Below the pieces are notes generated by a model. The model saw nothing but the letters and a program-made list of their open reading frames with translations, searched no databases and was not told the origin of the DNA. Below are positions 1-41,114 of a DNA stretch of 41,114 nt, one piece after another. This DNA is from an uncultured Bacilli bacterium. Lineage in GTDB: Bacteria > Bacillota_I > Bacilli_A > RF39 > UBA660. The DNA lies in NCBI GenBank assembly GCA_944350415.1, contig CALVOY010000039.1, forward strand, positions 1-41,114, in the 5' to 3' direction. Position 1 is the stretch's first letter. Every line of letters starts with the position of its first letter. The translations under genes were made by a program, and so were the position numbers.

Positions 1-2
1 AT

Positions 3-1325
3 TCTAGTAACCATCTACAATCCCAAACAGCAACATTTAATTTAAATAGTGCAGGAACATGGGAGATTTATATCAAGGCATTAGATCGTGCTGGTCATTG
101 GGATAATGGAGGAAACTGGAGTCATTACACCTATGGTATTAATTTATGCCCTTATGCACCAGGACAAACATGGGAATTCAACTATACTGGAGGAGCACAA
201 TCTTTTACGGTACCATGTAGTGGAACATATAAGTTAGAAGTATATGGTGCTCAAGGTGGAAACTCTTCTTCTTATACTGGTGGTATGGGTGGGTATACAC
301 AGGCTACTTATAAATTAGAAAATAATGATGGATTAACAATTCATATTGGTCAAGCAGGAAATGGAGTAAATGCTGGGTCTAGTACATCTAACTATCGTGG
401 AGGAAATAGTGATAATACTGGTGCAGGAGGAGGTGCTGCATCACTTATTCAAATCACACGAAACAATTTAACAAATCCACTTTTGATATCTGGAGGAGGT
501 GGAGGAGCTAGCACATTTTATATGGGAGGAAATGGAGGAAACTCTTCTGGTACTCTTAGTTCTAGTGGAAACGGAGAACAAGGATCCGGCGGAGGTGGCG
601 GTGGTTACCAAGGAGGTTTAGGTGGTCAAGCTATTTCTGATATTCAAGACTATATCTGGATTCCTAATATGAATGTTCAAGATAAAGAATATAATATTGA
701 CAGAACTAAAGTAAATGGTTCTTATACAAATGTTTATGGAGCCAGTGGTTCATATGGTTACACAGAGAAAGTAGATGGTGTATACTCTTATATCCAGATT
801 ATGAATACGGGAGCTATTAATGAACTTTTTACAGGATATGTAGATACTTCAGAAGGTCAGGGATTAAGATTTCAAGCTCTTATGGATACTGAAGAACCGG
901 CAGATTATGACACTAATCAAAGTTATATTGAGTATATCGATCAAAACGGAAATACGTTATATAGGTTAACATTTCAACAAATAAAAGATCAAATAGACTA
1001 TGGTGTTCATAACAGATCCTATTATATTAAAGATTTTTATAATGGCAATTATTATGGACAGTATCATTTTGATGTTTCATTCACAATTCCAGCCGGTGTT
1101 AGTAAAGTTGGTTTTAAAATACATTGCGTAACTGTTAATCCATCAAGAGATCCTTCTAATTCGGCAATATATGTTGAAAGGTTTGGATTAAGTAATTTAG
1201 GGAGAAGTTCTTCTGGAGGCACAAACTATATCAATAACGGCTATAACTGCCTAAATCCATTATCTCAAGCTGGTATTTGGTCTGGAAACGGCTTTGCTAG
1301 AATTACTTTAATTTCTACTAATTAA
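3..1325 (+). CDS. Surface protein with interrupted glycine-rich domain (5' partial)
   Basis: The frame is open from the first bases to the TAA at 1323-1325, so only the C-terminal ~440 residues of a larger protein are here. The first ~50 codons resemble the end of an Ig/Fn3-like module. Next comes YTGGAQSFTVPCSGTYKLEV followed by GAQGG and many Gly clusters (about 170-630), the pattern of the ALK/LTK-type glycine-rich domain (PF12810 by recall) common in secreted proteins of gut Firmicutes. At about 631-1205 the Gly-rich sequence stops. A ~190-residue, aromatic, beta-rich segment intervenes, with a lectin or carbohydrate-binding-module feel. The domain's usual closing strand (SGNGFARITLI) then appears at the end. 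No LPXTG or C-terminal membrane anchor is visible. A role in surface adhesion is inference. A strong hairpin terminator follows directly. Confidence 0.8.
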   Translation, partial: SSNHLQSQTATFNLNSAGTWEIYIKALDRAGHWDNGGNWSHYTYGINLCPYAPGQTWEFNYTGGAQSFTVPCSGTYKLEVYGAQGGNSSSYTGGMGGYTQATYKLENNDGLTIHIGQAGNGVNAGSSTSNYRGGNSDNTGAGGGAASLIQITRNNLTNPLLISGGGGGASTFYMGGNGGNSSGTLSSSGNGEQGSGGGGGGYQGGLGGQAISDIQDYIWIPNMNVQDKEYNIDRTKVNGSYTNVYGASGSYGYTEKVDGVYSYIQIMNTGAINELFTGYVDTSEGQGLRFQALMDTEEPADYDTNQSYIEYIDQNGNTLYRLTFQQIKDQIDYGVHNRSYYIKDFYNGNYYGQYHFDVSFTIPAGVSKVGFKIHCVTVNPSRDPSNSAIYVERFGLSNLGRSSSGGTNYINNGYNCLNPLSQAGIWSGNGFARITLISTN

Positions 1326-1351
1326 AGAAAGCATTGATGCTTTCTTTTGTT
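1324..1351 (+). terminator. Rho-independent terminator of the surface protein gene
   Basis: A perfect 10-bp stem (AAAGAAAGCA at 1324-1333, TGCTTTCTTT at 1338-1347) with a TTGA loop runs into T-rich sequence. It overlaps the stop codon. Confidence 0.85.
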
Positions 1352-1433
1352 TTTATAAAAGAAATTATTTTAAAAATATAAGAATTATTCGTTCTTTTAC
1401 ATCGAAAAACTTTCTCAAATTTAAAAATTCATA

Positions 1434-1439
1434 TATAAT
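1434..1439 (+). promoter_or_regulatory. -10 element (TATAAT) for the comN-rel operon
   Basis: A consensus TATAAT lies 22 bases before the start at 1461. The -35 position 17 bases upstream (TTTCTC) is poor. It is the only good candidate between the preceding terminator and this gene. Confidence 0.45.
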
Positions 1440-1460
1440 GGATTCAAGGTAGGTGGTACT

Positions 1461-1688
1461 ATGGATATTAGGTTTTCTAGTGTGGAAGAGTTAAAACGAC
1501 GCCTAATGCCTGCTTTACGATTACGCAAAAGGGAACTGAAAAAGAAAAATTATCAAATTTCAGAAGAAGAACTTTGGAATTATTTTGTAAATCACTTTTG
1601 GAGACAATCTGTTCAATTATCATTATCACAAATGGTAGAAGATATTTTAAATAAAGAAGTAAAACAGACAACAGAAGATATTATTTAA
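1461..1688 (+). CDS. ComN-like post-transcriptional regulator
   Basis: A 75-aa soluble protein that resembles the ComN/YrzD family (Post_transc_reg). It has a basic N-terminal helix (RRLMPALRLRKRELKK), then the family-like ISEEELWNYF segment and a second helix ending LSQMVEDILN. In Bacillus subtilis ComN affects the level and localisation of late competence (comE) mRNA. Here the gene sits just upstream of rel, a neighbourhood also seen in Bacillus. The start has a good RBS (AAGGTAGGTGG). A competence role would fit the pilus-type ATPase and prepilins near the right end of the window, but that link is inference. Confidence 0.7.
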   Translation: MDIRFSSVEELKRRLMPALRLRKRELKKKNYQISEEELWNYFVNHFWRQSVQLSLSQMVEDILNKEVKQTTEDII

Positions 1689-1708
1689 TAGTTTTGGAGA
1701 TGGTATAA

Positions 1709-3865
1709 ATGAGTAAAATAGTAGAATATACAATAGAAGATTTAATAGAAAAAGCAAGTGTTTATATTCCAGAAGAGGAAAATTTAGAGAAAATCAGAAG
1801 AGCATATCAATTTGCTGAAAGTTCCCATAAAGGACAATTCCGTAAATCAGGGGAGCCTTATATTCTTCATCCACTAAATACAGCGATTATTTTAACTACT
1901 GTTTATGCAGATACAGATACTCTGATTGCAGGCTTATTACACGATACTATCGAAGATTGTGGAGTAGAAAAAGAAGAATTAACAGAATTATTTGGACCTA
2001 CAGTAGCCAATCTAGTATATGGAGTATCTAAATTAGGAAGAATTCACTTTTCTACAGAAAACGAATATTTAATAGAGTATTATAAAAAAATCATTGTTGG
2101 AATGAGTGAAGATGTAAGAGTGATTATAGTAAAACTTGCCGATCGTTTACATAATATGCGAACCCTTTATGCTCTTTCTACTGAAAAACAAAAGAAGATC
2201 GCCAAAGAAACTCTAGAAATATTAGCCCCTATTGCCCATCACTTAGGAATTCATAAAATTAAAAGTGAGTTAGAAGATTTATCCCTTCGTTATTTAAAAC
2301 CAGATGTATTTTATGACATTGCCGAGAGATTAGATAAAACGAAATTAGAGCGTGATAATACCGTAAATGATATGATGCATTTGGTAACAGAATTATTAAA
2401 CGAACATAATATTCCTCATGAAATCAAAGGAAGAGCGAAAAGTATCTACAGCATCTATAACAAATTAAACAAAGGTAAAAAATTTAGCGATATTTATGAT
2501 TTGCTAGCTCTTAGAATTTTAGTACATACTGAGCAAGAATGCTATTTAGCATTAGGGATTATTCATTCTAAATTCAAACCAATTCCTAAACGCTTTAAAG
2601 ACTACATTGCGATGCCAAAGACCAATATGTATCAGTCTCTACACACTACTGTTTTTGGCGTGGATGGATACTTATTTGAAATTCAAATTCGTACTTATGA
2701 TATGGATGAAGTAGCAGAAAATGGAATTGCTTCGCACTGGGCTTATAAAGAACATAAAGATGCTAGCCAATTGATGCAAAATACTACGGAGCAAAAACTA
2801 CAGTTTTTTAAATCCATCATTGAATTAAATGAAGATAAAATGAGCAGTGAAGAATTTGTAAATAGTGTGAAAGATGAAGTCTTAAATAATAATATTTACT
2901 GTTTTACTCCTAAAGGAGATATTATCGAACTCCCAAAAGGAGCAACCCCTATTGATTTTGCTTATAAAGTTCATACTAGAGTAGGAGAAACTATGGTAGG
3001 TGCCATTGTAAATAATAGTATCGTTCCTCTTGATTATGAACTACAAAATAATGATATCGTTAAAATCAATACCTCTAAAAATTCGAAAGGACCTTCCCAA
3101 GAATGGTTGAATATTGTGAAATCCTCTCAAACTAGAAACAAAATCCGTGCCTTTTTTTCTAAAAATGAAAAAGAAATCTATATCGAACGCGGAAAAGATT
3201 CTTTAGAAAAGGAACTTCGCAAAAGAAAAATTGCTTTTTCTGATTTTTTCACACCAGAAAATGAAGCCAAACTTTTGAAAGAGTTCAAAGTAGAAGACTT
3301 AGAAGAATTATACTTAGAAATTGGAAATGGAAAGCATGCTGCTAGTACTATTGTGAATATGATATATAAGAAAGAAGAAGAGCAGCCCCAACCTAAACCT
3401 AAAAAGATAATTCCTAAGGCTAGTGATAATAATTCGGATGTAGTGGTAGCAGGAATAGATAAAGTAAAAGTAAATTTAGCGAATTGTTGTAATCCTATTC
3501 CTGGAGATGAAATCATAGGATATATTACCAAGGGTAATGGTATTAGTGTTCATAGAAAGAATTGTCATAATCTAGAATACTTAGATAATCGTACTGTTTT
3601 GGTAAGTTGGAATTCGAATACAAAAGATAAATATGAAACTGTGATTTTGATTCATACCAATACAAATGAAAATAAACTAATGGAAATGATGCAAAAGTTA
3701 AGCATATTTGATATTCATATCGACCGCTTTTTCACTCTACATGAAGGAAAGGATACGATTTATGAGGTTACCTTATATGTAAGAGATTTAGAATATTTAG
3801 AAAAAGTATCTAAAGAACTAGAAAAACTAGCTTATGTTACTAAAATAGAAAGGTTGATGCGATGA
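1709..3865 (+). CDS. relA: Bifunctional (p)ppGpp synthetase/hydrolase Rel
   Basis: A full-length 718-aa long RelA/SpoT homologue of the stringent response. The N-terminal HD hydrolase has H54, the HD pair at 78-79 and a LADRLHNM motif around D145. The synthetase domain (about 240-350) has FSDIYDLLALRI, RFKDYIAMPK and EIQIRT. The R-x-K-D signature at 295-298 is typical of bifunctional, GDP-preferring enzymes. A TGS domain (about 396-455), a zinc-finger-like region with CC and HRKNCH (about 590-620) and a C-terminal ACT domain follow. All residues needed for both activities appear present. The next gene, dtd, starts within its stop codon (ATGA overlap), so the two are translationally coupled. 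Confidence 0.97.
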   Translation: MSKIVEYTIEDLIEKASVYIPEEENLEKIRRAYQFAESSHKGQFRKSGEPYILHPLNTAIILTTVYADTDTLIAGLLHDTIEDCGVEKEELTELFGPTVANLVYGVSKLGRIHFSTENEYLIEYYKKIIVGMSEDVRVIIVKLADRLHNMRTLYALSTEKQKKIAKETLEILAPIAHHLGIHKIKSELEDLSLRYLKPDVFYDIAERLDKTKLERDNTVNDMMHLVTELLNEHNIPHEIKGRAKSIYSIYNKLNKGKKFSDIYDLLALRILVHTEQECYLALGIIHSKFKPIPKRFKDYIAMPKTNMYQSLHTTVFGVDGYLFEIQIRTYDMDEVAENGIASHWAYKEHKDASQLMQNTTEQKLQFFKSIIELNEDKMSSEEFVNSVKDEVLNNNIYCFTPKGDIIELPKGATPIDFAYKVHTRVGETMVGAIVNNSIVPLDYELQNNDIVKINTSKNSKGPSQEWLNIVKSSQTRNKIRAFFSKNEKEIYIERGKDSLEKELRKRKIAFSDFFTPENEAKLLKEFKVEDLEELYLEIGNGKHAASTIVNMIYKKEEEQPQPKPKKIIPKASDNNSDVVVAGIDKVKVNLANCCNPIPGDEIIGYITKGNGISVHRKNCHNLEYLDNRTVLVSWNSNTKDKYETVILIHTNTNENKLMEMMQKLSIFDIHIDRFFTLHEGKDTIYEVTLYVRDLEYLEKVSKELEKLAYVTKIERLMR

Positions 3866-4299
3866 GAGTATTGGTACAAAGAAGTAAAGCCGCAAAATGT
3901 ATAGTAGACAATGAAGTAGTTGGAAAAATAGAAGAAGGATTGGTTTTATTTGTTGGATTTACAGAAAATGATAATCTAGAAAAAATTCAATATTTATGTA
4001 GAAAAATAGTAAATTTACGTATTTTTAATGATGAAAACGGGATCATGAATCAAAGCATTCTGGAGCAAAAACAACCACAGGTATTATCTATTTCTCAATT
4101 TACTTTATATGCAGATACTAAAAAAGGAAATCGACCTAGTTATTTAAAGGCTCTAGCCGGAGAGAAAGCACAAGCATTATATGATACTTTTAACGAAGAG
4201 TTAAGAAAATTCGTAAAAGTAGAAACTGGCATGTTTGGGGCCAATATGCAAATCGATTTTATAAACGATGGACCTACTACCATTTGGTTAGAAAGGTGA
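3862..4299 (+). CDS. dtd: D-aminoacyl-tRNA deacylase
   Basis: A 145-aa full-length DTD, which hydrolyses D-amino acids (and glycine from tRNA-Ala) off mischarged tRNA. Both active-site signatures are visible: SQFTLYA near residue 77 and the C-terminal NDGPTTIWLE containing the Gly-Pro motif. Its start codon overlaps the rel stop codon by 4 bases. The rel-dtd pairing is common across Firmicutes. Confidence 0.96.
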   Translation: MRVLVQRSKAAKCIVDNEVVGKIEEGLVLFVGFTENDNLEKIQYLCRKIVNLRIFNDENGIMNQSILEQKQPQVLSISQFTLYADTKKGNRPSYLKALAGEKAQALYDTFNEELRKFVKVETGMFGANMQIDFINDGPTTIWLER

Positions 4300-4303
4300 T
4301 AAA

Positions 4304-5356
4304 ATGAGTAACAAGCTAAACTACCGATTGGTAAATATTTTGCTGTTGATGGCTATTATTTATGTAGTGGTAGCAACAAGTCATTATTGGGGTAGCATTA
4401 TGTTAAAAATTTTTCATATTTTTGTACCATTTATATTGGCTTTTATCTTTGCTTATATATTAAATCCTTTTGTAAAAAAAATAGAAAACAAAGGAGTCCA
4501 TAGAGGACTTGCTTTGTTTTTTGTGCTTTTTATGGTTTTTGGCTTGTTAATAGGAATTTTATGGATTACTTTACCGGCAATCTATGAACAGTTAGCTGCC
4601 TTTTCCAAAATAATTCCTCAAGTAATGAGTGACATTTCATTCCGCTTTGATATCGATTTAGGGGAATATCAAGCAGCCATTGTAGATACCTTAAATCAAC
4701 TCGTTAAAGATTTAGGAACTTATATTTCAACTGGTACAATCGATATTTTAGGTAAAAGTGTTAATTTTTTCACAAATGCAATCATCGTATTAGTTGTAGG
4801 TATCTATTTACTAATAGATATGGATAAGATTCGGATGTGGATCAAAAGATATTTGAAAGCGCATTCCAAAGAATACCAATATATTCAAGTAGTGGATCAT
4901 GAAATAGGAAATTATTTGCATGGTTTAGCTCTTTTCATGATTTTTCAGTTTTTTGAATATTCTATTCTATTTAAACTGATTGGTCATCCGAGTTGGCTTT
5001 TGTTAGGGATACTTGCTTGCATTACTACGGTAATTCCTTATTTTGGAGGAATTTTTACGAATATCATAGCGATATTGACGGCTAGTGTAGTATCGACTAA
5101 ATTATTTGTGGCAACTTTATTGATTACCTTTATTTTTCCTAATATTGATGGTTATATAGTTTCTCCCTATATATACGGAAAAACCAATCATATAAACCCG
5201 GTATTAGTAATTTTTACAGCTGGTGTTTGTAGTAGTCTATTTGGTTTTTGGGGCATTATGATGGGGTTGCCTATTTATATTGTGATTCGTGCTACTTGGG
5301 AATTTTTCAATGGAGATATCAAAGACTATATTGAAAATAAGAAAAGTATGCAATAG
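4304..5356 (+). CDS. AI-2E family transporter (permease 1)
   Basis: A 350-aa polytopic membrane protein starting 4 bases after dtd with an AAGGTGAT RBS. Family features are two N-terminal TM helices, a NPFVKKIENKGVHRG segment, a soluble helical stretch (about 95-150), and a C-terminal block with ITTVIPYFGG and the later YGKTNHINPV. The family includes TqsA and YtvI-like proteins and sodium/proton antiporters, so the substrate cannot be assigned. A second, divergent member lies at 19289-20434. Confidence 0.85.
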   Translation: MSNKLNYRLVNILLLMAIIYVVVATSHYWGSIMLKIFHIFVPFILAFIFAYILNPFVKKIENKGVHRGLALFFVLFMVFGLLIGILWITLPAIYEQLAAFSKIIPQVMSDISFRFDIDLGEYQAAIVDTLNQLVKDLGTYISTGTIDILGKSVNFFTNAIIVLVVGIYLLIDMDKIRMWIKRYLKAHSKEYQYIQVVDHEIGNYLHGLALFMIFQFFEYSILFKLIGHPSWLLLGILACITTVIPYFGGIFTNIIAILTASVVSTKLFVATLLITFIFPNIDGYIVSPYIYGKTNHINPVLVIFTAGVCSSLFGFWGIMMGLPIYIVIRATWEFFNGDIKDYIENKKSMQ

Positions 5357-5385
5357 CATTAATATTCAACTTGCTAATAAAAATG

Positions 5386-5433
5386 GATTTTGGTAATTTT
5401 TACGAATTTTTATAAAAAATCGTTACCAAAATC
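5386..5433. repeat. 48-base imperfect palindrome (hairpin)
   Basis: The outer 11-bp arms GATTTTGGTAA (5386-5396) and TTACCAAAATC (5423-5433) match perfectly. They enclose an inner hairpin with CGA/TCG ends (5403-5422). There is no T-run on the + side, so it is not a classic terminator. It may be a processing element, an operator, or a single copy of a small dispersed repeat. Confidence 0.6.
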
Positions 5434-5452
5434 AGAAATAATTCTATTTTAC

Positions 5453-5490
5453 AAACATACACTGAAATTGGGAAAAAGTGTATGTTTTTT
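5453..5490 (+). terminator. Rho-independent terminator of the rel operon
   Basis: An 11-bp stem (AAACATACACT at 5453-5463, AGTGTATGTTT at 5477-5487) runs into a T-tract. The T-tract ends one base before the TTGACA of the next promoter. Confidence 0.85.
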
Positions 5491-5491
5491 C

Positions 5492-5520
5492 TTGACAATG
5501 ATAGTCGAAAATTGTAATCT
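5492..5520 (+). promoter_or_regulatory. Promoter of the zinc-ribbon gene pair
   Basis: A consensus -35 TTGACA (5492-5497) is followed by either TGTAAT (5513-5518, 15-base spacer) or TAATCT (5515-5520, 17-base spacer). It abuts the preceding terminator. Confidence 0.55.
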
Positions 5521-5542
5521 TAAAGTAGAGAGGAGTGAAAGA

Positions 5543-6784
5543 ATGTTTTGTGGTGAATGTGGTGCTCAAAACAAGAAAGAGGATACTTTCTGTTCAGAGT
5601 GTGGGGCACCATTAGTACAAGAAGAAAAACAAGAAAATGCTACCAATGTAACAAAGAAACCTAGGCAGCCAATGTCTAAGAAAAACAAAATCATTATTAT
5701 TGTGGTTTTAGCTGTAGTCATTCTTTTAGGAGTTGGATACAAAATCGGAAGTGATGCAACCAATCCAAAAGCAGTTGCAAAAGAGTATATTCAAGCAGTT
5801 ATCGATCAAGATGGTAACAAATTATATCAGTATTTAGAATTAGAAGGTGACAAGACTTTTGTTTCTAAAAAAATCTTTACGGATCTGCTTGGTGGTAACA
5901 AGTCAGAATCTAATATTGTAAATTATACAATTACAGATGTTACTTATGGTGATGGCAAACTAAGTGCAATAGTAAACTTTAAATATACTACCAAAGGTAG
6001 TAGTAGTGAAAGAACAGATTCTGTTCATTTAACGAAGCAAAAAGACAAGAAATTTTTGATTTTTGACAATTGGGAAGTAAGCGATATTTCAGCAGAAAAT
6101 ATGGTAGTGGAAGACTATACAATTGAAGTGCCAAAAGGTGCAACTTTAACTTATGCAGGAATTGCGGTAGATAAAAAATACTTAGATTCAGAACAAGCTA
6201 CCTCAGCATATGATGTTTATGTGCTTCCACAAGTATTTACTACAGCAACTACTCTAAAAGCAACATTAGCTAACGGGTTAGAATTAGAAGAACAAGTTAC
6301 CCCTTCTTCTTATTATAAGATCTATACCGTATCTTTTGATGAAGATAGTTTGAGCGAAGCTACAAAAGAAAAAATTACAGGTAAAGCAAAAGAAGCACTA
6401 ACAACAATTTATACCAATGCTATAAGTAAGAAACAGTTTAGCGATATAAAGTCTAACTTTGAGCATGGTGATTTAGATCTTAGCAAATTAGAAACTAGCT
6501 ATAATACTTTGGTTTCAGATTTAGGCGAATCATCTAATACTTTAACTAGCATCGAGTTCACAGAAATATCTATCTATGATGTAACATTAAATGATAATAG
6601 TGAGTTTGAAGTAGAGTTAAAGGCATCTTATGATTATACAGTCAATTATACCAATTGGTCAGATGAGGTAGAAACACATAGCGATTCTGATTATAGCTAC
6701 ATAACCGTTGTTTTAGCTTATGATCAAGGAGAGTATTATTTAACCGATGTAGAGGATCTAGATAGCTATTTTTCTAGATATTAA
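5543..6784 (+). CDS. Zinc-ribbon, single-pass membrane protein with extracellular region
   Basis: The start is placed at 5543, not the upstream in-frame ATG at 5390: a promoter and terminator lie between, AGAGGAGTG precedes 5543, and the zinc ribbon begins exactly here. The 413-aa product has a ribbon with C3xxC6 and C17xxC20. A charged linker follows, then one TM helix rich in Ile/Val (about residues 51-72) and a ~340-residue extracytoplasmic part. That part begins with a KAVAKEYIQAVIDQDGNKLY segment resembling TcaA/NTF2-like modules. The layout recalls TcaA/YvbJ-type envelope proteins. Function is unknown. It pairs with the next zinc-ribbon gene 24 bases downstream. Confidence 0.7.
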   Translation: MFCGECGAQNKKEDTFCSECGAPLVQEEKQENATNVTKKPRQPMSKKNKIIIIVVLAVVILLGVGYKIGSDATNPKAVAKEYIQAVIDQDGNKLYQYLELEGDKTFVSKKIFTDLLGGNKSESNIVNYTITDVTYGDGKLSAIVNFKYTTKGSSSERTDSVHLTKQKDKKFLIFDNWEVSDISAENMVVEDYTIEVPKGATLTYAGIAVDKKYLDSEQATSAYDVYVLPQVFTTATTLKATLANGLELEEQVTPSSYYKIYTVSFDEDSLSEATKEKITGKAKEALTTIYTNAISKKQFSDIKSNFEHGDLDLSKLETSYNTLVSDLGESSNTLTSIEFTEISIYDVTLNDNSEFEVELKASYDYTVNYTNWSDEVETHSDSDYSYITVVLAYDQGEYYLTDVEDLDSYFSRY

Positions 6785-6808
6785 AAAAAGATAGGAGAGA
6801 TTTATAAA

Positions 6809-7546
6809 ATGGCAAAGTTTTGTACAAAATGCGGTAAAAAATTAGAAGAAGGGCAAGTATGTGATTGTAGCAAAACTGTTACAACTAGTGAAACAGTAGC
6901 TACCACAGCTTCTCATGGCTTTGATTTTAATGAATGTGTAAATTCTTACATAGAAATTATAAAAGGAATTTTTGTAAAACCAGTGGATACTTTAAAGAAA
7001 TTTGCAACATCAGATAACTTTATATTAGGGTTAATTGCTTTGGTGTTAAATTGTATCATTAGTGGTGTGTTCTTATATTGTTTCGCTAGTGAAGCAACAG
7101 GACTATTAACATCTTTGATGGGAATGAATAGTTATGGTTCACTACTTACAATGAGTACAGCAGTTGAAGTTCCATTTATGAAAACCTTCTTTTATGGATT
7201 CTTATTTATGGCAGTAGGATTTGCTGTAACAGCACTGATGATTTATTTAATAGCAGGAGCTATCTTGAAAGATAAAATAGATATCAAAAAAGCTTTTTCT
7301 TTAGTAGGAGTATGCTCTGTCTTTACAACAATTACAACAGTAGTAGCAATCATTTTAAATTATATTTCTATGAATTTTATGTTTGTTGTATTACTAATTG
7401 CAGGAGTATTCTATTTAACACATTTATATCAAGGTATTCATGAGACTACCAATGTAGATAAAAATAAATTAGCTTATGTATTTGTTCCTGCCGTTAGTGT
7501 AGCTACTTTTATAGTAGTGTACATTTTACCAAAAATTTTATTTTAA
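6809..7546 (+). CDS. Zinc-ribbon Yip1-like integral membrane protein
   Basis: A 245-aa protein. The N-terminus has a short ribbon (CTKCGKKL, then CDC), followed by a Ser/Thr-rich linker and a domain with about five hydrophobic helices (residues about 70-240). The Yip1-like look rests on the FVKPVDTLKKF entry motif and the helix pattern. It follows the previous gene with an AGGAGAG RBS and is probably cotranscribed. Function unknown. Confidence 0.65.
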   Translation: MAKFCTKCGKKLEEGQVCDCSKTVTTSETVATTASHGFDFNECVNSYIEIIKGIFVKPVDTLKKFATSDNFILGLIALVLNCIISGVFLYCFASEATGLLTSLMGMNSYGSLLTMSTAVEVPFMKTFFYGFLFMAVGFAVTALMIYLIAGAILKDKIDIKKAFSLVGVCSVFTTITTVVAIILNYISMNFMFVVLLIAGVFYLTHLYQGIHETTNVDKNKLAYVFVPAVSVATFIVVYILPKILF

Positions 7547-7553
7547 GAAAGTG

Positions 7554-7573
7554 GAGACTTTGGTCTCTTTTTT
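7554..7573 (+). terminator. Rho-independent terminator after the Yip1-like gene
   Basis: GAGAC-TTTG-GTCTC followed by six T; flanking AGAAA/TTTCT can extend the pairing. It is immediately followed by the gmk -35 box. Confidence 0.75.
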
Positions 7574-7574
7574 C

Positions 7575-7603
7575 TTGTCTTAATACAGAATTTATACTAT
7601 AAT
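7575..7603 (+). promoter_or_regulatory. gmk promoter
   Basis: TTGTCT (7575-7580), a 17-base spacer, then TATAAT (7598-7603). An in-frame ATG at 7602 overlaps the -10 box and cannot be the start. Confidence 0.75.
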
Positions 7604-7625
7604 GATGCTACTAAGGAGTGGTATT

Positions 7626-8294
7626 ATGCCTATTATTAAACAAAATGAAAAAGGATTATTAATTGTAATGAGTGGGCCAAGTGGGGCTGGCAAAGACAGT
7701 ATCATTCAGGAATTATTAAAAAAAGAGACTAATATATGGGTTTCTATCTCTATGACTTCAAGGTTACCACGTGGCCAGGAAAAGGATGGAAAGGACTATT
7801 TCTTTGTAACCAGAGAAAAATTCGAGGAAAATATTAAAAACGGGAATCTATTAGAATATGCTGAATATAATGGAAATTATTATGGAACTCCCAAATATCA
7901 AATAGAAGAATATTTAAAACAGGGAATAGATGTCATATTAGAAATCGAAATTCAAGGAGCTTTGCAGATAAAAGAATTAATACCAGAAGCTTTGTTTATT
8001 TTTGTGATGCCACCATCTATGGAAGAATTGAAGAATAGATTGGTAAATCGCGGTACAGATAGTGAAGAAAAAATAGTAGCTAGGTTTAAAAGAGCCTATC
8101 AAGAAATCAACGAAGTAACAAAATACAACTATGTGGTAGTGAATGATGAATTGGATCAAGCCGTTGAAAAAGTGGGTTCTATCATAAGAGCTGAAAAATG
8201 TAGAGTAGATCGTATTGAAGAAGTATTTTTAAATAACCCAGAAGAAATTGTTCATGAAGGACTATTAGATAAAGAATTCGATAATAGCAAATAA
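7626..8294 (+). CDS. gmk: Guanylate kinase
   Basis: A 222-aa ATP:GMP phosphotransferase. The start at 7626 follows AAGGAGTGG and lies just downstream of the predicted transcription start; the upstream ATG is inside the promoter. P-loop SGPSGAGKDS (about 16-25), GMP-binding SMTSRLPRGQEKDGKDYFFV and the EYAEYNGNYYGTP segment identify the family. The residue after the P-loop Lys is Asp, where Gly or Ser is usual. The gene is monocistronic, ending in a hairpin shared with the convergent rnhC. Confidence 0.95.
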   Translation: MPIIKQNEKGLLIVMSGPSGAGKDSIIQELLKKETNIWVSISMTSRLPRGQEKDGKDYFFVTREKFEENIKNGNLLEYAEYNGNYYGTPKYQIEEYLKQGIDVILEIEIQGALQIKELIPEALFIFVMPPSMEELKNRLVNRGTDSEEKIVARFKRAYQEINEVTKYNYVVVNDELDQAVEKVGSIIRAEKCRVDRIEEVFLNNPEEIVHEGLLDKEFDNSK

Positions 8295-8325
8295 AAAGAC
8301 CGTCTTTTAAAAGATTACGGTCTTT
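8291..8325 (-). terminator. Terminator between convergent gmk and rnhC
   Basis: Stem AAAGACCGT (8295-8303) and ACGGTCTTT (8317-8325) with a loop containing CTTTTAAAAG. The T-run is on the reverse strand, so it mainly serves rnhC, whose last codons form part of the hairpin. Confidence 0.75.
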
Positions 8326-9218
8326 AATATTCTTTGTGTATTAGCAAAGTTTAATTTGGCAACTTCTTTTAGTTTTTCTTCTCCATATTTTTGAACAATT
8401 TCTTCGCCAATAGAATCCACCTGAGGACCGGCACCTTTCGGAAGAGGAATATGCAAACTATCCGCAAGTTTATCAAATTCTTTTAAGAAAAGATAACGAC
8501 TAATAATACTACTACAAGCGACAGCTAAGTTTTTATCTTCTGCTTTGGTCATAAAAGTAATTCCTCTTTGTATTTCAGTAGATTTTTTGATGTAATCATA
8601 GTATCTAGCCTCTTTAGCAAATTCATCTACAATGATATAATCAAACGGTTCTTTAGTGACTTGTACCAATTGATATAAAACTTTATTATGCAAAATTGCT
8701 TTAATTTTATTCATATTATTGTCTTTGGCATGTTTCTCGTTATATTCTCGATTGGTAAGAATGATACTTTTATAAGAGATTTGTTTGGCTATTTTAGGAG
8801 CTATTTCTAATATTTTTTCATCGGTTAACTTTTTAGAGTCTTTAATGCCCAACTCTTCTAGATAAGGAATATCTTCCTTTTTCACAAAACTAGCAGTTAC
8901 TACAATCGGACCAAAGTAATCACCAGTACCAACTTCATCAGAACCGATAGAAGAACAATAGTAATATTTTTTTTCTTTTTCTTTTATTTCAGGACTATTT
9001 TGCTTGTTTTGTCCATCCATTTCTAACCACATAGCAGAGTCTACATCAGCACTAGTTCCTTGAAACATAATTTTTCCGCTTTCGTACATGGTAACTACAG
9101 TATCTCCATCTTGTGCTTGAAAAACAACATAAGGGATTACTTTATCTCTTTTTTTATCCTCGTAATATTTCATTATTTTTTCTTTTGTTTGATCACTAAC
9201 ACGAATAACACAGTTCAT
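8307..9218 (-). CDS. rnhC: Ribonuclease HIII
   Basis: A 303-aa RNase H type 2-fold enzyme that removes RNA from RNA/DNA hybrids. The N-terminal ~75 residues match the substrate-binding TBP-like domain of RNase HIII (MYESGKIMFQG). Catalytic motifs follow: D94-E95 in GSDEVGTGDYFGP, KDSKKL near 127 and the Asp of IIVDEFA near 198. Family length is normal. AAAGGTGA precedes the start. In Bacillus this gene neighbours zapA, cvpA, polX and mutS2; here cvpA is retained nearby, but polX and mutS2 are absent from the window. Confidence 0.96.
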   Translation of the reverse strand: MNCVIRVSDQTKEKIMKYYEDKKRDKVIPYVVFQAQDGDTVVTMYESGKIMFQGTSADVDSAMWLEMDGQNKQNSPEIKEKEKKYYYCSSIGSDEVGTGDYFGPIVVTASFVKKEDIPYLEELGIKDSKKLTDEKILEIAPKIAKQISYKSIILTNREYNEKHAKDNNMNKIKAILHNKVLYQLVQVTKEPFDYIIVDEFAKEARYYDYIKKSTEIQRGITFMTKAEDKNLAVACSSIISRYLFLKEFDKLADSLHIPLPKGAGPQVDSIGEEIVQKYGEEKLKEVAKLNFANTQRILKTVIF

Positions 9219-9247
9219 AATTTCACCTTTTCTAATATACTAAGGCT

Positions 9248-9276
9248 ATTATACAGAAATTTTTATTCTTTTACAA
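9248..9276 (-). promoter_or_regulatory. rnhC promoter
   Basis: On the reverse strand, TTGTAA (9276-9271), a 17-base spacer, then TATAAT (9253-9248). It lies 30 bases before the rnhC start. Confidence 0.7.
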
Positions 9277-9322
9277 TCTGTGGACAAGAAAATTAAAGTT
9301 TGCTACACTATACTATAGGAAT

Positions 9323-9463
9323 GTGATAGAGTTAGAGCAACAACAAATATTAAAAAATGCTAGAAGTATCAAAGAAAAAAAGAATCCAGAACGAATCATG
9401 CACAAGGTAACTTTTAGAAAAGGTAGGTTGCTAAGACAAGAAAAAACTGGTAAAAAACGATAA
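9323..9463 (+). CDS. Possible small basic protein (46 aa)
   Basis: An open frame from a GTG at 9323 to TAA at 9461-9463 encodes a 46-residue, Lys/Arg-rich, probably helical peptide (contains KNPERIMHKVTFRKGRLLRQ). It fills most of the gap between rnhC and cvpA. A plausible promoter (TGGACA 9281-9286, 17-base spacer, TACACT) lies just before it. The AGGA at 9318 is too close to the GTG, so the start is doubtful. No family recognised; it may not be translated. Confidence 0.35.
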   Translation: MIELEQQQILKNARSIKEKKNPERIMHKVTFRKGRLLRQEKTGKKR

Positions 9464-9469
9464 AATTCT

Positions 9470-9498
9470 TTGCAGAATAAATAAAATAGCGCTATAAT
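9470..9498 (+). promoter_or_regulatory. cvpA-trxA promoter
   Basis: TTGCAG (9470-9475), a 17-base spacer, then TATAAT (9493-9498), 27 bases before the cvpA ATG. Confidence 0.7.
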
Positions 9499-9524
9499 GA
9501 ATATAATAAGGAAGGGTGAAGTAT

Positions 9525-10238
9525 ATGAATATTGTAGATGCCATTATTATATTACTGATTCTAGCTTGTGGTGTAGCAGGTTTTAAAAGAGGTGTACTAA
9601 AGCAATTAGTTTCTACTGTTGGGTTTGTGATTATCGTAATCCTTGCCTTCTATTTGAAGAACCCAATTGCAGAATTTTTAAGTTTGCATTTGCCATTTTT
9701 CAATTTTGGTGGAAGTTTTGCCAATGTTACAAGTTTGAACATTATTTTGTATCAAATTATATCTTTTATTTTAGTTGTCTTCATTTTAGAAGTAATATTA
9801 GGAATTCTAATTCGAGTGACTGGAGTAATAGAAACGATATTAAAATTCACAATTATTTTAGGAATTCCATCTAAAATTTTAGGATTTATAGTAGGAATTA
9901 TAGAGGGATTTATTATTACTTTCTTAGTTCTATTTTTCTTAAGACAACCAGGTTTTAATTTAAAGATATTAGAAGAAAGTAAATTGACTGATCCTATTTT
10001 AAATTCTACTCCTGTATTATCGCAGGTAGCGGGAGGTTTCGTAGATACCTTTCATGACTTGTATGAACTTGGTAATGACTACTATGAACAAGAAATGGAT
10101 GCGAATACTTTAAATTTAAGATCTATCGATGTGATGTTAGAACATAAAATTATTACACCAGATTATGTGGTAAAATTAGTAGATGCTAAAAAAATAGAAG
10201 TAACTGGCATTGATAGTGTTATTAATAAATATAGATAG
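9525..10238 (+). CDS. CvpA family membrane protein
   Basis: A 237-aa protein. The start is set at ATG 9525 because AAGGAAGG (9508-9515) is well spaced from it, while the in-frame GTG at 9516 abuts the RBS. The N-terminal NIVDAIIILLILACGVAGFK followed by RGVLKQLVS is the CvpA signature. Four hydrophobic segments lie in residues ~1-150, with a polar C-terminal tail (about 155-237). The position after rnhC matches Bacillus yshB. The precise role is unknown; in E. coli CvpA is linked to colicin V production and envelope stress. It lies 9 bases before trxA, in an operon. Confidence 0.85.
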   Translation: MNIVDAIIILLILACGVAGFKRGVLKQLVSTVGFVIIVILAFYLKNPIAEFLSLHLPFFNFGGSFANVTSLNIILYQIISFILVVFILEVILGILIRVTGVIETILKFTIILGIPSKILGFIVGIIEGFIITFLVLFFLRQPGFNLKILEESKLTDPILNSTPVLSQVAGGFVDTFHDLYELGNDYYEQEMDANTLNLRSIDVMLEHKIITPDYVVKLVDAKKIEVTGIDSVINKYR

Positions 10239-10247
10239 GAGATTGTT

Positions 10248-10550
10248 ATGATAAGAGAATTCAAAGATGGAAATTTTAATGAAGAAAAAAAAGAAGGAGT
10301 AGTTCTAGTAGACTTCTATGCTACTTGGTGCGGCCCATGTAAGATGATGCATCCAATTATTGAAGAAATAGGAAAAGAAAATCCTGACCTTAAAATTATT
10401 AAAATAGATGTTGATCAGCATGAGGATTTAGCAAGAGAATACGGTATTATGAGTATTCCTACTATTATGTTATTTCGAGATGGAAATTTAGTGGAAAAAA
10501 ATATTGGTTTTATTGCCAAAGATCAATTGACTCAGTGGTTAAATCGTTAG
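10248..10550 (+). CDS. trxA: Thioredoxin
   Basis: A 100-aa classical thioredoxin. The redox motif W-C28-G-P-C31 sits in VDFYATWCGPCKMMHP, and the cis-Pro loop is in YGIMSIPTIMLF. No signal peptide, so it is cytoplasmic. It is the second gene of the cvpA operon, and a terminator follows immediately. Confidence 0.95.
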   Translation: MIREFKDGNFNEEKKEGVVLVDFYATWCGPCKMMHPIIEEIGKENPDLKIIKIDVDQHEDLAREYGIMSIPTIMLFRDGNLVEKNIGFIAKDQLTQWLNR

Positions 10551-10585
10551 AAAAAATTCTTAATTAAGAGTTTTTCTTTTTTTTC
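10549..10585 (+). terminator. Rho-independent terminator after trxA
   Basis: An AT-rich hairpin around CTTAATTAAG with AAAA/TTTT arms, followed by a long T-tract. It overlaps the trxA stop codon. Confidence 0.7.
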
Positions 10586-10594
10586 TGTTTTTAC

Positions 10595-10623
10595 TTTTCA
10601 AGACTTTTATTTTATTGTATAAT
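10595..10623 (+). promoter_or_regulatory. ftsA-ftsZ promoter
   Basis: TTTTCA (10595-10600), a 17-base spacer, then TATAAT (10618-10623). It is the only clear promoter before ftsA. Confidence 0.55.
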
Positions 10624-10659
10624 GAGATATAGAATAGTGGAGAGAGGAAGCTAAAGAAA

Positions 10660-11907
10660 ATGAAAAAAATATATACTGGTATTGACCTTGGTAGTTTCAG
10701 TATTAAGATTGTAGTATGTGAAGTAGTCAATAATAAATTTCATGTTTTAGCTGCTTCTAATACTAGATGTAAAGGAATTCAAAACGGAATGATCATAGAT
10801 ATGGAAGAGGCATCTACATATTTGATGAAAGCCAAAAAGAATGTAGAAGGAATGTTAGGTATTACCATCGATCAAGCAGTTGTAACCGTATCTTCTATGG
10901 ATAGAACTTTTGATATTGTGGAAGGGAAAACAACGATAGAAGATGAAAATCATATGGTATCTTCTAATGATATCAATAATGTCTTTCAGGATGCAGTATT
11001 AGGTAGAGTTGAGGATAGTAGAGAACTAATTACCATTACTCCTATTTCTTTTCAAGTAGATGATCAAGAGGCTGTCAAAGATCCGAAGGGATTGATGGGA
11101 AATAGTCTTTCTGTAAAAGCAGTAATTACTTCTGTTCCTAAGGAAAATTTTAGGAACACGATTCATTTGTTAAAGAATTGTGGAATAGAAGCAGTAGATG
11201 TAACATATGGAGCTGTTGGTGATTATTATGTAGCCAAAAACCCAGATTTTGATAAGGGAATATCAGCTATTGTCAATATCGGTTATTCTAAAACAGAAGT
11301 TTCTATTTTTAATAAAGGTATTATGATTAAAAATGAGATTATAAGTAGTGGTAGTAAGCTGATTGACAAAGATTTAGCCTATGTATATAATTTGAAGCGT
11401 AGTCAAGCTAGAGCACTAAAAGAAAGTTTTGCTGTTAGTAACACCAGATACTCTGATGTAAATGATACAATAGAATTAACCAACAAAGCAGGAGAAGATA
11501 TCATCTTAAATCAATTGGAAGTATCAGAAGTGGTGGAAGCAAGATTAGTAGATTTATTAAGACTTGCGAAAAAACAAATTAATCTCTTAACAAACAGAGA
11601 AATTAGTTATATAATAATCACAGGGGGAATAAGCGAACTTGCAGGTTTTGAATATGTAGTAGAAAATATTTTTGATAGAAGATGCTCTACTTTGGATATT
11701 AGTACGATGGGAATTCGAAGTAATATGTATTCTAGCAGTTATGGAATTATAAAGTACTTTCACAATAAACTTGATTTAAGGGGATTATCTTATTCTATGG
11801 TAAGTGAGAAAGAAGCAGTGAATTTAATATCAACAAAAGGAAAAATATCTAATAATTTTCATGATAATATTATTAGTAAAGTATTTGGATATTTTTCTGG
11901 TGAATGA
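10660..11907 (+). CDS. ftsA: Cell division protein FtsA
   Basis: A 415-aa actin-fold protein that anchors FtsZ to the membrane. Phosphate-1 motif [14 protein letters not shown] lies near residue 6, with an SHS2-like region around 85-165. The phosphate-2 segment is [15 protein letters not shown], and the adenosine motif is [16 protein letters not shown]. The C-terminus ([15 protein letters not shown]) is the expected amphipathic membrane-targeting helix. GAGAGGAAG precedes the start. The ftsZ RBS lies over the ftsA stop codon. Confidence 0.93.
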
Positions 11908-11918
11908 GGAGGATGTAT

Positions 11919-13016
11919 ATGTTTAATAGTTTAGAAATGGATCAACTTGCTAAAATAAAAGTAATTGGTGTTGGTGGAGCAGGTTGTAACGCTGTAAATA
12001 GAATGATTGAATCAGGAGTAAAAGGGGTAGAGTTTATTGTAGCCAATACAGACTTACAGGTTTTAAATAATTCCAAAGCGGATGTTAAAATTCAGATTGG
12101 TGCTAATTTAACCGATGGTTTAGGAGCAGGGGCTAATCCAGATGTAGGAAGAGAAGCCGCTGTAGAAAGTAAAAAAGAGATTGAAGATGCCCTAAGTGGA
12201 GCGGATATGGTATTTGTAACTTGTGGTATGGGTGGAGGAACTGGAACAGGTGCTTCCCCAGTAATAGCTGAAATTTCTCAAACCCTAGGAGCTCTAACTG
12301 TTGCGATTGTAACTAAACCATTTGGTTTTGAAGGAAAGCGTAGAATGGAAAATGCATTGAGGGGATTAGATGAATTAAAGAAACATGTAGACACTTTGAT
12401 TGTGATTCCTAATGATAGATTAAGAGAAATCATTGATAAGACAACACCGATGTTAGAAGCTTTCAAAGAAGTTGATAATGTTCTTCGCCGTGGTGTTCAA
12501 TCTATTTCCGATTTGATAGCTGTAGTGGGACTTGTTAACCTAGACTTTGCAGATGTAAAAGCAGTAATGCAAAATTCTGGAAAAGCAATTATCGGTATTG
12601 GAATTGGAATGGGTGAAGATAGAGCGGCGGAAGCTGCCAAACAGGCTGTTTCTTCACCGCTATTGGAAACTAGTATTCAAGGGGCAACCAATGCAATTAT
12701 CAATGTTACTGGTGGAGTAAATTTAACCCTATTTGAAGCAGAGCAAGCAGCTGAAGTAGTCCGTGCAGCTTCTAATACAGATATTAATACGATTTTTGGT
12801 TCTGTTATTAACGAAAATTTAACTGATGAAGTAATTGTTACTGTAATTGCTACAGGTTTTGATAAAAATGAAAAAGCAAAAGAACCACTATACAACAATG
12901 TTCAAAATACAACTAGAAGAAGTACTCCTCGCGAAATCGAAGTAATGGATGATGATTTTGATGATGATAGTGAAGATGATGACTTCCCAATCTTTTTACA
13001 GAATAAAAACTTTTAG
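11919..13016 (+). CDS. ftsZ: Cell division protein FtsZ
   Basis: A 365-aa tubulin-like GTPase of the Z-ring. The ATG at 11919 is preferred because GAGGAGG (11906-11912) is correctly spaced; ATGs at 11904 and 11913 overlap that RBS. The GTP loop GGGTGTG is at residues 105-111 and the T7 loop NLDFADVK near 207-214. The linker is very short and highly acidic, and the protein ends with the conserved binding peptide in the form [11 protein letters not shown]. It is coupled to ftsA. The usual neighbours (murG, divIB, sepF, ylm genes) are absent from the window. Confidence 0.97.
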
Positions 13017-13035
13017 TAAAATAATAGGTATATAG

Positions 13036-13060
13036 GAGAGCTTTTAGCTTTCTTTTCTTT
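13036..13060 (+). terminator. Terminator after ftsZ
   Basis: GAGAGCT (13036-13042), TTT loop, AGCTTTC (13046-13052) with one G-U pair, then a T-rich run interrupted by C. Confidence 0.65.
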
Positions 13061-13106
13061 TGGTGAAATACCTGAAAACAATATAGAATTTACATAGGAA
13101 ATCGTG

Positions 13107-13112
13107 TATAAT
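13107..13112 (+). promoter_or_regulatory. -10 element for the split gene
   Basis: TATAAT at 13107-13112 lies 21 bases before the ATG at 13133, which has a strong GGGAGGAGAAC RBS. No good -35 was found at the right distance. Confidence 0.45.
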
Positions 13113-13132
13113 AGTCACGGGAGGAGAACTAT

Positions 13133-13297
13133 ATGGATAATTTAAAGAAAAAATATGATGAAATAACAGAATTAAGAAGCCACATTATAGAAGAGATGAA
13201 GGTACTTGAAGAGAATGAAATCATAAAAAGATATTTTGAATTAAAAAACAAAATGAAAGCTTATATACTGATCAACTCAGTCTATTTACTACAATGA
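13133..13297 (+). CDS. Helical N-terminal part of a split gene (54 aa in zero frame)
   Basis: Read alone, this is a 54-aa, charged, coiled-coil-like peptide (LKKKYDEITELRSHIIEEMK) with an excellent RBS. The last ~11 residues (from YILINS) look unlike the rest. The alternative frame entered by slipping back one base at A AAA AAC (13243-13249) continues smoothly into the downstream ORF. I interpret it as the 5' part of one 203-codon gene spanning 13133-13743. It is either decoded by programmed -1 frameshifting, broken by a one-base deletion, or affected by an assembly error in the A-run. Confidence 0.6.
   Translation: MDNLKKKYDEITELRSHIIEEMKVLEENEIIKRYFELKNKMKAYILINSVYLLQ
13243..13249 (+). promoter_or_regulatory. 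Candidate -1 frameshift slippery heptamer A AAA AAC
   Basis: In the upstream frame the codons read TTA AAA AAC, giving X XXY YYZ in the correct phase. The downstream frame is open only from 13240 and the upstream frame closes at 13297, so a shift must fall in this 55-base overlap, which contains the heptamer. A small hairpin ACTGA-TCAAC-TCAGT (13267-13281) lies 17 bases downstream, further than usual for a stimulator. Confidence 0.4.
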
Positions 13298-13743
13298 AAG
13301 AGCAAGAATATGATTCTTGTAGCCATGTATTAGTATTTTCTAAAATAGAACATGATAGATGGGAAGGTCGTACATATAAAAGCTCTGGCTGTATGAAATG
13401 CGGTTTAGATAATAGTGTTTTAGATTGTCATAGAAGGTACTTACCTTTTGACAAAGCGATTATGTATGACTATTTGAAGAAAAAAGGACCGTCTTTTACT
13501 TATCTCACTGGTATAGAAACCAATATTGCTTGTGATTTGGATTTGGCACAAGAAATCTATCGAAAAATAAAAATAGCACACCCTAATATTGATGATAAAA
13601 CGGCAATTCAATACTTTAAGAATGCTCTAGATCATATTAGAAGTGTTGATGTTAGCGATGAAAGAAAAGAAAGTAGAGTAAAAAGATTATCATTAAATCC
13701 TAGTTTTAAAAGTTGGAATGGTCGTGATGTTCATGTCGATTAA
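13294..13743 (+). CDS. Zinc-finger-like conserved hypothetical protein (3' part of split gene)
   Basis: From the ATG at 13294 this reads as 149 aa, overlapping the upstream stop by 4 bases, but no RBS precedes it. The frame extends further upstream (to 13240) with sensible protein sequence. Visible features are DSCSHVLVF, EGRTYKSSGCMKCG, LDCH and a C-terminal stretch with AHPNIDDKTA. The Cys/His spacing suggests a metal site. I believe similar unnamed proteins occur in uncultured gut Firmicutes with a helical N-terminus attached, but this is recall. Function unknown. Confidence 0.6.
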   Translation: MKEQEYDSCSHVLVFSKIEHDRWEGRTYKSSGCMKCGLDNSVLDCHRRYLPFDKAIMYDYLKKKGPSFTYLTGIETNIACDLDLAQEIYRKIKIAHPNIDDKTAIQYFKNALDHIRSVDVSDERKESRVKRLSLNPSFKSWNGRDVHVD

Positions 13744-13770
13744 CTCAACTAAAAAATAGTTTAAAATGAT

Positions 13771-13805
13771 AAAGGATAAGAGAAATTCTTTCCTTTTTTT
13801 TTATT
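13771..13805 (+). terminator. Terminator after the split gene
   Basis: AAAGGA-(T)-AAGA pairs with TCTT-TCCTTT around a GAAAT loop, followed by a long T-tract. Confidence 0.7.
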
Positions 13806-13808
13806 TTA

Positions 13809-13817
13809 TGGTACAAT
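13809..13817 (+). promoter_or_regulatory. Extended -10 promoter of mtaB
   Basis: TGG-TACAAT (13809-13817), an extended -10 form, directly downstream of the terminator T-tract and 32 bases before the mtaB start. No clear -35. Confidence 0.45.
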
Positions 13818-13848
13818 TTAGCTACTTTATATACGAGGGGATGAACAG

Positions 13849-15135
13849 ATGAAAGTTGGTATTTGTACATTGGGTTGTAAGGTCAATGCCTATGAAAGTG
13901 AATATGTGATATCCTTGTTTCAAAAACGAGGATATGAAATTTCTTCTTTCGAAGATATTTGTGATGTCTATATTATCAATACTTGTACCGTAACCAATCA
14001 AAGTGATAGTAAAAGTCGCAAAATGATTCACCAGGCTATTAGAAGAAATCCCGATGCTTGTATTGTAGTAATGGGATGTTTTATCCAGGCTAATCAAGAT
14101 TATTCCATAGAAGGTGTAAATATTTATATCGGGAACAAAGAGAAAAGTAAAGTGGTGGATCTAGTAGAAGAATTTTTTGCGAATCAAAAAAATATTCAAA
14201 ATGTGTATTCCAATTTAGGAAATGAATTTGAAGATATGGAGATTGAAAATTTTGTTGGTAGAACGAGGGCTTTTGTAAAGATTCAAGATGGTTGTGAAAA
14301 TTTTTGTAGCTACTGTATTATTCCTTATGTACGTGGGAAATGTCGTAGTAAACAGAAAGAAAAAGTGATCGAAGAAATTACCACCTTAGTAAATAACGGT
14401 TACCAAGAAATTGTTTTAACAGGCATTCATACCGGAAATTATGGGAGAGATTTGAATACAGATTTTGCTTCACTATTAAAAGAGATTGTAAATATCTCCA
14501 ATTTATATCGTTTGCGTATTTCGTCCATCGAAATCACTGAATTAACGAAGGAAGTTTTAGATATTTTGAAAAACTATTCAGTGATTGCAGATCACTTGCA
14601 TATTCCATTGCAGGCAGGAAGCGACTCAACTTTAAAGCGTATGAATCGTAAATATGATACAAGATATTTTGAACATAAAATGGCAGCTATCCGCAATATC
14701 AGACCTGACATTTCTATCTCTACAGATGTAATTGTTGGATTTCCTGGAGAAACCGAAGAAGATTTTAAAGAAACTTATGAATTCTGTAAGAAAATGAAGT
14801 TTTCTAAAATCCATGTTTTTCCATATTCGGTAAGAGAAGGAACTCCGGCTAGCAAATTTCCAAATCAAGTAGATGCTAAGATAAAAAAAGAAAGAGCTAA
14901 AAAACTAATTTCATTATCAGAAAAATTAGAACAAGAATATATGAAAAAATTTCTGAATACAAAAGTAGAAGTTTTAATAGAACAAACCAAAGACAATAAT
15001 AGCTATGGTCATACTAGTAATTATTTATCAGTAAAATTAAAGGGAGTCTATTCTAGCGAAGATGTTGTAACAGCAGAGATTACAGAGTTATCCTATCCCA
15101 ATTGTATTGCCAAAGAACTAGTAAAGGAAAGATGA
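13849..15135 (+). CDS. mtaB: tRNA t6A37 methylthiotransferase MtaB
   Basis: A 428-aa radical-SAM enzyme that converts t6A37 to ms2t6A37 in ANN-decoding tRNAs. The N-terminal UPF0004 domain supplies cluster cysteines C10, C46 and C77. The radical-SAM motif C149-x3-C153-x2-C156 sits in GCENFCSYCIIPYVRGK. SIEITEL, HIPLQAGSD and VGFPGETEEDF follow, with a C-terminal TRAM domain. The N-terminus VGICTLGCKVNAYESE separates MtaB from MiaB and RimO. The next gene begins inside its stop codon. Confidence 0.94.
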   Translation: MKVGICTLGCKVNAYESEYVISLFQKRGYEISSFEDICDVYIINTCTVTNQSDSKSRKMIHQAIRRNPDACIVVMGCFIQANQDYSIEGVNIYIGNKEKSKVVDLVEEFFANQKNIQNVYSNLGNEFEDMEIENFVGRTRAFVKIQDGCENFCSYCIIPYVRGKCRSKQKEKVIEEITTLVNNGYQEIVLTGIHTGNYGRDLNTDFASLLKEIVNISNLYRLRISSIEITELTKEVLDILKNYSVIADHLHIPLQAGSDSTLKRMNRKYDTRYFEHKMAAIRNIRPDISISTDVIVGFPGETEEDFKETYEFCKKMKFSKIHVFPYSVREGTPASKFPNQVDAKIKKERAKKLISLSEKLEQEYMKKFLNTKVEVLIEQTKDNNSYGHTSNYLSVKLKGVYSSEDVVTAEITELSYPNCIAKELVKER

Positions 15136-15137
15136 TG

Positions 15138-15821
15138 ATGGATAAAAATATATTAAATATCAAACTTGAAAGTGAAAAATATAATTTTATAATAGAAGAA
15201 AAATCAATTTCTAAAATCTATGTTGTTTTACCATTTTTGCGCGATGCTATTTTAGGAAATCTATCCCAATCACAAGATGGTTTCTGCTTACATCTATGTG
15301 ATCGAATTGCAAGTAGTTGTGTAGGAAATAAAAAATATATAAATTGGTTTTACTCGCCTAATTTATTTAGCAAAACCATTCATATCTTTGTCCCTAATAG
15401 TAGCATTTCTAGTATAAATATTCATTTAGAAAATGGAAATCTTTTTCTTCATAAAATTCATGCGCAAAGAGTGAATATATCAGATTTAAGAGGAAATATT
15501 AAAATTAAGAATTCTAATATTAGTTCATCTATCATTGAAGGATATCAGTCTGAAATAGTAATTGAAAATTTAGAAGGAAATCATAGTGACATAAGTAGTA
15601 AAACTGGAAATTTAAAAATAAAAGGAATGGTATCAGATAGAAATAAATTGGAAACAATACTAGGTGATATTTGTCTTTATTTAAATGATCAAGATTTAGA
15701 TTATACGCAGATAGATATGAAATCCAAGACAATCAAGAGTTCTTTAGAACCAAAAAAAGAACTTAGAAAAACGATAGATTGCTTTGCTCCTTATGGTAGC
15801 ATTTCAGGGAACTTTTTATGA
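15138..15821 (+). CDS. DUF4097-like beta-repeat protein
   Basis: Three in-frame ATGs (15132, 15135, 15138) follow AAGGA at 15124. The last is chosen on spacing, giving 227 aa; 15132 would make an ATGA overlap with mtaB. The middle (about 90-170) is a run of short beta-strand repeats such as SISSINIHLENGNLFLHKI and NIKIKNSNISSSII, typical of DUF4097/putative-adhesin folds. There is no signal peptide or TM helix, so a cytoplasmic location is likely. Function unknown. It is probably cotranscribed with mtaB. Confidence 0.6.
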   Translation: MDKNILNIKLESEKYNFIIEEKSISKIYVVLPFLRDAILGNLSQSQDGFCLHLCDRIASSCVGNKKYINWFYSPNLFSKTIHIFVPNSSISSINIHLENGNLFLHKIHAQRVNISDLRGNIKIKNSNISSSIIEGYQSEIVIENLEGNHSDISSKTGNLKIKGMVSDRNKLETILGDICLYLNDQDLDYTQIDMKSKTIKSSLEPKKELRKTIDCFAPYGSISGNFL

Positions 15822-15852
15822 AATTTTACTGTATTTTTATAATGATTCATTA

Positions 15853-15858
15853 TATAAT
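15853..15858 (+). promoter_or_regulatory. -10 element before the coiled-coil membrane protein
   Basis: TATAAT at 15853-15858, 24 bases before the chosen ATG at 15883; the -35 is weak. It supports rejecting the upstream in-frame start at 15784. Confidence 0.45.
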
Positions 15859-15882
15859 GTATATGATAGCGAGGTAAAGAAA

Positions 15883-16443
15883 ATGGAAAATCTAGATTTA
15901 AGCATGGTAAAAATAGTTCAAGAAAAAGCAAAAGAACGAGAAATATTACAAAATTTGTATCAAAATAGTATCCAAAATGGAAAGATGCAACAAGAAGTTC
16001 ATGGCAAGGGCTATGTTGGCAAGCAAGGTAAACAAGCAAAAGAAAACATAAAACCAATCATCTTAACTTTGGCAGCAGCAGTCGGTCTTACCGCTAGTAT
16101 AGCAACGGTATCAAAACTGGATCAAGTATCTCACTATAATACTGTTTTAGAGCAAAAAATGGAGCAAGAATTAACAGATACCCAAATAGCTGCTTATCAA
16201 AAAGATCAAGACATGGGGAATTTGATAACGAATACAATTGAGAAACTAGGAGAGATTCAAGCGGCAAAAGAAACACTAGATACTAGTAATTATGACATGA
16301 TGGAAAATAATATCTCAGCTTCTACGATAGAATATTTACCTCTTGATGAAGATGGCTTGTTTCCATTATCTGAAAAAGATCAGGATGCTATTGATATCGC
16401 AACCGATCAAGTAATCGAAGAATATAAAAGTAGGGGAAGATAA
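15883..16443 (+). CDS. Hypothetical single-pass membrane protein
   Basis: A 186-aa product from the ATG at 15883 (GAGGTAAAG RBS); an in-frame ATG at 15784 lies within the previous gene and before the promoter. A polar, helical N-terminus (~60 residues) precedes one TM helix (IKPIILTLAAAVGLTASIAT). A Gln/Glu-rich coiled-coil-like region and an acidic C-terminus ending EEYKSRGR follow. No family recognised. It is followed 1 base later by a small gene, so the two form an operon. Confidence 0.6.
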   Translation: MENLDLSMVKIVQEKAKEREILQNLYQNSIQNGKMQQEVHGKGYVGKQGKQAKENIKPIILTLAAAVGLTASIATVSKLDQVSHYNTVLEQKMEQELTDTQIAAYQKDQDMGNLITNTIEKLGEIQAAKETLDTSNYDMMENNISASTIEYLPLDEDGLFPLSEKDQDAIDIATDQVIEEYKSRGR

Positions 16444-16444
16444 T

Positions 16445-16684
16445 ATGATTGATAATAGTCGTGTAGTACTGGAAAACGGAATAGAGTATGATGTTGTAGA
16501 AAAAATTGAGTCAAATCAGCAAGCTTATATTTATTTGGTAAATCCTAAAGAAATGGAAGATATTTGTATTCGTAAAGAAATAGAAGAGAATGGAAAAACT
16601 TATTTAGTGGGACTAGATAATCAAGAAGAAGTCAACTTGGCTTTAAAACTGTTTGCTGAAAAGAATCAAACAGAAGAAAATTAG
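16445..16684 (+). CDS. Small DUF1292-like protein
   Basis: A 79-aa acidic protein. The pattern NGIEYDVVEKIESNQQAYIY, then VNPKEMEDICIRKEIEENGK and an ending around EEVNLALKLFAEKN resembles DUF1292 (YrzB-like) proteins in length and strand order, but the match is loose. The start lies 1 base after the preceding stop, with AGGGGA in the 3' end of that gene as RBS. Function unknown. Confidence 0.5.
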   Translation: MIDNSRVVLENGIEYDVVEKIESNQQAYIYLVNPKEMEDICIRKEIEENGKTYLVGLDNQEEVNLALKLFAEKNQTEEN

Positions 16685-16693
16685 TAAGAAATT

Positions 16694-16702
16694 TGGTATA
16701 AT
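16694..16702 (+). promoter_or_regulatory. Extended -10 for recD2, overlapping a terminator
   Basis: TGG-TATAAT at 16694-16702. Its last bases are the first bases of the terminator stem, so initiation would begin near the hairpin loop, 3' of the left arm. Confidence 0.45.
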
Positions 16703-16723
16703 ATCCTTAGGGATATTTTTTTT
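16700..16723 (+). terminator. Terminator upstream of recD2
   Basis: AATATCC (16700-16706), TTAG loop, GGATATT (16711-16717), T-run to 16723. The recD2 RBS (GGAGG) starts at the very next base. Confidence 0.8.
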
Positions 16724-16737
16724 GGAGGAAAAAGAGG

Positions 16738-18933
16738 ATGAGCACTTATATCAAGGGAAATTTTAGAAAATATATATTTAAAAGTGATACAGGTTATTGT
16801 GTTGGTCTTTTTAAAGTAAAAGAATCGAACTCTCTAGAAATAGAAGAATTTATAGATCATACCATTCCTTTTACTGGATATTTCCATGAATTAAATGAAG
16901 AGGACACTTATCTTTTTTATGGTACTTTAGTAGAGCACGAAAAGTATGGCAAACAATTTCAAGTAGAAAACTATGAGCGAGTATTGCCAGAAGAAAAAGA
17001 TGCCATTGTGGAATTCTTAAGCAGTGGATTATTTAAAGGAATCGGTGAAAAAACTGCCGAAAAAATAGTAACTTATCTAGGAAGAGATACATTAACCATT
17101 ATCTTAGAACATCCCAATAATTTACTGTTAATTCCGGGAATCACGCAAAAACAAATTGATCTTTTGCATACCACCTTAACACAATATGAAGCAAGTTATA
17201 AGACCATTGTTGCTTTGGGAGAGCTTGGATTCTCGACCAAAGACAGCTTATTAATCTATTATAAATATAAATCACAAACAACAACTATTTTAGAAAACAA
17301 CATCTATTCATTGATGGAAGATATCCTGGAGATTACTTTTAAAAAAGTAGATACTATTGCCTTAAAAAATGGAATGAAAAAAGATGATATCAGAAGAATT
17401 CAAGCTGCGGTTTTGTATACTATGGATGAAATATGCAACTTATATGGTCATAGCTATCTGTTAGAAAATGAAATTTTAGAATATACAATTCGAGTACTTG
17501 GGAATCCAGTAACTGATAGCGACTGGAATCAGGCGTTGAAAAATTTAGAACTAGATTTAAAAATTATCCAAAAAGAAGAAAAGTACTACTTGACTAAAAT
17601 GTATGAAGCAGAACAAAACATCACAAAGCGTTGTGGCTATTTAATGCGCATGAAAGATCATATGGATAAAAAGTTGGATAGTAAAATTCGCATGGTAGAA
17701 GATCACTTTTCCTGCTTCTATAATGAAGAGCAGTTAAAAGCCATTAAACTTTCCTTTATCAAAAACTTTTTAATTGTAACCGGTGGACCAGGAACAGGAA
17801 AAACAACTATCATTAAAGCAATTAGTGAATTATATCGCCAAATCCATCATTGGTCTTATGAAACATTAACAGAAAAAATTGCGTTATTGGCACCAACAGG
17901 AAGAGCCAGCAAAAGAATTAGTGAATCTACCAATTTACCAGCTTCTACTATTCATCGCTTTTTAAAATGGAACAAAGAAAATAATAAATTTGGAATTAAT
18001 GAGTATCATAAAAGTGAAGTCGATTTTGTAATTATTGATGAGTTTAGTATGGTGGATACCTATTTATTTGATTCGTTACTAAAAGGTTTAAAATATGATA
18101 CCAAAATTATCTTAGTAGGTGATTACAATCAATTGCCAAGTGTGGGACCTGGAGAGCTATTAAAAGATATGATCGAAAGCAATACCTTAAATGTAGTAGA
18201 ATTAAAAGAATTATATCGCCAAAAAGAAAATTCCAACATCATTAGTCTTGCTTATCAAATCAATGAAGATTCACTAGATAGAAGTATATTCAATCAACAA
18301 GAAGATTTAACCTTTATTCCTGTTCCAGCAACAAATCTAACCGATAAGATGATGGAGATTGCGAAAGATTATCTGCAAACAAAACAAGATATTCAAGTGC
18401 TAGCACCGATGTATAAAACTTTAAATGGAATTGATAGAATGAATGTTTCTTTGCAAAATATTTTTAATCCTCGAAATACAAAGAAAAAAGAAATCATGAT
18501 TAATGGCATCGTATTTCGCGAACAAGATAAAGTAATCCAACTTTCTAATATGCCAGATGAAAATGTTTTTAATGGTGATATTGGCATTATTGAAGAAATT
18601 CATAATGGTAACAAAAAAGAAATCTATATTAATTTCGATGGTAACAAAGTAAAATATACACCTACGAATTTTCAAAAATTTAAACATGCTTATACGATTA
18701 GTATTCATAAAAGTCAAGGCAGCGAATTTGATATGGTAATGATACCACTAGTAAATGGTTATGGCAAAATGCTTTATCGAAAATTAATTTATACAGCAGT
18801 AACAAGAGCGAAGAAAAAACTATATTTAATAGGAGAAATATCCGCCTTAGAAAAAGCAATTCAAAATAATGATGTAAATTTAAGACGCACAACACTAAAA
18901 GAAATGTTAATAGCCAATATACAAAATGTATAA
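16738..18933 (+). CDS. recD2: RecD2-type 5'-3' DNA helicase
   Basis: A 731-aa SF1B helicase not associated with RecBC. The N-terminal OB-like and helix-hairpin-helix regions include LFKGIGEKTAEKIVTYLG. Walker A GGPGTGKTT is near residue 349; DEFSMVD and LVGDYNQLPSVGPG follow, and the C-terminal motif is ISIHKSQGSEFDMV. Known RecD2 enzymes act in mismatch repair and replication-fork recovery. Length is near the family norm (~740-800). GGAGGAAAAAGAGG precedes the start. No clear terminator follows. Confidence 0.95.
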   Translation: MSTYIKGNFRKYIFKSDTGYCVGLFKVKESNSLEIEEFIDHTIPFTGYFHELNEEDTYLFYGTLVEHEKYGKQFQVENYERVLPEEKDAIVEFLSSGLFKGIGEKTAEKIVTYLGRDTLTIILEHPNNLLLIPGITQKQIDLLHTTLTQYEASYKTIVALGELGFSTKDSLLIYYKYKSQTTTILENNIYSLMEDILEITFKKVDTIALKNGMKKDDIRRIQAAVLYTMDEICNLYGHSYLLENEILEYTIRVLGNPVTDSDWNQALKNLELDLKIIQKEEKYYLTKMYEAEQNITKRCGYLMRMKDHMDKKLDSKIRMVEDHFSCFYNEEQLKAIKLSFIKNFLIVTGGPGTGKTTIIKAISELYRQIHHWSYETLTEKIALLAPTGRASKRISESTNLPASTIHRFLKWNKENNKFGINEYHKSEVDFVIIDEFSMVDTYLFDSLLKGLKYDTKIILVGDYNQLPSVGPGELLKDMIESNTLNVVELKELYRQKENSNIISLAYQINEDSLDRSIFNQQEDLTFIPVPATNLTDKMMEIAKDYLQTKQDIQVLAPMYKTLNGIDRMNVSLQNIFNPRNTKKKEIMINGIVFREQDKVIQLSNMPDENVFNGDIGIIEEIHNGNKKEIYINFDGNKVKYTPTNFQKFKHAYTISIHKSQGSEFDMVMIPLVNGYGKMLYRKLIYTAVTRAKKKLYLIGEISALEKAIQNNDVNLRRTTLKEMLIANIQNV

Positions 18934-19007
18934 AAATTAAAAAATCTTTCATAATAGTAATGGTATAGAAATATACTAATCATATTTTCAAGTGATGAGG
19001 TGATATT

Positions 19008-19175
19008 ATGAAGAAAAGTAGTATAGTCGCAGGTTCTTTAGTGTTAACTGCTCTAGGTGGATATGGAGCATGGTGTGCGTATAAGAAAATGAATCCACAC
19101 GGTGCTAACCAAGTTAAAAAAGATGTTAAAAAAATGACCAAGAACATGGAAAAAAGCATTGAAGATATGATGTAA
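19008..19175 (+). CDS. Small membrane protein, 55 aa
   Basis: An ATG with a well-spaced GAGGTGAT RBS opens a 55-codon frame ending TAA at 19173-19175, directly before a strong terminator. The N-terminus is one hydrophobic helix (SSIVAGSLVLTALGGYGAWC) and the rest is a basic, Lys-rich helix ending SIEDMM. It resembles the small YtxH-like or one-TM proteins of Firmicutes in form only. It looks like a free-standing gene. Function unknown. Confidence 0.7.
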   Translation: MKKSSIVAGSLVLTALGGYGAWCAYKKMNPHGANQVKKDVKKMTKNMEKSIEDMM

Positions 19176-19199
19176 AAAGGAAGCAAAACTTCCTTTTTA
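19175..19199 (+). terminator. Terminator after the 55-aa membrane protein
   Basis: AAAAGGAAG (19175-19183), CAAAA loop, CTTCCTTTT (19189-19197), continuing T-run. Confidence 0.88.
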
Positions 19200-19288
19200 T
19201 TATTTTTAATTTTCAAACCAAAAAACTATAGTATAAAAATGGAAAATATGCTATATTATGTAAAGAGATAGAAAAAAGGTGAGAATAT

Positions 19289-20434
19289 ATGCTAAAGCGA
19301 AAAAACGATTCTATTGATTATGGCAAATTAAACGAAGGTATTCGTATTGGAGTGAATATATTAAAAATTGCTTTCATCCTAGCTATTGTATGCTTAATCT
19401 TTATTTGTAGCAAGCTGTTAGGGGATTGGAGAATTCTTCCTTTTATCGGGAAAATGCTTGCGATTATTTCCCCACTTTTTATAGGAATTATTTTAGCCTG
19501 GCTATTTGATCCCTTTGTTACTTTTTTAAATAAGAAAGGTGTAAGTAGAATTTTAGGAGCAATTTTTGTTTATGTAATTTTTCTATCATTTATTTATTTA
19601 CTGATTCGCTTGATGGTACCTTCTATTACCAATCAGTTAAATGATTTAGCTCAGTCTGTACCTAGCTTTATTAATTATTTAAAAGATAATATTGATCACT
19701 TTTTTGATAATCTGAACAATTTAGGAGATTATAATTTTACCGATATTAAGATTGGCATTTATGATAGCATTAATAATCTAAGTAAGTCTCTAACTGTAGA
19801 TTTGCCAACTACCATTATGAATATCATTTCTAACATTGTATCGGGTGGAGTGAATTTATTAATCGGTTTATTAGTTGGTCTATATATGCTATTTGACTTT
19901 GATAATGTAAAAAAACATCTGTATAGTTTGATTCCTAAAAAATATCAAAAAGATACCATATCATTACTAAATCGATTAAATAATAACTTAAAAAGTTATG
20001 TTCATGGAACTCTTTTAATTATGTTTATTCTATTTATTTTCCAATCTATCGCTTTATCGATTGCTGGGTTAGAAGCCCCAATGGTCTTTGGTTTATTTTG
20101 TGCAATTACGAATGTCATTCCTTATATTGGACCTTATATTGGTGGAGCACCAGCAGTAATCGTTGGCTTGTCAATTAGCCCGATGACTGGGATCTTTGTA
20201 TTAATTGCAGTGGTATTAGCCCAAGCTTTAGAAAGTTACTTCTTACAACCCGTAGTAATGGGAAAAACCATGAAACTTCATCCGGTAACAATTATGCTAG
20301 GGTTATTGATATTTGGACATTTTTTTGGTATAATTGGAATGATTATAGCAACACCAGTAATTTCTATTTTAAAAACCATTTTCCAATTTTTCAATGAAAA
20401 ATATTCTATTATGGAAAGAATTACCGAGAATTAA
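19289..20434 (+). CDS. AI-2E family transporter (permease 2)
   Basis: A 381-aa polytopic protein. Family features are the N-terminal TM pair, DPFVTFLNKKGVSRILGA, a soluble segment (about 110-180), and the block NVIPYIGPYIGGAPAVIVGL followed by QPVVMGKTMKLHPVTIM. It is closer to canonical AI-2E permeases of Firmicutes than the copy at 4304, with which it shares architecture but little sequence. AAAAAGGTGAG RBS. It is followed by the Ala T-box leader of the next operon. Substrate unknown. Confidence 0.88.
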   Translation: MLKRKNDSIDYGKLNEGIRIGVNILKIAFILAIVCLIFICSKLLGDWRILPFIGKMLAIISPLFIGIILAWLFDPFVTFLNKKGVSRILGAIFVYVIFLSFIYLLIRLMVPSITNQLNDLAQSVPSFINYLKDNIDHFFDNLNNLGDYNFTDIKIGIYDSINNLSKSLTVDLPTTIMNIISNIVSGGVNLLIGLLVGLYMLFDFDNVKKHLYSLIPKKYQKDTISLLNRLNNNLKSYVHGTLLIMFILFIFQSIALSIAGLEAPMVFGLFCAITNVIPYIGPYIGGAPAVIVGLSISPMTGIFVLIAVVLAQALESYFLQPVVMGKTMKLHPVTIMLGLLIFGHFFGIIGMIIATPVISILKTIFQFFNEKYSIMERITEN

Positions 20435-20460
20435 TCAAAACATTAAGAAAAGATGAGTAA

Positions 20461-20466
20461 TATAAT
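20461..20466 (+). promoter_or_regulatory. -10 element of the alanine T-box operon
   Basis: TATAAT at 20461-20466 immediately upstream of the T-box leader; the -35 region is poorly conserved. Confidence 0.5.
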
Positions 20467-20472
20467 AATGAT

Positions 20473-20627
20473 TGATAGAGACATTGTGGTTGGTGAAAAC
20501 AATGATTCGTTTTATATGAAAGCTACTTTTCGAGTGACTATAAAATAGTCCGGCATGGTCCGTTATCAGAATTAAGATCTAATTAGGATGGTACCGCGAA
20601 TATTCGCTCCTAACTAGGTCTTTTCTT
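20473..20627 (+). ncRNA. T-box riboswitch (alanine)
   Basis: The leader has the Stem I apical sequence TGGTTGGTGAAAACAA, then GAAA-GCT-ACT with a GCT alanine specifier at 20522-20524. A CCGTTATC element follows, then the T-box AGGATGGTACCGCG (from 20586). The terminator arms AAGATCTAATTAGGA (20574-20588) and TCCTAACTAGGTCTT (20608-20622) compete with the antiterminator and run into T-rich sequence. Uncharged tRNA-Ala is expected to allow read-through. It precedes a kinase-like gene and then alaS, which agrees with the alanine specifier. Confidence 0.9.
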
Positions 20628-20686
20628 GTGAGAGGGTTCATAACAATAATAATACATGCGTTTCTATCAATTAGAAAGGAGTCATT

Positions 20687-21253
20687 ATGAAAAAAGATAT
20701 TTCTATTTATTTAATTAGTGGTCGAGCCAGAAATGGAAAAGGCACAATTAGTAAAATAATCAAAGAGGAGTATGAAAAAAAGGGATTCTCAGTTTGTGAA
20801 ATTCAAGTTATGAGAACTTTAAAAGGGTATTTAAAAGACTATTTTGGTTGGGATGGAAAAGAAGAAACCAAACCTCGTAAGATGTTACAAGAAATAGGAA
20901 CAGATATTATCAGAGAGCAGATGAAGCAACCATATTTTCATATTGATCGTTTGATTGGCGATATAGAAGTTTTATCGAACTTCTTTCAAGTTTTTATTGT
21001 AAATGATATTAGACTTCCTTTAGAGATAGAAACGATAAAAGAAAAATTTTCTCATGTTATTAGCATTCGAGTGACAAGGGAAAACTATGTTAGTCCATTA
21101 GAAACAAGTGAGCAAGTACACATTACAGAACTTGCCTTAAATGATTATCAAAATTTTGATTACGAAATTGTGAACAATTCCCTAAATCAGTTAAGAAATG
21201 ATATAATAAAAATAGTAGATAGTGAGGTAATGAAAAATGAAATACATGACTAG
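20687..21253 (+). CDS. Deoxynucleoside monophosphate kinase-like P-loop protein
   Basis: A 188-aa protein with an early P-loop (YLISGRARNGKGTISKI). Later segments FIVNDIRLPLEIETIKEKF and VISIRVTRENY resemble the dNMP kinase (T4 gp1-like) / shikimate-kinase-like fold. The RBS is AAAGGAG. It is the first gene under the Ala T-box and overlaps alaS by 17 bases, so it is translated together with alaS. The substrate cannot be decided from sequence. Why it sits under alanine control is unclear. Confidence 0.65.
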   Translation: MKKDISIYLISGRARNGKGTISKIIKEEYEKKGFSVCEIQVMRTLKGYLKDYFGWDGKEETKPRKMLQEIGTDIIREQMKQPYFHIDRLIGDIEVLSNFFQVFIVNDIRLPLEIETIKEKFSHVISIRVTRENYVSPLETSEQVHITELALNDYQNFDYEIVNNSLNQLRNDIIKIVDSEVMKNEIHD

Positions 21254-23918
21254 TACAGAAATTAGAAATATGTGGTATCAATTTTTTGAAAGTCACGGTC
21301 ATAAAAGAATGGAAAGTGCACCATTGATCCCAATTGATGATGATTCTTTGCTTTGGATTAATGCGGGTGTTACGCCATTAAAGAAATATTTTGATGGTAG
21401 TAAAGTTCCAGAATCTAGAAGAATTGTTAGTGTTCAGAAATGTATTCGTACCAATGATATTGAGAATGTAGGAGTAACGGCTAGACACCAAACCTTCTTT
21501 GAAATGATGGGTAATTTTTCCATTGGAGATTATTTTAAAAAAGAAGCCATAGAATTTGCTTTTGAATTATTAACCAGTTCTGAGTGGTTTCAAATTCCCA
21601 AAGAAAAACTTTATGTAACCATCTACATCGATGATGATGAAGCTTATGAGCAGTGGGTAAAAGTAGGGATGCTTCCAGACCATATCGTTAGATTGGAAGG
21701 AAATTTTTGGGAAATTGGAGAAGGACCATGTGGCCCAGATTCAGAAATTTTCTATGATCGTGGCGAAAAATATGATCCAGATCATAATGCTTTAGAGCGT
21801 TTTCAAAAAGATGAAGATCAAGAACGATATGTTGAGATTTGGAATAATGTATTTAGCCAATTTAATTCAAAAGAAGGAATAGATCGAAAAGACTACAAAG
21901 AATTACCAAGTAAAAATATCGATACTGGTGCTGGATTAGAAAGATGGGCTTGTATTTTTCAAAATGTAGATTCTACTTTCGACACAGATTTGTTTGTACC
22001 AATCATTCGTAAAATAGAAGATTTAAGTGGTGTTTTATATAACGGAGATGCTAGTTTTAAAATCATAGCCGATCATATTCGTGCTATTACAGTAGCATTA
22101 TCGGATGGAGCTATTTTTGAAAATGTAGGCAGAGGATATGTATTAAGAAGGTTATTAAGACGAAGTGTGCGTATGGGAAAAAAACTTGGTTTAAACGAAC
22201 CTTTTATGTATAAATTGGTAGATGATGTTTGTGATATCATGGGTGAAAGTTATCCAGAATTAGTAGAAAACAAAGGCTTTATCCAAACATTAGTATACGA
22301 GGAAGAACAACTATTTCATAAAACTTTATCTAGTGGGGAAAGAAGACTTTTGGAACTTATGGAAAATACCAAAGAAAAAAACATTCCCGCTCATGAAGTA
22401 TTTAAACTATACGATACATATGGATTTCCTTATGAGCTTACTTTAGAATATTTAGAAGAAAAGGGCTTTACCACTTCCAAAGAAGAATTTGATCACTATA
22501 TGGAAGAGCAGAAAATGTTAGCAAAACAAAATCGTAAACAAGAAGCTAACATGAATATTCAAAATGAAGCCCTATTAAATTTTAAAGAACCATCAGAATT
22601 CATCTATAACTCTTATACTGAAAAAGGCAAGGTAATTGGTTTATTTGATGGCGAAAAGTTTGTAGATTCTATTTCAAAAGAAGGATATGTTATTTTAGAT
22701 AAAACTTGTTTTTATGCAGAATCTGGTGGACAAGTAAGTGATACGGGGATGATTACTTCTAGTAGCTTTAAGGCTCGTGTGCTAGATGTACAAAAAACTC
22801 CGAATGGACAGAATCTTCATAAAATTAAAGTATTAGATGGTACGGTTAAACTAAAAGATTCTGTGAAAACTACTATTGATGAGGCAAGGCGCAGAAAGAT
22901 TCAAGTAAATCATTCTTGTGTTCACTTGCTTCAATATGCTCTACGCACGATTATCTCTGATAAAATTCATCAGGCTGGTAGTTATGTCGATGATTCTTCT
23001 TTGCGCTTTGATTTTACCTATACCGGTAAATTATTAGATGATAAAATCATCGAAGTAGAAAATTTTATAAATGATTATGCTAAGAAAAATATTGCTTCCC
23101 AAACGGAAATTTTGGATATTGAAAAAGCCAAAGAAACAGGGGCTATTGCTTTATTTAGTGAGAAGTATGGAAGTAGTGTTCGTGTAGTAACGATTGGCGA
23201 TTCTAAAGAGTTATGCGGTGGTACTCACATTCAAAATACTAGTGAAATTAAGAACTTTGCTATCTTTTCTGTAGAATCTAAAGGAAGTAATGTCTACCGT
23301 ATCGAGGCCTGCACTAACGATAGTATAGAAGATATTTTATTAGAAACCATAAAGCCTTATAATGATGAGAAAATTAAATTATTAATGAAGGCCCGCAATA
23401 TTATTTCTCAAGCGAAACAAGAAGGAATTACTTTGGAATTTGACTGTTATATTACCAATGATGAGCCAAAAAGATATCAAGATATTATTTTTGAAAGAAA
23501 CGAGTTAGAACATACACAAGCAGAAGTAAAAGCTTTGGAAAAGAAATACAAAGAAGAAAAAGAAAAACGTGCTTTAAATAATTTAGATCTTTATGAAAAA
23601 CAAATAGCAGAAAAAAATGGCCATAAGTATTTAATTATAACAGTAGAAAATCAAGATACCAACATTATTAAGGGAATTGTCGATGCTTTATTAAATAAAA
23701 TGGGAACTGGATTTATCTTGATTGCCAATATTCATGGCGAACAAGTAAGTTTAGTAGCAAGAAACAATTTAGAACATCTATCTAGTGGAGATATCATGAA
23801 AACAATTACCAGCAAATTACAAGGCAATGGTGGCGGAAGTAAAACCTTTGCGCAAGGAGCAGGAAAAGATATCACCAAGCTATCAGAAGTATTAGAAGAA
23901 GTAAAGGAACAAATATAA
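21237..23918 (+). CDS. alaS: Alanyl-tRNA synthetase
   Basis: A full-length 893-aa class II synthetase. The start at 21237 is 8 bases after GAGGT and inside the previous gene; ATG 21246 is an alternative. The catalytic core begins with SHGHKRMESAPLIP and includes ARHQTFFEMMGNFS and RGYVLRRLLRRSVRMG. The editing domain carries HSCVH (about 559-563) and CGGTH (about 661-665), so proofreading of Ser/Gly is expected. The C-terminal DHHA1 part ends with GNGGGSKTFAQGAG. Expression should follow the Ala T-box. Confidence 0.97.
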   Translation: MKYMTSTEIRNMWYQFFESHGHKRMESAPLIPIDDDSLLWINAGVTPLKKYFDGSKVPESRRIVSVQKCIRTNDIENVGVTARHQTFFEMMGNFSIGDYFKKEAIEFAFELLTSSEWFQIPKEKLYVTIYIDDDEAYEQWVKVGMLPDHIVRLEGNFWEIGEGPCGPDSEIFYDRGEKYDPDHNALERFQKDEDQERYVEIWNNVFSQFNSKEGIDRKDYKELPSKNIDTGAGLERWACIFQNVDSTFDTDLFVPIIRKIEDLSGVLYNGDASFKIIADHIRAITVALSDGAIFENVGRGYVLRRLLRRSVRMGKKLGLNEPFMYKLVDDVCDIMGESYPELVENKGFIQTLVYEEEQLFHKTLSSGERRLLELMENTKEKNIPAHEVFKLYDTYGFPYELTLEYLEEKGFTTSKEEFDHYMEEQKMLAKQNRKQEANMNIQNEALLNFKEPSEFIYNSYTEKGKVIGLFDGEKFVDSISKEGYVILDKTCFYAESGGQVSDTGMITSSSFKARVLDVQKTPNGQNLHKIKVLDGTVKLKDSVKTTIDEARRRKIQVNHSCVHLLQYALRTIISDKIHQAGSYVDDSSLRFDFTYTGKLLDDKIIEVENFINDYAKKNIASQTEILDIEKAKETGAIALFSEKYGSSVRVVTIGDSKELCGGTHIQNTSEIKNFAIFSVESKGSNVYRIEACTNDSIEDILLETIKPYNDEKIKLLMKARNIISQAKQEGITLEFDCYITNDEPKRYQDIIFERNELEHTQAEVKALEKKYKEEKEKRALNNLDLYEKQIAEKNGHKYLIITVENQDTNIIKGIVDALLNKMGTGFILIANIHGEQVSLVARNNLEHLSSGDIMKTITSKLQGNGGGSKTFAQGAGKDITKLSEVLEEVKEQI

Positions 23919-23919
23919 T

Positions 23920-24852
23920 ATGGATAATGTATTCCTAATCGTGACCAATGATAAAATTACACTCGATCAAAAGCTAGCAGAAATTTTAGCAAAAAATAAA
24001 GATTCTGAAGTAGTGCATTATGATTTATTGGAAGTGCCTATTGAAAGATTGATAGAAGATTTAGATACATATAACTTTCTAACTGGTAAAAAAATAATCA
24101 TTGGTCATAATGCCTCTTTTCTTTCTAGTGATAAAACCAAAACGAATGTAGAACACAATCTAGAAAAATTAGAAAAATATATGAATAATCCAAACTGTGA
24201 GAACATTTTAATTTTAGTTTGTGACAGTATAGATAAAAGAAAAAAAATCACTTCTCTTGTAGTCAAAAAAGCAACAGTAATTGAAGAATTAAGCGATATT
24301 CATAATGTGATTTTAGGAAGATTAGATGATTATCAAATGAATTCTAAAACGGAAAAATTATTATTAGAATATTGTGGGAATGATTTTGAAAGAATTCTAC
24401 ATGAAATCGATAAATTAAAGTTATATAAACTAGAAGAAAAAGAAATTACTAGTAGCGATGTAGAAGAGATTGTAATGAAAAGTATGGATGATAATATCTT
24501 TCATCTAGTGGATAGTATTTTAACAGGCAATAAAAAATATGCTTTTGAGTTATATCAGAACTTTTTATTACATGGGGAACAGGTAGTGAATATCATTCGC
24601 ATCTTAGCCAACAAAATCCGTTTAATTTATCAAGTAAAAGTGTTATTAAATGATGGAAATAGTGATCAATCTATCAGTAAATTGTTAAAAGTACATGAAT
24701 ATCCAGTAAAATTAGCCCGTGAAGCATCCTATAAATATAGAAAAGACCAATTATTAGAAAAATTAGAACGATTAGCAAACTTAGATTTAGAAATTAAATC
24801 AGGGGAAACAACTGGACAAATAGAATTCGAAACATTATTAGCTACTATATAG
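23920..24852 (+). CDS. holA: DNA polymerase III delta subunit
   Basis: A 310-aa clamp-loader subunit that opens the beta clamp. The features are the degenerate AAA+ fold start (VFLIVTNDKITLDQKL), the YCGNDFERILHEIDKLKLY helix pair and the C-terminal collar helices with HGEQVVNIIRILANKIRLIY. Length is near the family norm (~330-345). It starts 1 base after alaS, so it is the third gene of the Ala T-box operon. Confidence 0.88.
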   Translation: MDNVFLIVTNDKITLDQKLAEILAKNKDSEVVHYDLLEVPIERLIEDLDTYNFLTGKKIIIGHNASFLSSDKTKTNVEHNLEKLEKYMNNPNCENILILVCDSIDKRKKITSLVVKKATVIEELSDIHNVILGRLDDYQMNSKTEKLLLEYCGNDFERILHEIDKLKLYKLEEKEITSSDVEEIVMKSMDDNIFHLVDSILTGNKKYAFELYQNFLLHGEQVVNIIRILANKIRLIYQVKVLLNDGNSDQSISKLLKVHEYPVKLAREASYKYRKDQLLEKLERLANLDLEIKSGETTGQIEFETLLATI

Positions 24853-24890
24853 ATGTTTAGATAAGATTCTAAAATACAGTAACCTAGCTA

Positions 24891-24919
24891 TTTACAAAAA
24901 AAAGAAAACATTATATAAT
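24891..24919 (+). promoter_or_regulatory. pheST promoter
   Basis: TTTACA (24891-24896), a 17-base spacer, then TATAAT (24914-24919), upstream of the Phe T-box leader. Confidence 0.78.
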
Positions 24920-24925
24920 TTAACC

Positions 24926-25140
24926 ATATTGAAAAACTGTGACTAAGAAATAGTAATAAGAAATTTTATTGTAAGAGAGCTTGTGGTTGGTGTAAACAAG
25001 TAATAAATTCTTATGAATTCACCTTAAGAGTTTCTATATAGACGAATGCTTCCCGTTAAGAAGTAAGAGATATAGAGAAATCTATAATTAAGGTGGTACC
25101 GCGACTATTTCGCCCTTATGGCAAGTAGTCGCTTTTTTCT
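24926..25140 (+). ncRNA. T-box riboswitch (phenylalanine)
   Basis: The leader contains the apical TGGTTGGTGTAAACAAG, then GAA-TTC-ACC with a TTC phenylalanine specifier at 25018-25020, a CCCGTTA element and the T-box AGGTGGTACCGCG (25091-25103). The intrinsic terminator stem GCGACTA (25101-25107) with TAGTCGC (25126-25132), inner GCC/GGC, ends in six T (25133-25138). It sits directly before pheS, as expected. The 5' limit is estimated from the promoter. Confidence 0.93.
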
Positions 25141-25163
25141 TGGTCAGAATAAGGAGGATATAT

Positions 25164-26216
25164 ATGAAAGATAAAGTGAATCAAATTCAAGAAGAATTAG
25201 CTAATGATATTCAAAAAGTTACATCTTCTAAAGAATTAGCTGATTTAAAAGTAAAATATTTGGGAAAAAAGGGACTAGTTACGGAACTAACTAGTAATAT
25301 GAAAGATTTATCGATCGAAGAGAAGAAAGAACTTGGAAAATTATCGAATGAAATTAAAAATGAGGTAACTGAAGCTCTTCGTAAATTAGAAGAGAGTATC
25401 CAAAATAAAGAACTTCAAAAAAAATTAGAGCAAGAGACGATTGATATTAGTTTACCTAGTGAAAAAATCAAAAGGGGATCTCGTCATCCATTTAATAGGA
25501 TTATTGAAGATGTAGAAGATTTCTTTGTGTCTATGGGTTATGATGTAGTGGATGGTCCAGAACTGGAAACCGATGAAAATTGTTTTCAACGCTTAAATGT
25601 ACCATTAGGTCATCCAGCCAGAGATGCTCAAGATACTTTCTATATTGATGCGGAATATTTACTTAGAACCCAAACTTCTAGCGCTCAAGCTAGAACCATG
25701 CAAGAAAATATCGAAAAAACACCAATTCGTATGATTTGTCCAGGTAAAGTGTATCGAAGAGATGATGATGCAACCCATTCTCATCAATTTGGTCAAGTAG
25801 AGGGCTTGGTAATTGACAAAAACATCAGTTTGGCTGATTTAAAAGGAACTTTAGAGTTGTTTGCGAAAAAGATGTTAGGTGAAAATACCAAAGTTAGATT
25901 TAGACCTAGTTTTTTCCCATTTACAGAACCAAGTGTAGAAGTGGATGTCAGTTGTTTTAAATGTGGTGGTAAAGGCTGTTCTTTATGTAAGCAAACAGGA
26001 TGGATTGAACTTCTTGGAGCTGGTATGGTTCACCCTAATGTTCTTAGAATGGGTGGATATGATCCTAAAATCTGGACTGGATTTGCCTTTGGAACAGGAT
26101 TAGATCGTCTTACCATGTTTCGATATGCCATACCAGATATCCGTTTTCTATATACCAATGACATTCGTTTCTTAGAACAATTTGATAGAAAGGATGAAGA
26201 AAATGAAATTAAGTAG
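25164..26216 (+). CDS. pheS: Phenylalanyl-tRNA synthetase alpha subunit
   Basis: A 350-aa catalytic subunit. The start at 25164 follows AAGGAGG; an upstream in-frame TTG at 25140 lies at the end of the T-box terminator. The N-terminal coiled coil (~1-90) binds tRNA. The class II core includes RGSRHPFNRIIEDVEDFF, LLRTQTSSAQARTM, YRRDDDATHSHQFGQVEGL and FGTGLDRLTMFRY. The CxxC pair segment CFKCGGKGCSLCKQTGW is usual for the family. The pheT start lies inside the 3' end of this gene. Confidence 0.97.
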   Translation: MKDKVNQIQEELANDIQKVTSSKELADLKVKYLGKKGLVTELTSNMKDLSIEEKKELGKLSNEIKNEVTEALRKLEESIQNKELQKKLEQETIDISLPSEKIKRGSRHPFNRIIEDVEDFFVSMGYDVVDGPELETDENCFQRLNVPLGHPARDAQDTFYIDAEYLLRTQTSSAQARTMQENIEKTPIRMICPGKVYRRDDDATHSHQFGQVEGLVIDKNISLADLKGTLELFAKKMLGENTKVRFRPSFFPFTEPSVEVDVSCFKCGGKGCSLCKQTGWIELLGAGMVHPNVLRMGGYDPKIWTGFAFGTGLDRLTMFRYAIPDIRFLYTNDIRFLEQFDRKDEENEIK

Positions 26217-28566
26217 AAAATTTGTAAGTGATTATGTTGATATAGATGTAGATATCAAAAAATTAGCGGAAGATATGACTAGTATTGGGAATGAATATGA
26301 TAATTGTGGTAAATTGATTCCCACTACGAAACTCATAATCGGTGAAGTAATAGAATGCATCGATCATCCTAATAGTGACCATCTTCATATCTGTAAAGTA
26401 AATATCGGAAACGAAGTACTTCAAATTATTTGTGGAGCCCCTAATGTTCGTACTGGTTTAAAAGTAATTGTGGCTCAAGACGGAACTGTTTTGCCTGGAG
26501 GAACGATTAAAAAAGGAATGATCCGTGGGGAAGAATCTAATGGTATGTTATGTGCAATGTCAGAGCTTGGTTTAGAACATAAATTTTTAACCGAAAAAGA
26601 TATCAATGGGATTCACGAATTACCAGAAGATGCTCCAGTAGGGGAAGATGCTATCCAATACTTAAACTTAGATGACGAGGTAATTGATTTTGAACTTACA
26701 TCCAATCGTGGTGATTTATTAAGTATTTTGGGAATGGCTTATGAAATTGGTGCCCTATACAATAAGAAGGTGAAAGATATCGATCTTAGCTTTACAGAAA
26801 ATCAAGAAGATATTCATGATTCTTTTGAAATAGATATTCAAACCGAAAATTGTCCTCTTTTTCTAGCTAAGAAAGTAAAAAATGTAAAAATTAAAGAAAG
26901 TCCTGATTTTATTAAAAATCGTTTGATTGCATCAGGTATTCGCCCGATTAATAATGTCGTAGATATTAGTAATTATGTTATGTTAGAAACCGGGCAACCC
27001 CTTCATTATTATGATAGTAATCGTTTAGGGAACCTACTAGTAGTTCGTATGGCTTATGAAGATGAAAAACTAGTTACTTTAGACTCTTGTGAGAGAACCT
27101 TATCTAGTAGCGATATTGTGATTGCCAATGATCATGAAGCAGTAGGATTAGCAGGGGTAATGGGAGGTCTTACAACTGAAATAGAAGAAGATACCAAAGA
27201 GATCATTATAGAATCGGCTATCTTTCATCCAACCTTGATTCGTAAAACTTCCAAGAAAATTTTAAGAAGTGAAGCTAGTAATCGTTTTGAAAAGGGCTTA
27301 GATCCTAAAAGAACTTATATGGCAATTTTAAGAAGTTGTCATTTACTAGAGAAGTATGCAGATGCTGAAATCGTCGGTGGAATGGTAGAACATAATGACT
27401 TAGATATGGATGATGAAGTAGTACCAATTACGGTTGAAAAAATCAATCAAGTATTGGGAATTACCCTGGACCAAGAAACAATATTAGATATTTTTACTCG
27501 CTTAGGATTTGCTTATCAAGCAGATAAGGATCAAATTTTAGTAACCGTTCCTACTAGAAGAACCGATATTTCGATTACGGAAGATTTAATCGAAGAAGTA
27601 GGTAGAATTTATGGGATAGATAATATTCCGGGAAAACAAATGATTCTTCCTTTAAAGCCCGGTTATGTAAACAAAGATAAGCGCATGATTCGTAACAAGT
27701 TAGCTTCTTTAGGTTTAAATGAAACTTTAAGCTATGCTTTAATCTCTGAAAAAGAAGTAAAAAAATATACACTAGATGAGTTTGAAATCGTCAAAGTACT
27801 GGATCCAATGAGTGAAGATCGCAATACTCTTCGTTACAGTTTGATTCCATCTTTAATGAATATATACGAATATAATAAGGCGAGAGGAAACAAGGATATT
27901 TGTATCTATGAGATTGGAAAAGGATTTAGCAAATTAGAAGGAGAATATCGGGAAGAAAATAAACTAGCTATTTTAATGACCGGTAATTATTCGTTAGGAC
28001 TACACCCTAAAAAAGTATCTTTTTATACTATAAAAGGGGTTTTAGAAGAATTGTTAGATTATTTGGGTTATCAAAATCGTTATAGTTTAAAAGTAGAAGA
28101 TATTCCTTTAGAGCTTCATCCTGGACAAAGTGCTTCCATTATTTTAAATAATGTAAAAATTGGTATGATTGGAAAAGTTCACCCTAGTGTTACCAAAGAA
28201 GATATTTATGTATTAGAAATTAATTTAGAAAAGTTATTTACATTCCGTGTAAAATCAATGCAATATAAAGAAATTTCCAAATTCCCAGGGATTTATAAAG
28301 ATGTTGCTTTCGTAATAGAAAAGAAAATTCCAGCTAGTGAGATTATGGCCGTGATTAAAAAAGAGGGTGGGAAACTTCTAAAAAATATTTCTATCTTTGA
28401 TGTATATGAGGGAGATAAAATTGGTGCAGATGAGAAATCAATTGCCTTCTCATTGATGTTCGAAGATGCTAGTAGAACTTTGAACGAAGAAGAAGTAATG
28501 GCAATCTTTAATAGAATTATAAAAGCAGTAGAAACAAAATTAAAAGCTAGAGTAAGAGATCACTAA
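26203..28566 (+). CDS. pheT: Phenylalanyl-tRNA synthetase beta subunit
   Basis: A 787-aa subunit. ATG 26203 is chosen because AAAGGA (26189-26194) is well spaced, and it overlaps pheS by 14 bases. Domains in order: B1 and the EMAP-like tRNA-binding domain (IIGEVIECIDHPNSDHLHIC), B3/B4 editing region (RPINNVVDISNYVMLETGQP), B5 and the class II-like fold. The C-terminal FDX-ACB anticodon domain begins near FPGIYKDVAFVIE. The stop codon lies within the operon terminator. Confidence 0.97.
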   Translation: MKLSRKFVSDYVDIDVDIKKLAEDMTSIGNEYDNCGKLIPTTKLIIGEVIECIDHPNSDHLHICKVNIGNEVLQIICGAPNVRTGLKVIVAQDGTVLPGGTIKKGMIRGEESNGMLCAMSELGLEHKFLTEKDINGIHELPEDAPVGEDAIQYLNLDDEVIDFELTSNRGDLLSILGMAYEIGALYNKKVKDIDLSFTENQEDIHDSFEIDIQTENCPLFLAKKVKNVKIKESPDFIKNRLIASGIRPINNVVDISNYVMLETGQPLHYYDSNRLGNLLVVRMAYEDEKLVTLDSCERTLSSSDIVIANDHEAVGLAGVMGGLTTEIEEDTKEIIIESAIFHPTLIRKTSKKILRSEASNRFEKGLDPKRTYMAILRSCHLLEKYADAEIVGGMVEHNDLDMDDEVVPITVEKINQVLGITLDQETILDIFTRLGFAYQADKDQILVTVPTRRTDISITEDLIEEVGRIYGIDNIPGKQMILPLKPGYVNKDKRMIRNKLASLGLNETLSYALISEKEVKKYTLDEFEIVKVLDPMSEDRNTLRYSLIPSLMNIYEYNKARGNKDICIYEIGKGFSKLEGEYREENKLAILMTGNYSLGLHPKKVSFYTIKGVLEELLDYLGYQNRYSLKVEDIPLELHPGQSASIILNNVKIGMIGKVHPSVTKEDIYVLEINLEKLFTFRVKSMQYKEISKFPGIYKDVAFVIEKKIPASEIMAVIKKEGGKLLKNISIFDVYEGDKIGADEKSIAFSLMFEDASRTLNEEEVMAIFNRIIKAVETKLKARVRDH

Positions 28567-28580
28567 TCTCTTGCTTTTTT
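28554..28580 (+). terminator. Terminator of the pheST operon
   Basis: AAGAGAT (28554-28560), CACTA loop, ATCTCTT (28566-28572), GC, then six T. Confidence 0.85.
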
Positions 28581-28608
28581 CTTTGGAGTGAAACCACTTT
28601 ATAGCGCC

Positions 28609-28637
28609 TTGACTGACTAGTGTATTTGCACTATAAT
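28609..28637 (+). promoter_or_regulatory. Promoter of the 36-aa membrane peptide gene
   Basis: TTGACT (28609-28614), a 17-base spacer, then TATAAT (28632-28637). This is one of the strongest promoter matches in the window. Confidence 0.78.
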
Positions 28638-28690
28638 TTTTAGTGTAGAATAATAGTAAAAAGAGAAAGACTAAGTAGTGGGAGGTCCCT

Positions 28691-28801
28691 ATGGCAAAGA
28701 AGAAGAACAAGAAACAAGTTCTATTAACAGTATTGGCCTTAATCAGTTTAGTGGCAATCACAGTAGGTGTAACATATTGGTATCAATTCCGGTATTTTTA
28801 G
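28691..28801 (+). CDS. Small membrane peptide, 36 aa
   Basis: A 36-residue peptide: basic start (MAKKKNKKQ), one TM helix (VLLTVLALISLVAITVGVT) and an aromatic end (YWYQFRYF). It has its own strong promoter and a GGGAGGTCC RBS, so it is very probably expressed even though it is too short for ordinary gene callers. No family recognised. Candidates include a small regulatory membrane peptide or a type I toxin-like peptide; neither is shown. Confidence 0.65.
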   Translation: MAKKKNKKQVLLTVLALISLVAITVGVTYWYQFRYF

Positions 28802-28879
28802 CTATGCCTACCAAACAAGTTTCGATAAATCATTCTGTATTGTGCTTACTCCTTCATATTAAATAAGTGTTATACTACT

Positions 28880-28906
28880 AAAGTCGTATATTTGATACGA
28901 CTTTTT
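28880..28906 (+). terminator. Terminator between the 36-aa peptide gene and ppaC
   Basis: A perfect 10-bp stem AAAGTCGTAT (28880-28889) / ATACGACTTT (28895-28904), ATTTG loop, T-run. A TATACT at 28871 just upstream leaves open a separate short transcript. Confidence 0.88.
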
Positions 28907-28947
28907 GTGAATTTTGTAAATTTTATAATTGTAAATTTCTGTAAATT
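28906..28947 (+). repeat. Short direct repeats TGTAAATT in the ppaC promoter region
   Basis: Three exact TGTAAATT copies (starting 28915, 28930, 28940) and one degenerate copy TGTGAATT (28906). The second overlaps the -35 box. They may be a regulator site or only AT-rich low complexity. Confidence 0.35.
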
Positions 28948-28957
28948 ATTGTATAAT
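28929..28957 (+). promoter_or_regulatory. ppaC promoter
   Basis: TTGTAA (28929-28934), a 17-base spacer, then TATAAT (28952-28957), 42 bases before the start codon. Confidence 0.7.
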
Positions 28958-28998
28958 TCAAGACAGTAGTTTTATATAGAAAAAGAGGTAATTTTATT

Positions 28999-30615
28999 AT
29001 GGAAAAGGTTTATATTTTTGGTCATCAAAAACCAGATACGGATTCTGTTACCAGTGCTATTAGTTTAGCTTATTTAAAAAATAAACTAGGAGTACATGCA
29101 GTACCAGCTAGATTAGGTGAAATTAACGATGAAACGAAATATGTTTTAGAGTATTTTAATGCTACAGCCCCTATGTTTATAGAGGATGTAAAATTACAAT
29201 TAAAAGATCTAAACTATCACAAAGATTATTATGTGAATCAAAATATATCCATTGGTGAAGCTTATCAATATATGACAGAGAAAGGAATTACGGGTATTCC
29301 TGTAGTCGATGATAATAAAAAATTTGTAGGATTAGTAACTGCAAAAACCATTTTCAAAGATTTAATCAACGGTGATTTTGGTTTTTTGCATACATCTTAC
29401 GATAATATTGTAAATACCTTAGAAGGAGAAGCTATTTTAAAATTCGATTCAGAAATTACAGGAAATATCATAGCTGCTGCCTATCGTAGTACTACGATAA
29501 TTAATAATGTACGCTTAGAAAAAGACCATATTTTAATTGTAGGAGATCGTCATAGTGTCATTGAATATGCAGTAATGTCCAAAGTCAAATTGCTGATTGT
29601 GGTAGGAGAGGGAGAAATCAAACCAGAACATTTAGAGATGGCTCAGAAAAATCAGGTAAATATTATTCGAACAAAATTTGATACATTCCGTACTACTAAG
29701 GTAATTGGCCTTGCTAATTATTTAAAAAATGTAATTCCAAACGATCGACCATATACATTTGATGAAGCTACCTATTATGATGATTTTGTAATAAAAACTA
29801 GTAAATTAAAACATAATAACTATCCAATCATAGGAAAAAACGATATTTGTAAGGGCTTGATTCGTATTACAGAAATTACTGATAAAAATCGAAAAAAAGT
29901 GATCTTAGTAGATCATAATGAATTAGAACAAAGTGCAGAAGGACTAGAAGAAGCTGAAATTATTGAGATTGTCGATCATCATAGAATTGGCAATATTTCT
30001 ACTAAAAATCCTATTAATTTTAGAACCATGTCTGTTGGTTCTACTAATACGATTATTTATCAAATGTACCAAGAAAATAACATCGAAATTCCAAAAGATA
30101 TTGCCGGACTTATGTTATCAGGTATTCTGTCTGATACATTAGCACTTACTAGTCCCACTACTACAGAAATGGACAAGCAAGTGGTACATGAATTAGCAGC
30201 TATTGTTGACATAGATTACCACCAATATGCTCTAGATATGTTCAAAGCAGGTACTTCTTTAAAAAATAAAACAATAGAGGAAATTGTAAATACCGATATC
30301 AAAGGATATTCTAGTGAGGATATTAACTTTGCAGTAAGCCAAGTATTTACACTGGATATAGATTCTGTTTTTACAAAAAAAGACGAGTACATACAATATA
30401 TTAATGAACTTGCGAAAAACCGTGATTATCGCTTAGTATTACTAGTAATTACAGATATTATTCGCAACGGCAGCTATTTACTATATACAGATGGATCTCA
30501 AGTAATTATCTCTGATGCGTTCGGATTTATAGATATGGAACAAGGACAATATATCGATGGCGTAGTTTCTAGAAAAAAACAAATTATTCCGGCCATTATG
30601 GAAGTGATTCGTTAG
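28999..30615 (+). CDS. ppaC: Mn-dependent family II inorganic pyrophosphatase with CBS-DRTGG insert
   Basis: A 538-aa DHH-superfamily pyrophosphatase. The metal ligands H9, D13 and D15 are in GHQKPDTDS, and VDHNE and IVDHHRIGN (DHH motif) follow the insert. A regulatory insert of about 240 residues contains CBS1 (GITGIPVVDDNKKFVGLVTA), a DRTGG-like domain (about 130-240) and CBS2 (NNYPIIGKND). This is the organisation of CBS-PPases, which are controlled by AMP/ADP and diadenosine polyphosphates in Clostridia. The following HipA-like gene starts 10 bases later and is probably cotranscribed. Confidence 0.95.
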   Translation: MEKVYIFGHQKPDTDSVTSAISLAYLKNKLGVHAVPARLGEINDETKYVLEYFNATAPMFIEDVKLQLKDLNYHKDYYVNQNISIGEAYQYMTEKGITGIPVVDDNKKFVGLVTAKTIFKDLINGDFGFLHTSYDNIVNTLEGEAILKFDSEITGNIIAAAYRSTTIINNVRLEKDHILIVGDRHSVIEYAVMSKVKLLIVVGEGEIKPEHLEMAQKNQVNIIRTKFDTFRTTKVIGLANYLKNVIPNDRPYTFDEATYYDDFVIKTSKLKHNNYPIIGKNDICKGLIRITEITDKNRKKVILVDHNELEQSAEGLEEAEIIEIVDHHRIGNISTKNPINFRTMSVGSTNTIIYQMYQENNIEIPKDIAGLMLSGILSDTLALTSPTTTEMDKQVVHELAAIVDIDYHQYALDMFKAGTSLKNKTIEEIVNTDIKGYSSEDINFAVSQVFTLDIDSVFTKKDEYIQYINELAKNRDYRLVLLVITDIIRNGSYLLYTDGSQVIISDAFGFIDMEQGQYIDGVVSRKKQIIPAIMEVIR

Positions 30616-30625
30616 AGGATTCTAT

Positions 30626-31471
30626 ATGGCAAAAATGATAACTTCACTCACTCCTTATACTCCGACTAATATAGAGATAAATCACTGGAATCTAAATCCA
30701 TATGATACACCTTTATTAGTGCAGAAAGATGGCGACTTATATTTTATAAAAGAAACCAATTTGTTCTTATATCTAAATGCTAAGATTGTGGAATATTTAG
30801 CCCACTGGATTCATTTAGAATGTAGTAAAACCATGCTCCATCAAGAAAATAATGAATTATATTGTTTATCTCAAAATTTTTATACATATAAAGAAGGGAA
30901 CTTTGATTTAATCTCTAACATTTTTGACTATAATTATCTTACAGATGCGGAAGTTTATAGTTTTATAGGAGGAGAAGTATTAAGAGACACCTTTTATGAA
31001 AACAACAATTTAGTAGATGTTGGATTACAAGAGTTCTTCCATCTATTTCCAAAAGCCAATAAAACAGATTTTTTTAAAATGATTGCTTTAGATATCTATA
31101 CAGGACAGTGGGATAGAAATGGAAGTAATATTCAAATAAATACAGAATCGGGAGATTTAGCTCCTTTGTATGATAATGATAGATGCTATTTAGAAAGAGA
31201 TTACCTGAAATACTATGATGCTAGAAATCAAAAAGTGGATCTTTATAGAAGCCCCTTTCTAGTTATAGCCAAAAGAGAACAATCCCTTTTTCGACTTTTA
31301 GAAAAATATCCCTATTGTTTATCTGTTTTTCAAAAATTATTAGAATCTGATTTATATAAGATTATAGGGCAAATTTTAGAAAAGGATGCGTTGTCCCTTT
31401 CTGTTCTAGATTTAGAACAATATTTAAGAGAAGAAGAAAAAACCAAAGCCCTTTTACGAAAAATAATTTAA
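30626..31471 (+). CDS. Stand-alone HipA-like protein kinase
   Basis: A 281-aa protein with a HipA_C/CtkA-type kinase core. A possible ATP-binding Lys lies in LYFIKET (K42). The catalytic loop is DIYTGQWDRNGSNIQI (D163-R-N, N168) and the metal-binding loop LAPLYDND (D183). It is much shorter than E. coli HipA (~440 aa) and lacks the HipA N-terminal subdomain. No HipB-like helix-turn-helix partner lies beside it. It follows ppaC by 10 bases with a GAGG RBS. The role could be regulatory phosphorylation or a single-gene toxin; both are inference. Confidence 0.65.
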   Translation: MAKMITSLTPYTPTNIEINHWNLNPYDTPLLVQKDGDLYFIKETNLFLYLNAKIVEYLAHWIHLECSKTMLHQENNELYCLSQNFYTYKEGNFDLISNIFDYNYLTDAEVYSFIGGEVLRDTFYENNNLVDVGLQEFFHLFPKANKTDFFKMIALDIYTGQWDRNGSNIQINTESGDLAPLYDNDRCYLERDYLKYYDARNQKVDLYRSPFLVIAKREQSLFRLLEKYPYCLSVFQKLLESDLYKIIGQILEKDALSLSVLDLEQYLREEEKTKALLRKII

Positions 31472-31500
31472 GATATAAATATCCTGTCAAAAAAGAAATA

Positions 31501-31509
31501 TGGTATAAT
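31501..31509 (+). promoter_or_regulatory. Extended -10 promoter of uppP
   Basis: TGG-TATAAT (31501-31509), 58 bases before uppP. There is no good -35, which suits an extended -10 promoter. Confidence 0.55.
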
Positions 31510-31566
31510 ATAATAGAAAAGATATTAAGATAGGTTTATAGAGAATAGATAGGAGGACAAATAATT

Positions 31567-32382
31567 ATGGATATTGGTGTTATTATACTAGCAATCATCC
31601 AAGGAATTGCAGAGTTTTTACCAATCTCATCTAGCGCTCACTTGATCATCTTTAGAGATTTATTTGGTATAGGAGCTAATAGTGTTAGTGGAGATTTAGC
31701 ACTTGCTTTTGATATTGCTTTGCATTTTGGTACTTTACTAGCAATCGGCGTTTATTTCTTTAAAGATTTTTGGAATATGGTACTAGCTGGTGTGACTAAG
31801 GGTGTAAAAAACAAAGATGGAAAACTATTTTGGTATATTGTAGTCGCTACTATTCCTGCTGCGATTGTAGGAGTGCTTTTAGAAGAAGTAATTGAGAATG
31901 CTATTAGAAGTAATTTTATTTTAATTGGTAGTGCTCTGATAGTGATGGGTATTATTATTTATCTGGTCGACAAATATTTTAAACAAAAGAAAGAACTAGA
32001 TAAAATGACTATAAAAGATGCTATATTGATTGGATGTAGTCAAGTATTTGCTTTGATTCCAGGATTTAGTAGAAGTGGAACTACAATTGCTGCTGCTAGA
32101 GCTTTAAAACTAAAAAGAGAGGATGCGGCAAAGTTTTCTTTCTATTTATCCGCTCCAGTAGTATTAGGTGCAGTAGTGTTATCTATCTTTGATCAAACAA
32201 CGATAGCTGCCATTACTAGTAATTTAAGTGTTTTTGCGATTGGAGTAGGAGTTGCCTTTATTTCAGGACTTCTATGTATTGAGTTTTTACTTCATTATAT
32301 CAAAAAGCATGACTTTAAATTATTTATGTGGTACCGAGTAGCACTTGGAACAGTTGTCATCATATATACTTTAATAAAATAG
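31567..32382 (+). CDS. uppP: Undecaprenyl-diphosphatase UppP
   Basis: A 271-aa polytopic BacA/UppP that recycles the peptidoglycan carrier lipid by dephosphorylating undecaprenyl pyrophosphate. Both signature loops are intact: GIAEFLPISSSAHLII (E16 onward) and ALIPGFSRSGTTIAAARAL. About seven TM helices are seen. RBS GGAGG. It confers bacitracin tolerance in other bacteria. ZIP follows by 10 bases. Confidence 0.95.
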   Translation: MDIGVIILAIIQGIAEFLPISSSAHLIIFRDLFGIGANSVSGDLALAFDIALHFGTLLAIGVYFFKDFWNMVLAGVTKGVKNKDGKLFWYIVVATIPAAIVGVLLEEVIENAIRSNFILIGSALIVMGIIIYLVDKYFKQKKELDKMTIKDAILIGCSQVFALIPGFSRSGTTIAAARALKLKREDAAKFSFYLSAPVVLGAVVLSIFDQTTIAAITSNLSVFAIGVGVAFISGLLCIEFLLHYIKKHDFKLFMWYRVALGTVVIIYTLIK

Positions 32383-32392
32383 GAGAGTTTTT

Positions 32393-33151
32393 ATGGGATT
32401 GTTATTAACATTAGTTTTAGGAATTTTTATTATATTAGGCGCAGTGATTGTTTTTCTTACAAAAAATAATGATAAATTTGTTCAGTTTTCTATTAGTTTA
32501 GCTTTTGGTGTTATGATCATGTTAATTTTCTTTGATTTATTACCAGAAGCTTATGAAGTGGTTGACCATGGAAATGTGATTTATAATATTATTTATATTT
32601 TGGTTGGTACAGCGATTGGCTTTTTATTATTGAAAGTATTAGATCATTTTATACCAGATCATGATGATGACCATACAACAAAAAAAGATGATGACAAGAA
32701 TTTAAAGCACATTGGACTAGTTTCTAGTATTGCTTTAGTAATTCATAATATTGTAGAAGGTATGGCAATTTATCTACTCGTAACTTCTGATTTAAAAGCG
32801 GGACTTATGGCTTGCATTGGTGTAGGACTTCATAATATACCTTTAGGTATGGTGATTGCTGCTACTTTCTATAAATCCAATCAAAATAAAAAGCACACGA
32901 TGTTCATTATTTTAGGAATCTCACTTTCTACATTTTTAGGTGGTTTATTTATCCATTTATTCAACTTATCTAATATTATGGAATTATTAGAAAGTATTTC
33001 TCTTACATTAACTATAGGTATGTTAGTATATATTTTAACGCAAGAATTATTACCAAAAATTATTCATAGTAAAGAGAAGAAAATAACAGCAACTGGTGTT
33101 GGCTTAGGTGTTTTATTATTAGTGGTTACTTTATTTATACATGTGCATTAA
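32393..33151 (+). CDS. ZIP family divalent metal transporter
   Basis: A 252-aa polytopic protein with about eight TM helices and a His/Asp-rich cytoplasmic loop (DHFIPDHDDDHTTKKDDD). The ZIP signature helices are present: HNIVEGMA (TM4) and GVGLHNIPLGMVIA (TM5), which hold the metal ligands. It is expected to import zinc, possibly iron or manganese. It shares an operon with uppP. No clear terminator follows. Confidence 0.88.
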   Translation: MGLLLTLVLGIFIILGAVIVFLTKNNDKFVQFSISLAFGVMIMLIFFDLLPEAYEVVDHGNVIYNIIYILVGTAIGFLLLKVLDHFIPDHDDDHTTKKDDDKNLKHIGLVSSIALVIHNIVEGMAIYLLVTSDLKAGLMACIGVGLHNIPLGMVIAATFYKSNQNKKHTMFIILGISLSTFLGGLFIHLFNLSNIMELLESISLTLTIGMLVYILTQELLPKIIHSKEKKITATGVGLGVLLLVVTLFIHVH

Positions 33152-33297
33152 TAAAGATTTTATAATTTTTTAGAAATGATCTTTCAAATTTCCAACTGAT
33201 TTGATTAGAATTATGAAAAAATGTCATTTTACAGTATCCAAGATGACTTGATCCAACTATAAATCTATTTATAAAAGAGACTCACAGAAAGCTCTAG

Positions 33298-33327
33298 AAA
33301 AAGTACTATTAAACTAGTGCTTTTTTT
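33298..33327 (+). terminator. Terminator upstream of lepA
   Basis: AAAAAGTACTA (33298-33308) pairs with TAGTGCTTTTT (33315-33325) with one G-U, then more T. It could end the uppP-ZIP transcript or a short leader from a possible promoter at 33248-33275 (TTGATC, 16-base spacer, TATAAA). Confidence 0.8.
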
Positions 33328-33335
33328 GATATAAT
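33327..33335 (+). promoter_or_regulatory. Extended -10 promoter of lepA
   Basis: TGA-TATAAT (33327-33335), starting on the last T of the terminator and 25 bases before the lepA ATG. Confidence 0.55.
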
Positions 33336-33359
33336 GGAGGAAGTAAAAGGGTGATATAC

Positions 33360-35156
33360 ATGAAACAACAAAATATTCGTAACTTTTCAATTATTGCACA
33401 TATTGATCATGGTAAAAGCACATTGGCAGACCGATTATTAGAAGAGACAGGTGCGTTAGAAAAACGAGAACTAAAAGAACAGACCTTAGATTCTATGGAT
33501 ATTGAAAGAGAAAGAGGTATTACTATTAAATTAAATGCAGTAGAACTTACTTACCATTACCACGATGAAGACTATATCTTACATTTAATTGATACTCCGG
33601 GGCATGTTGACTTTTCTTATGAAGTTAGCCGTAGTTTAGCAGCTTGTGAAGGAGCTTTACTAGTAGTAGATGCTGCACAAGGAATTGAAGCGCAAACCTT
33701 AGCCAATCTTTATTTAGCTCTAGAACATGATCTTACCATTATTCCTGTAATTAATAAAATTGATCTACCAAATGCAGACCCTGAAAAAGTAAAACAAGAA
33801 TTAATCGATGCTATTGGCTTTTCTTCTGACGAATTTATTTTTACCAGCGCAAAAACTGGAGAAGGAATTCCTGAATTATTAAATGCTATTATCGAAAGAA
33901 TACCGGCACCAAAAGGGGAAAAAGAAAAACCGCTACAAGCACTAATCTTTGATAGCTTTTTCGATTCCTATCGTGGAGTCATTATTTCATGTCGAATGGT
34001 AGAAGGGACCTTACAAAAAGGGGATAAGATTCGTTTGATGGAAACAGGAGCTGTTTATGATGTTGTAGAACTTGGAGTAATGACACCTAAGGAAATCAAA
34101 AAAGATAAATTAGTAGCTGGCGAAGTAGGATTTATTGCAGCAAGCATTAAAGATATTTCTCAAGTAAAAGTAGGGGATACGATTACGCATGATGATTTTC
34201 CAGCATCTACTCCATTACCAGGATATCAACCTATGAAATCGATGGTATTTTGTGGAATTTATCCTATTGAAGCTAATAAATTTGAGGATCTAAGAGAAGC
34301 GTTAGAAAAATTAAAATTAAATGATGCCTCCCTTGTATTCGAGCCAGAAACTAGTCAGGCTTTAGGTTTTGGCTTCCGTTGCGGTTTCTTAGGATTACTG
34401 CATATGGAAATTATCGAAGAAAGAGTAGAGCGTGAATTTGGAATTGATATTATCGCAACATCTCCCAGTGTAATCTACGAAGTAGAACTTACAGATCATA
34501 GTATTGTGATGATTGATTCTCCAAGTATGCTTCCCGATAGACAAAAAATAGCTAGTATAAAAGAACCTTATATTAAGACCAATATCTTTTCTCCTAGTGA
34601 ATATATAGGGCCTATTATGGAATTATGTCAAAATAAACGAGGTACTTATATCAGTATGGAATACTTAGATAAAACTAGAGTGAATATCCATTATGAAATC
34701 CCTCTTTCAGAAATCGTTTATGATTTTTTTGATAAATTGAAGTCTTATACCAAAGGTTATGCTTCGTTTGATTATGAGCTAATTGGTTATAAAGAAAGCA
34801 ATTTGGTTAAAATGGATATTTTACTAAATGGAGAAATTGTAGATGCCTTAAGTGTAATCGTTCATAAAGATTTTGCTTACCAACGAGGAAAAGCTGTAGT
34901 AGAAGCTTTAAAGGAGTTGATCCCAAGACAGATGTTTGAAGTTCCGATTCAAGCATCGATTGGTAGTCATGTCATTGCTCGTACCGATATCAAAGCCCTT
35001 CGTAAAAATGTTTTAGCAAAATGTTATGGTGGTGATATCACTAGAAAAAGAAAACTTTTAGAAAAGCAAAAAGAAGGTAAAAAAAGAATGAAACAAATTG
35101 GTCGAGTAGAAGTACCACAAGAAGCCTTCTTAGCAGTATTAAAAATGGAGGATTAA
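33360..35156 (+). CDS. lepA: Elongation factor 4 (LepA)
   Basis: A 598-aa translational GTPase. ATG 33360 follows AAAGGGTGAT; the in-frame GTG at 33351 lies inside that RBS. G1 is [16 protein letters not shown]2 is RERGITIK, G3 is [12 protein letters not shown] and G4 is NKIDLPNAD. The LepA-specific C-terminal domain includes [20 protein letters not shown]. Known roles are in ribosome biogenesis and back-translocation. The lepA-hemW neighbourhood is common in Firmicutes. Confidence 0.97.
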
Positions 35157-35158
35157 AG

Positions 35159-35206
35159 ATGGCAGCAAATATAAAAAATCCAGAAGAAAGAAAAAGAAGA
35201 AAATGA
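35159..35206 (+). CDS. 15-codon leader ORF between lepA and hemW
   Basis: The ATG at 35159 has the best RBS in the junction (TGGAGGAT, 6-base spacing) and encodes MAANIKNPEERKRRK. Its TGA overlaps the hemW start (ATGA). The hemW ATG itself has only a purine-rich stretch upstream, so the small ORF probably couples hemW translation to that of lepA. Alternatively it is a remnant of a longer small basic protein gene. Confidence 0.5.
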   Translation: MAANIKNPEERKRRK

Positions 35207-36294
35207 TGAAAAAAAAGAAAAGCTGTTATATTCATATTCCATTCTGTAGTAATATTTGTAGTTATTGTGATTTCTGTAAATTTTATTATCAAGATACTTT
35301 GATAGAACCATATCTAGATGCTTTAGAAGGTGAAATCACTACTAGATATCAGAATGACCTTTTAGAAACTCTTTATATTGGTGGAGGAACGCCTTCTGTT
35401 TTAACACCTTCTCAATTAGAAAAATTATTTAAAATAACCCAAAAATTAGAGCTTTCCCATCAAGTAGAATTTACGATAGAGTGTAATATTCAAGATATTA
35501 CGAAAGAAAAACTGCTTCTTTTTCAAAAATATGGAGTGAATCGCCTTAGTATTGGTGTTCAGTCATCCAATCAAGAAATCTTGCATTTCTTAGATCGAGA
35601 ATATACCAAAGAAGAAATCATCCCAAAATTAAATTTAGCGAAACAGTACTTCTCTAATATCAATATAGATCTTATCTACGCAATTCCGGGCGAGACCATT
35701 TCCATGCTAAAGCAAGATCTATCCTTTTTCTTAGATTTAAATGTTCCTCATATTTCCACTTATTCTTTAATGATAGAAGAACATACAAAATTAGGAATAC
35801 AAAACTTGGAACCTATTTCAGATCAATTGGATTCTATGATGTATGAAGCCATTCATGATATGTTTACAGAAAAAGGGTACCGTCATTATGAAATCAGTAA
35901 TTATGGATTACCAGGATATGAGTCTAGGCACAATCTTACTTATTGGCGAAATGAAACCTATTATGGTTTTGGCCTTGGTGCCAGTGGTTATATAGATTCT
36001 ATTCGTTATACTAATACCAAAAATATAAAAAAATATTTATCAGGTATCTATATCCAGGAAGAAGAAAAAATCACAGCTGCAATAGATGCATCCAACTACG
36101 CAATATTAGGACTTCGTACTTTAGAAGGGGTATCCAAAGCTATTTTTTTAGAAAAATTTAAAGTAGATTTCAAAGAGTATTTTTCCATAGCAGATCTCAT
36201 AGAAGAAGATATTATAATAGAAACCAAAGATTCTTATTATTTAAATCCAAAATACTGGTACTTATCGAATGAAGTTCTGGTAAAATTTCTGTAA
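35203..36294 (+). CDS. hemW: HemW-like radical SAM heme chaperone
   Basis: A 363-aa protein starting at 35203 or 35206. The radical-SAM motif CSNICSYCDFC lies near residue 15, followed by GGGTPSVLT, the VNRLSIGVQSSN segment and a C-terminal HemN-like domain (YWRNETYYGFGLGASGY). The family was long annotated as anaerobic coproporphyrinogen oxidase but lacks that activity; HemW binds heme. No heme biosynthesis gene is in the window. Confidence 0.9.
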   Translation: MMKKKKSCYIHIPFCSNICSYCDFCKFYYQDTLIEPYLDALEGEITTRYQNDLLETLYIGGGTPSVLTPSQLEKLFKITQKLELSHQVEFTIECNIQDITKEKLLLFQKYGVNRLSIGVQSSNQEILHFLDREYTKEEIIPKLNLAKQYFSNINIDLIYAIPGETISMLKQDLSFFLDLNVPHISTYSLMIEEHTKLGIQNLEPISDQLDSMMYEAIHDMFTEKGYRHYEISNYGLPGYESRHNLTYWRNETYYGFGLGASGYIDSIRYTNTKNIKKYLSGIYIQEEEKITAAIDASNYAILGLRTLEGVSKAIFLEKFKVDFKEYFSIADLIEEDIIIETKDSYYLNPKYWYLSNEVLVKFL

Positions 36295-36299
36295 TTAGA

Positions 36300-36328
36300 T
36301 TGTCAAACAATTGTTCATGTTGTATAAT
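36300..36328 (+). promoter_or_regulatory. Promoter of the HD gene and tmk
   Basis: TTGTCA (36300-36305), a 17-base spacer, then TATAAT (36323-36328). The spacer contains a perfect 10-base palindrome AACAATTGTT (36306-36315), a possible operator. Confidence 0.75.
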
Positions 36329-36360
36329 GAATATAGGAATCAATCATAATGAGGTGTAAG

Positions 36361-36960
36361 ATGAATAAAATGGATACTATGAATAAGATAGATTATTTTC
36401 AAAAAGAAATTAGCTATATTAAAAATATAGACTATGTGGAAGATTTTAAAAAACTAATCGAATTATTACCGGATTATTTTTTTGAAGTAGCTGCTTCTTC
36501 TACTGGAAAGTATCATCCTAGTTTTTCATTAGGGGAGGGTGGATTACTTCGACATACTAAGGCAGCTGTTAGAATTGCCTATGAGTTGCTCTCTGATCCT
36601 TGCATTGGAGATAAATATACTGCTAGAGAAAAAGATTTATTCATGATAGCACTGACAATGCATGATGGTGTAAAATGTGGAATTCCAAAAGAAAACTATA
36701 CTAGAGCAGATCATCCTTTGTTAGTTAGTAAATTAATAAAAGAACATCAAGGAGAACTAAAAATGTCTTCAGAAGATATAGAATTTTTATGTAGTGTAAT
36801 TGAAACACATATGGGGCCATGGAATACCCATCCCTATACCAAAGAACAGATTTTACCAATTCCGAAAAACAAATATCAAAATTTTGTGCATATGTGCGAT
36901 TATCTAGCTAGTAGGAAATTTTTAAATATAGAATTTCAGGAAAACGATATTGTAGGATAA
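36361..36960 (+). CDS. HD-domain phosphohydrolase
   Basis: A 199-aa protein; ATG 36361 is preferred over 36349, which lies at the GAGGTG RBS. HD-superfamily features are GGLLRHTKAAVRIA (first His), IALTMHDGVKCG (HD pair) and IETHMGPWNTHP (later His). The domain is close to phage- and plasmid-linked HD proteins and to YfbR-type nucleotidases. A nucleotide substrate is plausible because tmk follows 12 bases later in the same operon. Exact activity unknown. Confidence 0.75.
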   Translation: MNKMDTMNKIDYFQKEISYIKNIDYVEDFKKLIELLPDYFFEVAASSTGKYHPSFSLGEGGLLRHTKAAVRIAYELLSDPCIGDKYTAREKDLFMIALTMHDGVKCGIPKENYTRADHPLLVSKLIKEHQGELKMSSEDIEFLCSVIETHMGPWNTHPYTKEQILPIPKNKYQNFVHMCDYLASRKFLNIEFQENDIVG

Positions 36961-36972
36961 GAAGGTGAAACG

Positions 36973-37641
36973 ATGGAGAAGGGTAAATTGATTGTGATAG
37001 AAGGAAATGATTGCTCTGGAAAAGAAACGCAAAGCAATTTATTAGTAAAAAGATTAAAAGCAATGGGTATAAAAGCCGTGAATTTATCTTTTCCATGGTA
37101 TGATACTCCTACTGGCAAAATCGTTGGTGGTCCTATTTTGGGAAGAAAAGAAAATGGAGAATGCTGGTTTCCAGAAGGCCCTGTTCAGTTAGATCCGAAA
37201 GTTTTTTGCTTATATTTAGCTGCTGATCGTAAATATAATTTTCCTAAAATTCAAGAATTTTTAGATCAAGGCTATTATGTGATTTTAGATCGCTATGTTA
37301 GTTCTAATATGGCTCATCAAGGGGCCAAAATCAAAGATCCAGATGAACGATTTAATTTATTTAAATGGATTGATAAGCTGGAATATTGGTTATTAGAGTT
37401 ACCAAAAGCAGATTTAACCATCTTTTTACATGTTCCAGTTTCACTATCGAAGGAACTTAGAAAGAAAAGAGATTTTCTCGACGAGAACGAGAAGGATGAT
37501 CAATATTTAATGGAAACCGAAAAAACTTACTTAGAACTAGCAAGTTTATATAACTGGAATACGATTGATTGTGCCAAAGAAGAGGGTTTGCGTAGCATTG
37601 AAGAGATTAATCAAGAAATATTTGAAATGGTTGTAAATTAA
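36973..37641 (+). CDS. tmk: Thymidylate kinase
   Basis: A 222-aa dTMP kinase. P-loop VIEGNDCSGKETQSNLL, the LYLAADRKYNFPKI segment and the DRYVSSNMAHQGAK motif identify the family. The sequence is of the form with an insert-rich N-terminal half (GENGECWFP-like region around 55-65) and GKxTQ rather than GKTTQ. The gene is cotranscribed with the HD protein and ends in a bidirectional terminator. Confidence 0.9.
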   Translation: MEKGKLIVIEGNDCSGKETQSNLLVKRLKAMGIKAVNLSFPWYDTPTGKIVGGPILGRKENGECWFPEGPVQLDPKVFCLYLAADRKYNFPKIQEFLDQGYYVILDRYVSSNMAHQGAKIKDPDERFNLFKWIDKLEYWLLELPKADLTIFLHVPVSLSKELRKKRDFLDENEKDDQYLMETEKTYLELASLYNWNTIDCAKEEGLRSIEEINQEIFEMVVN

Positions 37642-37666
37642 AAGAACATTTGGAATGTTCTTTTTA
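37639..37666. terminator. Bidirectional terminator between tmk and the pilus ATPase gene
   Basis: A perfect 10-bp stem AAAGAACATT (37641-37650) / AATGTTCTTT (37654-37663) with a TGG loop and A/T tracts on both sides. It serves the two convergent genes. Confidence 0.85.
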
Positions 37667-38884
37667 ATTGGAATGTTCAGCAATTTGGGTATCCCAATCA
37701 TCTTCAATCTCGATCAATTTATAGATTTCTTCAAAGGTAGTGTATCCTTTTAGTACCTTATCCAAGCCATCCTGTAATAAGGTGATAACATGATCTTCTC
37801 CATAAACCATTTGCCTTAAATCTTCTTTTTTTAGATTCTCATTAGAGAGTTGATCTCTTAATTCTTCATCAATGAATAGTACTTCTTGAATGGCAATTCT
37901 GCCATGGTAACCGTTCGAACAGTTTTCGCATTTGTCGGTGTCCCAAATTTCTGGTACATCTTTATGTAAAATCTTTTTAAATATTTGTTTTTCAAAAGGA
38001 GTAGTAGGTCTTAGCTTTCGACAATGAGTACAAAGACGTCTAGCCAATTTCTGAGAAACAATTCCTGTTAAGGCACTAGATAACAAATATCTTTCTACAT
38101 CCATATCTAGTAGTCTTTCAATTGTACTTAAAGAATTATTGGTATGAATAGTAGACAGTACCAAATGTCCGGTAATCGAAGCACGAACTGCAATTTGAGC
38201 AGTTTCAGAATCACGAATTTCTCCAATTAGAATAATATTAGGATCTTGTCTTAAAATAGAACGAAGAATATTAGCAAAAGTAAGATCAATATCTGAATTT
38301 ACTTGCACTTGATTAATTCCTTCAATGTTCATTTCAATTGGATCTTCTACCGTAATGATATTTCTTTCCTCATCGTTTAGTTCTTGAAGCATCGAATAAG
38401 TAGTGGTAGACTTACCGGATCCAGTCGCTCCAGTAACTAAAATAATACCATTCGGAACAGATAACATCTTTTCTATTTTGGCATAATTTTCAGGAGAAAA
38501 GTCTAAACTTTTTAAACCATTTAAACTCATGCTGTAATCTAAAATACGAATAACAGCTTTTTCTCCTTCATTTGTAGGAAGAACAGATACACGCATATCT
38601 AGTTCCGTATTGTCTATTTTTCCTTTGATGGCTCCATCTTGAGGCAAACGATTTTCTGTAATATTCATTCCGGAAATCAGCTTGATTCTAGTAATTAAAT
38701 TTCTCTCATAAGCCTTTGGAATCATAGCATGATCTCTCAAATTCCCATCAATACGCATTCTAATTTTAAGAGAATCTTCCATTGGATCGAAATGAATGTC
38801 AGATGCTCTCGATCTTACACCTGTAATAATAATTTTATTTACCAAATCTACAATCGGTGTTTTTTCTACATCATAGTTTATCAT
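37664..38884 (-). CDS. GspE/PilB/ComGA-type secretion ATPase
   Basis: A 406-aa type II secretion / type IV pilus assembly ATPase. Walker A GATGSGKST lies at 152-159, the Asp box near 176-190, and Walker B IILIGEIRD near 217-225. The His box ITGHLVLSTIHTNNS follows, then a zinc site with paired CxxC (CTHC at 285-288, CENC about 30 residues later). It lacks the long N1 domain of GspE, as ComGA does. It is divergent from two prepilin genes, so it probably drives assembly of that pseudopilus. No PilC/GspF or prepilin peptidase is in the window. Confidence 0.9.
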   Translation of the reverse strand: MINYDVEKTPIVDLVNKIIITGVRSRASDIHFDPMEDSLKIRMRIDGNLRDHAMIPKAYERNLITRIKLISGMNITENRLPQDGAIKGKIDNTELDMRVSVLPTNEGEKAVIRILDYSMSLNGLKSLDFSPENYAKIEKMLSVPNGIILVTGATGSGKSTTTYSMLQELNDEERNIITVEDPIEMNIEGINQVQVNSDIDLTFANILRSILRQDPNIILIGEIRDSETAQIAVRASITGHLVLSTIHTNNSLSTIERLLDMDVERYLLSSALTGIVSQKLARRLCTHCRKLRPTTPFEKQIFKKILHKDVPEIWDTDKCENCSNGYHGRIAIQEVLFIDEELRDQLSNENLKKEDLRQMVYGEDHVITLLQDGLDKVLKGYTTFEEIYKLIEIEDDWDTQIAEHSN

Positions 38885-38981
38885 AATTTTTCCCTCAACT
38901 TTATTCTTTTTTGTATAGCATTTTATTCTAATTTATTATATAATATTTTTGATATAGAATCAATAAAGGAAAGTGAATTTT
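38885..38981. promoter_or_regulatory. Divergent promoter region, ATPase / prepilin genes
   Basis: A 97-base AT-rich spacer. A TATAAT lies at 38939-38944 on the + strand; the same AT block could give a reverse -10. GAGGGA serves the reverse gene and AAAGGAAAGTG the forward gene. No convincing -35 on either strand. Confidence 0.4.
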
Positions 38982-40154
38982 ATGAAATTATTGAATAAAA
39001 AGGGGTTTATTTTAGTAGAGACATTGGTTGTAACTTTATTTGTAACGACCTTATTTATTTTGGTATATCAAAATCTAGTTCCTTCCATTGGCGAGTATGA
39101 AGCAATGACCTCTTACGATGATATCGATAGTGTCTATGCTGCCAATGTATATAAACAAAGTCTATTACGCTATGGAAATATGGATTACATTGATTCTTAT
39201 TTAACCAGTCATACCTATTTAGACATTACCAATTGTGACGACAGCAACATTTATAAAAATAGTGACTACTGTAAAAAAATCAAAAGAGCGCTTAGTATTT
39301 TAGAAGACGATTATATCTTTATTACCAACTATAATATTAGCGATTTTAGGGCAGAAGTGAATCAAGATGAGTTCTTTGACTCTGGTAAATTAAGTAATTT
39401 TAAAAACTATGTTGCTACAGTAAGTGATACCGATTCTTTTTATGATGAAACCAATCCTGACAATACTATAGTTGGAAAGTACCGTCTATTTATGACCCGA
39501 ACGGTGACCAATCCAGACCAAACGACTTCCTTAAAATATACCAACTTAGGAATTTATACAGGATCCTATAAACGCTATAACATGGGAGAAACTGTTACCT
39601 TTGCTCCTGGTACATCTACTGGAGAAATGACATTTTATGTTTTAAAAAATAGTCCTTCTACAGAAAGTACAGTAACTTTAATATTAGATAGAAACATTGG
39701 AACTGCTACAACATTTAATTCTACAGGAACAGCCGCTGCTCCTGATACCGCTTTAGCTATGTTAAAGAATAATACCGATTCTTGGGATCAGGCCAATTTG
39801 TTTACGGCAGCTGATCAATATGTATCTTTGAATGGGTACACCATTTCCTATGCTGGTTATCGAGCTAGATTGTTAGAACCTAATGATATTTATGCTATAT
39901 TTGGTAATAGAATAGAGGAAGATTATTTTGATAGTAATTCTTTGTTTCCGATTTCTTTTCAGGATGATTCTTTACGATTTTTGTCGAACCAATTAACAGG
40001 GGCAAATGGCTATTGGATGGCAAATATGGTACCAGGAAGTACTGAGATGGCTTGGACAGTGCAAAATCAAAAGCTAGCACCAACCTTGATCAATAATGGT
40101 TCGAATATCGGAGTTAGACCTGTGATTGAGGTTTCGAAAGAGAAGTTAAAGTAG
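38982..40154 (+). CDS. Prepilin-like protein with C-terminal DUF6273-like domain
   Basis: A 390-aa protein (ATG 38982 after AAAGGAAAG). It begins with a class III prepilin signal: KKG8/F9 cleavage site and Glu at +5 (E13) in KKGFILVETLVVTLF, then a long hydrophobic helix. The middle (about 40-195) is a Cys-containing pseudopilin-like region. From about residue 195 the sequence changes to MGETVTFAPG, FYVLKNS, TVTLILDRNIG, YWMANMVPG, AWTVQNQ and IGVRPVIEVS. This is the pattern of DUF6273 (C-type-lectin-like/FGE-like) domains of Firmicutes surface proteins. A pilus-tip or minor pilin adhesin is the inferred role. Confidence 0.75.
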   Translation: MKLLNKKGFILVETLVVTLFVTTLFILVYQNLVPSIGEYEAMTSYDDIDSVYAANVYKQSLLRYGNMDYIDSYLTSHTYLDITNCDDSNIYKNSDYCKKIKRALSILEDDYIFITNYNISDFRAEVNQDEFFDSGKLSNFKNYVATVSDTDSFYDETNPDNTIVGKYRLFMTRTVTNPDQTTSLKYTNLGIYTGSYKRYNMGETVTFAPGTSTGEMTFYVLKNSPSTESTVTLILDRNIGTATTFNSTGTAAAPDTALAMLKNNTDSWDQANLFTAADQYVSLNGYTISYAGYRARLLEPNDIYAIFGNRIEEDYFDSNSLFPISFQDDSLRFLSNQLTGANGYWMANMVPGSTEMAWTVQNQKLAPTLINNGSNIGVRPVIEVSKEKLK

Positions 40155-40163
40155 GTGATATCC

Positions 40164-40754
40164 ATGAAATTGAATAATAGAGGCGTTAGTATTATTGAAA
40201 TTGTAGTAACCTTTGCTCTCATTATGGTAATGGTAGTAGGAATGCTAGCCATTGTCTTTCGCTATCGCGAAAAAGCTAGTATTAGCTTAGAAAAACTAGA
40301 ATTGGATACTTTTAAGAACACACTGACCAAAGATATTCAAGATGATATCTTAAATAAAGGGGTAAAAACCATAAACTACGAAGGAGAATGTTTAACGAAC
40401 ACAGAATTGAATAGTTGTATTAATATTGTGTTTCAAGATGATACCGAAAAAGCCTTTGGTACTAGTAAAGTAGATACCAATGATCGAGAAAGTATAGAGA
40501 ATAAGTTTTTATATTATGATGGTATTAAATACCGTTTAAGTGATACCTTGCCTACTAAGATTCCTACTGGAAGAGATGCCGTTGATTTTCAAACAATCGT
40601 CATTCAAGATAGTAACATCTTAAGCACAGATTCGATGATATTAGAAGACGGAACTTTAGTTTCTTTTTATGCAATAGATGTTTATATTAGTCATATTGAT
40701 TTTGAGGAAGATTTTGGAATTCATATTGTAGCATATTCTGAAAATAATGGCTAA
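40164..40754 (+). CDS. Prepilin-like protein 2
   Basis: A 196-aa protein; ATG 40164 follows TAGGTGAT. The class III signal is NNRG7/V8SIIE12, with Glu at +5 and a hydrophobic helix (IVVTFALIMVMVVGMLAIVF). The rest is a charged pseudopilin-like domain with one Cys pair (ECLTNTELNSC). It follows the first prepilin by 9 bases in the same operon. It resembles minor pseudopilins (ComGD/GspH-I type) in form; exact class unknown. Three bases separate its stop from the convergent YlbJ-like gene. Confidence 0.75.
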   Translation: MKLNNRGVSIIEIVVTFALIMVMVVGMLAIVFRYREKASISLEKLELDTFKNTLTKDIQDDILNKGVKTINYEGECLTNTELNSCINIVFQDDTEKAFGTSKVDTNDRESIENKFLYYDGIKYRLSDTLPTKIPTGRDAVDFQTIVIQDSNILSTDSMILEDGTLVSFYAIDVYISHIDFEEDFGIHIVAYSENNG

Positions 40755-40757
40755 TAA

Positions 40758-41114
40758 TTAACTACCTATAAAGCAAAGTATCCATACAATGATAGCTGCT
40801 AAACAAGCATGTAAAATACGAGCTAACAAAAAAGGCTTGTATTTTATTTTGCATTCTGAAATAATCCCTACGACCTGCATGTGTACACTAAACCCTCCAA
40901 AAGAAATAATAGCAGTAATCATGATTGCTTTGATCCATTCAGAAAGATTTAAACTACTGACTAATTTTACTCCTTGGGTCATTTCCAGTACACCAGAAAC
41001 CAAAGCATTTAAAATAGGAGGAAACGAAAAAACTTGGTTTAGCAAAGAGTTGAGAATCAAAAAAATCGTAACGATTCCTAATAACAAAAACATCGTATTC
41101 AAACTACTAAAAAT
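40758..41114 (-). CDS. YlbJ-like sporulation integral membrane protein (5' partial)
   Basis: The frame is open to the window edge on the reverse strand with no ATG (the first candidate start is a TTG), so only the C-terminal ~118 residues are here. About three TM helices are seen, and the segment SFGGFSVHMQVVGIIS with YKPFLLARILHACLAA resembles the C-terminus of YlbJ / nucleoside-recognition-domain proteins. Whether the organism sporulates cannot be judged, since this family also occurs in non-sporulating relatives. Confidence 0.65.
   Translation of the reverse strand: MFSSLNTMFLLLGIVTIFLILNSLLNQVFSFPPILNALVSGVLEMTQGVKLVSSLNLSEWIKAIMITAIISFGGFSVHMQVVGIISECKIKYKPFLLARILHACLAAIIVWILCFIGS

Follow-up and report, generated by a model that had tools for sequence, protein, structure and literature searches.

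A prepilin with a predicted C-type-lectin-like module in an uncultured Bacilli bacterium and the apparent exchange of modules between two adjacent minor pilins

The gene pilX of an uncultured RF39-like Bacilli bacterium codes for a prepilin in which a small pilin module is followed by a C-terminal module of predicted C-type-lectin-like fold. The product is probably a modular minor pilin located at the pilus tip, where the lectin-fold module would bind an extracellular ligand, and comparison of related species indicates that such modules are exchanged between PilX and its neighbor PilY. The names pilX and pilY are coined here for two adjacent minor pilins encoded beside pilB. The three genes lie in a stretch of 41,114 nucleotides, hereafter the window, which is contig C39 of a 1.18-Mb genome (76 contigs, about 92% complete). 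The orthologous loci belong to MAGs that bear the label uncultured Bacilli or Tenericutes and in many cases apparently stem from animal gut samples; one MAG, grouped in the same genus as the window, was filed as Candidatus Scybalousia intestinigallinarum and is now Alloscybalousia, Bacilli.

Modular pilins are already known. A count made in 2021 arrived at more than 1,200 such proteins in 264 architectures and warned that undefined modules escape it (PMC8179133). What is new here is the DUF6273-like module and the swapping between two carriers. A literature search, mostly of journals accessible without subscription, retrieved no paper on type IV pili of RF39-like Bacilli and none on pilins with DUF6273; it likewise yielded no DUF6273-like C-type-lectin fold on a pilin and no single module alternating between two adjacent pilins. 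A sequence-only reading of the window had noticed the fusion and proposed a pilus-tip adhesin: the observation is confirmed and the interpretation partly supported.

The prepilin, its neighbors and the assembly machine

The features of the window are collected in Table 1. The pilX entry runs from the ATG to the last base of the stop codon, and the stretch AAAGGAAAG stands just 5' of the ATG. The N-terminus reads MKLLNKKG/FILVE and retains the class III features pointed out in the sequence-only reading (G8/F9, E13): F9 follows the predicted cut and E13 would become E5 of the mature protein. In an alignment of 14 orthologues from 14 genomes G8, L11, E13 and T14 are invariant, as are C85 and C97, which could form a disulfide. 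The AlphaFold2 model of the pilin module comprises an N-terminal helix (12-43), an alpha/beta body and a final beta hairpin (167-191), the confidence of the full-length model being middling (pLDDT 74). In relatives the pilin part also occurs alone, as a protein of 180-206 aa.

Table 1. Features of the pilB-pilX-pilY region of the window
Feature	Coordinates	Strand	Basis
pilB, GspE/PilB-type assembly ATPase, 406 aa, divergent from pilX	37664..38884	-	T2SSE, GspE
Divergent intergenic region, expected promoters of pilB and pilXY	38885..38981	.	position
pilX, modular prepilin, 390 aa	38982..40154	+	ORF, conserved motif, purifying selection
Class III leader MKLLNKKG, predicted prepilin peptidase cut after G8	38982..39005	+	sequence; G8, E13 invariant
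Mature pilin module, residues 9-190	39006..39551	+	AlphaFold2 model; alignment
C-terminal module, residues 191-390, divergent DUF6273-like, predicted C-type-lectin-like fold	39552..40151	+	model, Foldseek, VIA-align
pilY, second minor prepilin, 196 aa, MKLNNRG/VSIIE	40164..40754	+	N_methyl, ComGE, synteny

Pilin profiles matched PilX below threshold (NCBIfam ComGD E 0.003, N_methyl 12 bits), and the ComGD score of 17.9 against a cut-off of 70 does not make of it a curated ComG pilin. Sub-threshold matches of this kind are common for minor pilins. Because the profile matches are weak, the assignment of PilX as a prepilin draws on the motif, its conservation and the genetic setting. The second prepilin and the divergent, likely assembly ATPase announced by the sequence-only reading are both real. 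PilY was matched by N_methyl at 15.9 bits, under the cut-off, and by ComGE at E 0.0018; it is here in its short form, whereas in sister species pilY bears the extension. The PilB-type ATPase was recognized by T2SSE (Pfam, E 2.1e-121) and by the GspE model (E 4.6e-141), its ComGA score being 270.7 for a cut-off of 300. In the intergenic region, promoter-like sites were no commoner than in shuffled sequences. An RNA-family scan returned nothing over threshold.

The remaining parts of a type IV filament machine are encoded elsewhere in the genome. PilC (two T2SSF domains) and PilD (A24 peptidase with its N-terminal domain), whose absence would have spoken against a pilus, are neighbors on contig C6. 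Just downstream of PilD, an ORF cut by the contig end (L053, 1-4707, minus strand) codes for a surface protein of at least 1,569 aa with a camelysin-like start. Four further prepilins are grouped on C58 and others are found on C75, C33, C48 and C47. The 'compact system' of the sequence-only reading therefore holds for the adjoining pilX, pilY and pilB, but not for PilC and PilD, together on one other contig, nor for the other prepilins, spread over several. The assembly holds three T2SSE-type ATPases, namely PilB, a Tad-type enzyme (contig C60) and an enzyme resembling VirB11/TadA (contig C2), and a Tad system is also encoded. The C2 enzyme belongs to a cluster (L055, 2551-12754) that also encodes a sortase, a 610-aa protein with two DUF6273-like stretches, a SAF-like protein and two TadB/C-like membrane proteins, and that looks, from its gene content, like a further secretion or filament system.

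None of the three ATPases inspected in this assembly, about 92% complete, is a PilT, and PilM had no match over the cut-off in the genome. ComEA directly precedes a full-length ComEC on contig C14 (L193), so that this reduced genome probably codes for DNA uptake. With an ATPase, a platform protein and a peptidase, with ComEA and ComEC, and with no PilT or PilM detected in this assembly, the filament resembles a minimal Com pilus. The resemblance lies in the parts list and not in the gene order, the layout being scattered where a comGA-GG operon would be expected.

Fold and family of the C-terminal module

Residues 191-390 are predicted to fold as a separate domain. Modelled alone on a 33-sequence alignment of module relatives, they reached a pLDDT of 90.4 and a pTM of 0.89. 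The best solved match was residues 32-288 of PDB 9qa6 (Foldseek E 7e-4, prob 0.99; VIA-align Z 11.0, rmsd 3.6 over 163 residues, 12% identity), which are the DUF6273 N-terminal domain of the Thomasclavelia ramosa IgA peptidase (PMC12402451). The second was the C-terminal domain of Legionella Lcl (PDB 8q4e, Z 8.3), and most of the top 50 VIA-align entries were C-type lectin-like domains (Z 5.6-6.9). The predicted fold thus agrees both with the C-type lectin-like fold and with the solved DUF6273 fold, as the sequence-only reading had supposed of a prepilin fused to such a domain. The full-length model gave no significant Foldseek match because its two domains and its pLDDT of 74 blur the comparison, which the module modelled alone resolved; TvpA, a DGR protein, scored Z 5.0 against the full-length model, within the range of common arrangements, and was set aside. 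A PDB sequence search returned nothing significant. An ordinary pilin C-terminal domain, the outcome that would have contradicted the sequence-only reading, was rejected on the module model and on the short orthologues, which end where the module begins.

The family assignment is less direct. The DUF6273 style ascribed by the sequence-only reading to the last ~190 residues was borne out by the fold and not by the sequence, PF19789 (DUF6273) giving no match to PilX even at E 1 and hence no gathering-level score. Eight of the 33 module relatives match PF19789 weakly (best E 1.7e-4), and a profile comparison with strict DUF6273 modules aligns no more than the last 47 columns, at the C-terminal end (prob 36%). 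Because this alignment is so short, the homology is argued from the fold and from the shared YWT...GVRP ending; as the module falls below the Pfam cut-off by sequence, it is classed, on the strength of the model, as a divergent relative of DUF6273. The fold is common to the PilX module, 9qa6 and the DUF6273 domains of phage tentaclins, which were likewise reported as C-type-lectin-like (PMC10743442), whereas the carrier differs: a pilin here, a sortase-anchored protease in T. ramosa and a phage receptor-binding protein in tentaclins.

The module contains neither WND nor QPD and its single EPN is not conserved; a canonical sugar-binding lectin was rejected for the lack of the first two motifs. 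Lcl-CTD is also C-type-lectin-like without canonical calcium/sugar motifs and is a glycosaminoglycan-binding adhesin domain (PMC11162425). The two domains have in common the fold, the absence of disulfides and the missing motifs, although Lcl belongs to a different family (DUF1566) and is trimeric on a collagen stalk. A lectin fold in common with known lectins does not show a common function.

Modules on PilX and PilY across the family

PilB was found in 143 of 154 genomes of the family (E <= 1e-100), usually beside PilX and PilY. Of the 80 named loci and 19 genome loci examined, most show the same pilB/pilX/pilY arrangement. What the two pilins carry varies. Among the 74 loci with both genes complete, 46 encode two short pilins, 12 an extended PilX only, 10 an extended PilY only and 6 both, an extension being defined by a length cut of 285 aa (three loci lie just above it without a recognized module, and a few loci are duplicates). 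The fewest extension changes on a quick PilB tree amount to 8 on PilX and 6 on PilY, approximate figures given the many weak forks.

Within the genus of the window, PilX bears the C-type-lectin-like module in seven genomes, two of which have a further, different extension on PilY. The remaining loci examined in the genus bear on PilY a glycine-rich domain matching ALK_LTK_GRD (E 1e-42 in the one locus scanned by Pfam, the others being recognized with an HMM built here), and four of these also have a Cys-rich extension on PilX. In L081 the C-type-lectin-like module is mounted on PilY. In another clade a tandem DUF6273 block, over the Pfam cut-off in L132 and L135, is found on PilX in L135, L141, L143 and L156 and on PilY in L132 (coordinates L135:1189-3057 and L132:2129-3970); compared between the two carriers, the blocks show 54-59% protein identity and 66-70% DNA identity. 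In other close relatives pilX lacks the block. L143 and L152 align at about 90% DNA identity until the short pilX ends, and again from 1.33 kb further on; the same pattern is seen between L141 and L150, with flanks at 95% and 90%. At the 3' end of pilX, close species differ by the clean insertion of the tandem DUF6273 block. Judged from these sequence comparisons, the C-terminal module is a cassette that can be exchanged and mounted on one or the other of the two neighboring pilins, a point beyond the reach of the sequence-only reading. This suggests that related species may exchange what the pilus tip can hold on to.

The glycine-rich domain of animal ALK/LTK receptors (ALK_LTK_GRD, PF12810) is thus encountered on a bacterial minor pilin. 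It was located on PilY orthologues of sister species and of a distant clade, at L070:2214-3848 (minus strand), L071:6486-8063, L136:2536-4422 and L153:4780-6690, with E 1e-42 to 2e-28 (three scanned by Pfam, L071 by the HMM built here).

The lectin-fold module extends beyond PilX. Its HMM converged on 39 ORFs among the loci compared. Prepilins account for 17 of them, one being a PilY and the rest of the PilX type or the GFTLIELLAV type; the other 22 are not pilins and include lipoproteins, camelysin-like proteins and proteins with a plain signal peptide. With 22 of 39 carriers outside the pilins, it is a module of surface proteins in general that has been placed on pilins repeatedly. One carrier, a 424-aa protein (L057 on contig C30, 1111-2385), combines a camelysin/TasA-like N-terminus with a PilX-type C-terminal module ending SGIRPVIVVSKQNIQK. 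Three genomes (G022, G127 and G136) hold 16-19 module matches each, which suggests a lineage-specific expansion.

Selection differs between the two halves of pilX. Against a 97%-identical orthologue, the pilin half gave a dN/dS of 0.03 and the module one of 0.11, a contrast made of 10 versus 3 amino-acid-changing differences (13 in all; G000 versus G014); against a 66%-identical orthologue the values were 0.14 and 0.34, with synonymous sites near saturation. Both halves are under purifying selection. The rate of change is 2-3 times higher in the module, as would suit a binding domain that is exposed.

Role of the module on the filament

The closest known system is that of Streptococcus sanguinis, whose modular pilins PilB and PilC are adhesins modelled at the pilus tip, PilC with a lectin module, and bind host proteins and glycans through their modules (PMC8179133, PMC9934059). 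Both systems are found in monoderms and involve class III prepilins with a small pilin module and a bulky C-terminal one, two modular pilins side by side and a minimal assembly machine. They differ in the modules, vWA and concanavalin-A-like lectin in S. sanguinis but a C-type-lectin-like DUF6273 relative in PilX, and in the exchange of a module between two adjacent carriers across species, seen here and not for S. sanguinis PilB/PilC. Adhesion is proven for the latter, whereas PilX would be adhesive by analogy. On the same analogy, the PilX module is most likely displayed at or near the tip; against this, PilX and PilY both keep E5, so that neither looks like an E5-less tip-most subunit.

The preferred reading can be described as follows. 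PilD would cut PilX after G8, and the N-terminal helix would pack into a filament with PilY and other pilins, PilX and PilY presumably associating in a minor-pilin complex. The filament would be assembled by a minimal type IV machine composed of PilB, PilC and PilD, no PilT having been found. Since the shaft would not accommodate so bulky a domain, the C-type-lectin-fold module would be displayed at or near the tip and would bind a ligand on a neighboring cell, on host mucus or on a particle. PilX and PilY are conserved carriers between which modules of several types (DUF6273-like, ALK/LTK glycine-rich and others) are exchanged, and the same machine would thereby be directed to different targets in different species.

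In an unlikely but serious alternative, the filament is a Com-type DNA-uptake pilus with PilX and PilY as tip minor pilins, and the module helps to capture DNA or to assemble the tip instead of adhering to surfaces. The ComEA/ComEC pair, the lack of detected PilT and PilM and the weak resemblance of PilX and PilY to ComGD and ComGE are all as in the Firmicutes Com pilus (T4dP), and the monoderm tip pilins ComGD and ComGF capture DNA (PMC12153270). However, the Com pilus binds DNA via pilin bodies and not via a grafted module (PMC12153270). There is no comG operon here, pilB being divergent from two minor pilins and PilC and PilD encoded elsewhere. Most relatives lack the module, and its type, carrier and presence vary among close relatives, a pattern more in keeping with a changing ligand than with DNA. 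With ComEA and ComEC in the genome the filament may nevertheless take part in DNA uptake, and a mixed role, that of a DNA-uptake pilus with an adhesive tip, is possible.

A further alternative, quite improbable, makes of PilX a pseudopilin or a surface protein in which the prepilin peptide does no more than export and anchor the domain, with no pilus tip involved. The many non-pilin carriers of the module and the additional Tad system would accommodate such a protein, but pilX is strictly linked to pilB and a second prepilin, E5 is conserved, and module-free PilX-type pilins are kept across the family, so that the pilin part has a role of its own. Diversification of the module by a DGR into a hypervariable receptor, known for the tentaclin DUF6273 domains of some phages (PMC10743442), can practically be dismissed, the only reverse transcriptase found in the genome being a group II intron maturase (TIGR04416 E 1e-132) and the module showing ordinary purifying selection.

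Beyond the modular tip pilin, a broader and tentative proposal is that the two conserved minor pilins are interchangeable mounts. Unrelated binding domains (DUF6273/C-type-lectin-like, ALK/LTK-like glycine-rich, Cys-rich and others) might be swapped on them by recombination between genes and species, thereby changing the attachment target of the same, possibly DNA-uptake-capable, filament. A C-type-lectin-like fold is added to the modular pilins, and DUF6273, a family without assigned function, is given a setting. The ALK/LTK-type glycine-rich domain borne by a pilin in sister species offers a second testable case. A conserved filament whose module differs between close species, with clean present and absent sites, provides a natural series on the evolution of pilus specificity. 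Gut Bacilli of this kind, with reduced genomes, are uncultured, and the gap addressed by a modular tip pilin is how they may hold to their hosts or partners.
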